Virus record (IMG/VR): IMGVR_UViG_3300037838_000157
Span: 1 to 43,817 of that record
DNA from: a virus
DNA length: 43,817 nucleotides
Reading direction: 5' to 3' (one strand)
Position numbers and translations under genes: made by a program. This document shows, in pieces, positions 1 to 43,817 of the stretch. Below the pieces are notes generated by a model. The model was not told where the DNA came from and made no database searches. It saw nothing but the letters and a program-made list of their open reading frames with translations. Every line of letters begins with the position of its first letter. The first letter of the stretch is position 1.

Positions 1-1
1 C

Positions 2-217
2 TTATGGAAACCAACTCTTATCAATGAAAAAGGTATGTTTTGGGGCATCGTGATTGCATTCATTATCGGCTTCCCAATGTTCTTCTATGGAAGAGTGATG
101 GGCGGTGGAGCCATGCTTACAATGATAGGAACGTTCATTGCAATCTTTGGAAGTGGAGCATTGTCTGTGCTGATCAGCAAGGCAACTGCAAGTACTTCTA
201 AGAGAGTAACTGCATAA
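2..217 (+). CDS. C-terminal part of a small membrane protein (5' truncated by the window)
   Basis: The frame is open from base 2 and has no stop before TAA at 215–217, so the true start may lie upstream; an internal ATG exists at 35. The visible 71 residues contain two hydrophobic segments, roughly residues 13–30 and 35–57, separated by a short Gly-rich loop, then a short Ser/Thr/Lys tail. This looks like a two-helix inner-membrane protein or the end of a larger one. No family is recognised. Holin-type roles are possible but there is no specific evidence. Confidence 0.6.
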   Translation, partial: LWKPTLINEKGMFWGIVIAFIIGFPMFFYGRVMGGGAMLTMIGTFIAIFGSGALSVLISKATASTSKRVTA

Positions 218-260
218 CAACTCAAGGTGGTGGGCCTCGGCCCACTACCATTACATAAAA

Positions 261-785
261 ATGGATACCAAAGCAACAGTAAAAGAATACTTCGGCAAGC
301 ACTGGACCAGCAGGACATCCACATACAAATATTCAAACCATTCCATAGCAGAAAAGATCAAACCACACGAGAGAGTGATTGACATAGGGTGTGGTTTCAA
401 TGAATTCAAACCCATCATAGAAAACCTAGTGGGCATAGACATAGTGAACCCAAAAGCAGATGTTGTAGTGGACCTTGAACACTACGAGACAGACGAACTG
501 TTTGATGTGGCCTTATGTTTGGGTAGCATACAGTACGGTAACGACGATGACATGATCAGACAGGTAGGAAAGGTGGCCAGTGTTCTTAAAACCAGTGGCA
601 GGATCTATTGGAGATCAAACACAGGCGTCAGAGACCACAAAAACGAAATGGTAAAGATAGTGCCTTACTATCCATGGACAAAACAAAAACACGAACAGTA
701 CGCTGAAAAGTTTGGATTCAAACTAGACTTCATAGCAGACGACTCGCATGGAAGAATTTATGCCGAGTGGAGCAGAGGAGATTAA
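261..785 (+). CDS. Class I SAM-dependent methyltransferase, paralogue of 2063–2722
   Basis: A 174-residue Rossmann-type methyltransferase. The SAM-binding motif I reads VIDIGCGFNEFK (about residues 34–45), followed by an acidic strand end (LVGIDIVN) and the motif LFDVALCLGSIQYG typical of motif IV/post-motif regions. The gene at 2063–2722 keeps the same sequence of motifs (D-x-GCG-x-NEFK, NLxGID, LCLGS), so the two are duplicates flanking a sulfotransferase-like gene and an oxygenase gene. The substrate is unknown; the setting suggests small-molecule, glycan or protein decoration. The start ATG follows an A-rich leader without a clear ribosome site. It overlaps nothing, but its stop lies 8 bp before the next start. 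Confidence 0.8.
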   Translation: MDTKATVKEYFGKHWTSRTSTYKYSNHSIAEKIKPHERVIDIGCGFNEFKPIIENLVGIDIVNPKADVVVDLEHYETDELFDVALCLGSIQYGNDDDMIRQVGKVASVLKTSGRIYWRSNTGVRDHKNEMVKIVPYYPWTKQKHEQYAEKFGFKLDFIADDSHGRIYAEWSRGD

Positions 786-788
786 ATA
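782..788 (+). promoter_or_regulatory. Late-promoter-like TTAAATA, 5 nt before ATG 794
   Basis: TTAAATA is followed by TCGAT and then the ATG at 794. The motif straddles the stop of the upstream methyltransferase gene. The same 12-nt arrangement (TTAAATA TCGAT ATG) recurs at 8255–8269. By analogy with T4 late promoters the first transcribed base would fall at or next to the start codon. Confidence 0.45.
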
Positions 789-793
789 TCGAT

Positions 794-1387
794 ATGTATA
801 TACTTTTCACAGGAGCACCGGGATCTAAATGGAGCAGTGTAGTAAAAAACATCTACTGGAGTGATGACTTTGACCACACAGATTACTCAGAGGCCAGAAC
901 GTACTACCATGACGCAGATACCCCAGGAACCAAACAGTTGATGCACACAGGTGCATACTTTGACCCGGGCATGGAGTTCAGGGCCACAAGAGACAACTGG
1001 GATCTGCCTTTTTCAGGCACAGGCAAGAGACTCATAAAGTCACACACTTTCGCACACGAACTTGATCATCTCAAAGACCTAGGACATCCTATAGTGATGG
1101 TGTACAGGAATGATCATGAATGTTTGGAGTGGTGGAAACTGTGTGGAGAGTTCACAATAACATATCCAAACTACCAACACTTTGTAAACCTAGACTTAAT
1201 GTGGGAACACATTCAACAAGAAAACAAGGACACAATGCAGTTCATACATGACAACAGTCACAGAATCACAAGTCCAAGCAACAACGTTGAATTATGCAAG
1301 ACGATCGATATAGCACCCCCAAAAGGTAAACATCAAACTCTGCAAGACTACAAAGAAAAAGGCATACAGGTATATGTCTACAAGTAA
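794..1387 (+). CDS. Putative P-loop sulfotransferase-like protein
   Basis: The protein starts MYILFTGAPGSKWSSV, a P-loop-like strand-loop-helix of the kind used by sulfotransferases to bind the 5'-phosphosulfate of PAPS. Further on, LIKSHTFAHEL and HPIVMVYRNDHECLEWW resemble the later core strand and the 3'-phosphate-binding R-x-D/N-region of that fold. At 197 residues it is shorter than most sulfotransferases (about 250–300). An in-frame ATG at 767 exists, but 794 begins exactly at the hydrophobic strand and lies behind a late-type promoter motif, so I prefer it. A nucleotide kinase-like P-loop protein is the alternative. It overlaps the next gene by 14 bp. Confidence 0.55.
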   Translation: MYILFTGAPGSKWSSVVKNIYWSDDFDHTDYSEARTYYHDADTPGTKQLMHTGAYFDPGMEFRATRDNWDLPFSGTGKRLIKSHTFAHELDHLKDLGHPIVMVYRNDHECLEWWKLCGEFTITYPNYQHFVNLDLMWEHIQQENKDTMQFIHDNSHRITSPSNNVELCKTIDIAPPKGKHQTLQDYKEKGIQVYVYK

Positions 1388-2030
1388 TTGGGAAGATGCA
1401 AAATCAGTAAGCAACTATCATTTCAACAAGTGGCACAAGGACACGGATTGTGTTGAACACTTGGGCAAGTTCACAGGTGGTTGGCAGACAGAACTACAGG
1501 CAGTGATAGAAGATGCCAAACCCCTGAACTGGGGCAACCGTAGGGAAGGCACAGGCAGAGAAAATACTAATATAAATGTAGAAGCAGAAGAGAATGATCT
1601 AAGGACAGCAGGTGCTGATCCCAAGATGACCATATACAGAGGACTGGCAAACTTCACAAAATGTCCTTCACTACAAAGGATGACTGACTACTTCGCAATG
1701 ACTTCCACTAAATCAAAACTACACATACAGTTCACAGGTGAGGTACTGAACATGCACATAGACAAATTGTATGATCTAGATGCCGACCCAAATAATGTTG
1801 TTCGCATAATGGTGATGCTTCAAGACTGGGAGCCTGGACAGTTTCTAATGTATGGCAACGAACAGTTTGACAGGTGGAGAGCAGGAGACATCCACAAGTT
1901 TGATTGGCCTAACATTCCACACGCCACAGCAAACGCCAGCAACAAGCCTAGACCCATATTGGTAATCACCGGTGTGATGACTGACAAGACCAGAGAGATT
2001 CTATCGAAGCCCATCAAGAAAAAGATATAG
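1374..2030 (+). CDS. Putative 2OG-Fe(II) oxygenase (HxD...H...R)
   Basis: A 218-residue protein whose C-terminal half has the marks of a jelly-roll 2-oxoglutarate/Fe(II) oxygenase: NMHID with H128 and D130, a downstream strand LQDWEPGQFLMY, a turn WRAGD, then PHAT with H183 and an Arg at 193 (PRPILVITG) in place to bind 2-oxoglutarate. The same W-x-x-GD...H-x-(S/T)-x-N pattern is seen in seven other proteins in this window. The N-terminal half is not recognised. It overlaps the sulfotransferase-like gene by 14 bp, so it is probably translated with it. The substrate (protein, sugar or nucleotide) cannot be read from the sequence. Confidence 0.72.
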   Translation: MSTSNWEDAKSVSNYHFNKWHKDTDCVEHLGKFTGGWQTELQAVIEDAKPLNWGNRREGTGRENTNINVEAEENDLRTAGADPKMTIYRGLANFTKCPSLQRMTDYFAMTSTKSKLHIQFTGEVLNMHIDKLYDLDADPNNVVRIMVMLQDWEPGQFLMYGNEQFDRWRAGDIHKFDWPNIPHATANASNKPRPILVITGVMTDKTREILSKPIKKKI

Positions 2031-2062
2031 ACCTAAAGTCTACAATAATATAATATATTTGT

Positions 2063-2722
2063 ATGAATAAAAAAATATTTGCCCAATTATTGGCACACAG
2101 CCAAAACGATCTAGAAAAAATAACGCAACCATACATCATGGAAACATTCGGTGTGGAAGTGAAACGTTGCGACACGATAGAACAATACGTAGAAGCCATA
2201 GACAGTGCGTGTCTACACAACTACTTCTCCAAGTACTGGGACAACGACATGAAGAAATGGAAGTACAGTGGTGTTGCACTAATAGATGAGGTAAACAGCA
2301 TTAAACCAAGGGCGGTGCTGGACGTAGGGTGTGGCTATAACGAATTCAAGGGCAAGATAGACAATCTGATCGGAATAGATCCCTACAACGACAAAGCGGA
2401 CCTACAGGTCAGCACACTGGATTACAAGACAGATCAAATGTTTGACGCGATACTGTGTCTGGGTTCAGTGAACTTTGGTAGCAGGGACAAGATCATAGCG
2501 GAGGTGTCAAGATGTGTCAATCTTTTGGCAGATGGTGGTACGATGTTCTTTAGGGTAAATCCTGGAGTGCAACACAACAAGCCTGAAGCGGACTGGATCG
2601 AGTTCTTTGCTTGGAACGTGCCATTCATAATAGAACTATCAGAGATGTTCGATCTAAAGGTGCTTGACATACGTGATGACACCAATCAACGTAAGTATTT
2701 CGTGTATAGAAAAGTAAAATGA
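2063..2722 (+). CDS. Class I SAM-dependent methyltransferase, longer paralogue
   Basis: A 219-residue methyltransferase: AVLDVGCGYNEFK (motif I, around residues 89–101), NLIGIDPYNDKAD (end of strand 2 and the ribose-binding acid), FDAILCLGSVNFGS (motif IV region) and LADGGTMFFRVNPG (motif VI-like). It aligns over its C-terminal 150 residues with the 174-residue protein at 261–785 and has an additional 60-residue N-terminal helix-rich region. A TAATATA hexamer-like element stands 5 nt before the ATG, similar to the late-promoter arrangement elsewhere. Substrate unknown. Confidence 0.78.
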   Translation: MNKKIFAQLLAHSQNDLEKITQPYIMETFGVEVKRCDTIEQYVEAIDSACLHNYFSKYWDNDMKKWKYSGVALIDEVNSIKPRAVLDVGCGYNEFKGKIDNLIGIDPYNDKADLQVSTLDYKTDQMFDAILCLGSVNFGSRDKIIAEVSRCVNLLADGGTMFFRVNPGVQHNKPEADWIEFFAWNVPFIIELSEMFDLKVLDIRDDTNQRKYFVYRKVK

Positions 2723-2769
2723 GTAGACTTATGCTAGAATTGTGCTACAATAAGGAGTAAATACCTACA

Positions 2770-3069
2770 ATGCAGAAACACACTAGAAGTTTATTAGAAG
2801 AATTGAGCTCGATGCCCTTAAAGAGGGACAAGGAAGAAGTCGTTGAGAGCAGAGCATCTCACATATTAGAGAGTGCAATCAGACTTATGACATACATCAG
2901 GGAGAACTTTGACCAAGATGTAGCATTTAAACTAGAAAAGAAATTCAATTCAGCACTCAAGAACATGGACGCATCCAAGTTCAGCAAAGGCGTCGCTCGT
3001 ATCAAAGAGAACAGAGACGTAAAAGAGAACGTGCTCAAAATCAAAGACGGCGAATACAAAGAGGACTAA
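2770..3069 (+). CDS. Small helical hypothetical protein
   Basis: A 99-residue, highly charged, probably all-helical protein with no membrane segment and no recognised motif. TAAATA lies 6 nt upstream of the ATG and an AAGGAG sequence slightly further back, so both a late promoter and a ribosome site are plausible. The next gene starts 2 bp after its stop, which suggests co-translation with the DUF6267-like protein. Function not recognised. Confidence 0.65.
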   Translation: MQKHTRSLLEELSSMPLKRDKEEVVESRASHILESAIRLMTYIRENFDQDVAFKLEKKFNSALKNMDASKFSKGVARIKENRDVKENVLKIKDGEYKED

Positions 3070-3071
3070 TC

Positions 3072-4286
3072 ATGTTGATCGAAGATGTCCTAACAGAGTT
3101 TAAGAGGACACACCTAGAACACATAGAGGACATTGTGATAACCGACGGCTACGAGGGTGGCAAGGCTGTTGTGGAATACTTCAGAGGACTACTGCTTACA
3201 CTGAAAGGAACAAGTTCAGAGGCAATGAGTGTGTCTGTGAAGTGGGATGGCGCACCTGCTGTAGTGTGTGGGACAAACCCAGACAACGGCCGGTTCTTCG
3301 TGGGAACAAAATCTGTGTTTGCCAAGGCCGCAAAGATCAATTACACAAAGAAAGACATAGCGAACAATCACGGCACGGATGACCTAGGACAGAAGTTATT
3401 GAAGTGTCTTGTGCATATAAAGAAACTGAACATACAGGGAGTGGTGCAAGGAGATCTACTATTCACAGACGAGGACATCACACGTAAGAACGTGGATGGC
3501 AAACCCAACCTCACATTCACACCTAACACAATAACATACGCAGTTCCAGAAGCAGGCGACCTAGGCAAACAGATAGATAGAGCCAAAGTGGGAATCATAT
3601 TTCATACAACATATGTGGGTGACTCTCTGGCGGACATGAATGCCCAAGGAGGAGCAGACGTGAGTTCATTCGCAAAAAGCAATGACGTGTTCTTTGACAA
3701 TGCCACATACAAGGACGTGTCAGGCAGTGCCAAGTTCACTGACGATGAAACAAAACAATTCTACAATGGCATAGAAAAATTAGAGACACTGTTAAATGGT
3801 GTGCCACAGAACCTATCAAGTGTGCTAGGACAGAATCAAGACTTCATACCCATGTTCCAGATGTACATCAACGCAATGGTCAAGCAAGGACAGTTACCAA
3901 GTGATGTGAATAAGTTCCTGCTAGGCTTCAAGAAGTTCTACGCAGACAGAATGCAACAGCAGATGTCAGGACTTAAGGCACAGAAGGCCTTGCAGTTGAG
4001 ACAGGACAAGATGAAACAGATGCCTGTATTCCTTAACAGAGCCAAGAAACCGTTACAGGCGATGCTGACTTTCTACAAGGCAGTGCAGACCATGAAAGGC
4101 TTTGTGTTGAAGAAAATGAATCAAGCACAGGCGATAGGATCATTCCAACAGACAGATGGCGGACTAGAAGTGACAGAACCAGAGGGTTTCGTTGCTGTTG
4201 ACAAGTCAGGCAATGCCGTCAAGTTAGTAGATAGGTTGGGATTCTCAAGAAGAAACTTGACGGGTATCAGCAAATTCAAAAAATAA
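3072..4286 (+). CDS. DUF6267-like phage protein with a KxDG nucleotidyltransferase-like motif
   Basis: A 404-residue protein that I recognise as similar to a family widespread in T4-like cyanophages (I believe DUF6267). Around residue 57 it has VSVKWDGAPAVVCG, which matches the K-x-D-G adenylation motif of ATP-dependent DNA/RNA ligases and capping enzymes; GVVQGDLLFTDED (around residues 122–134) resembles ligase motif III (h-G-E/D-L). A clear motif IV (EG-V-hK) and motif V are not obvious, so the nucleotidyltransferase reading is inference. The C-terminal third is Gln/Lys-rich and helical. Its last 42 bp overlap, tail to tail, the end of the reverse-strand gene at 4245–5282. Confidence 0.7.
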   Translation: MLIEDVLTEFKRTHLEHIEDIVITDGYEGGKAVVEYFRGLLLTLKGTSSEAMSVSVKWDGAPAVVCGTNPDNGRFFVGTKSVFAKAAKINYTKKDIANNHGTDDLGQKLLKCLVHIKKLNIQGVVQGDLLFTDEDITRKNVDGKPNLTFTPNTITYAVPEAGDLGKQIDRAKVGIIFHTTYVGDSLADMNAQGGADVSSFAKSNDVFFDNATYKDVSGSAKFTDDETKQFYNGIEKLETLLNGVPQNLSSVLGQNQDFIPMFQMYINAMVKQGQLPSDVNKFLLGFKKFYADRMQQQMSGLKAQKALQLRQDKMKQMPVFLNRAKKPLQAMLTFYKAVQTMKGFVLKKMNQAQAIGSFQQTDGGLEVTEPEGFVAVDKSGNAVKLVDRLGFSRRNLTGISKFKK

Positions 4287-5282
4287 ATTAAGAGTTTTGT
4301 TTATTTCTAAACTCAACTTCTCTTCGTTAAAAAAGTGATTGAAGTTATACTGCCTCAGTGCTTTACTTTGTAAGTATAAGTCCTGCCATGGAGCATCACG
4401 TAACCTGTCACACACATCCACAATAGTGTTGATCCTTACATCAGGATCTCTATCCAAGTCATATGCTTCTTCGAAGTAGTTGTTGAATGTTTTGAATCCC
4501 ATATCCCTCAACTTCTGAAGATATAGATAATTGCCATGTACCACAAAAAGTTGTTGTGCTATAATTGGTTTCCATATTTTCTCTGTCATGAATACCTCAT
4601 AGTCGTTGTCGTTGGTCTCTGAGACAATGCTACAAGCAGTATCGTTGTAAGGCTTCTCATATATGTCTTGATCCATTCCATAATGCGGATAGTCTGGTGC
4701 CCAAGGCAGTTCATACTCCGCAGGCAGTTTCCTGTCTGGCCAATTGGTGTACAAACTATTTTCTAGTATGCCGTTGTCAAATAACTTGTTATAAAGTTTT
4801 ACCCTGTGATCTCTGGGCATCTTGTTTAGATATAGGAAGTCATATTTTTTATTTGTGTGATCAAATTTGAACTTATTGTTCTTGTGTTTGTCGTACATGT
4901 AATACCAAAACCAACTCACCCCACCGGTCCACTTGACATGCTCTATTTCTATTTCTGGGTACTGTGCTATCTGTTTAATATTCTCTTGTGACTCCCACGG
5001 AATGGCCTTGATAAACACAAATCCTTGGCTGTGTAGTAGTTCACAACGTTTTTGTAATTCTAAGGCAAATTCTTTGTTGTCCTTGATTCGAACATTCTGT
5101 TTGCCCGTGTCTATGACAGCAAACTTGCGATCATAACTGTCTAGGTCGTAGTTGTGCAAGGTATAATACTCGCCTGTCGTATCAAATGTTTGATCAGATA
5201 GACTGTGATGTCTGATAAAATCCTCTAGCGCCACGTGGTGGCCGGTCTTCATTACGTCTGTTAGAATAAAGTTTCGTTGCAT
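4245..5282 (-). CDS. Putative glycosyltransferase (GT10/fucosyltransferase-like)
   Basis: A 345-residue protein. The region CSIVSETNDNDYEVFMTEK followed by IWKP and QQLFVVHGN resembles the nucleotide-sugar-binding signature of GT10-type enzymes, where an acidic residue, T-E-K-(I/L) and a (P/F)-V-V-x-G strand line up. Upstream, YDFLYLNKMPRDHRVKLYNKL fits the central helix-strand region of a GT-B fold. It is the only reverse-strand gene in the first 20 kb, diverges from the late promoter at 5289, and overlaps the preceding gene tail to tail by 42 bp. A sugar-transfer role on virion or host surface glycan is likely but the donor and acceptor are unknown. Confidence 0.55.
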   Translation of the reverse strand: MQRNFILTDVMKTGHHVALEDFIRHHSLSDQTFDTTGEYYTLHNYDLDSYDRKFAVIDTGKQNVRIKDNKEFALELQKRCELLHSQGFVFIKAIPWESQENIKQIAQYPEIEIEHVKWTGGVSWFWYYMYDKHKNNKFKFDHTNKKYDFLYLNKMPRDHRVKLYNKLFDNGILENSLYTNWPDRKLPAEYELPWAPDYPHYGMDQDIYEKPYNDTACSIVSETNDNDYEVFMTEKIWKPIIAQQLFVVHGNYLYLQKLRDMGFKTFNNYFEEAYDLDRDPDVRINTIVDVCDRLRDAPWQDLYLQSKALRQYNFNHFFNEEKLSLEINKTLNLFFEFADTRQVSS

Positions 5283-5288
5283 AAGCCC

Positions 5289-5297
5289 TATAAATAC
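5289..5297 (+). promoter_or_regulatory. T4-type late promoter TATAAATAC, 5 nt before ATG 5302
   Basis: A perfect TATAAATA (5289–5296) is followed by CCTAT and ATG. It lies in the 19-bp gap between two divergent genes. In T4 late promoters transcription starts a few bases downstream of this box, which would put the mRNA start on the ATG itself. Confidence 0.7.
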
Positions 5298-5301
5298 CTA
5301 T

Positions 5302-5862
5302 ATGTTAACACCATTTTTAAAGTATGTATCTGAGGGCAAGGTCATAAGACGGCATAGTGACTTGCAGAGATTCACTTTCCCAGAGGTTACAGAGAGGATA
5401 TATCTAAGTTTCCTAGCATTGGCCTTAATGAGTCAGGACAAGGGCACACAGCAGTTCGCTAAAGATTACGCACAACAAACCATGGCAAAAGGCACATTCG
5501 ACCAAGTGAGGATGATAAACAATGATCTATCCAACATGTTGGCCATAGTGTCAGGTGATCCGGAAATTACCAAGAAACTAAAGAACAAGGACGAAGCACA
5601 GGCCATGAGGCAGAGACAACCCGTGCCTGTGATGGCACTGAGAAGATATCTGAGAAGTTGGGAAGATCATTTCAAGAACTTGACACATCTAGAGAGATCT
5701 TTAAATATCAAAGATGCTAATTTAAAGAACATAAGACGATCAGTGGCCAACTACCACAGTTTGAATTCAAAAATGAAGATGCAGACCTTACATAGACTGC
5801 AACAGCAATTACAATCCAAACTGCCCAACACGGACATACTTAAAAAATTCAAGGAGTTGTAA
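5302..5862 (+). CDS. Helical hypothetical protein, conserved-phage type
   Basis: A 186-residue, basic, largely helical and Gln-rich protein without membrane segments. The C-terminal third (Gln-Leu-rich repeats around residues 155–175) could form a coiled coil. It is expressed from a consensus late promoter and therefore may be a structural or assembly protein. Its stop codon overlaps the start of the first Cys-rich microprotein (TAATG), so the three genes 5302–6111 and the methyltransferase at 6095 form one tightly coupled unit. No family recognised. Confidence 0.7.
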   Translation: MLTPFLKYVSEGKVIRRHSDLQRFTFPEVTERIYLSFLALALMSQDKGTQQFAKDYAQQTMAKGTFDQVRMINNDLSNMLAIVSGDPEITKKLKNKDEAQAMRQRQPVPVMALRRYLRSWEDHFKNLTHLERSLNIKDANLKNIRRSVANYHSLNSKMKMQTLHRLQQQLQSKLPNTDILKKFKEL

Positions 5863-5993
5863 TGGAAAAACAAAAAAGTAAATGTCATAGATGTGCCTGC
5901 AAACCTCACTGCAATAAAAGTTGTAGTAATTGTGAAAACTGCGATACCTGTGACTGTAGCCAATGCCTAGAAAGATTCGCAGTCGATGGATAA
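5862..5993 (+). CDS. Cys-rich microprotein 1 (10 Cys in 43 residues)
   Basis: This short gene starts in the TAATG overlap with the preceding stop. Its Cys residues are at positions 8, 11, 13, 17, 21, 24, 27, 30, 32 and 35; His16 and Ser20 precede two of them. The next gene has ten Cys with exactly the same spacing. The paired C-x-x-C and C-x-C steps and the lack of hydrophobic core suggest a metal-cluster protein (metallothionein-like or zinc-knuckle-like). Whether it binds Zn, Cu or Fe cannot be told. Too short to be certain alone, but conservation of spacing with its neighbour strongly supports coding. Confidence 0.75.
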   Translation: MEKQKSKCHRCACKPHCNKSCSNCENCDTCDCSQCLERFAVDG

Positions 5994-5994
5994 T

Positions 5995-6111
5995 ATGATC
6001 AAATACATATGTGAGAAGTGTGGATGCGAACAGCACTGTAGACAATCTTGTACAGAGTGCAGGGACTGTCCAGACTGTGCTTGTAAAGAATGTGATGCCG
6101 GAAACGAATAG
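5995..6111 (+). CDS. Cys-rich microprotein 2 (10 Cys in 38 residues), duplicate of microprotein 1
   Basis: ATG follows 1 bp after the stop of microprotein 1. Cys are at 6, 9, 11, 15, 19, 22, 25, 28, 30 and 33, i.e. steps 3,2,4,4,3,3,3,2,3, identical to the neighbour (offset by two residues). His14 and Ser18 also match. The two differ at most non-Cys positions, so this is an old tandem duplication kept under selection for metal or disulfide geometry. The last 17 bp overlap the start of the FkbM-type methyltransferase at 6095, again arguing for translational coupling. Confidence 0.75.
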   Translation: MIKYICEKCGCEQHCRQSCTECRDCPDCACKECDAGNE

Positions 6112-6694
6112 TTTCTGGGTGCTTTACGGACAACACACCGAACCCACTTACCTAGTAGATGCAGGCAACGGACAGCAGGCACAAAGAGATGCCGCACTGA
6201 AATACGTCAAACAATGGCGTGTGTGCCTTGACATAGGTAGCAACATAGGACAGTGGACGAGACCACTCTCTAAAAAGTTTGAAAGTGTGGTGTGTTTCGA
6301 ACCAAACCTAAACTTCAGGGAATGTTTTGAAAAGAACATACAAGAGAAAAATGTTTTACTCTGGCCTTATGGACTTTCTAATAAAGAACACAAAGCAAAG
6401 CAAGGTTTTAATTCAACGGTGTTGCAACAAGAAGATGGCGACATAGAGTGTAGGACGCTTGACAGTTTTGGACTGACAAAAGTGGACTTGGTTAAGATAG
6501 ACGTAGACGGATTTGAAATACCGTTACTGAACGGAGCAAGGGAAACATTGACCAAGAACAATCCTGTTATTAACATAGAAATGAAAAGAGACAAGCGAAG
6601 TAATATTGCACAAGAGAGCGAATCCATATTGAAAGATCTAGGCTACAAGTTCCAAAAACGTACTAAAAGTGACGAAGTTTGGCTAAAATCGTAA
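6095..6694 (+). CDS. FkbM-family SAM-dependent methyltransferase
   Basis: A 199-residue methyltransferase with VCLDIGSNIGQWTRPL (motif I), VVCFEPNLNFRECFEKNI (the FkbM E-P-N signature), SNKEHKAKQGFNSTV, and VDLVKIDVDGFEIPLLNGA (the K-I-D-V-D-G/E-G-x-E block diagnostic of FkbM). FkbM enzymes commonly O-methylate sugars or polyketides. The frame is open further upstream to an ATG at 6011, but that would run through the Cys-rich gene; 6095 (MPETNSFW) is the better start. A methylated glycan on the virion or host surface is the likeliest target, by family analogy. Confidence 0.82.
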   Translation: MPETNSFWVLYGQHTEPTYLVDAGNGQQAQRDAALKYVKQWRVCLDIGSNIGQWTRPLSKKFESVVCFEPNLNFRECFEKNIQEKNVLLWPYGLSNKEHKAKQGFNSTVLQQEDGDIECRTLDSFGLTKVDLVKIDVDGFEIPLLNGARETLTKNNPVINIEMKRDKRSNIAQESESILKDLGYKFQKRTKSDEVWLKS

Positions 6695-6722
6695 TATTAC
6701 AGCATAATTTACCAACTTTACC

Positions 6723-6731
6723 AATAAATAC
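6723..6731 (+). promoter_or_regulatory. Late-promoter-like AATAAATAC upstream of the virion-protein trio
   Basis: AATAAATAC lies about 65 bp before the ATG at 6795. The leader that follows contains a small inverted repeat (GATCC...GGATC, 6741–6756) and a consensus AAGGAGG ribosome site just upstream of the start. It probably drives the three genes to the terminator at 8216. Confidence 0.5.
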
Positions 6732-6794
6732 TTGCAACTTGATTCCTGAGCGGGATCAACGCATTATGTTAACAGAAAAAAAGGAGGATAACAA

Positions 6795-7181
6795 ATGCCA
6801 ATAGCACCAAACAGAACGGTGACTGCACTAATCGGAGAACAAGATTTTATCGGTAAGGCAATCACTATGATCGCAGTGGACTGGGACGTAGACGCAGATG
6901 CTTCAAGAGAAGCCATGGAAGCGGTCTCTAACACTATACTATCAAGAGCAACAATCTTAGCCGCAGGTGCGGTTTATGACACTGGTACTAAACAGGACTT
7001 TCTATTAGAAGGTGATTATACTGCAACATTGAATGACTTCACATCATTAGACGGAACTGTAAGTGGTACACTTGCTCAAGTTTTAGTAGAAGATATCATC
7101 AACTTAGGAACAGTAGATTCAATCAACTTTGGATCAGGTACTGTTGCTTGTACAATTAAAACTACATTTAAATACGCATAA
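6795..7181 (+). CDS. Virion-type protein, member 1 of a tandem trio
   Basis: A 128-residue acidic, Thr/Ala-rich protein of low charge variety typical of phage decoration or tail components. It has a very strong ribosome site (AAGGAGG), suggesting abundant product. The segment ITMIAVDWDVDADASREAME and the following VSNTILSRATILAAGAVYD resemble a segment in the next two proteins: an (I/V)-x-(V/F)-D-(Y/V/W) strand, then an acidic loop and a helix, then LxxG. I infer three related structural proteins. The family is not recognised. Confidence 0.7.
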   Translation: MPIAPNRTVTALIGEQDFIGKAITMIAVDWDVDADASREAMEAVSNTILSRATILAAGAVYDTGTKQDFLLEGDYTATLNDFTSLDGTVSGTLAQVLVEDIINLGTVDSINFGSGTVACTIKTTFKYA

Positions 7182-7204
7182 TCGCGTAGAAGGAGAATAA
7201 GAAA

Positions 7205-7627
7205 ATGGCTTATGACGCAACATTACCGGCAGGTGGACCGGGAAACTTTGTTTCACCAAACTCAGCTCACGAGGCAGACGGCATAGAAGTAGACTTCATC
7301 ACAGTTGACTACATCTCAGACGTTTCTGGTGAGGTTACTAACCCTAGAGCAAGTGCGGCTACAGGCGCATTAGAACTGTCTATGCAGGCAATCCAGAACC
7401 AAGGTGTTAACATCTTAGGTAAAGGCGTTCTGTCAAACTCAGACACTGAGCAAACTTACATGGTAAGAAGAGACAGTCTAGACACAATCAGTTCTACTAC
7501 TACAGTAGCGGCGATCCAGGCGGCAGTTAGAGCCTTGAACGCAATGACACCTGACAAAGTAACAGCAAATATTTCTTCAGCAACAGCGGCTGACAGAGAT
7601 ATGGGTGATACTTCTGTTGGAGCATAA
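7205..7627 (+). CDS. Virion-type protein, member 2 of a tandem trio
   Basis: A 140-residue Ala/Thr/Asp-rich protein behind an AGAAGGAG ribosome site, 23 bp after the previous gene. VDFITVDYISDVSGEV, then LELSMQAIQNQGVNILGKG and TYMVRRDSLDT correspond in order to segments of the neighbours (strand, helix, L-x-G turn, then an aromatic strand). The C-terminal third is Ala/Thr-rich and likely disordered or helical. Probably a virion surface or tail protein made in large amount; no catalytic motif. Confidence 0.7.
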   Translation: MAYDATLPAGGPGNFVSPNSAHEADGIEVDFITVDYISDVSGEVTNPRASAATGALELSMQAIQNQGVNILGKGVLSNSDTEQTYMVRRDSLDTISSTTTVAAIQAAVRALNAMTPDKVTANISSATAADRDMGDTSVGA

Positions 7628-7655
7628 TAATACTATAGTATAGGAGGAATATAAA

Positions 7656-8180
7656 ATGCCAACAACAAGTAACAACTCAGGCATCATGGCAAAAAGACAG
7701 TCATTTAATGGCAGAGCTCTAACTTTCGTGGAAGTTATCTTTGACGTTGATATCACTGCTTCAGCCACAACACCTGAATCAAAGGATTCAACTTTTGACA
7801 CAGTTTCAAAAGTTGTAAACAAAAACGGTAACCTTTTAGCACAATCATACAGATTGGGTGGCAAGGCGACTGACAACGATGCGGCTGAGGCGGCGGCGAT
7901 CAACGCTAACGATTCAATCGACTCATTCCAATACATCGTTGAAGGGACACCAGGCCAGTACAACGCGGCGGACTCAGCAGGAGATGTGAACATGGACATC
8001 GATGCAACAGTTTTAGCGGCGGCCGAAGCGGACCTAGAAGCAGACATACTAGCGGCAATTGCCGTTGGTGACTCAGCAGAAAACGTTCACGTGAAAATGA
8101 GAACACTTCTACCTGAAGGTCATGTTAACGGTGACGCTAACAGTTTCGTAGGAATGTTTGACCAAAGGGGTGATGCGTAA
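7656..8180 (+). CDS. Virion-type protein, member 3 of a tandem trio
   Basis: A 174-residue protein with an AGGAGG ribosome site. LTFVEVIFDVDITASATTPE aligns with the strand/acid loop of the two preceding proteins, followed by TVSKVVNKNGNLLAQSYRLGG (the helix and L-x-G step). A long Ala/Asp-rich insert (residues about 70–135) with alternating GCG codons is unlike the neighbours in base use. The transcript ends at a rho-independent terminator 36 bp downstream, which fits an independently controlled, highly expressed virion operon. Confidence 0.7.
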   Translation: MPTTSNNSGIMAKRQSFNGRALTFVEVIFDVDITASATTPESKDSTFDTVSKVVNKNGNLLAQSYRLGGKATDNDAAEAAAINANDSIDSFQYIVEGTPGQYNAADSAGDVNMDIDATVLAAAEADLEADILAAIAVGDSAENVHVKMRTLLPEGHVNGDANSFVGMFDQRGDA

Positions 8181-8215
8181 GCATAGCCACTAGTCACGCA
8201 GACTATATTACCAAA

Positions 8216-8248
8216 GGGGCGGATCTTTAATTAGGTTCGCCCTTTTTT
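8216..8248 (+). terminator. Rho-independent terminator
   Basis: A stem of up to ten pairs (GGGCGGATC against GGTTCGCCC with G·T pairs, 8-nt AT loop) is followed directly by TTTTTT. It closes the 6795–8180 operon. Confidence 0.85.
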
Positions 8249-8253
8249 CTTGA

Positions 8254-8261
8254 CTTAAATA
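8254..8261 (+). promoter_or_regulatory. Late-promoter-like CTTAAATA, 5 nt before ATG 8267
   Basis: CTTAAATA then TCGAT then ATG. The block TTAAATATCGATATG is identical to the one before the sulfotransferase-like gene at 794. It begins right after the T-run of the terminator. Confidence 0.5.
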
Positions 8262-8266
8262 TCGAT

Positions 8267-8782
8267 ATGCACGAGTACAGATTACACACCCTGGTAGACA
8301 TTACCGAAAACGGCAATCTAAAACAGCAGTTCCCATTCAAGACCATAGCAGGCAACGAGATACATGACAAGCACAGTCTGGCAGTTGCTAGGAATCAGAA
8401 CAGCAATTTCTCAACGATGTTACAACTGCTACAGATGAGGGGTAACATCACATGGGAACACTCACCACAGAAAATGGAACTGCCCGACCTGGGCAATCAC
8501 GCATTCGGATCCTACTACGAGGGCAAACACAACACATGGCACTTCCAGTTCTTCACAGAGCAGGCAGGGGTGTATGGTGATGTAATGGATCCAACAGAGA
8601 ATCTAATGGAAGACTTCGGCCTTGTGCCGGTGATTACCGACTGCACAAACACAGCACACTTGCCGCTACATACTTTCGTCACAAAGGAAATGCAGGGCAC
8701 GGACAGACAGAAGGTCATCGGTGCACTCTCTGGTGGAGTCATAAACACGTACTTTTCATACGCCGGCCCTACTGATAAATAA
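8267..8782 (+). CDS. Conserved-type T4-like marine phage protein, function unknown
   Basis: A 171-residue soluble protein with mixed alpha/beta composition: an N-terminal strand pair (YRLHTLVDITENG), NFSTMLQLLQMRGNITWEHSP in the middle, and a C-terminal GALSGGVINTYFSYAG. The pattern recalls small proteins of T4-like cyanophage structural regions, but I cannot name a family with certainty. Expressed from a late-type promoter of its own after the terminator. No catalytic motif seen. Confidence 0.65.
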   Translation: MHEYRLHTLVDITENGNLKQQFPFKTIAGNEIHDKHSLAVARNQNSNFSTMLQLLQMRGNITWEHSPQKMELPDLGNHAFGSYYEGKHNTWHFQFFTEQAGVYGDVMDPTENLMEDFGLVPVITDCTNTAHLPLHTFVTKEMQGTDRQKVIGALSGGVINTYFSYAGPTDK

Positions 8783-8828
8783 TAGTACATTAAGGCACAA
8801 ACTTTCTAATATTAAAGGCACACAGGCA

Positions 8829-9134
8829 ATGGATCAGGCTCAACTACAGGCTCTAATAACGGAGGTACAAATCCTCAAAAGAGATTTACAAAGATATATG
8901 AGTACAACACAATTAGAAAAACAGAACCTGGAAGCACACGTGGACCTTTGTTCAGAGAGATACAAAGGGTTACACGACAGATTAAGTGCGATAGAAATCA
9001 GACTGGCCAAGATGAACGAGGACATGGGTACCAGTCACAAGAGCAGTCAGAAGACAATCATAGCAACAGCAGGCACAGTGGTCGCAGGCCTACTATCGAC
9101 AGTGGTAGTGATCCTGATGAAAATGCCTGGCTAA
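8829..9134 (+). CDS. Coiled-coil protein with C-terminal membrane anchor (XhlA/holin-accessory-like)
   Basis: A 101-residue protein: residues 1–70 form a predicted helical heptad-rich coil (VQILKRDLQRYMSTTQLEK, then LHDRLSAIEIRLAKMNEDM), followed by one hydrophobic segment (TIIATAGTVVAGLLSTVVVIL) and a very short tail. This architecture is shared by XhlA-type holin accessory proteins and spanin-like anchors. A lysis role is inference from topology only. A glucosaminidase with its own membrane anchor is far away at 35342, so a lysis cassette is not evident here. Confidence 0.65.
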   Translation: MDQAQLQALITEVQILKRDLQRYMSTTQLEKQNLEAHVDLCSERYKGLHDRLSAIEIRLAKMNEDMGTSHKSSQKTIIATAGTVVAGLLSTVVVILMKMPG

Positions 9135-9146
9135 TATTACCAACAC

Positions 9147-9380
9147 ATGTTCATACAGATAGCACCCAAGGCCAAGGTCTACGTCACAGACACGGACATG
9201 GAATTCATACGGGCACACACACTGGAGTCGTTCAGGAGCGATCAACTGTCGCCGGAGGATGCGGACAGGGCCAAGAGGTTGGCGGACAAGGCGGTGTTCG
9301 TGCGTAAGAAACTTGACACCCACATGCAATATGCTTTAAATAGAAAGATAAAGTTTGTTGCAAATGACCGGAAAAAATAA
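9147..9380 (+). CDS. Small hypothetical protein
   Basis: A 77-residue charged, helix-rich protein (FIQIAPKAKVYVTDTDMEF, then SPEDADRAKRLADKAVFVRKK). No motif recognised. A competing frame with a +1 shift is open across part of this region, but this frame has the codon use of the neighbours and ends with a 17-bp overlap into the next gene. Probably a small conserved phage protein. Confidence 0.55.
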   Translation: MFIQIAPKAKVYVTDTDMEFIRAHTLESFRSDQLSPEDADRAKRLADKAVFVRKKLDTHMQYALNRKIKFVANDRKK

Positions 9381-9867
9381 ATCAGAACTGGTAAAACAGA
9401 TTGAGGCCTATGGTCTCAAGAATAAACTTGCGGATCTGGCACACAGAGAACAGGCACGCAGACCTTTCCAGCACCTACCAAAACAGTTCTCCAAAGGTAT
9501 CCTTATAGGCAACATAGCAATCGTACCCAAGAAACATACGGGCACTAGATATGTGTATGTGATAGCGGACATGATGGAAGCACAGGTACTACACGAAGAT
9601 ATCAATCTCAAACAGACAGCCATACTTGTAGCACACTATCTGGCAGACGGGAAGAACATACCTACAAATATATTGGATCAGGATGCCAAACATGCCTCAC
9701 AACTGTTTGACATACAGAGTGCCAAACGTATGATAAAGGAAGCACAGAAGAACAAGGACGAACTTACTGAAGACGTGTATTGGGATAGATTGGATGTCGC
9801 TAACCGCCTAGCGGACGAGTGCAAGGGAAACATACAGCAGATCTTTAGTGACACGTTCGGCACATAG
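9364..9867 (+). CDS. Hypothetical protein, possibly assembly-related
   Basis: A 167-residue soluble protein. I place the start at ATG 9364 (MTGKNKSELVKQIEAYG) rather than the TTG codons just upstream; it overlaps the preceding gene by 17 bp. Composition: N-terminal basic helix, a central beta-rich part (KGILIGNIAIVPKKHTGTRY, VYVIADM) and a C-terminal long helical region rich in Lys/Glu/Asp. No recognised catalytic motif. Followed by a late-type promoter for 9886. Confidence 0.65.
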   Translation: MTGKNKSELVKQIEAYGLKNKLADLAHREQARRPFQHLPKQFSKGILIGNIAIVPKKHTGTRYVYVIADMMEAQVLHEDINLKQTAILVAHYLADGKNIPTNILDQDAKHASQLFDIQSAKRMIKEAQKNKDELTEDVYWDRLDVANRLADECKGNIQQIFSDTFGT

Positions 9868-9869
9868 AT

Positions 9870-9877
9870 AATAAATA
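9870..9877 (+). promoter_or_regulatory. Late-promoter-like AATAAATA upstream of 9886
   Basis: AATAAATA lies 8 nt before the ATG. It overlaps the region immediately after the previous stop. No Shine-Dalgarno-like sequence fits between box and start. Confidence 0.45.
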
Positions 9878-9885
9878 AACACAGT

Positions 9886-10788
9886 ATGAAGAGCTTAGAC
9901 CTTACAAAACCTATCACCACTGAATCTTTATTAAAAGAATTTGAATCTAGATTCAACATGACCATGGATCTTTCACAGTTCAACGAAGAAGAACTACAAG
10001 ATTACGCAAATCACGTGAGAACTAAGATACACGAGATAACACAGAACACACACTTTGGACAAGAATTAACAAACGACGGCTATCAGAAGAATCAAATGAT
10101 GTTAGACATCATCAACCAAGCAATACAAGAGAGAAAACTTGGCGAGTATGGTGGCAACATGGACAACCCAATTTTAGATAAGGCGTCGGCACCAATTAAA
10201 GCCAAACTTGCAAAAGGACAGGCATTAAGTCCAGACGAAAGAGGAGCGGCCTCGAAACTTATGGCAATGAAACAGATGCCAAAAGGCACAGGTACAATGA
10301 CGGGCGTGAAAGAAGGTGTTGAAGAACAATCAGAATTAATTTTAGCGGCCAAGGACATGATGGACAAGGTCACATCATTCTTGGAAGATCTAGCATCAAT
10401 GAAGACAGAAGGCATGTTAGAACTAGCAGACAGAATCAGAGACGAGATGGGTGCAGATAAATCAGACGCATTCCTACAAAAAATCCAACCAGCGATTGAA
10501 CAGGCGGAAGCCACTTTAACGACAACTAGACAAGAGCTAGACAACGGTGTAAGAATTTTGACCGGAGAAGAAGTAGCATCAGACCCTATGGGCGCCGATG
10601 ACACGATGGACATGGACACACCAGACGCAGACTTAGATGACTTGAGTACAGATGACCTAGAGTCAGATGAGTTTGGCGCCTCTGATGCCGAAGCGGGTGG
10701 AACAGAACCGGAAGGCAGAGAACAAAGAGAATCAAAAGAAGTGTTTGAAGCATCAAACAGATTGTTCAGTAAACTAGCAGGGAAGTAG
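9886..10788 (+). CDS. Acidic helical virion/assembly-type protein
   Basis: A 300-residue protein. The N-terminal half is helical and contains NTHFGQELTNDGYQKNQMML and AIQERKLGEYGG, segments I associate with conserved proteins of T4-like cyanophages near structural genes. The C-terminal part is strongly acidic and low complexity (many Asp/Gly/Ser/Thr between residues 235 and 285), then a basic-helical end. This layout recalls scaffolding/core proteins, but the assignment is inference. The next gene begins 4 bp after the stop. Confidence 0.65.
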   Translation: MKSLDLTKPITTESLLKEFESRFNMTMDLSQFNEEELQDYANHVRTKIHEITQNTHFGQELTNDGYQKNQMMLDIINQAIQERKLGEYGGNMDNPILDKASAPIKAKLAKGQALSPDERGAASKLMAMKQMPKGTGTMTGVKEGVEEQSELILAAKDMMDKVTSFLEDLASMKTEGMLELADRIRDEMGADKSDAFLQKIQPAIEQAEATLTTTRQELDNGVRILTGEEVASDPMGADDTMDMDTPDADLDDLSTDDLESDEFGASDAEAGGTEPEGREQRESKEVFEASNRLFSKLAGK

Positions 10789-10792
10789 TCCT

Positions 10793-11149
10793 GTGAGATT
10801 TTTCGAATTCAACAAAAGCGATACAGACCTAGAGTCAGCACTTATCAACATCCTGTTGAACATGAAGGGCGACGCAGACGAAAAAGATCAAGCCAGTGAT
10901 ATCAGCATGGACGCTGTCAAGCAGATCATGAGCAACACGGGTTATCCTGCGTTCAACTATGATGTGTTTAAGAGGATCTATGACGCTGACGGGGATCTAA
11001 AGAATGTTGTTGCAGACTTTGACAACGAAAAAATTGTTGTCAAAACAGACCAAGAAGCAGAGAAAGAGCCTTCAATGGATTACGACGACCAAGGAAGCAC
11101 AGACAAAGTCAAGCAGATGGCCAAATCTGCAATGAACAGAAGAAAATAA
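10793..11149 (+). CDS. Small acidic hypothetical protein (GTG start)
   Basis: A 118-residue protein starting with GTG, 4 bp after the previous gene, so probably co-translated. It is acidic in the first two thirds, with a tail of Lys/Arg (KSAMNRRK). NTGYPAFNYDVFKRIYDADG suggests a small helical domain. No known family. Confidence 0.6.
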   Translation: MRFFEFNKSDTDLESALINILLNMKGDADEKDQASDISMDAVKQIMSNTGYPAFNYDVFKRIYDADGDLKNVVADFDNEKIVVKTDQEAEKEPSMDYDDQGSTDKVKQMAKSAMNRRK

Positions 11150-11177
11150 CTCTAAACTTACAGCAATAATTAATAGT

Positions 11178-11372
11178 ATGCCTAAGACTTATTGTGCCTA
11201 TCCATTCCAACATCAGTATGTTCACATGTCCGGATCTGTGAGACTTTGCTGTGCCACCATGGAGAACGCCACAGACAAGAAAGGCAACAGGATACACATG
11301 AACAATGATTCGTTGCAGAAGACCTGGAACGGTGACTACATGAAAAAAGCAAGACAAACACAGAAAAGGTAA
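11178..11372 (+). pseudogene. Truncated SPASM/twitch-type radical-SAM accessory fragment
   Basis: The 64-residue product MPKTYCAYPFQHQYVHMSG, then RLCCATMENATDKK and SLQKTWNGDYMKKAR follow the signature of the short Fe–S-binding domain used by phage twitch/SPASM radical-SAM proteins (C-x3-PF-x-H, V/RxCC, then 'slxxhWNsdxhkxhR'). Full-length phage members are several hundred residues. Here the frame ends at 11370. After it, in another frame, the codons for KTWRELLPELEETLTKAQK up to TAA at 11429–11431 form a plausible remnant tail of a larger gene. I take it as a decayed or domain-only gene. It could also be a deliberate stand-alone fragment. Confidence 0.5.
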
Positions 11373-11438
11373 AACCTGGCGTGAGTTATTGCCTGAGCTG
11401 GAAGAAACTTTGACAAAGGCACAAAAGTAATATACAAT

Positions 11439-12149
11439 ATGTCTATGAAAATACCAGAAGACGTCATTAAAGACAAGGGCATAGCCTACATACAGAAATA
11501 TCCATATGGAGAACTGTCCAGGGTGACCAAGAACCACAAGCGACACTATGAGACCCCAGACGGAAGACAGGTGCCAAGTGTGACAACAGTGCTGAGTGCG
11601 ACCAAGGACATGACACACCTACATGCATGGCGCAAGAGGATTGGCGTGGAGAAAGCACAACAGATCACAACAGAAAGTGCCAACATAGGAACGGTGATGC
11701 ACCGTAGCCTAGAGAAGCACGTGAAGGGCGAAGATAGGACACCAGGTTCAAATCTCATACAGCAGAAAGCACATAAAATGGCTAATGTTATCATAGACAA
11801 CGGATTAAAAAATGTCAGTGAAGTGTGGGGATCAGAAGTATCACTTTACTATGAAGAACTGTATGCAGGCACAACAGACTTAGTTGGTGTTTATAAAGGC
11901 GAACCCGCCATAATGGATTTCAAACAGTCACGTAGATTGAAGAAGAAAGAGTGGGTGGACGACTACTACCTCCAGTTGGTTGCATACGCAGAGGCACACA
12001 ACAAGCAGTACGGCACAAACATAAAGAGCGGACGCATGTTCATATGCACACAGGCCAACGAATACCAGTCGTTCGACATAGAGAACTATGACTACTGGAC
12101 CGACCAGTGGTATCGTAAGTTGGAGCAATACTACAAGCAAGTGTTGTAG
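11439..12149 (+). CDS. PD-(D/E)XK nuclease, MGME1/cyanophage exonuclease-like
   Basis: A 236-residue nuclease. The features in order are PSVTTVLSATKD (typical N-terminal strand of the RecB/MGME1-like family), IGTVMHRSLEKHV with the family's conserved His, VWGSEVSLYYEELYAGTTDLVG with the Glu and the catalytic Asp of the 'G-T/x-D' motif, and PAIMDFKQS, the D-x-K (catalytic D and K). A Gln/Tyr motif in YLQLVAYAEAHN follows. T4-like marine phages carry a family like this near other DNA metabolism genes; it may trim DNA ends in replication or recombination. Start at 11439 is chosen; ATG 11445 is a near alternative. Confidence 0.82.
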   Translation: MSMKIPEDVIKDKGIAYIQKYPYGELSRVTKNHKRHYETPDGRQVPSVTTVLSATKDMTHLHAWRKRIGVEKAQQITTESANIGTVMHRSLEKHVKGEDRTPGSNLIQQKAHKMANVIIDNGLKNVSEVWGSEVSLYYEELYAGTTDLVGVYKGEPAIMDFKQSRRLKKKEWVDDYYLQLVAYAEAHNKQYGTNIKSGRMFICTQANEYQSFDIENYDYWTDQWYRKLEQYYKQVL

Positions 12150-12180
12150 TTTACGGACGGCAAGCGGGTTTGGCACACTG

Positions 12181-12189
12181 TATAAATAC
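12181..12189 (+). promoter_or_regulatory. T4-type late promoter TATAAATAC before the tail fibre
   Basis: A perfect TATAAATAC lies 37 bp before the GTG start at 12227. The leader contains ATGTTAAC and an AGAGGA ribosome site. The promoter lies between the nuclease gene and the tail fibre gene. Confidence 0.75.
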
Positions 12190-12226
12190 AGTAAATGTTA
12201 ACAAAATTTAGAGGAAACAATTAATC

Positions 12227-13825
12227 GTGCCTATAGTTCAGATAAGCCGCATACAGCATAGAAGAGGTAAGAATACCGATCTACCGCAACTAGCGGCTGG
12301 AGAAATAGGTTGGTCAGTTGACACACAAAGATTATACATAGGTAACGGAACAGTGGCCGATGGTGCACCAGCAGTGGGAAATACAGAAATCATAACATCA
12401 GGCAGTTCAGCATTCACTACAGCATTGAGTCACACATACAAAGGTTACCTTGGTGACAGCACACCTGTAGGGACAGCACAGCAAAGAACAATAGGTGACA
12501 GGCTAGACGAACGTGTGTCAGTGAAAGACTTTGGTGCAAAAGGAGATGACAGCACAGCAGACATTACAGCGATACAAAATGCCATAGACGAGATTTACAA
12601 AGACACAGACAAGGACGACACAAGATCAAGAAGAGTGCTTTTCTTCCCGGCGGGAACTTACAGAATCAATGCCGCACTCAAGATACCACCATACGCACAC
12701 TTGGTAGGCGAGGGTCCAGACAAGACCATAATTAGAAATTCAGGTAACAACGCAGTGATGGTTACACAAGATGACGAAGGCAACGTTGGAGCAAACATAG
12801 GTAACTCCGGAGCCACTACACCAACACAAATTCAGATATCAAACATGACTGTGAGAAACACAGTGGCCTATGGAGGCATATCTTTAGATAGAATCGCAAA
12901 GGCCTACATAAACAATGTGAAGTTTCAAGGATCTTATGCATCAGGTGGAGCGGATGCTTCAAACTCGAAAGGTGTGACAGTAACAAATTCAACAACGACA
13001 TACTCAACAACAAATGTAGTATTCAATCAATGCCAATTCACAAAATTTGCTAGATTGGTAGACATCAGTTTTGACGCAACCAACATTAGATTCCATGACT
13101 GCGATTTCTCAACTGCCTACTATGGATCATTGATAGGAGCAGAGATGGATGGTAGCACAGCAGGTTTAATAAACGGTCCAAGAGACATACACTTTGCAAA
13201 CTCTAGTTGGAGTGACATAGGACAACAAGCGATCTGGGTGAAACCAACAGCAGGTGCAGATACAGGCACAGGCCCGAGAAACATAATCTCAAATGGAAAC
13301 TATTACTCAAAGACAGTTGCCAACAACTTCGGGGGTGTTGGATCCATCACTGAAGTACCTGTGATACAGTTTGACAACGACGAGTGTACATCTACACTTG
13401 ACTTCTTTGAGAGATCGGACCTAAGAGCCGCAGACGGTAGTTCAGAACTCAACGCCGCGCCTGAAATACAAGGTATTGCTAGACAGACCAAACCAATCAG
13501 AACATTTACAATGACCAACAACCAATCATCGGCCGCCACCATAAGAGAATATCCTGGACTCAACGCAAAAGGAATCACAATTGAATACAAAATCGAGAGG
13601 GGAGGAGACACACGAGTGGGAAGGATGGACATCTCATCAGATGGAACCAACATCGCATACGACGACAACTCCGTTGACAGTGACGCAGACGTTGGTGTTG
13701 ACCTAATAGCGGCTCTCGACAACAAGGACTCAACCGCAGGTAATGAAACAATCAAGTTCCAATACCAAACTACCAACACAGGTAACACTGCTGTCATCGA
13801 TTACCAAGTGACAATCTTGGCATAA
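12227..13825 (+). CDS. Tail fibre/tailspike with beta-helix (pectate-lyase-like)
   Basis: A 532-residue GTG-started protein. It begins with a short attachment-type module of the sort seen in phage fibres (RIQHRRGKNTDLPQLAAGE, IGWSVDTQRLYIGNG), then SVKDFGAKGDDSTADITAIQ, the hallmark of pectate-lyase/glycosyl-hydrolase-28-like right-handed beta-helices, followed by VLFFPAGTYRI and a long repeat of short beta-strands with G-N/D turns. Such proteins bind and often cut host surface glycans. A clear catalytic triad is not visible to me. Expressed from a consensus late promoter. The C-terminal 130 residues look like a separate beta-domain. Confidence 0.85.
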   Translation: MPIVQISRIQHRRGKNTDLPQLAAGEIGWSVDTQRLYIGNGTVADGAPAVGNTEIITSGSSAFTTALSHTYKGYLGDSTPVGTAQQRTIGDRLDERVSVKDFGAKGDDSTADITAIQNAIDEIYKDTDKDDTRSRRVLFFPAGTYRINAALKIPPYAHLVGEGPDKTIIRNSGNNAVMVTQDDEGNVGANIGNSGATTPTQIQISNMTVRNTVAYGGISLDRIAKAYINNVKFQGSYASGGADASNSKGVTVTNSTTTYSTTNVVFNQCQFTKFARLVDISFDATNIRFHDCDFSTAYYGSLIGAEMDGSTAGLINGPRDIHFANSSWSDIGQQAIWVKPTAGADTGTGPRNIISNGNYYSKTVANNFGGVGSITEVPVIQFDNDECTSTLDFFERSDLRAADGSSELNAAPEIQGIARQTKPIRTFTMTNNQSSAATIREYPGLNAKGITIEYKIERGGDTRVGRMDISSDGTNIAYDDNSVDSDADVGVDLIAALDNKDSTAGNETIKFQYQTTNTGNTAVIDYQVTILA

Positions 13826-13959
13826 ACTTCACAAACAGATAGACAAAAAACTTTTTTCGTCGTAATATTAGTACATTATAAAATTGCAAAACGACGTTGT
13901 GATTTTATTCGTATGAAGGCCAAGCAAAGAAGTTAAAAAAAGTTAAACACACGGATTTA

Positions 13960-13967
13960 GATAAATA
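13960..13967 (+). promoter_or_regulatory. Late-promoter-like GATAAATA upstream of nrdA
   Basis: GATAAATA overlaps a possible ATG at 13967. If used as a late promoter the mRNA would start near 13973, upstream of the preferred nrdA start at 14015 and just inside the longer reading. The 140 bp between the tail fibre and this point hold no gene; they are AT-rich and contain runs such as CTTTTTT. Confidence 0.4.
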
Positions 13968-14014
13968 TGGATACAATAAAAACAAAAATCAAAAACAAAA
14001 AATACAAAACCTTA

Positions 14015-16369
14015 ATGCCAAACACCAACTCTAGTACGATCAAAGTCCAAAAAAGAGATGGCAGGTTAGAAATTCTTGATATCAATAAAATCCATTTCGT
14101 CGTTGAGGAGGCCTGTGAAGGCCTTACAGGAGTAAGTTCATCTCAAATAGAAATGAATGCCAACATTCAGTTTTACGATGGCATGACTACCAAAGATATA
14201 CAAAATGTTCTAGTGCGTTCAGCAAATGATTTAATAAGTTTAGAAGCACCCAACTATCAATACGCCGCGGCGAGACTACTTTCTTATGATGTAAGGAAGG
14301 AAGCACACGGACAGTATGAATATATTCCATTATTGAAATTAATTCTAAGAAATATTAGATCGGGGGTGTACGACAAAGGAATCCTTGACAAGTACACAAA
14401 GACAGATATAAAAAAATTCAACACATGGATACGTAGAGACAGAGATCTTAAATTCACATACGCAGGTCTGAGACAGATCTGTGACAAGTATCTTGTGCAG
14501 GACAGGAGCACAGGACAACTTTATGAGACTCCACAGGACATGTACATGATGATTGCGGCAACACTGTTCGCAGAGTATCCAACAAAGACAAGAATGAGTT
14601 ATGTTAAAAAATATTACGATGCGATCTCACAGCACAAGATAAACATTCCAACGCCAGTGATGGCAGGTGTGAGAACTCCTATCAGACAATTTGCTTCTTG
14701 CGTTCTAGTTGACAGCGATGACACTCTGCCAAGTATCTTTTCAAGCGACATGGCAATTGGTTTATACGTTGCCAGAAGGGCGGGCATAGGAATAAACGCA
14801 GGACGTATCAGAGGTATCAATTCTAAGATCAGAGGAGGGGAGGTTCAACACACAGGAGTCATTCCGTTCCTAAAGAAATTTGAATCAACTGTGAGATGTT
14901 GCACACAGAATGGTGTGCGTGGCGGAAACGCAACAGTACACTTTCCAATATGGCATCCAGAGATAGAAGACATCCTTGTGCTAAAGAACAACAAAGGCAC
15001 AGAGGACAACAGAGTTAGAAGAATGGATTATTCAATACAAATATCAAAACTGTTCTACGAGAGATTCATGAACGAAGAAGATATCACTCTCATTTCACCA
15101 CACATGGCACCTGGACTCTACGATGCGTTTGGTACTGAGGAGTTCGATGACTTGTACTTAAAGTATGAAGCGGACAAAACTATTCCAAAGAAAACAGTTC
15201 CTGCACAGGATCTATTTTTTGACTTATTAAAAGAGAGAGCAGAGACAGGTCGTATATATATCATGAACCTGGATCACTGTAACACACACAGTTCATTCAA
15301 AGACAAAGTGTCAATGAGTAACCTGTGCCAAGAAATCACACTGCCCACCACACCCATACAAGACATACACGACGAGCAGGGAGAGATTGCACTCTGCATT
15401 CTTTCAGCCGTGAATGTGGGTGGATTGAATGATTTAAGTGAACTAGAAAGTATTTGTGACCTAAGTGTTAGAGCACTAGAACAAATAATAGACTACCAAG
15501 ACTATCCAGTTAAAGCGGCAGAAGTTAGCACAAAGAAAAGAAGAAGTTTAGGAATTGGCTATATCGGACTAGCACACTACCTAGCAAAACATGGCGTCAA
15601 GTATTCAGATCCAAAAGCATGGGACCTAGTTGATAGGCTTACAGAGGCCTTCCAATATAATCTTTTGAGAGCAAGTTGTAACATAGCGATGGAGAAAGGC
15701 AAGTGTGAAGCATTTGAAAGAACAAAATATGCAGACGGCCTACTACCAATAGATCACTACAAGAAAGAGATAGACGAGATCGTGCCACACAAACAGAGAA
15801 TGGCATGGGAGAGTCTGAGGAAAGACATAGCCAAGCATGGACTAAGACACAGCACACTGTCAGCACAGATGCCAAGTGAAAGTAGTTCAGTTGTTTCAAA
15901 TGAGACCAACGGTATAGAGCCACCAAGAGCATTGATGGCGATCAAGAAAAGCAAGAAAGGGCCTCTGAAACAGATAGCACCAGGGTTTCCTAAACTAAAA
16001 AATGATTACACACTACTATGGGATATGCCTGACAACACAGGATATATCAATGTTGTTGCTATGATGCAGAAGTATTTCGATCAAGCAATATCAGGTAACT
16101 GGAGTTACAATCCATTACATCATGAGAACAATGAAGTGCCTCTTTCAGCAATGGCACAGGACATGCTTACAGCATACAAGTATGGATGGAAGACAAGTTA
16201 CTATCAAAACACATACGATTTCAAAGGGGAGGAAGAGGACGTACAACCAGCGGGTATTGCCGCACAACTGGAAGACGACGGAGAGGATGTCATCCTTGAA
16301 CCTGAAAATCCAGTTGAACAGATAAGTACAGCCGCAGACGACGGTGAGTGCGACGCTTGTACAATCTAA
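14015..16369 (+). CDS. nrdA: Class Ia ribonucleotide reductase, large (alpha) subunit
   Basis: NrdA reduces ribonucleoside diphosphates to deoxyribonucleotides, supplying dNTPs. Visible marks: an N-terminal ATP-cone (IKVQKRDGRLE...), QFASCVLVDSDDTLPS with the first active-site Cys, RRAGIGINAGRIRGINSKIR and NGVRGGNATVHFPIWHPEIE in the barrel, SNLCQEITLPT with the catalytic Cys and Glu, and MPSESSSVVSNETNGIEPP, and a C-terminal ECDACTI Cys pair for re-reduction. Upstream in-frame ATG at 13967 would add 16 residues overlapping the promoter box; 14015 (MPNTNSSTIKV) fits better. Its partner nrdB starts 15 bp downstream, so both subunits are cotranscribed. Confidence 0.95.
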   Translation: MPNTNSSTIKVQKRDGRLEILDINKIHFVVEEACEGLTGVSSSQIEMNANIQFYDGMTTKDIQNVLVRSANDLISLEAPNYQYAAARLLSYDVRKEAHGQYEYIPLLKLILRNIRSGVYDKGILDKYTKTDIKKFNTWIRRDRDLKFTYAGLRQICDKYLVQDRSTGQLYETPQDMYMMIAATLFAEYPTKTRMSYVKKYYDAISQHKINIPTPVMAGVRTPIRQFASCVLVDSDDTLPSIFSSDMAIGLYVARRAGIGINAGRIRGINSKIRGGEVQHTGVIPFLKKFESTVRCCTQNGVRGGNATVHFPIWHPEIEDILVLKNNKGTEDNRVRRMDYSIQISKLFYERFMNEEDITLISPHMAPGLYDAFGTEEFDDLYLKYEADKTIPKKTVPAQDLFFDLLKERAETGRIYIMNLDHCNTHSSFKDKVSMSNLCQEITLPTTPIQDIHDEQGEIALCILSAVNVGGLNDLSELESICDLSVRALEQIIDYQDYPVKAAEVSTKKRRSLGIGYIGLAHYLAKHGVKYSDPKAWDLVDRLTEAFQYNLLRASCNIAMEKGKCEAFERTKYADGLLPIDHYKKEIDEIVPHKQRMAWESLRKDIAKHGLRHSTLSAQMPSESSSVVSNETNGIEPPRALMAIKKSKKGPLKQIAPGFPKLKNDYTLLWDMPDNTGYINVVAMMQKYFDQAISGNWSYNPLHHENNEVPLSAMAQDMLTAYKYGWKTSYYQNTYDFKGEEEDVQPAGIAAQLEDDGEDVILEPENPVEQISTAADDGECDACTI

Positions 16370-16384
16370 CATTAGAGAATTATT

Positions 16385-17485
16385 ATGACGAAAACAGTTT
16401 TTAACCAGGGGAAAGTTGACTTCACTAAACAGCCTATGTTTTTTGGCGAGGACGGTGGCGTACAGAGATATGACAACTTCAAACACCCACAGTTCGACAA
16501 GTTGAACCAGACCATGATCGGTTACTTCTGGAGACCGGAAGAGGTCAGCCTGCAGAAGGACAGAGCGGACTTCATGAACTTCCGACCAGAACAGAAACAC
16601 ATATTCACAAGCAACTTGAAATATCAAACACTATTGGATTCAGTGCAAGGTAGAGGACCAAGCCTTATGTTCTTGCCATATGTCAGCAATCCTGAACTAG
16701 AAGGATGTATCGTGACTTGGGACTTCTTTGAAACTATCCATAGTCGTTCATACACACACATCATGAAGAACGTGTACGCAGATCCAAGTGAAGTGTTTGA
16801 CACTATCCTGGATGACAAAGAGATATTGAAGAGAGCTAAAAGTGTCACACACGAGTATGACAAGTTTGGCAAGATGGCATTGGATCACGCAGTGGGCAAG
16901 AAAGTTGACATGCTAGAATTAAAGCGTCAGTTGTATCTTGCAATGAACACAGTGAACCTGTTAGAAGGATTGAGATTCTACATATCATTCGCCTGCACAT
17001 TCGCATTCGGTGAACTTAAACTAATGGAAGGTTCTGCAAAGATACTTTCATTGATCGCAAGAGACGAAGCAACACACCTTAACCTGTCTACACACGTGAT
17101 CAAGGCATGGCAGAAAGGTGATGACGCAGAGATGACAAAGGCCATGAAAGGCACGGAGAAGACAGTGATACAGATGTTCAAGGACTGTGTTGAGGAAGAG
17201 AAGGCCTGGGCCAAGTACCTGTTCAAAGATGGTTCTATCATAGGACTTAACGAGAAACTGTTGGGCAACTACGTTGAGTGGATTGCCAACAAGAGACTGA
17301 GGGCTCTGGGATATGATCCCATATATGATGTATCAGCATCAGCGAACCCATTGCCATGGACACAACATTGGTTGAGTTCAAAAGGCATGCAGGTGGCACC
17401 ACAGGAAACGGAAGTGGAATCATACATCGTTGGCGGGATCAAGCAAGACGTCAAAAAAGGTCAATTCAGCAAATTTAAGTTATAA
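16385..17485 (+). CDS. nrdB: Class Ia ribonucleotide reductase, small (beta) subunit
   Basis: NrdB carries the di-iron centre and tyrosyl radical that start catalysis in NrdA. All ligands are present: D85 (LLDSVQGR), E116 and H119 (ETIHSRSY), E194 (LEGLRFY), E228 and H231 (RDEATH); the radical Tyr is Y123 in SRSYTH. The C-terminus ends with VESYIVGGIKQDVKKGQFSK, the tail that docks on NrdA. Length 366 is standard. It directly follows nrdA and together they form a two-gene dNTP supply unit. Confidence 0.95.
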   Translation: MTKTVFNQGKVDFTKQPMFFGEDGGVQRYDNFKHPQFDKLNQTMIGYFWRPEEVSLQKDRADFMNFRPEQKHIFTSNLKYQTLLDSVQGRGPSLMFLPYVSNPELEGCIVTWDFFETIHSRSYTHIMKNVYADPSEVFDTILDDKEILKRAKSVTHEYDKFGKMALDHAVGKKVDMLELKRQLYLAMNTVNLLEGLRFYISFACTFAFGELKLMEGSAKILSLIARDEATHLNLSTHVIKAWQKGDDAEMTKAMKGTEKTVIQMFKDCVEEEKAWAKYLFKDGSIIGLNEKLLGNYVEWIANKRLRALGYDPIYDVSASANPLPWTQHWLSSKGMQVAPQETEVESYIVGGIKQDVKKGQFSKFKL

Positions 17486-17505
17486 TCCAAGCGGTTTTTG
17501 GCATC

Positions 17506-17514
17506 CATAAATAC
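17506..17514 (+). promoter_or_regulatory. Late-promoter-like CATAAATAC, 5 nt before ATG 17519
   Basis: CATAAATA is followed by CTGTC and ATG, the same spacing as at 5289, 782, 8254 and others. It lies in the gap after nrdB, so the PAAR gene gets its own late transcript. Confidence 0.6.
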
Positions 17515-17518
17515 TGTC

Positions 17519-17815
17519 ATGCCAAGGATATCACGACACAGAGATAGATGTAGGACCGGACACGGATGTAATAGAACAGCACCTGTGCTGGCATCTCAGT
17601 ATTCAGTGTTCGCCAATGGCAAACCAATATTGGTACGTGGTGACAGGCTTGCCACTCACTTCATTAAATTTGGTCTTAAATGTATAAACCATCCAGCCAA
17701 ACTCACAGGCAGTTCTAGGCGTGTGTTTGTTAAAAATATAGGTGTTGGCAGGAAGGGTGACAAGGCAGATTTTGGTGCAATGGTAGGAGCGTCATTCGAC
17801 GTGTTCGCAGGATAA
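17519..17815 (+). CDS. PAAR-domain spike-tip protein
   Basis: A 98-residue PAAR protein, the sharp tip that caps the phage tail spike (comparable to T4 gp5.4). Signs: RISRHRDRCRTGHGCNRTAP (the N-terminal PAAR motif with G-H-G-C), SVFANGKPILVRGDRLATHF, a middle metal-binding Cys (GLKCINH), then RRVFVKNIGVGRKGD and the closing GASFDVFAG. Cys/His residues match the usual zinc-site positions of this fold. The start at 17519 is taken because the frame upstream reads through the promoter box. Only 2 bp separate it from the next gene. Confidence 0.9.
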   Translation: MPRISRHRDRCRTGHGCNRTAPVLASQYSVFANGKPILVRGDRLATHFIKFGLKCINHPAKLTGSSRRVFVKNIGVGRKGDKADFGAMVGASFDVFAG

Positions 17816-17817
17816 TC

Positions 17818-19047
17818 ATGACAGTCAACAAAGGATTATTATCACTGGTGGAGAACACACCAAACTTCTCCAATCAAGCGTTAGAGAACGCAGTCGACAC
17901 ATTGAAAGTTGGATGGGTGATCAAGAGTTCGAGTCTTGACACTAACATACAAAACAACACAGTACTAACCACATCTCAGAAGAATGATCTCAAAGACGAC
18001 ATTAATAATATCGCACACCTGAATATGGGCAGGGTGTTAGGAGACCTAGTGAGACACAGTGCTTCTATTATTGATGCTACCATAGTGCCTGTGCCTGCAG
18101 ACGAAACACAGACTGAAACTTTCCTAGGAATTTTACAGAACGTCCAGACAGTGCAAGGATTGATTCCAGAACTTCATGGTGTGCCTGCCTCGGACAAGAG
18201 CAGAACAGTGAACAACCACCTGGGCACCCTCAACAATATATTCGTTACAACAGAAGATAGCACAGCACCTGTGTTCACCTCCTTGTTAGAATCTATAAAC
18301 TTTGTAGTCACAGCGAATCTGGCGACAGAGACAGCACTGGAAACAGCATATGACAATTTGAGCAACTTCATAAACGGTGTGGTTAGTGACTCAACAGACT
18401 TCCAACAAACATTAGACACTTTCGCAACAGCGGTTGCCACAGCACATACAAATTTCAATAATGCTTTAGCGGCGGAACCATACCTAACACACAGGAATAA
18501 TCTTACAGCCATGCGAGAGAAGATCAATGTACAGGTCTCATTAGAGAATTCTAATTTGACAACATTGTCCTCTTATATAGAAACACTGTCTGAAAACGTC
18601 AGTTATGCCGCGTTGGCCGAAGATGCTACTCTTAGGACTCTGATGAGCACAGTAGCACAGGACACAAATTGGCAAACCTATTTCAACAACTACGAAAGCG
18701 AACAGGACAATCTAAATCCAATATACACCACAGACACAGACTCAGACAAGAGTTCAGTCATAGACAAGGTGTTGGCGGACAGTGGACTGCCTGATGTCAC
18801 AGATGGAACTGACCTAGCGGCTGTGGCGGACAAGGCACAGCGTGATACGAGGATAGACACTGCTGGCTACAATAAGTTCACTGTTGAACAAAAGATAACC
18901 AAAAGTTGTGAACAGTTGGGCATAACAACAGCCGACAGGACAATCAATAGCCTCAGCAACACACTGCTGGAAAACATGAACCAACATGATCGTGATGAAA
19001 TAGCAAGGCAATTAGATCTAAACGAATCAGCAAACACCTTAAGTTAA
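17818..19047 (+). CDS. Structural-type protein downstream of the PAAR gene
   Basis: A 409-residue, Asn/Thr/Leu-rich helical protein with very few Cys or Trp. It has long amphipathic helices (residues 160–260) and an acidic region near 290–340. Position directly after the PAAR gene (2 bp) suggests a tail/baseplate component, but no family is recognised and no catalytic motif is present. Its stop overlaps the next ATG (TAATG). Confidence 0.6.
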   Translation: MTVNKGLLSLVENTPNFSNQALENAVDTLKVGWVIKSSSLDTNIQNNTVLTTSQKNDLKDDINNIAHLNMGRVLGDLVRHSASIIDATIVPVPADETQTETFLGILQNVQTVQGLIPELHGVPASDKSRTVNNHLGTLNNIFVTTEDSTAPVFTSLLESINFVVTANLATETALETAYDNLSNFINGVVSDSTDFQQTLDTFATAVATAHTNFNNALAAEPYLTHRNNLTAMREKINVQVSLENSNLTTLSSYIETLSENVSYAALAEDATLRTLMSTVAQDTNWQTYFNNYESEQDNLNPIYTTDTDSDKSSVIDKVLADSGLPDVTDGTDLAAVADKAQRDTRIDTAGYNKFTVEQKITKSCEQLGITTADRTINSLSNTLLENMNQHDRDEIARQLDLNESANTLS

Positions 19048-19775
19048 TGTTCAAGGATGTAATAGGCGACTGGCCCACGATTGAAAGGTTTATTCTGACA
19101 TCCTGTGACGACAAGTATTTCGAACAGTACTTCCCTAGATTTTACAAAACCTACAAGCAACACTGGCAGTTGCCCATACACGTACACGTCATAGACCCAT
19201 CTGACCGATCAATGCAAAGACTAGACAATCTGGATGTAACATACACACACTGCACCACAGACAAGTCTGTGCTAAGGTTCCCATACTCATATGAGACATA
19301 TTGTCAGGCACAGAGATTCATACTGCTGGGTTACAACCTGTTGGAAAATCAATCAGTGATCGTAGCAGACGTTGATTCGTATGCTCTGAGACGTCCTAAT
19401 CAAGATCAAAAACAGTTTGCACAATCAGATATGGCATTCACAAAATACTGTGATTTTTTTAAAAAGAAAGAACCCAAGTTGATGGCAACGTTTTGTAACT
19501 TTCATCACAGTCAGAAAGCATCAGCCAAAGAAGCCGCAATAAAAATGCAACAACTTATAGAAGACACAGACACAATAGGGGTGGACCAATTGGTAATCAA
19601 AGAAATTTTTGAAACACTTCCATATAACAATTTAAAGCATGAAGAATGGATAAGGCATTTAGATGTGAAAACAAACAGAGACCTAAGAGCACACAACCAA
19701 TGTCTCATCTATCATGAAAAAGGAACAAGGGGCAAAATCAAAACAGTGGAGACAACATGGACAGATATAGGGTAA
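19047..19775 (+). CDS. Putative GT-A-type glycosyltransferase
   Basis: A 242-residue protein starting in the TAATG overlap. IERFILTSCDDKYFEQYFPR is a first strand-helix as in GT-A enzymes; SVIVADVDSYALR contains the D-x-D metal/nucleotide-sugar motif (DVD) after a hydrophobic strand, and DTIGVDQLVIKEIFETL matches the 'D-Q' helix of GT8-like enzymes (GVDQ). The last 19 bp overlap the next methyltransferase gene. A sugar-transfer role is plausible; donor and acceptor unknown. Confidence 0.6.
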   Translation: MFKDVIGDWPTIERFILTSCDDKYFEQYFPRFYKTYKQHWQLPIHVHVIDPSDRSMQRLDNLDVTYTHCTTDKSVLRFPYSYETYCQAQRFILLGYNLLENQSVIVADVDSYALRRPNQDQKQFAQSDMAFTKYCDFFKKKEPKLMATFCNFHHSQKASAKEAAIKMQQLIEDTDTIGVDQLVIKEIFETLPYNNLKHEEWIRHLDVKTNRDLRAHNQCLIYHEKGTRGKIKTVETTWTDIG

Positions 19776-20323
19776 TAGCAAAATTCGCCAAACAGAACAA
19801 CTGGAAGCAAGGGTTAGAACTTGGTGTTTGGGTAGGTGTCACAACATTCTACATGATGAGAGAGACCGATGTGAAGATGTTCTGTGTCGACTCATGGGAA
19901 GAACAACCAGATAATCCAGAATATGATTGGCAGTTCAACAAGAAACCCAGATGGAAGGACGGAAAGTTGACCGTGGAAGAGTTCACAAACGAGAACCATG
20001 CATGGGATCACAACAAGAACGAGAAGCATTTCCGAGACAATGCTGAGCCGTGGGGAGACAGGATAACCATAATAAAGGGAAGGTCGTTAGCAATCATAGA
20101 TCAAATACCTGACAACAGCATGGACTTCATATTCCATGACTCAGATCATTCCTATCCCTTCGTCAAGAACGAGATAGAAGCGTACCTACCTAAGTTGAAA
20201 AGTGGTGGATACTCCATGGGAGATGATTATAACTGGGGTACAGTTGAAAGGTCAGTGAAAGAGGCATTTGGTGGTAAACACGATGTAACGGGCAAAGGTG
20301 TTTGGTACGCTGTTAAGGACTAG
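19757..20323 (+). CDS. Class I SAM-dependent methyltransferase (Methyltransf_24-like)
   Basis: A 188-residue methyltransferase: GLELGVWVGVTTFYMM (motif I, E-x-G-x-x-x-G), VKMFCVDSWEEQPDN (acidic end of strand 2), ITIIKGRSLAIIDQIPDNS (strand and loop typical of the family), MDFIFHDSDHSYPFVKNEIE (the D-x-D-H-x-Y/S block of Methyltransf_24), then LKSGGYSMGDDY. It overlaps the glycosyltransferase-like gene by 19 bp, consistent with sugar methylation as a pair. The next reverse-strand gene ends inside its last 4 bp. Confidence 0.8.
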   Translation: MDRYRVIAKFAKQNNWKQGLELGVWVGVTTFYMMRETDVKMFCVDSWEEQPDNPEYDWQFNKKPRWKDGKLTVEEFTNENHAWDHNKNEKHFRDNAEPWGDRITIIKGRSLAIIDQIPDNSMDFIFHDSDHSYPFVKNEIEAYLPKLKSGGYSMGDDYNWGTVERSVKEAFGGKHDVTGKGVWYAVKD

Positions 20324-20532
20324 GATTCATCCCCGCCTTTGCAACCAATAACGATAGACTCGAACAGTATATTGTATTGCATGAACCCGCCTGCAGTCTC
20401 GTAGAATCTAACTTCTGCTCTCTCCTCACACGTTTTGAGATCTTTGTAGATCTTTTTGTCATTATCATCGTAAGTCGTACACTCGGCAACACCGTTGACC
20501 AGTATGCAGAAGGTTGCGAATAGTTTGTACAT
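20320..20532 (-). CDS. Small exported Cys-containing protein
   Basis: Starts at ATG 20532 (MYKLFATFCILVNGVAEC...): a short basic residue, a hydrophobic stretch of about 13 residues and then Cys, Tyr and Asp, resembling a signal or anchor peptide. Mature part has Cys near the start, in KTCEERAEVRF and at IVIGC near the end. The gene at 22179 encodes a protein with the same length (70 residues) and order of features (hydrophobic N-terminus, C-x2-...-Y...C...A...Y...C), so they may be paralogues. It directly follows the tmRNA coding piece on the same strand. Its stop overlaps the methyltransferase gene by 4 bp. Confidence 0.6.
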   Translation of the reverse strand: MYKLFATFCILVNGVAECTTYDDNDKKIYKDLKTCEERAEVRFYETAGGFMQYNILFESIVIGCKGGDES

Positions 20533-20588
20533 GTTAATAGTTATGGTCCGTTCTGTTGCAAGGTGGACCAAACCCCTGGGATTATTGG

Positions 20589-20660
20589 TTATTACGCCGC
20601 TAATCTCAATTCAGACATACCAACTGTTAAGTCAGCAAATCCTAATGCTTTTTTGTTTGC
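20589..20660 (-). other. tmRNA tag-peptide reading frame
   Basis: From resume codon GCA (20660–20658) the frame gives ANKKALGFAD, then LTVGMSELRLAA, then TAA TAA (20594–20589), 22 residues including the resume Ala. It ends LAA as most ClpXP-directed tags do; the middle is unusual in length and content. The last residues (L-R-L-A-A) are what ClpX and related adaptors would read. Confidence 0.8.
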
Positions 20661-20761
20661 ATTTAAAACTTGGCCTGTTAGGTCAGTACCATCTCCAAGT
20701 TCTCGTAACAAGTTTAGACGTCGATCGATTCCAATAACACCCCCGGAAGGGATTACATAAG

Positions 20762-20783
20762 CCACCAAGTAATAAATTGGTGG
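20762..20783 (-). repeat. Inverted repeat in the tmRNA precursor spacer
   Basis: CCACCAA and TTGGTGG (7 bp) flank an 8-nt AT loop. The left arm overlaps the mature CCA end of the acceptor piece, so it may form a hairpin in the precursor loop that is removed when the two pieces are separated. Confidence 0.6.
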
Positions 20784-20864
20784 AGGTGGCGAGATTTGAA
20801 CTCGCGTCTCGTCCGCTTATTAATTGTTAGTCAACAAACTTAACTGTATTTAAACACAGAATGT

Positions 20865-21317
20865 CTATGCTGTCAACTTCGCTTTGTATCCTTTAAACTC
20901 TCTGTTGTCGCCAATAGTTGCTCTCCAGAATGAATTGTATTTGAGTCTTTGCCCCTCACAAAACTTCTTTAAACTGCTGATAGTTTTAACTTTACCATCT
21001 GGAAATGTTACTTTGTACTTCTTACAACCCCTAGTATCATTGCCCCTGGCCGCTTTTATACCCGCAATTCTTTTTGCCCTTACTTCTGGATCCTTCCAAC
21101 TTGCTTTGTTTCTCTCTGTCATTACTAAACTGTGATGCTCCGTATCTGTTGATAGTTTGGCCAACCCTTGCCAAGCACAGTAATCTTGCCAACGCCCATA
21201 CTGTTCCCATAACTTCTTGTGTGCTTCGGCGTGTTCCTCAGGTGTGAGATGAGCGATGTTGCTTGGGTGATCACTGCCCCCAACGTGCCTAGGAATGATA
21301 TGATGTTTGTGCTTCAT
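20865..21317 (-). CDS. HNH endonuclease (homing-type) next to the tmRNA gene
   Basis: A 150-residue protein: HHIIPRHVGGSDHPSNIAHL with TPEEHAEAH is a clear HNH motif with the G-G and H-x3-N spacing of free-standing phage endonucleases. The middle is basic (WKDPEVRAKRIAGIKAARG), and the end (TISSLKKFCEGQRLKYNSFW...GYK) looks like a DNA-binding helix tail of NUMOD type. It ends about 10 bp upstream of the tmRNA acceptor piece on the same strand, so read-through into the tmRNA is likely. A homing enzyme that targets or travels with the tmRNA gene is plausible; its target site is unknown. Confidence 0.85.
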   Translation of the reverse strand: MKHKHHIIPRHVGGSDHPSNIAHLTPEEHAEAHKKLWEQYGRWQDYCAWQGLAKLSTDTEHHSLVMTERNKASWKDPEVRAKRIAGIKAARGNDTRGCKKYKVTFPDGKVKTISSLKKFCEGQRLKYNSFWRATIGDNREFKGYKAKLTA

Positions 21318-21349
21318 AAAATTATTTATCTAGGATCGACATCAATTAG

Positions 21350-21378
21350 TTGACAGAAATTAGTTTCTATGCTAAATT
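21350..21378 (+). promoter_or_regulatory. Sigma-70-like promoter (TTGACA – 17 nt – TAAATT)
   Basis: TTGACA at 21350–21355, 17-nt spacer, TAAATT at 21373–21378. It precedes the ATG at 21386. The -35 is consensus; the -10 is weak. It lies in the gap divergent from the HNH gene. Confidence 0.5.
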
Positions 21379-21385
21379 AGTTTAT

Positions 21386-21589
21386 ATGCCAAAAAATAGA
21401 ATATTTAAAATCACAGACGGAACAGAAACTAAAGAAGTAGAGGCAATGTCTTTCAAGAAGGCAGTAAAATCATTTCAGGGCAGTTCTAAAGCAAAGATGA
21501 TAACTATCGAATGGATGACGAAGGCAGGAGAGCTCTTTGTAAAAGATCAACAGATACCCATGGGTAGAAAGAAAAAAATAGGACGTTAG
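21386..21589 (+). CDS. Small basic hypothetical protein
   Basis: Start ATG at 21386 (MPKNRIFKITDGTETK) is preferred since the upstream TTG at 21350 lies in the promoter. The 67-residue product is beta/alpha mixed, with a basic tail ending GRKKKIGR. Immediately followed by a short gene 7 bp later. No family recognised; a nucleic-acid-binding role would fit the basic tail but is only inference. Confidence 0.55.
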   Translation: MPKNRIFKITDGTETKEVEAMSFKKAVKSFQGSSKAKMITIEWMTKAGELFVKDQQIPMGRKKKIGR

Positions 21590-21596
21590 ACAAGAA

Positions 21597-21764
21597 GTGA
21601 GAACAAGCAAGAATCCGTTAGTCAAAATGCTGGTAAAACTTAGAATGGCCTATGCTGACTTCCGTGGACATCACGGTAAAGTATGGGACTATGAGCCTGG
21701 TGAGTACTACATGGGCAGACATCAAGGCCACAAAAATCACGAGAAGAGACACAAGATCAAATGA
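21597..21764 (+). CDS. Small His-rich basic hypothetical protein (GTG or ATG start)
   Basis: GTG at 21597 gives 55 residues (MRTSKNPLVKMLVKLRM...); ATG at 21627 is an alternative. The middle DFRGHHGKVWDYEPGEYY is followed by MGRHQGHKNHEKRHKIK, very rich in His, Lys and Arg. The stop overlaps the start of the next gene (ATGA), supporting that both are translated. Function unknown. Confidence 0.5.
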   Translation: MRTSKNPLVKMLVKLRMAYADFRGHHGKVWDYEPGEYYMGRHQGHKNHEKRHKIK

Positions 21765-21835
21765 GCAAGACTATGTGGGCAATACTTGTTGTTTACACAT
21801 CAATTTTCTTGTACGGTTGCATTACATTAATATAA
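21761..21835 (+). CDS. 24-residue single-span membrane microprotein
   Basis: The ATG overlaps the previous stop (ATGA). The product is MSKTMWAILVVYTSIFLYG followed by CITLI: a single transmembrane-like helix from residue 5 to the end. Strong coupling to the preceding gene and an all-hydrophobic protein suggest a real membrane peptide, but short length keeps this tentative. Confidence 0.45.
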   Translation: MSKTMWAILVVYTSIFLYGCITLI

Positions 21836-21882
21836 ATTACCACTTAACTTATAGTAGCATTTTCCTAGTGATTACACGTGCC

Positions 21883-21888
21883 TAAATA
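21883..21888 (+). promoter_or_regulatory. Late-promoter-like TAAATA, 5 nt before GTG 21894
   Basis: CTAAATA, then TTAGT, then the GTG start of the next gene. Same distance as at 5289 and others. Confidence 0.45.
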
Positions 21889-21893
21889 TTAGT

Positions 21894-22169
21894 GTGCGTA
21901 GACCAAAAACGAAGACCGCTTATTGGTCAAAGATCCGTAAGAAGGCTCCGAAAGTGCCTGACATCACTTGCCCTGCAATTGACTCAGTGCTGAACAAGTT
22001 GGAGAAACAGGTGGATCGAGCTCTAACTATCAAACAATTCAAAACAATAGAACGCAAGATGGAGAAACTGCGTACTGCCAACGAGAAACTGCGGGAGTCT
22101 GGCATCTACTGGCACGACGCCTGCAAAGACACCGTGAGGGACCTCCTTGGCAAGAAGAAAATGAGGTAA
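21894..22169 (+). CDS. Small basic helical hypothetical protein (GTG start)
   Basis: A 91-residue, Lys/Arg-rich protein with a coiled-coil-like centre (LNKLEKQVDRALTIKQFK, TIERKMEKLRTANEKLRE). Starting GTG is 5 nt after a TAAATA box. Could bind nucleic acid. No family recognised. Next gene starts 9 bp after its stop. Confidence 0.6.
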   Translation: MRRPKTKTAYWSKIRKKAPKVPDITCPAIDSVLNKLEKQVDRALTIKQFKTIERKMEKLRTANEKLRESGIYWHDACKDTVRDLLGKKKMR

Positions 22170-22178
22170 TTACAGTAT

Positions 22179-22391
22179 ATGTGGAAAGTTCTAGTAGTGA
22201 TATGTACATTAGGTAACCCCTGCACGTTGTTCGAGGAAGATCCTGTCAAGTTCTATGCAACAGAAGATCAGTGCGTTGTACAGGCAGAAAAGAAAGCCAG
22301 GTCCTTGGTGGAAACATTCAAGACTTTTGGTTATTACATAGACAGTGAAGCACATTCCTGCTTATATGTTGACACAACAAAATCAACCTAG
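22179..22391 (+). CDS. Small exported Cys-containing protein, likely paralogue of 20320–20532
   Basis: A 70-residue protein: MWKVLVVICTLGNPCTLFEED has a hydrophobic start, then KFYATEDQCVVQAEKKARS, GYYIDSEAHSCLY. Length, hydrophobic N-terminus and Cys/Tyr order match the protein on the other side of the tmRNA/HNH region. Probably secreted or membrane-tethered with two disulfides; function unknown. Confidence 0.55.
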   Translation: MWKVLVVICTLGNPCTLFEEDPVKFYATEDQCVVQAEKKARSLVETFKTFGYYIDSEAHSCLYVDTTKST

Positions 22392-22392
22392 G

Positions 22393-22420
22393 TTGACTTA
22401 ATCAAAAGATCTGTTATAAT
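22393..22420 (+). promoter_or_regulatory. Sigma-70-type early promoter (TTGACT – 16 nt – TATAAT)
   Basis: TTGACT at 22393–22398, 16 nt, TATAAT at 22415–22420. It heads the gene at 22495 with about 65 nt of leader. The -10 is perfect. Confidence 0.75.
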
Positions 22421-22494
22421 AAAGAGGTAATTTAGGGTTTATCCTATTGTAGGAATTCTGCCCTCGGTTGCACTCATTAACTATAGGAGATCAT

Positions 22495-23574
22495 ATGAGC
22501 AACGTAAAAATGCTTCTAGACGTGGTAAACGAAGTCAAAAAAGAAGCACCAGAGGACGTTCCAAACTGGAACAGCAAGTTGGCAGAAGCCAAAGTAAATC
22601 TACAGAATCAAATAGCAAAAGGCAGACTGTTGCCGAGGGGTGTTGAAGATCATCCATTAGAACACTTCGCATTCAATTATTCCGTGCAGAGAGACGTGAG
22701 GGCGGGACATGTGATGAACATCATGAAGAAGTTCGATCCAAGGGTATGTTGCCCTGTGTCAGCAGTCAAACGTTCAGACGGAGAGACACTTTACATATTC
22801 GACGGACAACACAGAGCAGTAGCACTGGCGTTGCTGGGTTGGACCAAGATACCAGTCACAATAGTAGAAACAGATGAGCCGGCCTTTGATGCAGAGGCAT
22901 TCGAGATAGTAAATGATTCGGGTATCCTAAGGGCTGGTACAGAAGAGATACACAGATGCTTACTACACAGATACAAGATGGGAGAAACCGAAACAGAGAG
23001 GGTGGCAACGGCACACGCAGTACAAAAGGTATTTGACGAGTGTGATATTGACCTTGAGCCAAAACGTGTTAGGAAGAGCCCAGGCAAGTGTGGACCTAAC
23101 AAACACTACTTCTCACATTTTGATTACGCATACAAGGGCATCAAGATGGCAGGCGAACAAGGGTTGAAAGACGCACTCACGGCCATCAAAGCGGTGTATG
23201 GTGACGAAGAGGGCGGAGAGATCAATCAGGGTCTTTTCATAGGCCTGATGAAACAGTACCAGATGGGCAGTGAGGCCAAACGATTAAGCAGGCTACCTGA
23301 GGACTGGATGATGAAGATGCTGATAAGTCTGAAAGAGGTTTGTCCTAGTGCAACACTGATGCACTCTGCAACAAAGAAGCAGTGGCAACACGCGAACGGT
23401 GTTGGGTGGGACGCACCAGTGGCAATGGGTCACATGCTTAAAGAAACATATCAGATAGAACAACCAGAAGGTTTCGAGCCGAGCTACATGCCAAATGTGA
23501 CACTGAAGTTAGATGAGGGCGACATAGCACCAGACTCAGAGGCACAAACGGCATTCAACAAGTATGTCAAGTAA
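22495..23574 (+). CDS. ParB-like protein with DGQHR motif
   Basis: A 359-residue protein starting at ATG 22495 behind an AGGAG ribosome site. YIFDGQHRAVALALLGWTKI is the D-G-Q-H-R box of the ParB/Srx-like nuclease-fold family (also DGQHR-type proteins), with the following PVTIVE strand. A Cys-containing region before it (DPRVCCPVSAVKRSDGETL) fits the strands that precede the box. The rest is helical and its role is unclear. Family members bind CTP or cut/handle DNA. Expressed from a sigma-70 promoter, so an early regulator or DNA-handling factor is likely. Confidence 0.7.
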   Translation: MSNVKMLLDVVNEVKKEAPEDVPNWNSKLAEAKVNLQNQIAKGRLLPRGVEDHPLEHFAFNYSVQRDVRAGHVMNIMKKFDPRVCCPVSAVKRSDGETLYIFDGQHRAVALALLGWTKIPVTIVETDEPAFDAEAFEIVNDSGILRAGTEEIHRCLLHRYKMGETETERVATAHAVQKVFDECDIDLEPKRVRKSPGKCGPNKHYFSHFDYAYKGIKMAGEQGLKDALTAIKAVYGDEEGGEINQGLFIGLMKQYQMGSEAKRLSRLPEDWMMKMLISLKEVCPSATLMHSATKKQWQHANGVGWDAPVAMGHMLKETYQIEQPEGFEPSYMPNVTLKLDEGDIAPDSEAQTAFNKYVK

Positions 23575-23755
23575 ATTAAGTTATTACATCTGTAAAGTGA
23601 CCAAAGGTAAAAAGACTGAGGAGTACGGATATGGTCTGCCATACAAGGACATCATTGAGGCAGTGTGGGAACACTATGATAATGGTGCAGACGCAGTTGT
23701 GATGGAAATGATAACAGAGGAGCAGTTCAATGATCGACTTCCAAAGCCTTACTAA
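23564..23755 (+). CDS. Small hypothetical protein
   Basis: A 63-residue protein overlapping the ParB-like gene by 11 bp and the next by 26 bp, so it sits in a tight early transcription unit. YYICKVTKGKKTEEYGYG then IIEAVWEHYDNGADAVVMEM suggest a short beta-alpha fold. Not recognised. Confidence 0.6.
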   Translation: MSSKLSYYICKVTKGKKTEEYGYGLPYKDIIEAVWEHYDNGADAVVMEMITEEQFNDRLPKPY

Positions 23756-24260
23756 CCTACCCGAAATAAACTTCAAGAGCAAGGGAAGGCCAGAGCTCAA
23801 AGAACTGGCGGAGTACATAGACAGTATGAAAGCAGAATTGTTCAATAATAAATGGAGCCAGGCAACAAAAAGGCACATAAAAACATCCTTGGTCTTGTAC
23901 ATAAGATCCATGCAGAAACAGTTGGCACCCATGGGATACCACTATAAAGCAGAAGGATCACTTTTAAAAAGCAAACAACACCTCGAACACGTGATACCAC
24001 AGAACAAGATCATAACCGCATACCTACACGACAAGATATCAGCAGAACTTGTACTACAGATGCCATTGTGTCTTATAGATGATGCAGACAAACATATTCT
24101 AGAAGGTGACTGGCAACAGGCAGGCAACTGGGAGTATCCGTTCCGTAGGTACCAATTGGCCGGCTATACCAAGATAATAAGAAGTGTAGTAGGCAAGAAC
24201 ATTGATCTACAAAATTACACTCTTCGAGATCATTTTGAAATGATTGGTTACAAAAGTTGA
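23730..24260 (+). CDS. Hypothetical protein with HNH-like LEHVIP motif
   Basis: A 176-residue protein. KQHLEHVIPQNKIITAYLH contains E-H-V-I-P-Q-N, close to the E-H-h-x-P-x-N core of HNH domains such as DUF1524/GmrSD-type and phage HNH proteins, and MPLCLIDDADKHIL follows where the second His/Asn part would be. The remaining region is helical. Possible nuclease in the early ParB-like operon, but catalytic certainty is low. Its end overlaps the reverse-strand SGNH gene by 13 bp. Confidence 0.5.
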   Translation: MIDFQSLTNLPEINFKSKGRPELKELAEYIDSMKAELFNNKWSQATKRHIKTSLVLYIRSMQKQLAPMGYHYKAEGSLLKSKQHLEHVIPQNKIITAYLHDKISAELVLQMPLCLIDDADKHILEGDWQQAGNWEYPFRRYQLAGYTKIIRSVVGKNIDLQNYTLRDHFEMIGYKS

Positions 24261-24997
24261 TTTTTTTGGCAGTGTTCCCACAAAATTTCTGCCCATTGTT
24301 TGTCGCCTTCTTCTGACGGGTGTGCATCTTTGACAGCAAACTGGTTGTCATCTGTAGGCCAGTTTAAAACTTTTCTTTTTACCAATGCTGGAGTAGGATC
24401 TTTGAACAATTTTTTTCCACCTATGAACTGACACTGGGAATATTGAATATTGTAAAATTTTGTCGTATTAATATTTTTTTCAAACACTGCAACACGAGAT
24501 CTATGTTTCAAACTGAAATTGTTTTTAGGCACGTGATTGTCTATTGCATTATACATCACATATCTGCATCCGTGTGAATCTAATAAATTTTGAATAGCCT
24601 GTACATAAGTCAAGAATCTTACTGTATGATCTAATATTAAATCTACATCGTCTGGTAAATGTTTCACTGTGTGTCCACCGTTGATCTCTCTTCCTCTATG
24701 ATCATCTTCTCGATCCGCCCTCCAGTTAGTCCAAGATAGTGCTCGTTCTTTTTCATGATCCCACTGAGTTATCATATCGTTACGATATATGCCACTACAC
24801 CCTATACTGAATGTTGTGTCTTTGATCTTATTTTTATTTGCCCCGATCCAATACGAAAGTTCGGTCAGCATGAAAAAATTCCCAAGACCAACATGGCTTA
24901 GGTTTATAAAATTTGCATCTAATTTTTTGGCTAATATTTCATGGACACTATGCTCCGATGCCCCAAAACTACAGCCTATTCCCACATGATAACGCAT
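24248..24997 (-). CDS. SGNH/GDSL-type hydrolase-like protein
   Basis: A 249-residue protein starting at ATG 24997. GIGCSFGASEHSVHEIL supplies the nucleophile-type block I (C/S-F-G), LSHVGLGNFFMLTELSYWI and SIGCSGIYRNDM resemble the Gly and Asn blocks, and the closing KDAHPSEEGDKQWAEIL carries the D-x-x-H of block V. SGNH enzymes remove acyl or other esters, often from glycans. A late-type box (TTAAATA) stands 5 nt upstream of the start on this strand. Longer in-frame start codons upstream (to 25165) read through that promoter and are less likely. Confidence 0.65.
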   Translation of the reverse strand: MRYHVGIGCSFGASEHSVHEILAKKLDANFINLSHVGLGNFFMLTELSYWIGANKNKIKDTTFSIGCSGIYRNDMITQWDHEKERALSWTNWRADREDDHRGREINGGHTVKHLPDDVDLILDHTVRFLTYVQAIQNLLDSHGCRYVMYNAIDNHVPKNNFSLKHRSRVAVFEKNINTTKFYNIQYSQCQFIGGKKLFKDPTPALVKRKVLNWPTDDNQFAVKDAHPSEEGDKQWAEILWEHCQKNQLL

Positions 24998-25002
24998 ATT
25001 AT

Positions 25003-25009
25003 TATTTAA
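25003..25009 (-). promoter_or_regulatory. Late-promoter-like TTAAATA (reverse strand), 5 nt before ATG 24997
   Basis: On the reverse strand TTAAATA is followed by ATAAT and ATG. This shows the fixed spacing on the opposite strand too, which is evidence that it is not a chance effect of one region. Confidence 0.5.
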
Positions 25010-25023
25010 TTGTGTGCCATGTG

Positions 25024-25051
25024 TTGACAAATAAAATATTTCGTGTATAAT
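25024..25051 (+). promoter_or_regulatory. Sigma-70-type promoter (TTGACA – 16 nt – TATAAT)
   Basis: Both hexamers are consensus: TTGACA at 25024–25029 and TATAAT at 25046–25051, 16 nt apart. It is divergent from the reverse late box at 25003 and would drive 25124 onward. The leader has TGGTA...TACCA (25074–25086), a short hairpin. Confidence 0.8.
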
Positions 25052-25123
25052 TAAAAACAGCAAATCCACCAGAGCTGGTAAGGTACCAATTCTCATTTGC
25101 AATCTAAAAATTAGAGACACTCT

Positions 25124-25216
25124 ATGTCGATGATGGATAGGATAGCCGGAGGCGGAGCAAAACAATCCTACGCCAAAGGCGAGGTTGGAGTCGATAACGG
25201 ACTGGTGGAGAGCTAG
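25124..25216 (+). CDS. 30-residue microprotein
   Basis: ATG at 25124 opens MSMMDRIAGGGAKQSYAKGE and continues to TAG at 25214, five bases before the next ATG. It is the first coding frame after the early promoter. Length makes it uncertain, but position and spacing fit an operon leader gene. A regulatory leader peptide is an alternative. Confidence 0.35.
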   Translation: MSMMDRIAGGGAKQSYAKGEVGVDNGLVES

Positions 25217-25221
25217 ACATT

Positions 25222-25728
25222 ATGCCAAGCGAAAAAACAAAGAAATTACTGGAAGGACTGGGCAAGATCACAGACTCCGCACCCAGCAAGTTTGAACAGC
25301 AGAAGTTCCATTCCTACACGAACAGATATTACCCAAACACAATACACTCACTGCCGGCATCCTACGACAAAGCAAAGAAAAAGAAGGACGAGGAGGGTGA
25401 CGAGTACATCATGATAGACAGGGTGCATGGATCATTGTATGAGAGTTCACTTCACCAGAAGGATGGTACAGTATACACAGGAAAACTCTACAGCAAACGT
25501 AGATTGATCACAGGTAAAAATGCACAGGGTGAAAAGGTCAACTTTTATAGTGCTTGTACATCAACGGCGGATGGTAGATGGTTCGACAACACAGGAATGC
25601 CAATAGAAGTACCAACCAAACTGGAACCAGAAAAACAGCCAGACCCAGAAGAACTGGAACTAGCGAAACAAAGGAAGTTAGAAAACGCAAAAGCCAGAGA
25701 AGCAGAAATACTAGCCAACCTCAAGTAA
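25222..25728 (+). CDS. Hypothetical protein with charged C-terminal helix
   Basis: A 168-residue protein: N-terminal helix, beta-rich middle (YIMIDRVHGSLYESSLHQKD, GTVYTGKLYSKRRLITG) and a long charged helix at the end (PEELELAKQRKLENAKAREA). No membrane segments or catalytic motif recognised. Led by the early promoter 25024, and followed by a late-type box for 25744. Confidence 0.6.
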   Translation: MPSEKTKKLLEGLGKITDSAPSKFEQQKFHSYTNRYYPNTIHSLPASYDKAKKKKDEEGDEYIMIDRVHGSLYESSLHQKDGTVYTGKLYSKRRLITGKNAQGEKVNFYSACTSTADGRWFDNTGMPIEVPTKLEPEKQPDPEELELAKQRKLENAKAREAEILANLK

Positions 25729-25731
25729 CAG

Positions 25732-25738
25732 TTAAATA
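25732..25738 (+). promoter_or_regulatory. Late-promoter-like TTAAATA, 5 nt before GTG 25744
   Basis: TTAAATA, then ATTTT, then GTG. Another exact case of the fixed spacing. Confidence 0.5.
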
Positions 25739-25743
25739 ATTTT

Positions 25744-26475
25744 GTGACTTACCTAGAAGATTACCAAAAAATTAAGACGTTCGGGGAATGGATCGATTTT
25801 TTATCACAAGACCACGAAAACTATTATGAAATGACAAGGACAGTAGCCCAACACTACTGGCCACAACATAGTGGATATGACTATCTCGGAAACATAAGTG
25901 GCCTGCCTGAATTCACAGGACTGCTAGATAAAATTACCTATAAAGAAGTTCTCGAAAAAGATGACAAACACAAAGACAACAGTGAAGTAAGGCTAGACAC
26001 ACTGCATGGATATAAGTTGGGTTTTGATAAACTAAATCACGTAAAAGGATTAGAAGAGATCACAGATGTGCTAGGAATGGCTGAACCTGATACAACAATT
26101 CATTTACAACATCCAGGTCAAATCTGTAAACTGCATATGGACAACATATCAAGTTATTTTCAACACAAGACTGATGTCACACAAGACTTCCTACAGCAAG
26201 ATTTTGATCACAAATTAAGACAACCTGTTGGCAGTAGGAATCTCTACAGAATGTTTGTGGCATTAGATGATTGGCACCCAGGACAATCTTGGCTTTGGGG
26301 TGAAACACCATGGCTGAATTGGAAAAAAGGAGATGTTGTAAACTTTCAATGGCGGGCAGTCCCACACGGAACCTGCAATTTTGGTTGGAACCTGCGTCCT
26401 ATATTGCGTATCACAGGATTCCTTGACGATGAATCTATTGTGAACAAAACAAATCAATGGACAGTCTCCCTTTAG
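25744..26475 (+). CDS. Putative 2OG-Fe(II) oxygenase (GTG start)
   Basis: A 243-residue protein in the HxD...H...R group: H131 and D133 (KLHMDN), H208 (VPHGT), R218 (LRPILRITG). LDDWHPGQSWLWGETPW and LNWKKGD match the strand and turn of the paralogue at 1374–2030 (W-x-x-G-D then P-H-x-T). It is directly followed by the DegT-type gene without a gap (TAGATG). Likely hydroxylates or otherwise oxidises a small substrate or glycan; substrate unknown. Confidence 0.72.
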   Translation: MTYLEDYQKIKTFGEWIDFLSQDHENYYEMTRTVAQHYWPQHSGYDYLGNISGLPEFTGLLDKITYKEVLEKDDKHKDNSEVRLDTLHGYKLGFDKLNHVKGLEEITDVLGMAEPDTTIHLQHPGQICKLHMDNISSYFQHKTDVTQDFLQQDFDHKLRQPVGSRNLYRMFVALDDWHPGQSWLWGETPWLNWKKGDVVNFQWRAVPHGTCNFGWNLRPILRITGFLDDESIVNKTNQWTVSL

Positions 26476-27534
26476 ATGATTAAAAATCAAGCCGCAGATA
26501 GACTATACTCACAAATCAAAGAACGTCTAAATGAGGCATATCACAAAATACACACCTCTGGGCAAACAATAGACGGAGACTATACCCATTCAGTTCAAGA
26601 GAAACTCAAAAAAATCACAGGAAGAAAACACGCCAAACTGCTTACCTCAGGCACCACTGCAATCATGACAGCACTGATGGCGTGGGATATAATAAAAAAG
26701 AGGGTGGCGTGTGTGAACTACAGTTTTGTAGCCAGTGCCAATCAAGCGTCACTGCTTAACGATGTTGAGTTCTTTGATATTGATCACAAAGGTCTTATGT
26801 TGCTTGATGAAAAATTCGATCATGATGCGGTCATTCCCGTGTCGTTGTATGGTAACACCATAGACTACGACAATTTAAAAATTGCAGATAACACGAAAGT
26901 GATTGTAGATTGTGCCCAAGGAATAGGATCATCCTATAAGGGTAAACCTGACGGCAGTTTCGGAGATGCTTCTGTGTTCAGTTTTGCAGGTAACAAACCT
27001 ATACCCACAGCGGGCACCCATGGTGCACTTCTTTGGGACGATGACCAAATGTCAGATAGAGTGGAGGCGGCATCGAGGAATGGGAAACTGTCCAGAGATA
27101 CCGGTATCGTGTCATTTGGAACCAACGGTACGCCTTATGAACTACAGGCCGCTCAGATAGATATAGGCCTGGACTATCTACAGCAGTGGCAATCTAAGAG
27201 AAAGAATATTCATCAATACTATACAGATAAATTTATAAATCTACCTTTTGAAATCATACATCCAGCAGATTACTGCGAGTCTAACTATCACAAGTTTTCT
27301 ATTTTGTCAAAAGACAGGAATAAATTGCTGAACTTTTTAGCAGATAATGGAGTCCAGGCCACTTTGCAATACACAGACAACTTTGCGGATTTCTTTGGTT
27401 CTGACAAACAATTTCCAAACACAGATAGGTTTTGTAAAGACATAATTGTATTACCAAATCACGCATGGCTTACTGATGCAGAGATAGAAAAAGTCGCTAC
27501 CACAGTCAATGACTTCTACAAAATCAACCAATAA
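26476..27534 (+). CDS. DegT/DnrJ/EryC1-type PLP-dependent aminotransferase
   Basis: A 352-residue aminotransferase of the sugar-nucleotide family: LLTSGTTAIMTALMAW (the PLP phosphate-binding N-terminal helix), ACVNYSFVASANQASLLN, VIPVSLYGNTIDYDNL, VIVDCAQGIGSSYKG (the D-x-A-Q/x PLP-binding Asp), FSFAGNKPIPTAGTHGA with the internal-aldimine Lys. Family members aminate keto-sugars for LPS, glycan or antibiotic sugars. It starts right after the oxygenase gene and has a second copy at 33772–34824 sharing the unusual NKPIPT Lys motif. A full de-novo aminosugar route is not visible, so host substrates may be used. Confidence 0.85.
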   Translation: MIKNQAADRLYSQIKERLNEAYHKIHTSGQTIDGDYTHSVQEKLKKITGRKHAKLLTSGTTAIMTALMAWDIIKKRVACVNYSFVASANQASLLNDVEFFDIDHKGLMLLDEKFDHDAVIPVSLYGNTIDYDNLKIADNTKVIVDCAQGIGSSYKGKPDGSFGDASVFSFAGNKPIPTAGTHGALLWDDDQMSDRVEAASRNGKLSRDTGIVSFGTNGTPYELQAAQIDIGLDYLQQWQSKRKNIHQYYTDKFINLPFEIIHPADYCESNYHKFSILSKDRNKLLNFLADNGVQATLQYTDNFADFFGSDKQFPNTDRFCKDIIVLPNHAWLTDAEIEKVATTVNDFYKINQ

Positions 27535-27546
27535 GTACGGACATAG

Positions 27547-28227
27547 ATGAAAAAAGAAGATTACGCAAAATTGGTTAATGACAAACCTTGGAATTGGATC
27601 AAGGAGCATTTCGATGTTCTGGACACTTACACTCCAAAAAAAATAGCACAATGCAAAATCGATCAGGACGAATGGGTAAAATTTACTGTTGAACATTTTG
27701 ATGATGCTCATCAAAATTATGAAATTCCAAAACCGCACTACAATGATTTTGCGAGAAAACTATCAACGGCAAATGTTGAGCTCGGTAGGAATGAACACAA
27801 CAGTTTTGAATTAAATTACGGTGTCGAAGGAAAAACAAATGAAAGAATGATTGAAATGTTTGGTGAGGACAACAGGAAATTGTTGAAACTGAGACCTGAC
27901 TACTTGTTTTTTCGATTGCTGATAAAACTGCCAGGTCATGGCGTTGCTTGGCACGTGGACCACATTGGAAGGTACACTGAAAGATTCAAGGACGAACTTA
28001 CAATAGATCCAAAAACACAGAAATGCCAACTAGGACAGATAGTCAGACTTTGGTTTCCCGTAACCGATTGGGATAATGGTCATATGTTCCAGATCAGTGA
28101 GACTGTGTTAACAAATTACAAAGCAGGCGACATATACCAAATACCGTTCGGTATGGGCCACTGTAGTTCAAATGCAGGATATGTGCCACAGTACACGGTA
28201 TCATTAACTGGCATCATCGATCAGTAA
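27547..28227 (+). CDS. 2OG-Fe(II) oxygenase-like protein (Q-type), paralogue of 33099
   Basis: A 226-residue protein. LPGHGVAWHVDHIG has H136 and D138, WFPVTDWDNGHMFQISE is the central strand, YKAGDIYQIP the turn, GMGHCSSNAGYVPQYTVSL gives H205. The position that holds Lys/Arg in the other members (after N-A-x-x-x-P) is Gln here and in the paralogue at 33099. Its N-terminus (KKEDYAKLVNDKPWNW) is shared only with that paralogue. It may bind another co-substrate or be inactive; both are inference. Confidence 0.7.
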   Translation: MKKEDYAKLVNDKPWNWIKEHFDVLDTYTPKKIAQCKIDQDEWVKFTVEHFDDAHQNYEIPKPHYNDFARKLSTANVELGRNEHNSFELNYGVEGKTNERMIEMFGEDNRKLLKLRPDYLFFRLLIKLPGHGVAWHVDHIGRYTERFKDELTIDPKTQKCQLGQIVRLWFPVTDWDNGHMFQISETVLTNYKAGDIYQIPFGMGHCSSNAGYVPQYTVSLTGIIDQ

Positions 28228-28379
28228 CATAGATAAATAAAAATGTAGCGCCACTAACAAGTGACGTCGGCATAAAAAACGACCCGCCAGTACCGAAAGG
28301 GACAGCCATAGAAAAGGGCCAAGCCGTGTGCGAAGATCTCGCTAACTCCAAAAAACATAGTGTAGTACAGAATCAATAA
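28228..28379 (+). other. 152-bp intergenic region with hairpins, possible small RNA
   Basis: After the oxygenase-like gene there is a late-type GATAAATA near 28232, then 140 nt with no convincing gene. It contains a hairpin GCG-C-CACT-AACA-AGTG-A-CGT (about 28246–28264) and a CCC...GGG pair. Base composition is richer in G+C than the usual gaps. I see no riboswitch or tRNA pattern I can name. An untranslated RNA is possible. Confidence 0.3.
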
Positions 28380-28409
28380 TTGACTCCTATTGCTGTTCTG
28401 TGCTATACT
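28380..28409 (+). promoter_or_regulatory. Sigma-70-type promoter (TTGACT – 18 nt – TATACT)
   Basis: TTGACT at 28380–28385, 18-nt spacer, TATACT at 28404–28409. It precedes the AGGAG ribosome site and the ATG at 28427. An imperfect inverted repeat (GTAGTACAGAA / TTCTGTGCTATACTAC) spans from upstream of the -35 to the -10, a possible operator. Confidence 0.6.
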
Positions 28410-28426
28410 ACATTATAGGAGATACA

Positions 28427-29239
28427 ATGACAACTGAAAGAAAACTGAAGCCAAGTCAGGTTATGTCTAATTACAAGGACATTCCAGCGGACCCAAAGAT
28501 TTACGTTGAAACGAGCCTCATGGCCAAACAACCGGAAGTCACACTCTGGGACTTCATAGAAAACAGACCCGATAAGGAATACGAGAAATGGGCCAAGGAC
28601 ATAGGTTCAGATCTCACGACAGAGTATGATGCCAAGCCAATGTCTCAATTGGACATAAATGAACAAGATTTTATCGACTTCATGATGAACAACAAAGAAA
28701 CAGTTCAAAAGAAGTATTACGAGAAAAGACCATACCATAACGGAATCAGTGAGCTCACAATGAACCTTCCTATGAAGTGTGGGTATAACGCAAGGAACAC
28801 CATAGAATATAACTGGGGTCTCTACGGAGACAGCAATGAAAGAATCAAAGAGTTGCTAGGAACAAGACAGGTTTGGGAAGACAAGATTGGCATAGACTAC
28901 GACACGGCCTTGATAAGATTATTGGCATACCTGCCAGGACAGATACTGCCATGGCATCATGACAACCTCGGTAACTGGTGTAGGAACAACAAGAACCTCA
29001 ACCCTGACATAGATGCTCAGATGTGTGACCTAGGTCCTATCAGGAGATACCTAGTCATGATCACAGACTGGCACTGGGGACACGTGCTTCAATTCCAGAA
29101 CAGTTATTTCCCAAGATGGAAGAAAGGTGAGGTGTACGATCTACCGATACCTCAACCTCATTGTTCCGCCAACATGGGCATGAGATTGAAACTGACTTGT
29201 AGCATCAGCGGAGCATCCACTAATGAAATTAGGAAGTAA
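28427..29239 (+). CDS. 2OG-Fe(II) oxygenase-like protein
   Basis: A 270-residue protein started at ATG 28427 behind AGGAG; the frame's earlier ATG at 28400 lies in the promoter. LPWHHDNLGNW (H177, D179), YLVMITDWHWGHVLQFQNS, WKKGEVYDLP and PHCSANMG (H245) with a Lys at 255 complete the oxygenase pattern. Compared with the group it has a longer N-terminal helical region (about 100 residues). The last 17 bp overlap the next gene. Substrate unknown. Confidence 0.7.
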   Translation: MTTERKLKPSQVMSNYKDIPADPKIYVETSLMAKQPEVTLWDFIENRPDKEYEKWAKDIGSDLTTEYDAKPMSQLDINEQDFIDFMMNNKETVQKKYYEKRPYHNGISELTMNLPMKCGYNARNTIEYNWGLYGDSNERIKELLGTRQVWEDKIGIDYDTALIRLLAYLPGQILPWHHDNLGNWCRNNKNLNPDIDAQMCDLGPIRRYLVMITDWHWGHVLQFQNSYFPRWKKGEVYDLPIPQPHCSANMGMRLKLTCSISGASTNEIRK

Positions 29240-29939
29240 GATATCCGAGAAACGGCTAGAACCCAAACACGCGGTTCCTACTGAGATATTAGAACAGTAC
29301 CCATGGCACTGGGATCCAATGAAGAAAGATCATGACGACGCTTCGTGCTTCATGCACACTATCAAAGATTTTGATTGGAAAGCACTAGGTGACTGGGCAA
29401 TAAAGAAATGCAATGAACACCTGACACCACAGAAGTATTGGTGGTATGACGATGAGAACGATGCAGTGATGCACGCCAACGACAATGTAAACAGTATGCC
29501 AATCAAAGAACAGGCCCTGTTGGCATTGAAGAACAACACCCACACAAAGCACAACAGTCAGTATTTCAAGATTGCCAACGAAGAGTTTGGGGAATACTAT
29601 GAACCATTAAAGAAAATGTTTCCGAACCTAAAAGAGGACAAGATGGGCGTCAGCCTTTTCGTTCAACCACCGGGACACACCATATGGAGCCACACAGACA
29701 CATACAGCAGTTTCATAAGACGTACTGGTGAAGCAAAAGCAGATTACACTGTGTTACGTAGATACATGGCGTTCGTGCGTGATTGGGATTTTGGACATTT
29801 CTTTCATTACGGCAATCACTGTTTCAATCAATGGCGGGCAGGTGACCTTTGGGACCTGAAGCCAGGCATATATCACGGAAGTGCCAACGCCGGAATAAAT
29901 CCAAAGATAACGATACACTGGAGCGGAGAACTAAAATGA
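29223..29939 (+). CDS. 2OG-Fe(II) oxygenase-like protein
   Basis: A 238-residue protein: IWSHTDTYSSFIRR (H157, D159), YMAFVRDWDFGHFFHYGNHC, FNQWRAGDLWDL, YHGSANAGINPKITIHWSG (H218, K228). It overlaps the previous paralogue by 17 bp and its stop overlaps the ATG of a microprotein gene (ATGA). The N-terminal 100 residues contain Trp/Asp/His-rich segments not shared with the neighbours. Confidence 0.72.
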   Translation: MKLGSKISEKRLEPKHAVPTEILEQYPWHWDPMKKDHDDASCFMHTIKDFDWKALGDWAIKKCNEHLTPQKYWWYDDENDAVMHANDNVNSMPIKEQALLALKNNTHTKHNSQYFKIANEEFGEYYEPLKKMFPNLKEDKMGVSLFVQPPGHTIWSHTDTYSSFIRRTGEAKADYTVLRRYMAFVRDWDFGHFFHYGNHCFNQWRAGDLWDLKPGIYHGSANAGINPKITIHWSGELK

Positions 29940-30019
29940 TCAAACGGATTATCAGATGGTGGAGCAAACCATTAAAAAGTAACAAACCCAAAAACGAGAT
30001 CTCAATCTTCTTAAGGTAA
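29936..30019 (+). CDS. 27-residue basic microprotein between two oxygenase genes
   Basis: ATG overlaps the previous stop (ATGA, 29936–29939), and the TAA stop overlaps the next ATG (TAATG, 30017–30021). The product MIKRIIRWWSKPLKSNKPK continues NEISIFLR; it is strongly basic with a hydrophobic face. Coupling at both ends is good support for translation. Function unknown; could be an amphipathic helix peptide. Confidence 0.5.
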   Translation: MIKRIIRWWSKPLKSNKPKNEISIFLR

Positions 30020-30639
30020 TGTTGGACAATCAATATTTCAAGAAATACCTTGCTGATAGAGAAGTGGATCTAGGTCAGCACCTAGCAGTGGAGAAGCACT
30101 GCACACTTGAAATAGATTCCAACGAATTTGAAGCATTCGCAAACACACACAGAGACGAGGCGACTACAAAATCGTGGCATCCAAGACCCTTCTTAAGTGA
30201 CATGGGCAACGAACAGGCCATCAATGCCAATTGGATAGGTTACAACAAACACAACACTTCCGAATCAAATTGGGGTCTCGAAGACAAGCACAATCAAATT
30301 CTGAGGGAAATGGTAGGTAGGCATAACTTCGAAGCACTAAATTTGGATTATGAAAAAGTACTTGTGAGACTACTAGAGTACATGCCAGGACATAGTTTGC
30401 CTCTTCACAGCGATGGACTGGAGGGTTTCAAAAAACTCTACGGAGAAGCACAGCCTACAAGATTCTTTGTGGCAGTGAGTGAATGGGACTGGGGACATGT
30501 TCTACAAGTACACGACAACGTCATAGCAAATTGGTCCCCGGGCGACGCATACATCATCCCTCCTAATGTTTTCCACACAAGTGCAAACTTCGGTATAGCA
30601 CCCAAGTACACACTAACAATCACTGGTATAACAAAGTGA
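30019..30639 (+). CDS. 2OG-Fe(II) oxygenase-like protein
   Basis: A 206-residue protein: GHSLPLHSDGLEGF (H130, D132), FFVAVSEWDWGHVLQVHDNV, NWSPGDAYIIP, VFHTSANFGIAPKYTLTITG (H186, K196). It starts in the TAATG overlap and its end overlaps the GTG of the epimerase-like gene by 4 bp. The order of motifs equals the other members. Substrate unknown. Confidence 0.72.
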   Translation: MLDNQYFKKYLADREVDLGQHLAVEKHCTLEIDSNEFEAFANTHRDEATTKSWHPRPFLSDMGNEQAINANWIGYNKHNTSESNWGLEDKHNQILREMVGRHNFEALNLDYEKVLVRLLEYMPGHSLPLHSDGLEGFKKLYGEAQPTRFFVAVSEWDWGHVLQVHDNVIANWSPGDAYIIPPNVFHTSANFGIAPKYTLTITGITK

Positions 30640-31157
30640 CAGTAGCAGTCATAGGAGCAACAGGCACACTAGGTAAAAGTCTTATGCAGTTTCCTGACAC
30701 GGTGGCCTGCCCTGTGAGATTTGAAAATGCCGTTGATTACAAAGACTGGTTCGAAGACCATAAGGACGTGGACACAGTATGGCATGTGGCAAGGGCCTGT
30801 AGAAAGACAGGTGTGAGAAGAGATTTCAGCACATTCATGTTAGAACAAAATGCTATGAAAAAATTGTTAGACACAAGAGCGAAAGACTGCAGGTTTGTTT
30901 ACGCTTCTACAAAAGTAGTGTACGGGATCACAAGCAATGAAATAACTCCGTTATCGGCGGCCGTAACTGCAGAAGACTTTACTGATAGCAAAATAGGAAC
31001 TGTGAATTTTCCTGATTGGAAAGGTAATAGAGAAATCAACACAGGTAATCTAGGACACGGACATTTGATTTATGCCATGACCAAACTGGTCTGTGAGCAG
31101 TATATACAGGAAAAGTGTAGTAATCACAAGATTATTAGGATATGGGATATAGCCTAA
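30636..31157 (+). CDS. Short NAD-dependent epimerase/dehydratase-like protein (GTG start)
   Basis: A 173-residue extended-SDR-like protein: VAVIGATGTLGKSLMQFP (NAD-binding G-x-x-G-x-x-G), VDTVWHVARACRKTG, CRFVYASTKVVYGI (catalytic S/T strand with the V-Y-G), and GHLIYAMTKLVCEQYI (Y-x-x-x-K). Typical family members exceed 300 residues, so the substrate-binding C-terminal half is missing. It may be a shortened enzyme or a dimer component. Sits among oxygenase and aminotransferase genes, which favours sugar-nucleotide chemistry. Starts within the previous stop (GTGA). Confidence 0.72.
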   Translation: MTVAVIGATGTLGKSLMQFPDTVACPVRFENAVDYKDWFEDHKDVDTVWHVARACRKTGVRRDFSTFMLEQNAMKKLLDTRAKDCRFVYASTKVVYGITSNEITPLSAAVTAEDFTDSKIGTVNFPDWKGNREINTGNLGHGHLIYAMTKLVCEQYIQEKCSNHKIIRIWDIA

Positions 31158-31202
31158 CTAAATATCAATAGGAGTCAAATAAACCTTAAGGAGACACAAA
31201 CT

Positions 31203-31952
31203 ATGTACAAGTTTGAAACTACTACTAACAAAGACGGTGAGATTGAAAATGTAATCAACCACCAACCAGAGGGATACAATCCTCATACTGGTATCTATGC
31301 TTCTTCATACATTTTCCAAGGAGACTGGGAGAGTGAATTGAAAGCACTGAACTTCACAAAAAGAGGCGATAACTTTAAAGAAGTATCGAAGATCGACGCT
31401 ATGAAAGGCCAAGATTCTCAATACCTTTACAACTCTTTTAGAAGTGCAGACGGTAAAGATACTACACACGATCAACTACAAGAGTTCTGGAAAGAAGAAA
31501 ATCCAGCAGACTACAAAGACACTAACTCTAAACTTGCTTCACCACAACTGGCCGCTATATGTGACTGGTTTGAGGTTGAGAAAACTAGAATTAGAATCTT
31601 CCAACAACAACCAGGTGCTTACATGCAGATGCACACGGACTTTGACAATCAACGTGGAAATGAACACGGTGAGACTCTAAGGATTTTCGTGCAACTGACT
31701 GATCAACCGGGTGGTGCTTGGTACAGATTCAAGACTGCTGACTCGGAAGTAAGTATTAACTTACAAAAAGGACAGTTCTTGATTTTCAATCCAGATCATA
31801 CTGGACACCAAACTCAGAACTTGACTGAAGTACCAAGAAATGCTTTCATGCTTGTTGTTAAGAGAAATGCATGGTTAGATTCTTTAACGCAGAACGAAAC
31901 TATGACTTTCGTTGACACAAAAGAACTAGCACAAAAAGTAAAAGTTGCGTAA
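31203..31952 (+). CDS. 2OG-Fe(II) oxygenase, HTDFD type
   Basis: A 249-residue protein with an AAGGAG ribosome site and a TAAATA box 40 nt before the start. AYMQMHTDFDNQR holds H144 and D146; IFVQLTDQPGGAWYRF and LQKGQFLIFNPDHTGHQTQN give the metal His (H199 or H202) and R212 (VPRNAFML) the 2-oxoglutarate contact. It differs from the other group members in the C-terminal motif, so it is a more distant relative. T-rich codon choice differs from its neighbours, a hint of a separate origin. Confidence 0.75.
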   Translation: MYKFETTTNKDGEIENVINHQPEGYNPHTGIYASSYIFQGDWESELKALNFTKRGDNFKEVSKIDAMKGQDSQYLYNSFRSADGKDTTHDQLQEFWKEENPADYKDTNSKLASPQLAAICDWFEVEKTRIRIFQQQPGAYMQMHTDFDNQRGNEHGETLRIFVQLTDQPGGAWYRFKTADSEVSINLQKGQFLIFNPDHTGHQTQNLTEVPRNAFMLVVKRNAWLDSLTQNETMTFVDTKELAQKVKVA

Positions 31953-31960
31953 TTAACGCT

Positions 31961-31989
31961 TTACATCTCTATAGCGGTATTATATAATA
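31961..31989 (+). promoter_or_regulatory. Sigma-70-type promoter (TTTACA – 17 nt – TATAAT)
   Basis: TTTACA at 31961–31966, 17-nt spacer, consensus TATAAT at 31984–31989. A near-perfect palindrome overlaps the spacer, the -10 and the start region. The mRNA would begin around 31996, about 7 nt before the ATG at 32003. Confidence 0.7.
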
Positions 31990-31999
31990 TCGCTATAGT
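31970..31999. repeat. 30-bp palindrome over the promoter (operator-like)
   Basis: Arms CTATAGCGGTATTAT and ATAATATCGCTATAG abut with no loop and pair at 14 of 15 positions (the last can be G·U in RNA). There is no T-run, so a terminator is unlikely. Covering the -10, it looks like a dimeric-repressor site. Confidence 0.7.
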
Positions 32000-32002
32000 A
32001 CA

Positions 32003-33097
32003 ATGCCATTCCATCAAAATTATAAATCCGGAGACAAAGTATTCTACAATTTGTTTCAGGCTCTAGACCATTCAAAACAAACAGGACATCATGTTCACTA
32101 TGAGTTTGACAAGCAATTCATAGAATCCATAAGTGGTCTGGAAAAACCTAAAAATATTTCAAATCAAGTGATCCCGGATCTGATGATCAAAGGTCTCAAA
32201 CAAATACGTGAAAAGAATAGTAAGGTAAGACTAGCACTAGGTGGAGGTACTGATTCCTGGACAATGCTGAAACTTTGTATTGAAAACGATATCTACTTGG
32301 ATGAAGTAGTATCTGGACTCGTATCTTTTTCTGGCAATGTTCGTGCGGACTTAGAATATCTACCAGCGATCAAGTACGCCAGACAGCACCAAGGAAATCA
32401 AATAGGTGTTGTGAAAACCATATCACCCACAAAAGAAAGTCTTAATTTTATTGACGATCCAGAATGGTTCAAAAAGATCGGAGGATGCCTGTTGCCAATT
32501 CGTCCTTTCTTCACCCAACTGGGAGAATCATTAATGAATACAGACTCCGATTTTGCAAACATAACAGGGTTGGAGAAACCCACAGTATTGGTTAAAGACG
32601 GTAAGCCTTACTTTGCCCAAATGGATGTAAAAGCCATTGGGGAATGGATGCACATAAAAAATCATTATCCTTTATTTTACGACAAGGACAATCCTGAACT
32701 GACCGTAGCAATGGCATACGCTTTCATTGATTCTCTTCCTGACCTAACACAGGACGGCGTATATGAATATGAATCAATTAAAGAAATAAAAATTAAAAAT
32801 AAGATTTTAGATTTGTTTGGTACAAAGGTGGATAAAGCATGGCTGAATTATCACTTCCTAGGCAAAGCAACGTTCAACCTGAACAGCAAGGCCCGGCACT
32901 TCATAAAGGAATTGCCAAAGATAGGTATACACGACTACATCGACAAATGGTATGATTCCATGAAGGTCATACACGAACTGTACAAAGATGTTCCATATGG
33001 CACAGAATCAGACGGGAAGAACGTAAAGCCAATGGGAAGGTTCTGTCAGATGATTCCAATCTTGTCCGACGGGTTCGGATATGAGGATAAATCATAA
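32003..33097 (+). CDS. PP-loop ATP-pyrophosphatase-type protein
   Basis: A 364-residue protein. VRLALGGGTDSWTMLKLCIE (about residues 74–93) is a variant of the PP-loop S-G-G-x-D-S motif that binds ATP in asparagine synthetases, tRNA-thiolases and QueC-like enzymes; here it is G-G-G-T-D-S. Later parts contain Trp, His and Tyr-rich segments and no glutaminase domain, so an adenylating/amide-forming or thiol-transfer step is the best inference. Palindrome-controlled promoter. It ends 1 bp before the next oxygenase gene. Could act on the same substrate as the neighbouring DegT and oxygenase genes. Confidence 0.6.
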   Translation: MPFHQNYKSGDKVFYNLFQALDHSKQTGHHVHYEFDKQFIESISGLEKPKNISNQVIPDLMIKGLKQIREKNSKVRLALGGGTDSWTMLKLCIENDIYLDEVVSGLVSFSGNVRADLEYLPAIKYARQHQGNQIGVVKTISPTKESLNFIDDPEWFKKIGGCLLPIRPFFTQLGESLMNTDSDFANITGLEKPTVLVKDGKPYFAQMDVKAIGEWMHIKNHYPLFYDKDNPELTVAMAYAFIDSLPDLTQDGVYEYESIKEIKIKNKILDLFGTKVDKAWLNYHFLGKATFNLNSKARHFIKELPKIGIHDYIDKWYDSMKVIHELYKDVPYGTESDGKNVKPMGRFCQMIPILSDGFGYEDKS

Positions 33098-33098
33098 T

Positions 33099-33779
33099 AT
33101 GAGAAAAGAACATTACACAAAATTAATCAAAGATGAAAAGTGGAAATGGGCAAAGGAGCATTTTGATGCTCTCAATACCTATGTGCCAAAAAAACTGACT
33201 AAAGTTGATGTCGACCCAGAGGAATGGATAAAATTTTCAATGGACTACTTTAATGACGCTAATCAGAGCTACATAGGATTCAAATCGAACTGTGATGATT
33301 TTACCTGTAAATTAACAAACCTCCATGCGGACTTAGGCAGAAACGTGCATAATAGTTTTGGATTGAACTATGGCATTAACGGTGAAACCAATCAAAAAAT
33401 GATTGACATGTTTGGTAAAAACAATCTTGGCCTAGTTAACCTAAGGCCAGACTTCTTATTTTTTAATCTATTTGTAAAACTGCCAGGTCATGGGGTAACA
33501 TGGCACGTAGATACCAATGGAGCATTCATGAAAATGTTCAGTAAAGAATTACAGATCAATAAGGAAACACAAATGTGCCAACACGGTCAAATCAAAAGAC
33601 TTTGGTTCCCTGTCACTGATTGGGATAACGGTCATATATTCCAAATATCAGAGACTGTTATAGCCAATTGGCAACCCGGAGATGTATATGAAATTCCTCA
33701 CGGTATGGGTCATTGCAGTTCCAACGCTGGTTATGTACCACAGATGACCGTTTCACTCACAGGTATCATCAATGATTAA
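33099..33779 (+). CDS. 2OG-Fe(II) oxygenase-like protein (Q-type), duplicate of 27547
   Basis: A 226-residue paralogue of 27547–28227, aligned along the whole length: RKEHYTKLIKDEKWKWAKEH at the start, H136 and D138 in TWHVDTNG, WFPVTDWDNGHIFQISE, GMGHCSSNAGYVPQMTVSLTG with H205. Gln replaces the Lys/Arg at the 2-oxoglutarate-binding position as in its twin. Starting at 33099 (MRKEHYTK) matches the twin's start. Its end overlaps the second DegT gene by 8 bp, as the oxygenase–DegT pair at 25744/26476 does. Confidence 0.72.
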   Translation: MRKEHYTKLIKDEKWKWAKEHFDALNTYVPKKLTKVDVDPEEWIKFSMDYFNDANQSYIGFKSNCDDFTCKLTNLHADLGRNVHNSFGLNYGINGETNQKMIDMFGKNNLGLVNLRPDFLFFNLFVKLPGHGVTWHVDTNGAFMKMFSKELQINKETQMCQHGQIKRLWFPVTDWDNGHIFQISETVIANWQPGDVYEIPHGMGHCSSNAGYVPQMTVSLTGIIND

Positions 33780-34824
33780 GTACGGAAATGTAGCAAGATT
33801 TTTCCAAGACATCAAAGAAGAATACATCAGTTGTATTGAAAAAACAGCAGAATCTGAAATAATGTTTAATGGTCCTTACACAAAGGAAGTTGAACAAAGG
33901 TTAGAAAAAATTACCGGTAGAAAGGCATTACTAGTGACCAGCGGTTCGGCCGCTATGACGTTGGTACTACGACACCTAGAGATTGGTCCTGGAGACGAAG
34001 TGATTACCATAAATTATGGACCGCCTGCAGTTGTTGGACCAATTACATTCTCTGGAGCGAAACCGGTGTTTGTTGATGTAGACAGTCACGGATCCATGGA
34101 CTGCAAATTACTTCCTCAGGCCTTAACACAAAAAACCAAGGCGGTTGTGGCAGTAGGACTTTACGGTGATGTTCATGATCATGATCTAGTAAAAACATTC
34201 TGTGATAAACACAAATTACATTACATAAATGATGCTAATCAAAGTTGTTTTGCCAAATACAAAGGTATCGATAGTTGCTGTCTGGGTGACTTCACAACAG
34301 TAGGATTCGCTGATAACAAACCAATACCAACATTATCTACATATGGTGCGATAATGTGTGACACAGAAGAACAAAAACAAAAGTTGAATAGAATGAGAAA
34401 ACATGGTAAACCTTACAGGCTAGAGCCCTTGACGGGTACTGGACTTAATGCATGGCCTGATGAACATAGATCAATACAATGCAAACTATCCATGGATCGT
34501 TTTGATAACTGGCAAATACGAAGGCACCATATTGCGAAATACTATTACGATAATTTGAATGATACCAGAAAGAGCCCGGAGTACAGTGAGTGGAACACCC
34601 ACAAGTTTGTTGTATTCTTTGACGATAAACTGAAAGCACAAAGAGAATTGCTTGATCTCGGTATTGAAACTGTGCCACACTATACAGAAAGTTATGGTGG
34701 AGGTGATTACAAAAATACCATGCACTATGTCAAACACGCTTTGAGCATACCATTGAATCCATATATCTCTGATTCTGAAGCAGAGCACATTGTTGATATG
34801 GTAAAAAAACTCCAAGATCATTGA
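33772..34824 (+). CDS. DegT/DnrJ/EryC1-type PLP-dependent aminotransferase, second copy
   Basis: A 350-residue aminotransferase: LLVTSGSAAMTLVLRHL, DEVITINYGPPAVVGPIT, VVAVGLYGDVHDHDLV, HYINDANQSCFAKY (PLP Asp), VGFADNKPIPTLSTYGAIM with the Lys. It shares the NKPIPT motif with 26476–27534 but is only moderately similar elsewhere. Overlaps the preceding oxygenase gene by 8 bp, repeating the oxygenase+DegT pair. Likely transfers an amino group to a keto-sugar. Confidence 0.85.
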   Translation: MIKYGNVARFFQDIKEEYISCIEKTAESEIMFNGPYTKEVEQRLEKITGRKALLVTSGSAAMTLVLRHLEIGPGDEVITINYGPPAVVGPITFSGAKPVFVDVDSHGSMDCKLLPQALTQKTKAVVAVGLYGDVHDHDLVKTFCDKHKLHYINDANQSCFAKYKGIDSCCLGDFTTVGFADNKPIPTLSTYGAIMCDTEEQKQKLNRMRKHGKPYRLEPLTGTGLNAWPDEHRSIQCKLSMDRFDNWQIRRHHIAKYYYDNLNDTRKSPEYSEWNTHKFVVFFDDKLKAQRELLDLGIETVPHYTESYGGGDYKNTMHYVKHALSIPLNPYISDSEAEHIVDMVKKLQDH

Positions 34825-34838
34825 TATTTTTCACCTGG

Positions 34839-34867
34839 TTGACGGTTATACCATTACCATGTATAAT
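34839..34867 (+). promoter_or_regulatory. Sigma-70-type promoter (TTGACG – 17 nt – TATAAT)
   Basis: TTGACG at 34839–34844, 17 nt, TATAAT at 34862–34867. It overlaps the region just after the DegT stop and precedes the ribosome site AAAGGAG of 34893. Confidence 0.75.
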
Positions 34868-34892
34868 AGTGGTAACAAAGGAGAGAAAGAAA

Positions 34893-35246
34893 ATGTACAA
34901 ATGTTCAGCAAAAGCAAGTTTGGTAGTAGATCAGATTAGATCTAGATGCCAAGAAGACACACAGACCAACAACAAGTGGAGAGGTAGATCAGGAAACTAC
35001 ATGTACATCATGGGCAGAGAAAATGCCGATGGTAAGGCTACAGGCGTAGTACACAAGATCGCTGATGACGGATCTCACAAGTTGTGTGGTTCATTCAAGA
35101 TCATGAGTGATGGTATCATAACAAGGTTCACAGGCCTATCGAAAGCGGACTGGAACAATGCTATGAGAAATGCAGAAGCCGAGTACAAAGCGAAGTACGA
35201 AGCAGAAACAACAGAACCAGCAACAGAACAAAAAGTTGCAGTGTAA
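34893..35246 (+). CDS. Small early hypothetical protein
   Basis: A 117-residue protein starting at ATG 34893 (MYKCSAKASLVVDQI) with AAAGGAG upstream. Earlier start codons in the frame lie within the promoter. The middle (YIMGRENADGKATGVVHKIA, CGSFKIMSDGIITRFTGL) is beta-rich; the C-terminus is charged and helical. No membrane span or recognised motif. Confidence 0.6.
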   Translation: MYKCSAKASLVVDQIRSRCQEDTQTNNKWRGRSGNYMYIMGRENADGKATGVVHKIADDGSHKLCGSFKIMSDGIITRFTGLSKADWNNAMRNAEAEYKAKYEAETTEPATEQKVAV

Positions 35247-35252
35247 ATTGAC

Positions 35253-35333
35253 GATGCGTATCAAGTCAAGTGGGCTCGAGTTCCCTAGTGCTAGAGATAA
35301 GCCAATTTATAAAAATCTCGGCCCACACGCATC
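35253..35333 (+). ncRNA. Candidate structured RNA with long base-paired arms
   Basis: GATGCGT (35253–35259) pairs with ACGCATC (35327–35333). Inside, GTGGGC-T-CGAG (35270–35280) pairs with CTCG-GCCCAC (35317–35326) with a single bulged T. Together about 17 pairs enclose a 36-nt loop, and a 10-nt bulge (ATCAAGTCAA) lies between the two stems. It ends 8 nt before the start of the glucosaminidase, so it may be a leader element or a free RNA. It is not an obvious terminator (no T-run). I do not recognise the class. Confidence 0.5.
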
Positions 35334-35341
35334 TTTGACAC

Positions 35342-35986
35342 ATGGTGAAAAGATATCTTAGAAGATTCATATACTTCTGTGTAGCGGTTGCATTCGTGAT
35401 CGCAGGCGCCTGGGTTGCCGGGACGTTCAATCCAAACGATTACACAGTGCAAAAGATCGAGGACGAGTCCCACAAGAAAGAGATGCGGATAATTGAAGAA
35501 CTTGGTTTGAAAGAACCAGAGTTTGAATTCTCGGACAAAGTTTCCTTTATAAATGCCACATCCACGTGTGTTTCATATCTAAATTGGACCACGGACAAAG
35601 ATAAGAGGGTGCCGATCAGTATTATTATAGCAATGGCCGGCATAGAGAGTGCATGGGGCACAAGTAGGTTCGCCACAGAAGGCAATGCACTATTTGGTGT
35701 GAGGACATGGAGTCTAGATAAGGTACCACACATGAAAGCACTGGGCAATCCAGATGCCAGTTGGGGAGTCAAGAAGTACAAGACAAAGTGTGAATCGATC
35801 AAGGACATGATAAGGATCTTGAACACACATCCTGCCTATGAAAAATTTAGAGTTGAGAGAGAAGCACAACTGGAAACAGGTACATGGGACTACCGTGAAC
35901 TGTTGTCAGGAATGACTGCTTGGAGTACTAACCCGGATTACAAAAAAATAATACTACAAACCATAGTTGACAATAAATTACCTTAA
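35342..35986 (+). CDS. Membrane-anchored glucosaminidase-type peptidoglycan hydrolase
   Basis: A 214-residue protein. Residues 8–26 form a transmembrane/signal-anchor segment (YFCVAVAFVIAGAWVAG). The rest matches glucosaminidase/Bax/LYZ2-type enzymes: PISIIIAMAGIESAWGTSRF with the catalytic Glu, ATEGNALFGVRTW, and a C-terminal MTAWSTNPDYKKIILQTI. It cuts glycan strands in the cell wall and is a likely endolysin or spanin-independent signal-anchor lysin; as it has a hydrophobic N-terminus it may reach the periplasm by itself. No dedicated holin is nearby, though small membrane proteins are at 36363 and 36688. Confidence 0.85.
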   Translation: MVKRYLRRFIYFCVAVAFVIAGAWVAGTFNPNDYTVQKIEDESHKKEMRIIEELGLKEPEFEFSDKVSFINATSTCVSYLNWTTDKDKRVPISIIIAMAGIESAWGTSRFATEGNALFGVRTWSLDKVPHMKALGNPDASWGVKKYKTKCESIKDMIRILNTHPAYEKFRVEREAQLETGTWDYRELLSGMTAWSTNPDYKKIILQTIVDNKLP

Positions 35987-36000
35987 CAGTATAATAAACT

Positions 36001-36363
36001 ATGGGATTCATACAAATGAAACTGCCTAAAAGAATCAAGCACAAGATCGAGAACTCTCGTAGGAACAGACAAGCACAGGCCAATCATGAGGAATGGTTAG
36101 CATCGCAGGGCCTAGACACATACACATTGAAGAAGAACACAAGGAAATTCACAGGCTACGACATACCTGAATACACGCCAGACCCAAATCAACCCAAGTG
36201 CGGTGACAAGATACCCGTGAACGGTGGTAACAAAAGAGAAGAGATGAAGTACTCCGGAGAACGTAAGTTGTTGGGCATAGGCATGATGCACAAGAGCAAT
36301 CTTGTTCCTGTGTGGGACGAAGAAGGTGCTAAAGAGATCACTGCCATGAAAGGCAACAAGTAA
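36001..36363 (+). CDS. Small basic hypothetical protein
   Basis: A 120-residue protein: basic N-terminus (LPKRIKHKIENSRRNRQAQA), middle with YDIPEYTPDPNQPKCGD, KREEMKYSGERKLLGIGMMH. Start at 36001; MKLPKR (36016) is an alternative. I recall similar small proteins in T4-like cyanophages but cannot name a function. Its TAA overlaps the next ATG. Confidence 0.6.
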   Translation: MGFIQMKLPKRIKHKIENSRRNRQAQANHEEWLASQGLDTYTLKKNTRKFTGYDIPEYTPDPNQPKCGDKIPVNGGNKREEMKYSGERKLLGIGMMHKSNLVPVWDEEGAKEITAMKGNK

Positions 36364-36608
36364 TGAAGATCAGGTATTATCAAAAGATCGACGGATGGAG
36401 ATGGTTAGGTTTCATACTTGCCATGGTCAGTGCATTCACCTTGAGTGGTGGTAATCCTGACGTCCAATGGCTAGGATGGGCAGTGGCACTGATATCTTGT
36501 AGCATCTGGATATGGATGGGCATAAAAGACAAGGACACACCTAGGGCATTGATGGAACTTATGTACCTGCTACTGGCTGTCAGAGGCGTATTCAATTGGA
36601 TATCATAA
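36363..36608 (+). CDS. Three-span small membrane protein
   Basis: An 81-residue protein with three hydrophobic stretches (about residues 12–28, 33–51 and 60–77) and a short charged stretch between the second and third. WLGFILAMVSAFTLSGG, then WLGWAVALISCSIWIWMGI, ELMYLLLAVRGVFNW. Overlaps the preceding gene by one base (TAATG). A transport or holin-like role is possible. Confidence 0.65.
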   Translation: MKIRYYQKIDGWRWLGFILAMVSAFTLSGGNPDVQWLGWAVALISCSIWIWMGIKDKDTPRALMELMYLLLAVRGVFNWIS

Positions 36609-36653
36609 CAAAAAATCTAGCAAAATCAACACTTCTAGCAAGATCAACCCTGG

Positions 36654-36681
36654 TTGACGTATTTGGAAAATGTGCTATAAT
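36654..36681 (+). promoter_or_regulatory. Sigma-70-type promoter (TTGACG – 16 nt – TATAAT)
   Basis: TTGACG at 36654–36659, 16 nt, TATAAT at 36676–36681. The ATG at 36688 is 6 nt after it, so the mRNA would be almost leaderless. It heads the exported-protein set 36688–38169. Confidence 0.75.
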
Positions 36682-36687
36682 TGTTTT

Positions 36688-36831
36688 ATGATTAGACTAA
36701 TAATACTATTTGCAATCTTCCTAGCGGTATATCCGATGATAGGAGAAGGTTGGGCGTCATTTAGCAATGACTTTAATATTGCTGGTGTGTCTAACTTTGT
36801 ATCAGAGCAGATTGCAAAATTTAAACAATAA
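36688..36831 (+). CDS. 47-residue single-span or exported microprotein
   Basis: MIRLIILFAIFLAVYPMIG followed by EGWASFSNDFN and VSNFVSEQIAKFKQ: a hydrophobic N-terminal helix and an amphipathic tail. It lies directly after the sigma-70 promoter, and the next gene begins 7 bp after its stop. Too short for domain calls. Could be a membrane peptide or a secreted one. Confidence 0.5.
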   Translation: MIRLIILFAIFLAVYPMIGEGWASFSNDFNIAGVSNFVSEQIAKFKQ

Positions 36832-36838
36832 GGACAAC

Positions 36839-37393
36839 ATGAAAAACATAAGCAAACTATTTCTTATACTTTTCGCAGGTTTACTTGTTGCACAGTGTTC
36901 TACATATTCGATGAAGTCGGACATGACAAAGAACGGTGTAATAAACAAAACTCCGAAATGGTATGTGAAATACCCACACACAACTAGAAAACATTATCAA
37001 GAGGCGGCATCGTCTGTTTCTCCTGACCTTGAGTTGGCTGTGAAGAAGGCTACACTATTGGCAAAGGCCAAATTGGCTGATAGGATTAACGGTGAGATGA
37101 ACAACAGATCTACTATCAAGAAAGACGAAGCGGGTACTAACGAGTCAATGACTGTGACTGCAGGTGCTCAGGATATTGTTGTGAATGTTATCAATGACAC
37201 ATTGGTTCGACACTACGAAGTTGATAAGCAAGTGATCTACACTACTAAAAACAAATCATACAGAGTATATGTTATGGTTAGATTAGGTAGAGACCATGTT
37301 GATGCTATCGTGTCTGAACTTAAACAACAGAAACTAGCAAAGACTATTGACACTACTTCGATAGACGAAGCGGCAGAAAAAGTATTGAACTAG
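36839..37393 (+). CDS. Putative lipoprotein, LPP20-like
   Basis: A 184-residue protein. Start at ATG 36839 (MKNISKLFLILFAGLLVAQC): a signal peptide ending in LLVAQC, a lipobox with Gln just before Cys (uncommon). Downstream, PKWYVKYPHT, SPDLELAVKKATLLAKAKLA, NDTLVRHYEVDKQVIYTTKN and SYRVYVMVRLG follow the order of the LPP20 family (W-Y...A-x3-A-x3-L-A...Y-V-x-V-x-L). Likely anchored in an outer or inner membrane of the infected cell. Earlier in-frame start codons would place a second hydrophobic stretch and overlap 36688. Part of an export cassette. Confidence 0.65.
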   Translation: MKNISKLFLILFAGLLVAQCSTYSMKSDMTKNGVINKTPKWYVKYPHTTRKHYQEAASSVSPDLELAVKKATLLAKAKLADRINGEMNNRSTIKKDEAGTNESMTVTAGAQDIVVNVINDTLVRHYEVDKQVIYTTKNKSYRVYVMVRLGRDHVDAIVSELKQQKLAKTIDTTSIDEAAEKVLN

Positions 37394-37397
37394 GGCC

Positions 37398-37754
37398 ATG
37401 AGAAAGATTTATTATCTTATCGCCCTACTGTTCCTCACATTGGGATTAATTATATTCTCAACGACTGCTGATGCAGGCGGACCGTGGGACAACCAATATT
37501 GCGATGTTGAAGTTACAAAAATAAAAGTTATCGACCAACAGGGCAACGTGGTAGAAAATCTCACAGAAGAGAAGTTGGTGTGCAATGACGGAGCAAGTGA
37601 TTTCCTACACGACATGGGCATCGCTGAATCATGTGAGATGTACACTTGGGATATGCCAGTCGGAGAAGTAGTAATAACACAGAGGCAGATCGCCTGTAAA
37701 AAGATAGATGGGTCAGGATATGAGATTGTTCAAGGTTATCACAGTATTGATTAG
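37398..37754 (+). CDS. Secreted Cys-containing hypothetical protein
   Basis: A 118-residue protein, MRKIYYLIALLFLTLGLII, then FSTTADAGGPWDNQYC: a signal peptide with likely cleavage after ADA. The mature protein has Cys near CDVEVTKIK, KLVCNDG, ESCEMYTW and QIACKKID, consistent with two disulfides. The next gene overlaps by 35 bp. Function not known. Confidence 0.65.
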   Translation: MRKIYYLIALLFLTLGLIIFSTTADAGGPWDNQYCDVEVTKIKVIDQQGNVVENLTEEKLVCNDGASDFLHDMGIAESCEMYTWDMPVGEVVITQRQIACKKIDGSGYEIVQGYHSID

Positions 37755-38169
37755 CCTACTGCTGACTACATCAGCACTGGCAGGAAACAAAACCCCTGGG
37801 GACACCAAGGGACACATAGGAGAGATGCCACCACCAATATGGTTGGGTAGTGATCTCAAATACAGTATGCCGGCCTTCCTGTTTAGACACACACAGTTCC
37901 TTAGATTCAGCCTTAAAAAAGCAGAGAAGAAGATGCACGAATCGGCGGTGTTCTTCGCCCTAACAAGCACAGAGAACGGCAAGATCGTCAGTTGGTATAG
38001 CAAGAAGCGTCTGGCCGCAGGTAAGGTGCGTGTGATACACTCATACCCAATTTCAGGCGGATACTGCCGTACGTACCAAGCACACATCAAAGTAAATGGC
38101 AAAGAACGGCATATGACTAACAATGCCTGCAAGTATATTGGCACACCTAGTTGGTCCTTTTATAAATAA
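37720..38169 (+). CDS. Exported surface-antigen-like protein (17-kDa/RT0821-like end)
   Basis: Start at ATG 37720 (MRLFKVITVLISLLLTTSALAG): signal peptide with cleavage near ALA. The C-terminal half (SGGYCRTYQAHIKVNGKERH, MTNNACKYIGTPSWSF) resembles the C-R-x-Y/F...G...A-C-x-x-x-x-G-x-W end of the alphaproteobacterial 17-kDa surface-antigen family (RT0821/Lpp0805). This family is typical of Rickettsiales and relatives. A phage copy could alter the surface of the infected cell or block superinfection; inference. The frame before 37720 belongs to the preceding gene. Confidence 0.6.
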   Translation: MRLFKVITVLISLLLTTSALAGNKTPGDTKGHIGEMPPPIWLGSDLKYSMPAFLFRHTQFLRFSLKKAEKKMHESAVFFALTSTENGKIVSWYSKKRLAAGKVRVIHSYPISGGYCRTYQAHIKVNGKERHMTNNACKYIGTPSWSFYK

Positions 38170-38181
38170 TCAGTATAAATA
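38161..38181 (+). promoter_or_regulatory. Twin T4-type late promoters (TATAAATA x2)
   Basis: TATAAATA at 38161–38168 and again at 38174–38181, 13 bp apart. The first overlaps the stop of the surface-antigen-like gene. They precede the virion-type gene at 38209 with an AAAGGAA ribosome site. Confidence 0.8.
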
Positions 38182-38208
38182 AGTACATAAGACAAAGGAA
38201 TTTAAACA

Positions 38209-38862
38209 ATGGCAACAGTTGAACCAAAATCATTATACACAGTATCTCCGGCAGAACCGGAAAATGCATACTTCACAGTAGCAATAAACACAACAGGTTT
38301 CTTAGACACAGAAACAGTCAACGGTGGAAGAGTATCACCTTGTGTTGCTTCAGACTTCGCGACAGCACCAACTACAATAGCACAATCACTATTGATCTCA
38401 AGGGGTGCATTAAGATTCAAGATGATAATGGAAAACTTGGCATTGAGAACAAACTTCAGGATCCACAACATAGTTACAACTTATGCTGTTGACAGAGGCG
38501 ATGATCCAATCACTGCACTGGGATTTGGTCTTGTTTACGAGAACAGGAATTTAGTAGCAAACACAGGTACAAGTGACCTAGGTGACTCTACAGCGATCAA
38601 CTCAAGACAACTATTCATCAAAGACAGGATAGCAGATGCACTCAACACAACAAGAACAGAGAAGATGAGTGTTTTTGATCCAACAACTGGAAACAGCAAC
38701 ATATCAGACATCGAAGTTACAGCAGGTCCAGTACTTTTAGTATCAAAAGGTGAGATACTAGAAGCGATCACGGTATCGGAAGTTACAGGATTCGCTCCAC
38801 AGACTGCGAACCAGTTGGTGACTGACAACGCCCTGAGTTACGGCGCTGACGACTCTCAATAA
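38209..38862 (+). CDS. Virion-type structural protein
   Basis: A 217-residue, Thr/Ala/Ser-rich acidic protein with beta-type composition (PENAYFTVAINTTGFLDTE, LLISRGALRFKMIMENLALR, EVTAGPVLLVSKGEIL). No catalytic motif. Twin late promoters and a good ribosome site predict high late expression. Probably a tail tube/fibre or decoration protein; no family recognised. After it 110 bp hold no gene but include a late-type TAGTAAATAC (38957–38965) for the next gene. Confidence 0.65.
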   Translation: MATVEPKSLYTVSPAEPENAYFTVAINTTGFLDTETVNGGRVSPCVASDFATAPTTIAQSLLISRGALRFKMIMENLALRTNFRIHNIVTTYAVDRGDDPITALGFGLVYENRNLVANTGTSDLGDSTAINSRQLFIKDRIADALNTTRTEKMSVFDPTTGNSNISDIEVTAGPVLLVSKGEILEAITVSEVTGFAPQTANQLVTDNALSYGADDSQ

Positions 38863-38956
38863 TCAATAATATTTTTATAAAAAGTCAGTAAGGAAGTTCT
38901 GACCTGGATCTACTTTACCAAACAAATCAATAGCATAAAAACTGGCATTGTGTTAT

Positions 38957-38965
38957 AGTAAATAC
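38957..38965 (+). promoter_or_regulatory. Late-promoter-like AGTAAATAC upstream of 38975
   Basis: AGTAAATA, then 10 nt, then ATG; weaker than the perfect TATAAATA boxes. A second TTATAAAT overlaps the start codon itself. Confidence 0.4.
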
Positions 38966-38974
38966 ACTTTATAA

Positions 38975-41518
38975 ATGTTTATAGCGATCTTAACACTACT
39001 ATCAGCACTGTCCATATCTGGAGTTGCGATATTTTACTCCGTGATAGGACTTGCCACCATATTCCCAGGTGCTTTCGTGCCTGTGGTGATCATGGGCGGG
39101 GTGCTTGAAATTGGCAAGTTGATAACGGCATCCTGGCTGTATAGGAATTGGAAGTTTACTCCTTTCATGCTCAAGACCTATCTAACCACGGCCGTAATAA
39201 TATTGAGTTTGATAACAAGCATGGGAATCTTTGGATTCCTATCCAAAGCACACCTTGAACAGAACCTAGAATCCGACACACTGATACAACGTATAGAAAT
39301 ATTGAAGGACAAGATTGAAGGTGAGAAGATGTCAATCGATAGACAGAATGCTATTATAGCCAGAGCCGAGAAGGCAATCAACAGAGATACCGGAACAGCG
39401 TCCGGAGACATAGAAGTGCAACAGTCTATCATAGCAGATGCCAATGAAAAATTGAAAACACTACTTACGGTCGAGACCAACACAGTCAGAGACCTAAACG
39501 ACAGGTTGAAAACACTAGACAAGAACGTGAGCGATGTACTGACTTCAAACAAATCATTCTTTAATGAGGAGAAGGCGGCCGCTGACCTAAAAACATCTCA
39601 GAAAAGTGAGAGGGCCGAGATAGCAATCAAAGTCAAAGAAGCACAGGTAAGGATAGCAGAATTAAAAGCAGATCACAAACAAGAGATTGCCAAAGCACAA
39701 GAGATCATAGCAAACATGAGATCAGGATCCCAGGACAACAAGGGCGAGTTCACCAAAGAGATAGAAAAAGCAGAACAGAAAATATTCGATTCACAGGGTA
39801 ACATAGACCTATATATTGTTGAGAAGCAACCTCTTGAAAAAGATATGCTGACCCTGGAAGCAGAGATAGGACCTGTGAAGTACATAGCGGCGTTGGCAGT
39901 GGATTGGGGTATAACGGACCAAGTTGAGACTAGTAAGGCTGTAAGATGGGTTATATTGCTTTTAATCGTGGTGTTTGATCCCCTAGCAGTATTACTATTG
40001 ATCGCGGCCAACCAGAGTCTGATGAGAAGATTTCCACCTGAGGCTCCTAAACCACAGGAAGTGATTGATCTAGAAAAACCAGATGAAGAAGATGTCACAC
40101 TGAAGTGGAACGAGATGATGGATAAGTCAGATGCGGCGGCCAAGATGGAAGAGGCCACACAACAACTGCAGGAATGGAAGGACAAACTTGAAGCGTTCAA
40201 TAACAAGGTAAAGAAGCCTGAGCACAAACCTGTAGAAATCGTGCAGGAAGACAATGAAGTCATCCCACATATAGATCTCACAGGCCAAAAAAAAACTGAA
40301 GCGAAAGAAATAGTACCAGATAACACAGATGCATTTGATCCAGACGAAGTGGCATACGAAATGATAGAAGAGCCAAAAGTGGACAAAGAGAAGCAACTAG
40401 AAAGATTCAAGGAACGTGAGGAAGAGGAACGGAAAGCACTAGAAAAAGTGGCACGAGAGGCCTCAGAAGAAGAAAGGATCAAACCCGATCTCACAGAAGT
40501 CATAGAACCTGAAGTAAAAATAGATGAACCAAAAGATGTAGTTAAGAACGCCAAACCTTTGGTGATGAGGACAATAAAGCCAGCGGAGGTGAAGCCCCCA
40601 AAGCCGGAACTGCCAAACCCGGCGGATCTGACTGATGAAGAACGTAACAAGATGCTCGATGTGTTCCACACACAAAATGGAACATTCGAAGACATCAGCA
40701 ACGAGGAATTGAAAGTGGAAAGAGATCAAAGCAATAGAGCACAATTTTTAGCCGACGTGGGCCTTACCAAGGAACAAGCACAAGCACAGGGTCCTATAAC
40801 AGAATCTAGGATGGCCTTCTTCCAGGACATAATAGATGATATCCAGAGAGGCGACACTACTTTTGAAAATGTGCCTGAGGAGAACAGGAACATAATAGCA
40901 CAGTTGATGGATCCAGAAATACCAAATCCACAAATTATCACAAAAGGATCTGCACTTAAAGATCAACGTCCTGACGGATTGGAAGAGATGAGTGCCGAAG
41001 GACTTAAAGAAAAATTCATGATACAGCCAGACATAGAAGACAGACCCATGACAGACGAGGAACTAGACAAGTTGTTGGAAGGGTTCGACGGAGGGGACAA
41101 AACAGTAACAGGTAAGAGAAGAATGATAATAAAGAATGGTCAAAGGATATTTGTACCAATCGAAGACAAACAAGAGTATGTTCAGAACGAAGAGCAAACT
41201 GATCAGACCCTTTGGCAAAAAGCCAAGGTGTTAGATATACCAGAACCAGACAAGAATGAGATTATTTTACCAGACTTACCAAACACGATAGAGGACGTTC
41301 CAGAGATAGCGGATTCAATTAATATACAACAGTCTATACCTCAAACAAAATTTGACACATACAAGAAAAGAATTACCAGTGAGGAAGACTACCACCAAAG
41401 AGTTGAGGCCAGGATCAACGACCTGATAACTAAATTAGACAGCAAGGAGATTAAACTTTCCGACTTGTCCAAAGAAGATCAACAAGTTATAATAGATATA
41501 TTAAACCAAAACGGATAA
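38975..41518 (+). CDS. Large membrane/coiled-coil protein of T4-like marine phages
   Basis: An 847-residue protein. The N-terminal 90 residues contain about three hydrophobic spans (residues 2–25, 31–50, 66–90), then a long coiled coil (about 100–290) rich in Glu/Lys/Ala, then another hydrophobic span (about residues 323–350, VRWVILLLIVVFDPLAVLLLI), and a very long acidic, Pro/Glu/Lys-rich tail (about 355–847) without clear domains. Comparable large membrane proteins occur in T4-like cyanophages. Ordered spans suggest a periplasmic or cytoplasmic coil held by helices on both sides, but the role (membrane scaffold, superinfection exclusion) is unknown. Confidence 0.7.
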   Translation: MFIAILTLLSALSISGVAIFYSVIGLATIFPGAFVPVVIMGGVLEIGKLITASWLYRNWKFTPFMLKTYLTTAVIILSLITSMGIFGFLSKAHLEQNLESDTLIQRIEILKDKIEGEKMSIDRQNAIIARAEKAINRDTGTASGDIEVQQSIIADANEKLKTLLTVETNTVRDLNDRLKTLDKNVSDVLTSNKSFFNEEKAAADLKTSQKSERAEIAIKVKEAQVRIAELKADHKQEIAKAQEIIANMRSGSQDNKGEFTKEIEKAEQKIFDSQGNIDLYIVEKQPLEKDMLTLEAEIGPVKYIAALAVDWGITDQVETSKAVRWVILLLIVVFDPLAVLLLIAANQSLMRRFPPEAPKPQEVIDLEKPDEEDVTLKWNEMMDKSDAAAKMEEATQQLQEWKDKLEAFNNKVKKPEHKPVEIVQEDNEVIPHIDLTGQKKTEAKEIVPDNTDAFDPDEVAYEMIEEPKVDKEKQLERFKEREEEERKALEKVAREASEEERIKPDLTEVIEPEVKIDEPKDVVKNAKPLVMRTIKPAEVKPPKPELPNPADLTDEERNKMLDVFHTQNGTFEDISNEELKVERDQSNRAQFLADVGLTKEQAQAQGPITESRMAFFQDIIDDIQRGDTTFENVPEENRNIIAQLMDPEIPNPQIITKGSALKDQRPDGLEEMSAEGLKEKFMIQPDIEDRPMTDEELDKLLEGFDGGDKTVTGKRRMIIKNGQRIFVPIEDKQEYVQNEEQTDQTLWQKAKVLDIPEPDKNEIILPDLPNTIEDVPEIADSINIQQSIPQTKFDTYKKRITSEEDYHQRVEARINDLITKLDSKEIKLSDLSKEDQQVIIDILNQNG

Positions 41519-41520
41519 AA

Positions 41521-42108
41521 ATGGCAAAAGGTGATAAACACGTTGGATCAACAGACCAGCAAGGTAACAAAGAACAGGAAAAAACATACGCGGCCACAGG
41601 TGAAAAACTCGAACTGCGTAAGAAGAACGGTACTATCACTTTGGTGACACCACCTAGTTTCTTCCAGAATCAGAACAAAAGTTTCTGTCTGATAAACCTC
41701 AGCAAAAAAGACAAGGACAATTTTGCAGATCAAATTAACAAATATTTTCCTAAAGAAGATTTAACGATTTATCTCTGGGATGACAATAACTTCTCAGCCC
41801 TCGATCCATTTGGCGCTGATGATCCTGAATACGAAAAATATCTAGAAACATGGGCACCTAACAAGAAGGGTAGAGACTACACTTGGTTGTTGAATGCTTG
41901 TAGGGCCTCGACGACAGTGATACTTAACATGGACTACAGTTCTAACCAGATGAAGGTATGGTCAGGATACATTTTGACAATGGCCAAGACTTGGTTCCTA
42001 AACTCTAACACAGATGACTCAGCATCGTTCGGTGTGTTGAACAGAAACAAGATCAACAACATGCAAGAACTATTCCCCAAGATTAAAAAACTCAAAGAAA
42101 ATCAATAA
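41521..42108 (+). CDS. Hypothetical soluble protein between membrane protein and clpX
   Basis: A 195-residue protein starting 2 bp after the membrane protein's stop and ending in the TAATG overlap with clpX. Composition: acidic/basic, beta-rich middle (GTITLVTPPSFFQNQN, SFCLINLSKKDKDNF), DLTIYLWDDNNFSALDPFG, and helical C-terminus ending in Lys. No motif known. Coupling to clpX suggests co-production with the unfoldase. Confidence 0.65.
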   Translation: MAKGDKHVGSTDQQGNKEQEKTYAATGEKLELRKKNGTITLVTPPSFFQNQNKSFCLINLSKKDKDNFADQINKYFPKEDLTIYLWDDNNFSALDPFGADDPEYEKYLETWAPNKKGRDYTWLLNACRASTTVILNMDYSSNQMKVWSGYILTMAKTWFLNSNTDDSASFGVLNRNKINNMQELFPKIKKLKENQ

Positions 42109-43358
42109 TGTCGGAAGAAGCATTGGTATGCTCGTTCTGTGGCAAAAGCCGTAAAGACGTCACTAAGATGATCGTGGGTGCCAAGAAGACATCCATATGC
42201 AACGAATGTGTAAAACTTTGTGTAGAAATCCTAGAAGAAGATGTAATCAAAGCACGTAAAGAAAAACTTTACTCCGGTGATAAGCAAATACTCAATCCCG
42301 TTGCAATCAAGGAACACCTAGACGAATATGTTATAGGACAGGATGCCGCGAAGACAGTATTAAGTGTGGCAGTTGCCAATCACTACAAGAGAATAGTACA
42401 ACCACCAATAGACTTTGATCTAGACAAATCAAATGTTATGGTGTTAGGTGCCACAGGTGCTGGTAAGACACTAATGGCAAGAACAATAGCAAAGTACCTA
42501 GATGTTCCATTCGCAATAGCAGATGCAACTACATTGACCGAATCTGGATATGTGGGCGATGATGTTGAGAATGTGGTACAGAAACTGTATGCGAACTCTG
42601 AGGGTGATATAGAGAAGACACAGAAGGGTATAATATTCATAGATGAGATAGACAAGATCTGTCGTAAAGGAGAGAATACATCTTTGACCAGAGACGTATC
42701 AGGTGAGGGTGTACAACAAGGACTACTTAAAATTGTGGAAGGAACAGAATGCAGAGTACCACCACATGGGGGTAGGAAACATCCTGACCAGCAGACCATA
42801 ACCATAGACACTAGCAACATCTTGTTCATAGTGGGAGGTGCATTCACAGAACTAGAAAAACAGATAAGAAGGAAGAAAGCATCAGGCGGCATAGGGTTTG
42901 GAACTAAACTGCAAGAGCAGGATGACAAGAACTATCTGTCTGAGGTGCAACCAGAAGACCTGATCAAGTACGGACTGATACCAGAGTTCGTTGGTAGATT
43001 CTCCATGATAACAAACATAGACCCGTTGGATGAGCCGCAGTTGATAAGGATACTGACTGAACCCAAGAACGCCATACTAAAACAGACAAACTACCTGTTT
43101 GGATTGGACAACATAGACATTGAGTTTACCAAAGAGGCCAAGCAGAGCATAGCACGTAAGGCCAAAGAACTAGGAACCAACGCAAGGGGACTGAAAAACA
43201 TAGTAGACACAGTGGTTCTGCCATACCAATTCGACGCAGAGGAGATGAGGGACCGAGGAGTTTCAAAAATACAGATAACTAATGCGGTGGTTGACAATGG
43301 TGCAGACCCTGTGTTAGTATTTAAAAAAACAAATGGAATATCAAAAAAACAAAACTAG
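42108..43358 (+). CDS. clpX: ClpX-type AAA+ protein unfoldase
   Basis: A 416-residue ClpX. In order: N-terminal zinc-binding domain (Cys 8, 11, 31, 34), Walker A GATGAGKT (114–121), pore-1 loop GYVG (147–150), Walker B IIFIDE (175–180), RKH loop (223–225, RKHPDQ), IGF loop (GGIGFG, 260–265) used to dock on ClpP, arginine finger region FVGRF (about 297), sensor-2 GTNARGLK. ClpX uses ATP to unfold proteins, including ssrA-tagged ones, and feeds them to ClpP. Phages rarely carry it; retention of the IGF loop suggests use of host ClpP. No ClpP gene is in the window. A tmRNA gene is at 20.6 kb. Overlaps the next gene by 26 bp. Confidence 0.93.
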   Translation: MSEEALVCSFCGKSRKDVTKMIVGAKKTSICNECVKLCVEILEEDVIKARKEKLYSGDKQILNPVAIKEHLDEYVIGQDAAKTVLSVAVANHYKRIVQPPIDFDLDKSNVMVLGATGAGKTLMARTIAKYLDVPFAIADATTLTESGYVGDDVENVVQKLYANSEGDIEKTQKGIIFIDEIDKICRKGENTSLTRDVSGEGVQQGLLKIVEGTECRVPPHGGRKHPDQQTITIDTSNILFIVGGAFTELEKQIRRKKASGGIGFGTKLQEQDDKNYLSEVQPEDLIKYGLIPEFVGRFSMITNIDPLDEPQLIRILTEPKNAILKQTNYLFGLDNIDIEFTKEAKQSIARKAKELGTNARGLKNIVDTVVLPYQFDAEEMRDRGVSKIQITNAVVDNGADPVLVFKKTNGISKKQN

Positions 43359-43626
43359 ACCCAAATTCAAAAAGACGGAGAGACCGTTGGGTTTCCAGGG
43401 CTACTATGTGGAAGTGCGTGAAGGCGAAGATGCCATCAGAGCATACAGGAAGATCAAGAGATGGATCAAGGAAGACAAGTTCATAGATCAGATCAGGGAC
43501 AACAATACCTATAGGAAACCATCAGAGATCAAAGTTGAGAAGAACAAAGAACGTAGGAAAGTCTTACGTAAACTGCGTAGAGAACGTGACAGTTTCATTT
43601 CAATGCGTCCACAAAGAGGCAGATAA
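43333..43626 (+). CDS. rpsU: bS21-like ribosomal protein homologue
   Basis: A 97-residue protein with YVEVREGEDAIRAYRKIKRW, EDKFIDQIRDNNTYRKPSEI and KNKERRKVLRKLRRERD: the order of the short small-subunit protein S21 (V-R-x-x-E/D...A-h-R-x-h-K-R...K-P-S/T...R/K-rich helices). The first 20 residues are an extra basic extension. bS21 helps 30S initiation at mRNA leaders; phages are known to carry copies, and one in a pelagiphage is familiar to me. It may bias host ribosomes to phage mRNAs. Overlaps the end of clpX by 26 bp. Confidence 0.75.
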   Translation: MEYQKNKTRPKFKKTERPLGFQGYYVEVREGEDAIRAYRKIKRWIKEDKFIDQIRDNNTYRKPSEIKVEKNKERRKVLRKLRRERDSFISMRPQRGR

Positions 43627-43649
43627 TTTTACCAAAAAAAGGTCGTAAT

Positions 43650-43677
43650 TTGACATATAGTACATATATGTTATAAT
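43650..43677 (+). promoter_or_regulatory. Sigma-70-type promoter (TTGACA – 16 nt – TATAAT) with late-type box
   Basis: TTGACA at 43650–43655, 16 nt, TATAAT at 43672–43677; an overlapping TATAATAAATAC (43672–43683) resembles a late box. It drives the heat-shock gene at 43746 with a 60-nt leader and an AGGAGGA ribosome site. Confidence 0.75.
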
Positions 43678-43745
43678 AAATACAGTTGAAGATTGCTTTA
43701 GATAGGATCTTCATACATTAACCTTGCTAACATAGGAGGACAGCA

Positions 43746-43817
43746 ATGACAAAACATCTATCTATTTTTAATAACCTAAGACCACACACAGTAGGATTCG
43801 ACGACTGGTTCGATCAC
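43746..43817 (+). CDS. Hsp20-like small heat-shock protein, N-terminus (cut by window)
   Basis: Only 24 residues are visible: MTKHLSIFNNLRPHTVGFDD, then WFDH. T4-like marine phage Hsp20 proteins begin in the same way (short start, then L-R-P-x-x-h-G-F-D-D-h-F), so this is probably the phage alpha-crystallin-type chaperone. Strong AGGAGGA ribosome site. The gene continues beyond the window. Confidence 0.6.
   Translation, partial: MTKHLSIFNNLRPHTVGFDDWFDH

Follow-up and report, generated by a model that had tools for sequence, protein, structure and literature searches.

Does a phage encode a working tmRNA of its own, and if so, what would it gain from one? The question is raised by a locus on the minus strand of a single virus record of 43,817 bases, which was analysed as a whole (the window) and whose proteins include a ribonucleotide reductase, a tail-spike relative, an endolysin, a PAAR protein and virion proteins. 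An earlier note had proposed that positions 20555-20855 encode a circularly permuted two-piece tmRNA, in which the T arm and CCA end precede, on the reverse strand, a piece that begins with GGGGGTG and contains a tag frame. These elements are present as claimed, and a complete circularly permuted tmRNA lies at 20841-20544 on the minus strand, matched by two Rfam covariance models and by ARAGORN. RF04321 (tmRNA_permuted) scores 96.5 bits against a cut-off of 47 (E = 1.2e-17) and RF01849 (alpha_tmRNA) 69.8 bits against a cut-off of 50 (E = 3.9e-17), and the matches recurred on the local region; these two scores and E-values exclude a chance match. ARAGORN, run on the whole window, reports one permuted tmRNA and zero tRNA. 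Along the minus strand, a promoter-like stretch is followed by the P2 strands, T arm, CACCTCC-ACCA, spacer, GGGGGTG, TCGA motif, tag frame and hairpin, as listed here together with two plus-strand genes discussed below:

20845..20876, minus strand: promoter-like TTGACA ... TTTAAATA, upstream of the tmRNA
20789..20841, minus strand: acceptor piece, with P2 5′ strands and T arm (RF04321 model positions; helices covary in relatives)
20805-20789, minus strand: T arm GCGAG-TTCAAAT-CTCGC, with stem GCGAG/CTCGC (read from the sequence)
20788-20778, minus strand: 3′ strand of the acceptor stem, CACCTCC, and ACCA end (sequence; pairing in 29 of 29 aligned tmRNAs)
20777-20745, minus strand: intervening spacer of 33 nt, holding the conserved GGTGGCTTATGTAATCCCTTYC of the phage lineage and expected to be removed in maturation
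20661..20744, minus strand: start of the coding piece, with GGGGGTG (20744-20738), TCGA motif, P2 3′ strands and pre-resume region (model and alignment)
20660-20589, minus strand: tag frame, with resume codon GCA, ANKKALGFADLTVGMSELRLAA and TAA TAA (frame kept in 32 readable members)
20544..20570, minus strand: 3′ hairpin TGGTCC-ACCTTGCAACAGAAC-GGACCA, with the GCAACAGAA loop of alphaproteobacterial tmRNA (alignment)
42108-43358, plus strand: full-length ClpX of 416 aa, including the zinc-binding domain (zf-C4_ClpX and AAA_2 both exceed their Pfam cut-offs)
43333..43626, plus strand: ribosomal protein bS21 gene adjoining clpX, a possible functional neighbour (PF01165, 32.1 bits against a cut-off of 27)

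The proposed location stands, but the true extent is slightly greater, as the conserved 3′ hairpin reaches 20544 and the −35-like TTGACA starts at 20876. The hairpin, with its GCAACAGAA loop, belongs to an alpha-type 3′ domain, in keeping with the RF01849 score. All 35 distinct upstream regions, one of which (L143) is a contig-end artefact, contain TTGACA/TTGACT or GTAGACA and, after it, a TATAAT/TTAAAT-like box; the promoter-like site of the window is absent from the list produced by a generic sigma-70 scan. A free-standing HNH homing endonuclease gene (20865-21317, minus strand) has its end close to the start of the promoter-like stretch; L196 and L199, two relatives, do not show it at that place. 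Just past the 3′ hairpin starts a 70-aa cysteine-containing reading frame (20320-20532, minus strand), and in several relatives, e.g. L004 and L097, a frame with a similar start is found after the tmRNA. Elsewhere, the same phage has two aminotransferase-family genes (phrog_3139, at 26476-27534 and 33772-34824).

To ask whether the structure is conserved, we aligned 29 diverged marine viral tmRNAs (28 relatives and that of the window), most of which had been fetched through a conserved spacer pattern. Over 33 pairs, 94.7% of helix cells are paired, both sides have changed in 26 of the 33, and the covariation score is 0.643, compared with at most 0.134 when the partner strand is slid. The seven-position pairing of GGGGGTG with CACCTCC that had been claimed was confirmed, and includes a G-U third pair; all 7 pairs of this acceptor stem are formed in 100% of cells of the 29 tmRNAs. 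The G-U pair itself (G3-U70; columns 116/74) is found in 29 of 29, and the ACCA end is invariant. G3-U70 is the classic determinant of alanine identity, and in the window tmRNA it is accompanied by the discriminator A, so both alanine identity elements are present. The loop of the 3′ hairpin is likewise invariant, while both sides have changed in all 6 of its stem pairs, the stem being wholly exchanged among relatives (GGTCC/GGACC, GGCCC/GGGCC and GGCAAC/GTTGCC). In the ClpX-sharing relatives L394-L396, the acceptor stem has become CCACTCC/GGGGTGG through compensatory changes, with G3-U70 kept and the spacer replaced. Folding a single sequence did not recover the tmRNA structure. We do not claim a 3′ pseudoknot (X-GGG / CCU-Y) upstream of the hairpin, which is suggestive but inconsistent across rows.

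The tag frame has been conserved as well. The 22-residue tag ending in LAA that the earlier note had read is confirmed as ANKKALGFADLTVGMSELRLAA; it starts at the resume codon GCA and ends in RLAA and two stop codons. The tag GMSELRLAA given by ARAGORN is wrong, since the conserved resume site, TAAATGC-GCA, is found 13 codons before it, and conservation extends over the entire frame. The frame is intact in 32 of 32 readable family members, and LAA ends every tag. Tags of the main group are 22 and 25 aa long, and their differences consist of whole codons only. The invariant G3-U70 and these whole-codon changes point to a tmRNA under selection, and on the comparative evidence the window tmRNA is a genuine, selected gene. 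The gene order, the model matches and the pairing support in related phages, either of the last two of which would have counted against the proposal if absent, thus bear out a permuted tmRNA in a phage genome.

The claim that such a gene is unusual in a phage does not hold. Two-piece forms account for 53 of the tmRNA structures reported from 18,146 phage genomes, and 50 of the 53 are marine or aquatic (PMC9004378); a 2025 database is reported to hold 79 unique phage tmRNA sequences (PMC11915505). Our generic pattern scan of IMG/VR gave at least 120 matches, which by inspection are mostly real permuted tmRNAs, although about 11 of those listed arose by chance in protein-coding DNA; the number of IMG/VR contigs with a permuted tmRNA exceeds 100. 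In view of the published examples and this count, the claim of a phage permuted tmRNA is right but not new. Published cases from the same broad group of marine tailed phages are Methylophilales phage Melnitz, Pelagibacter phage HTVC008M and marine virus AG-345-P14 (Kyanoviridae) (PMC9004378), all of which exceed the RF04321 cut-off in our covariance-model scan. HTVC008M has 42% identity to the window protein encoded at 3072-4286. The spacers of all three differ from that of the window, the Melnitz spacer being about 140 nt long with an open frame, and the Melnitz tag is ANDNYVPVDYALAA rather than the 22-residue tag. Melnitz also has a glutamine riboswitch, whereas none exceeds the cut-off in the Rfam scan of the window. 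Among the matches listed in the phage collection, there is no ClpX match in Melnitz or HTVC008M, and the tmRNA region gave no match when compared at the DNA level with isolate phages. Within this known kind of phage gene, the window tmRNA represents a separate, phage-specific branch.

The phage lineage that makes up this branch is marked by a long tag and by an internal spacer with 26 conserved nt. Searched for as an exact pattern, the spacer is found in 39 viral contigs, but in only 2 contigs among 84,980 bacterial and archaeal genomes, and the spacer is absent from all 30 SAR11-family tmRNA loci that were fetched. Its strict conservation is partly a matter of ascertainment, most alignment rows having been fetched with it; among relatives fetched through ClpX, the spacer is kept in many cases. 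Although the spacer is expected to be discarded, few stretches of the family are as highly conserved, and it contains an AUG-UAA start-stop after GGTGG. It can form two hairpins in competition with the acceptor stem, CCACCAA/TTGGTGG and ATCCC/GGGGT, which are paired in 94-99% of cells; we rejected them as covariation-supported, because their pairs hardly vary. Other phages (L373, L379, L397 and L624, which is Melnitz) have long spacers with a start codon behind a ribosome-binding-like site. The L373 spacer encodes a 24-residue hydrophobic peptide, MDDNLGSLAIGVVVVVVVFALVLL, and that of L397 a 62-residue frame, which raises the question for these four phages of whether genes are nested inside permuted tmRNA spacers.

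Bacterial counterparts offer a comparison. We found a permuted tmRNA in 36 of 41 SAR11-family genomes; where readable, it has a spacer of about 12-13 nt and 9-aa tags (ANDKFALAA, ANESYALAA), in contrast to 33 nt and 22 aa in the window. Alphaproteobacterial ssrA (RF01849) and the SAR11 genes nevertheless share with the window the gene order, the CACCTCC/GGGGGTG stem, a GCN resume codon and the LAA end, and the GCAACAGAA 3′ loop is common to the RF01849 model and the window tmRNA. A SAR11-type T arm, GTGGGGGCAGTACCCAC, is present in phage L124, which indicates that T-arm modules have been exchanged with such hosts. T arms (alignment columns 53-69) are mosaic: phage tmRNAs that are otherwise alike differ in having either a TTCAAAT-type or a GGGGCAGTACC-type T loop, and these swaps fall on one side of the conserved spacer. 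The two bacterial contigs with phage-type tmRNAs, L157 and L158, come from metagenome-assembled genomes (MAGs) labelled Rickettsiales and Pelagibacter. Three permuted tmRNAs were found in the Rickettsiales MAG, whose contigs with such genes are probably binned phage contigs. L157, at 46,675 bases, matches in length exactly an IMG/VR viral contig from the same search and is probably viral sequence binned into a MAG. Our best guess is that the host is a marine alphaproteobacterium, perhaps SAR11.

The same phage encodes ClpX. The window protein aligns over its length to a solved ClpX (442 bits with phmmer) and keeps the GYVG pore loop, the RKH loop, the IGF ClpP-docking loop and Walker A and B. 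The order clpX-rpsU (bS21) seen here is also annotated in the Pseudomonas jumbo phage PA5oct. Neither ClpP nor SmpB was found in the window phage; more widely, ClpP was not found in 13 records searched, nor SmpB in 7, some records possibly being fragments. With neither found, host partners would be needed.

ClpX is present in 9 of 9 contigs of at least 40 kb from the tmRNA lineage of the window, and in 15 of the 40 lineage contigs overall. Conversely, among viral contigs of at least 40 kb selected by ClpX, 30 of 44 carry a permuted tmRNA and 14 do not, compared with 0 of 18 in a sample drawn with arbitrary DNA words. Fisher's test gives p = 3e-7 (1e-5 with distant ClpX only), but these values ignore kinship and overstate independence, since the contigs are related and many are incomplete. 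When near-duplicates were collapsed by hand, 14 of 27 distant ClpX groups carried a permuted tmRNA. Contigs selected by NrdA or by the protein at 3072-4286 were rejected as a baseline, being too close to the window's own phage. We also checked 8 published large phages with ClpX against tmRNA covariance models. A tmRNA, in standard or permuted form, clearly exceeds the cut-off in four (permuted in Phosso; standard in phage G and two uncultured huge phages) and marginally in Lak-B8 (47.3 bits against 47), while Atu_ph07, PA5oct and SCTP-2 have ClpX and no tmRNA over the cut-off. Bacillus phage G, Sinorhizobium phages AP-J-162 and Phosso, and two uncultured huge phages have tmRNA and ClpX together, as in the window (PMC11242549, PMC4131195), although their genomes are about 470-640 kb and the window record has 43,817 bases. 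We found no proposal of tmRNA and ClpX as one phage unit in the literature searched, the coverage of which was partial. Comparative evidence shows the gene, its structure, tag frame, selection and lineage as well as the presence and association of clpX, and this association is the part most worth specialist attention. It suggests that the phage supplies the infected cell with both a tag and a protein to read it, the tmRNA probably being paired with the phage ClpX.

Very probably, then, the locus encodes a working alphaproteobacterial-type permuted tmRNA of a marine tailed phage, which would use host SmpB and ClpP and whose LAA end would be read by phage ClpX, host ClpX or both. By analogy with established trans-translation biology, we infer how processing, charging, tagging, the ClpX-ClpP step and a benefit to the phage could follow. 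The transcript would run from acceptor piece through spacer to coding piece, and excision of the spacer by host RNases would leave two RNAs that the 7-bp acceptor stem and the P2 helices keep together. The molecule would be charged via G3-U70 by host alanyl-tRNA synthetase and carried into stalled ribosomes by host SmpB and EF-Tu. Translation would resume at GCA and append ANKKALGFADLTVGMSELRLAA. ClpX, of phage or host origin, would read the LAA end and, with host ClpP, degrade the product. Ribosomes would thereby be kept free while mRNAs break during infection, host protein would be recycled, and ribosomes and amino acids would become available for phage growth. Speculatively, the long tag may steer substrates to the phage ClpX or past host adaptors.

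Two other accounts deny the gene this role. It could be a passive leftover of host ssrA, captured by recombination or left as an attachment-site remnant, with no phage function; ssrA is a common integration site whose fragments occur in prophages (cited in PMC9004378), and some family members have the acceptor stem of SAR11-family tmRNAs together with T arms that are nearly identical to theirs. A leftover should have acquired broken stems and frameshifted tags in relatives, and the opposite was found: the gene is complete, with covarying helices and an in-frame tag across 29-32 diverged viral sequences. The lineage moreover is distinguished by a spacer of its own and by a tag that exceeds twice the length of the SAR11-family tags, and there is no integrase among the ORFs scanned, all of which makes a leftover very unlikely. 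Alternatively, the RNA could act as a decoy, binding SmpB or the ribosome and so inhibiting trans-translation in the host, as proposed for the form of mycobacteriophage DS6A, which has only the tRNA-like domain. Phages can gain by interfering with host quality control, and in E. coli, expression of a DS6A-like molecule is reported to inhibit tmRNA (PMC11915505, PMC4131195, citing Mao et al. 2009). We consider this very unlikely here, as DS6A lacks the tag part, whereas the tag frame, resume site and 3′ hairpin, which a decoy does not need, are all conserved.

A functional tmRNA being the preferred reading, the remaining issue is ClpX. There is close to an even chance that the link is incidental, both being accessory genes of large phages, with ClpX serving otherwise, in degradation of host regulators or remodelling in replication or of capsids. 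ClpX substrates are many, three of the large phages above have ClpX with no tmRNA over the cut-off, and in other tmRNA lineages only 1 of 24 contigs of at least 40 kb has ClpX; with many permuted-tmRNA phages lacking it, ClpX is not required. Against an incidental link stand the 30 of 44 versus 0 of 18 at similar contig size, and the four clear and one marginal tmRNA in 8 ClpX phages, compared with about 2.3% of phage genomes reported to have a tmRNA (PMC9004378). From these sequence associations, we tentatively put forward, as possible though somewhat doubtful, that some large phages have a self-made module, consisting of a tmRNA with a phage-specific long degron and the ClpX that reads it, and relying on the host only for SmpB and ClpP.

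If this is true, the reason why phages carry tmRNA, which published reports leave at speculation, would become testable. A phage that brings both tag and reader would bring ribosome rescue and protein turnover jointly, as one unit, under its command, and during infection it would control which stalled products are tagged and destroyed.
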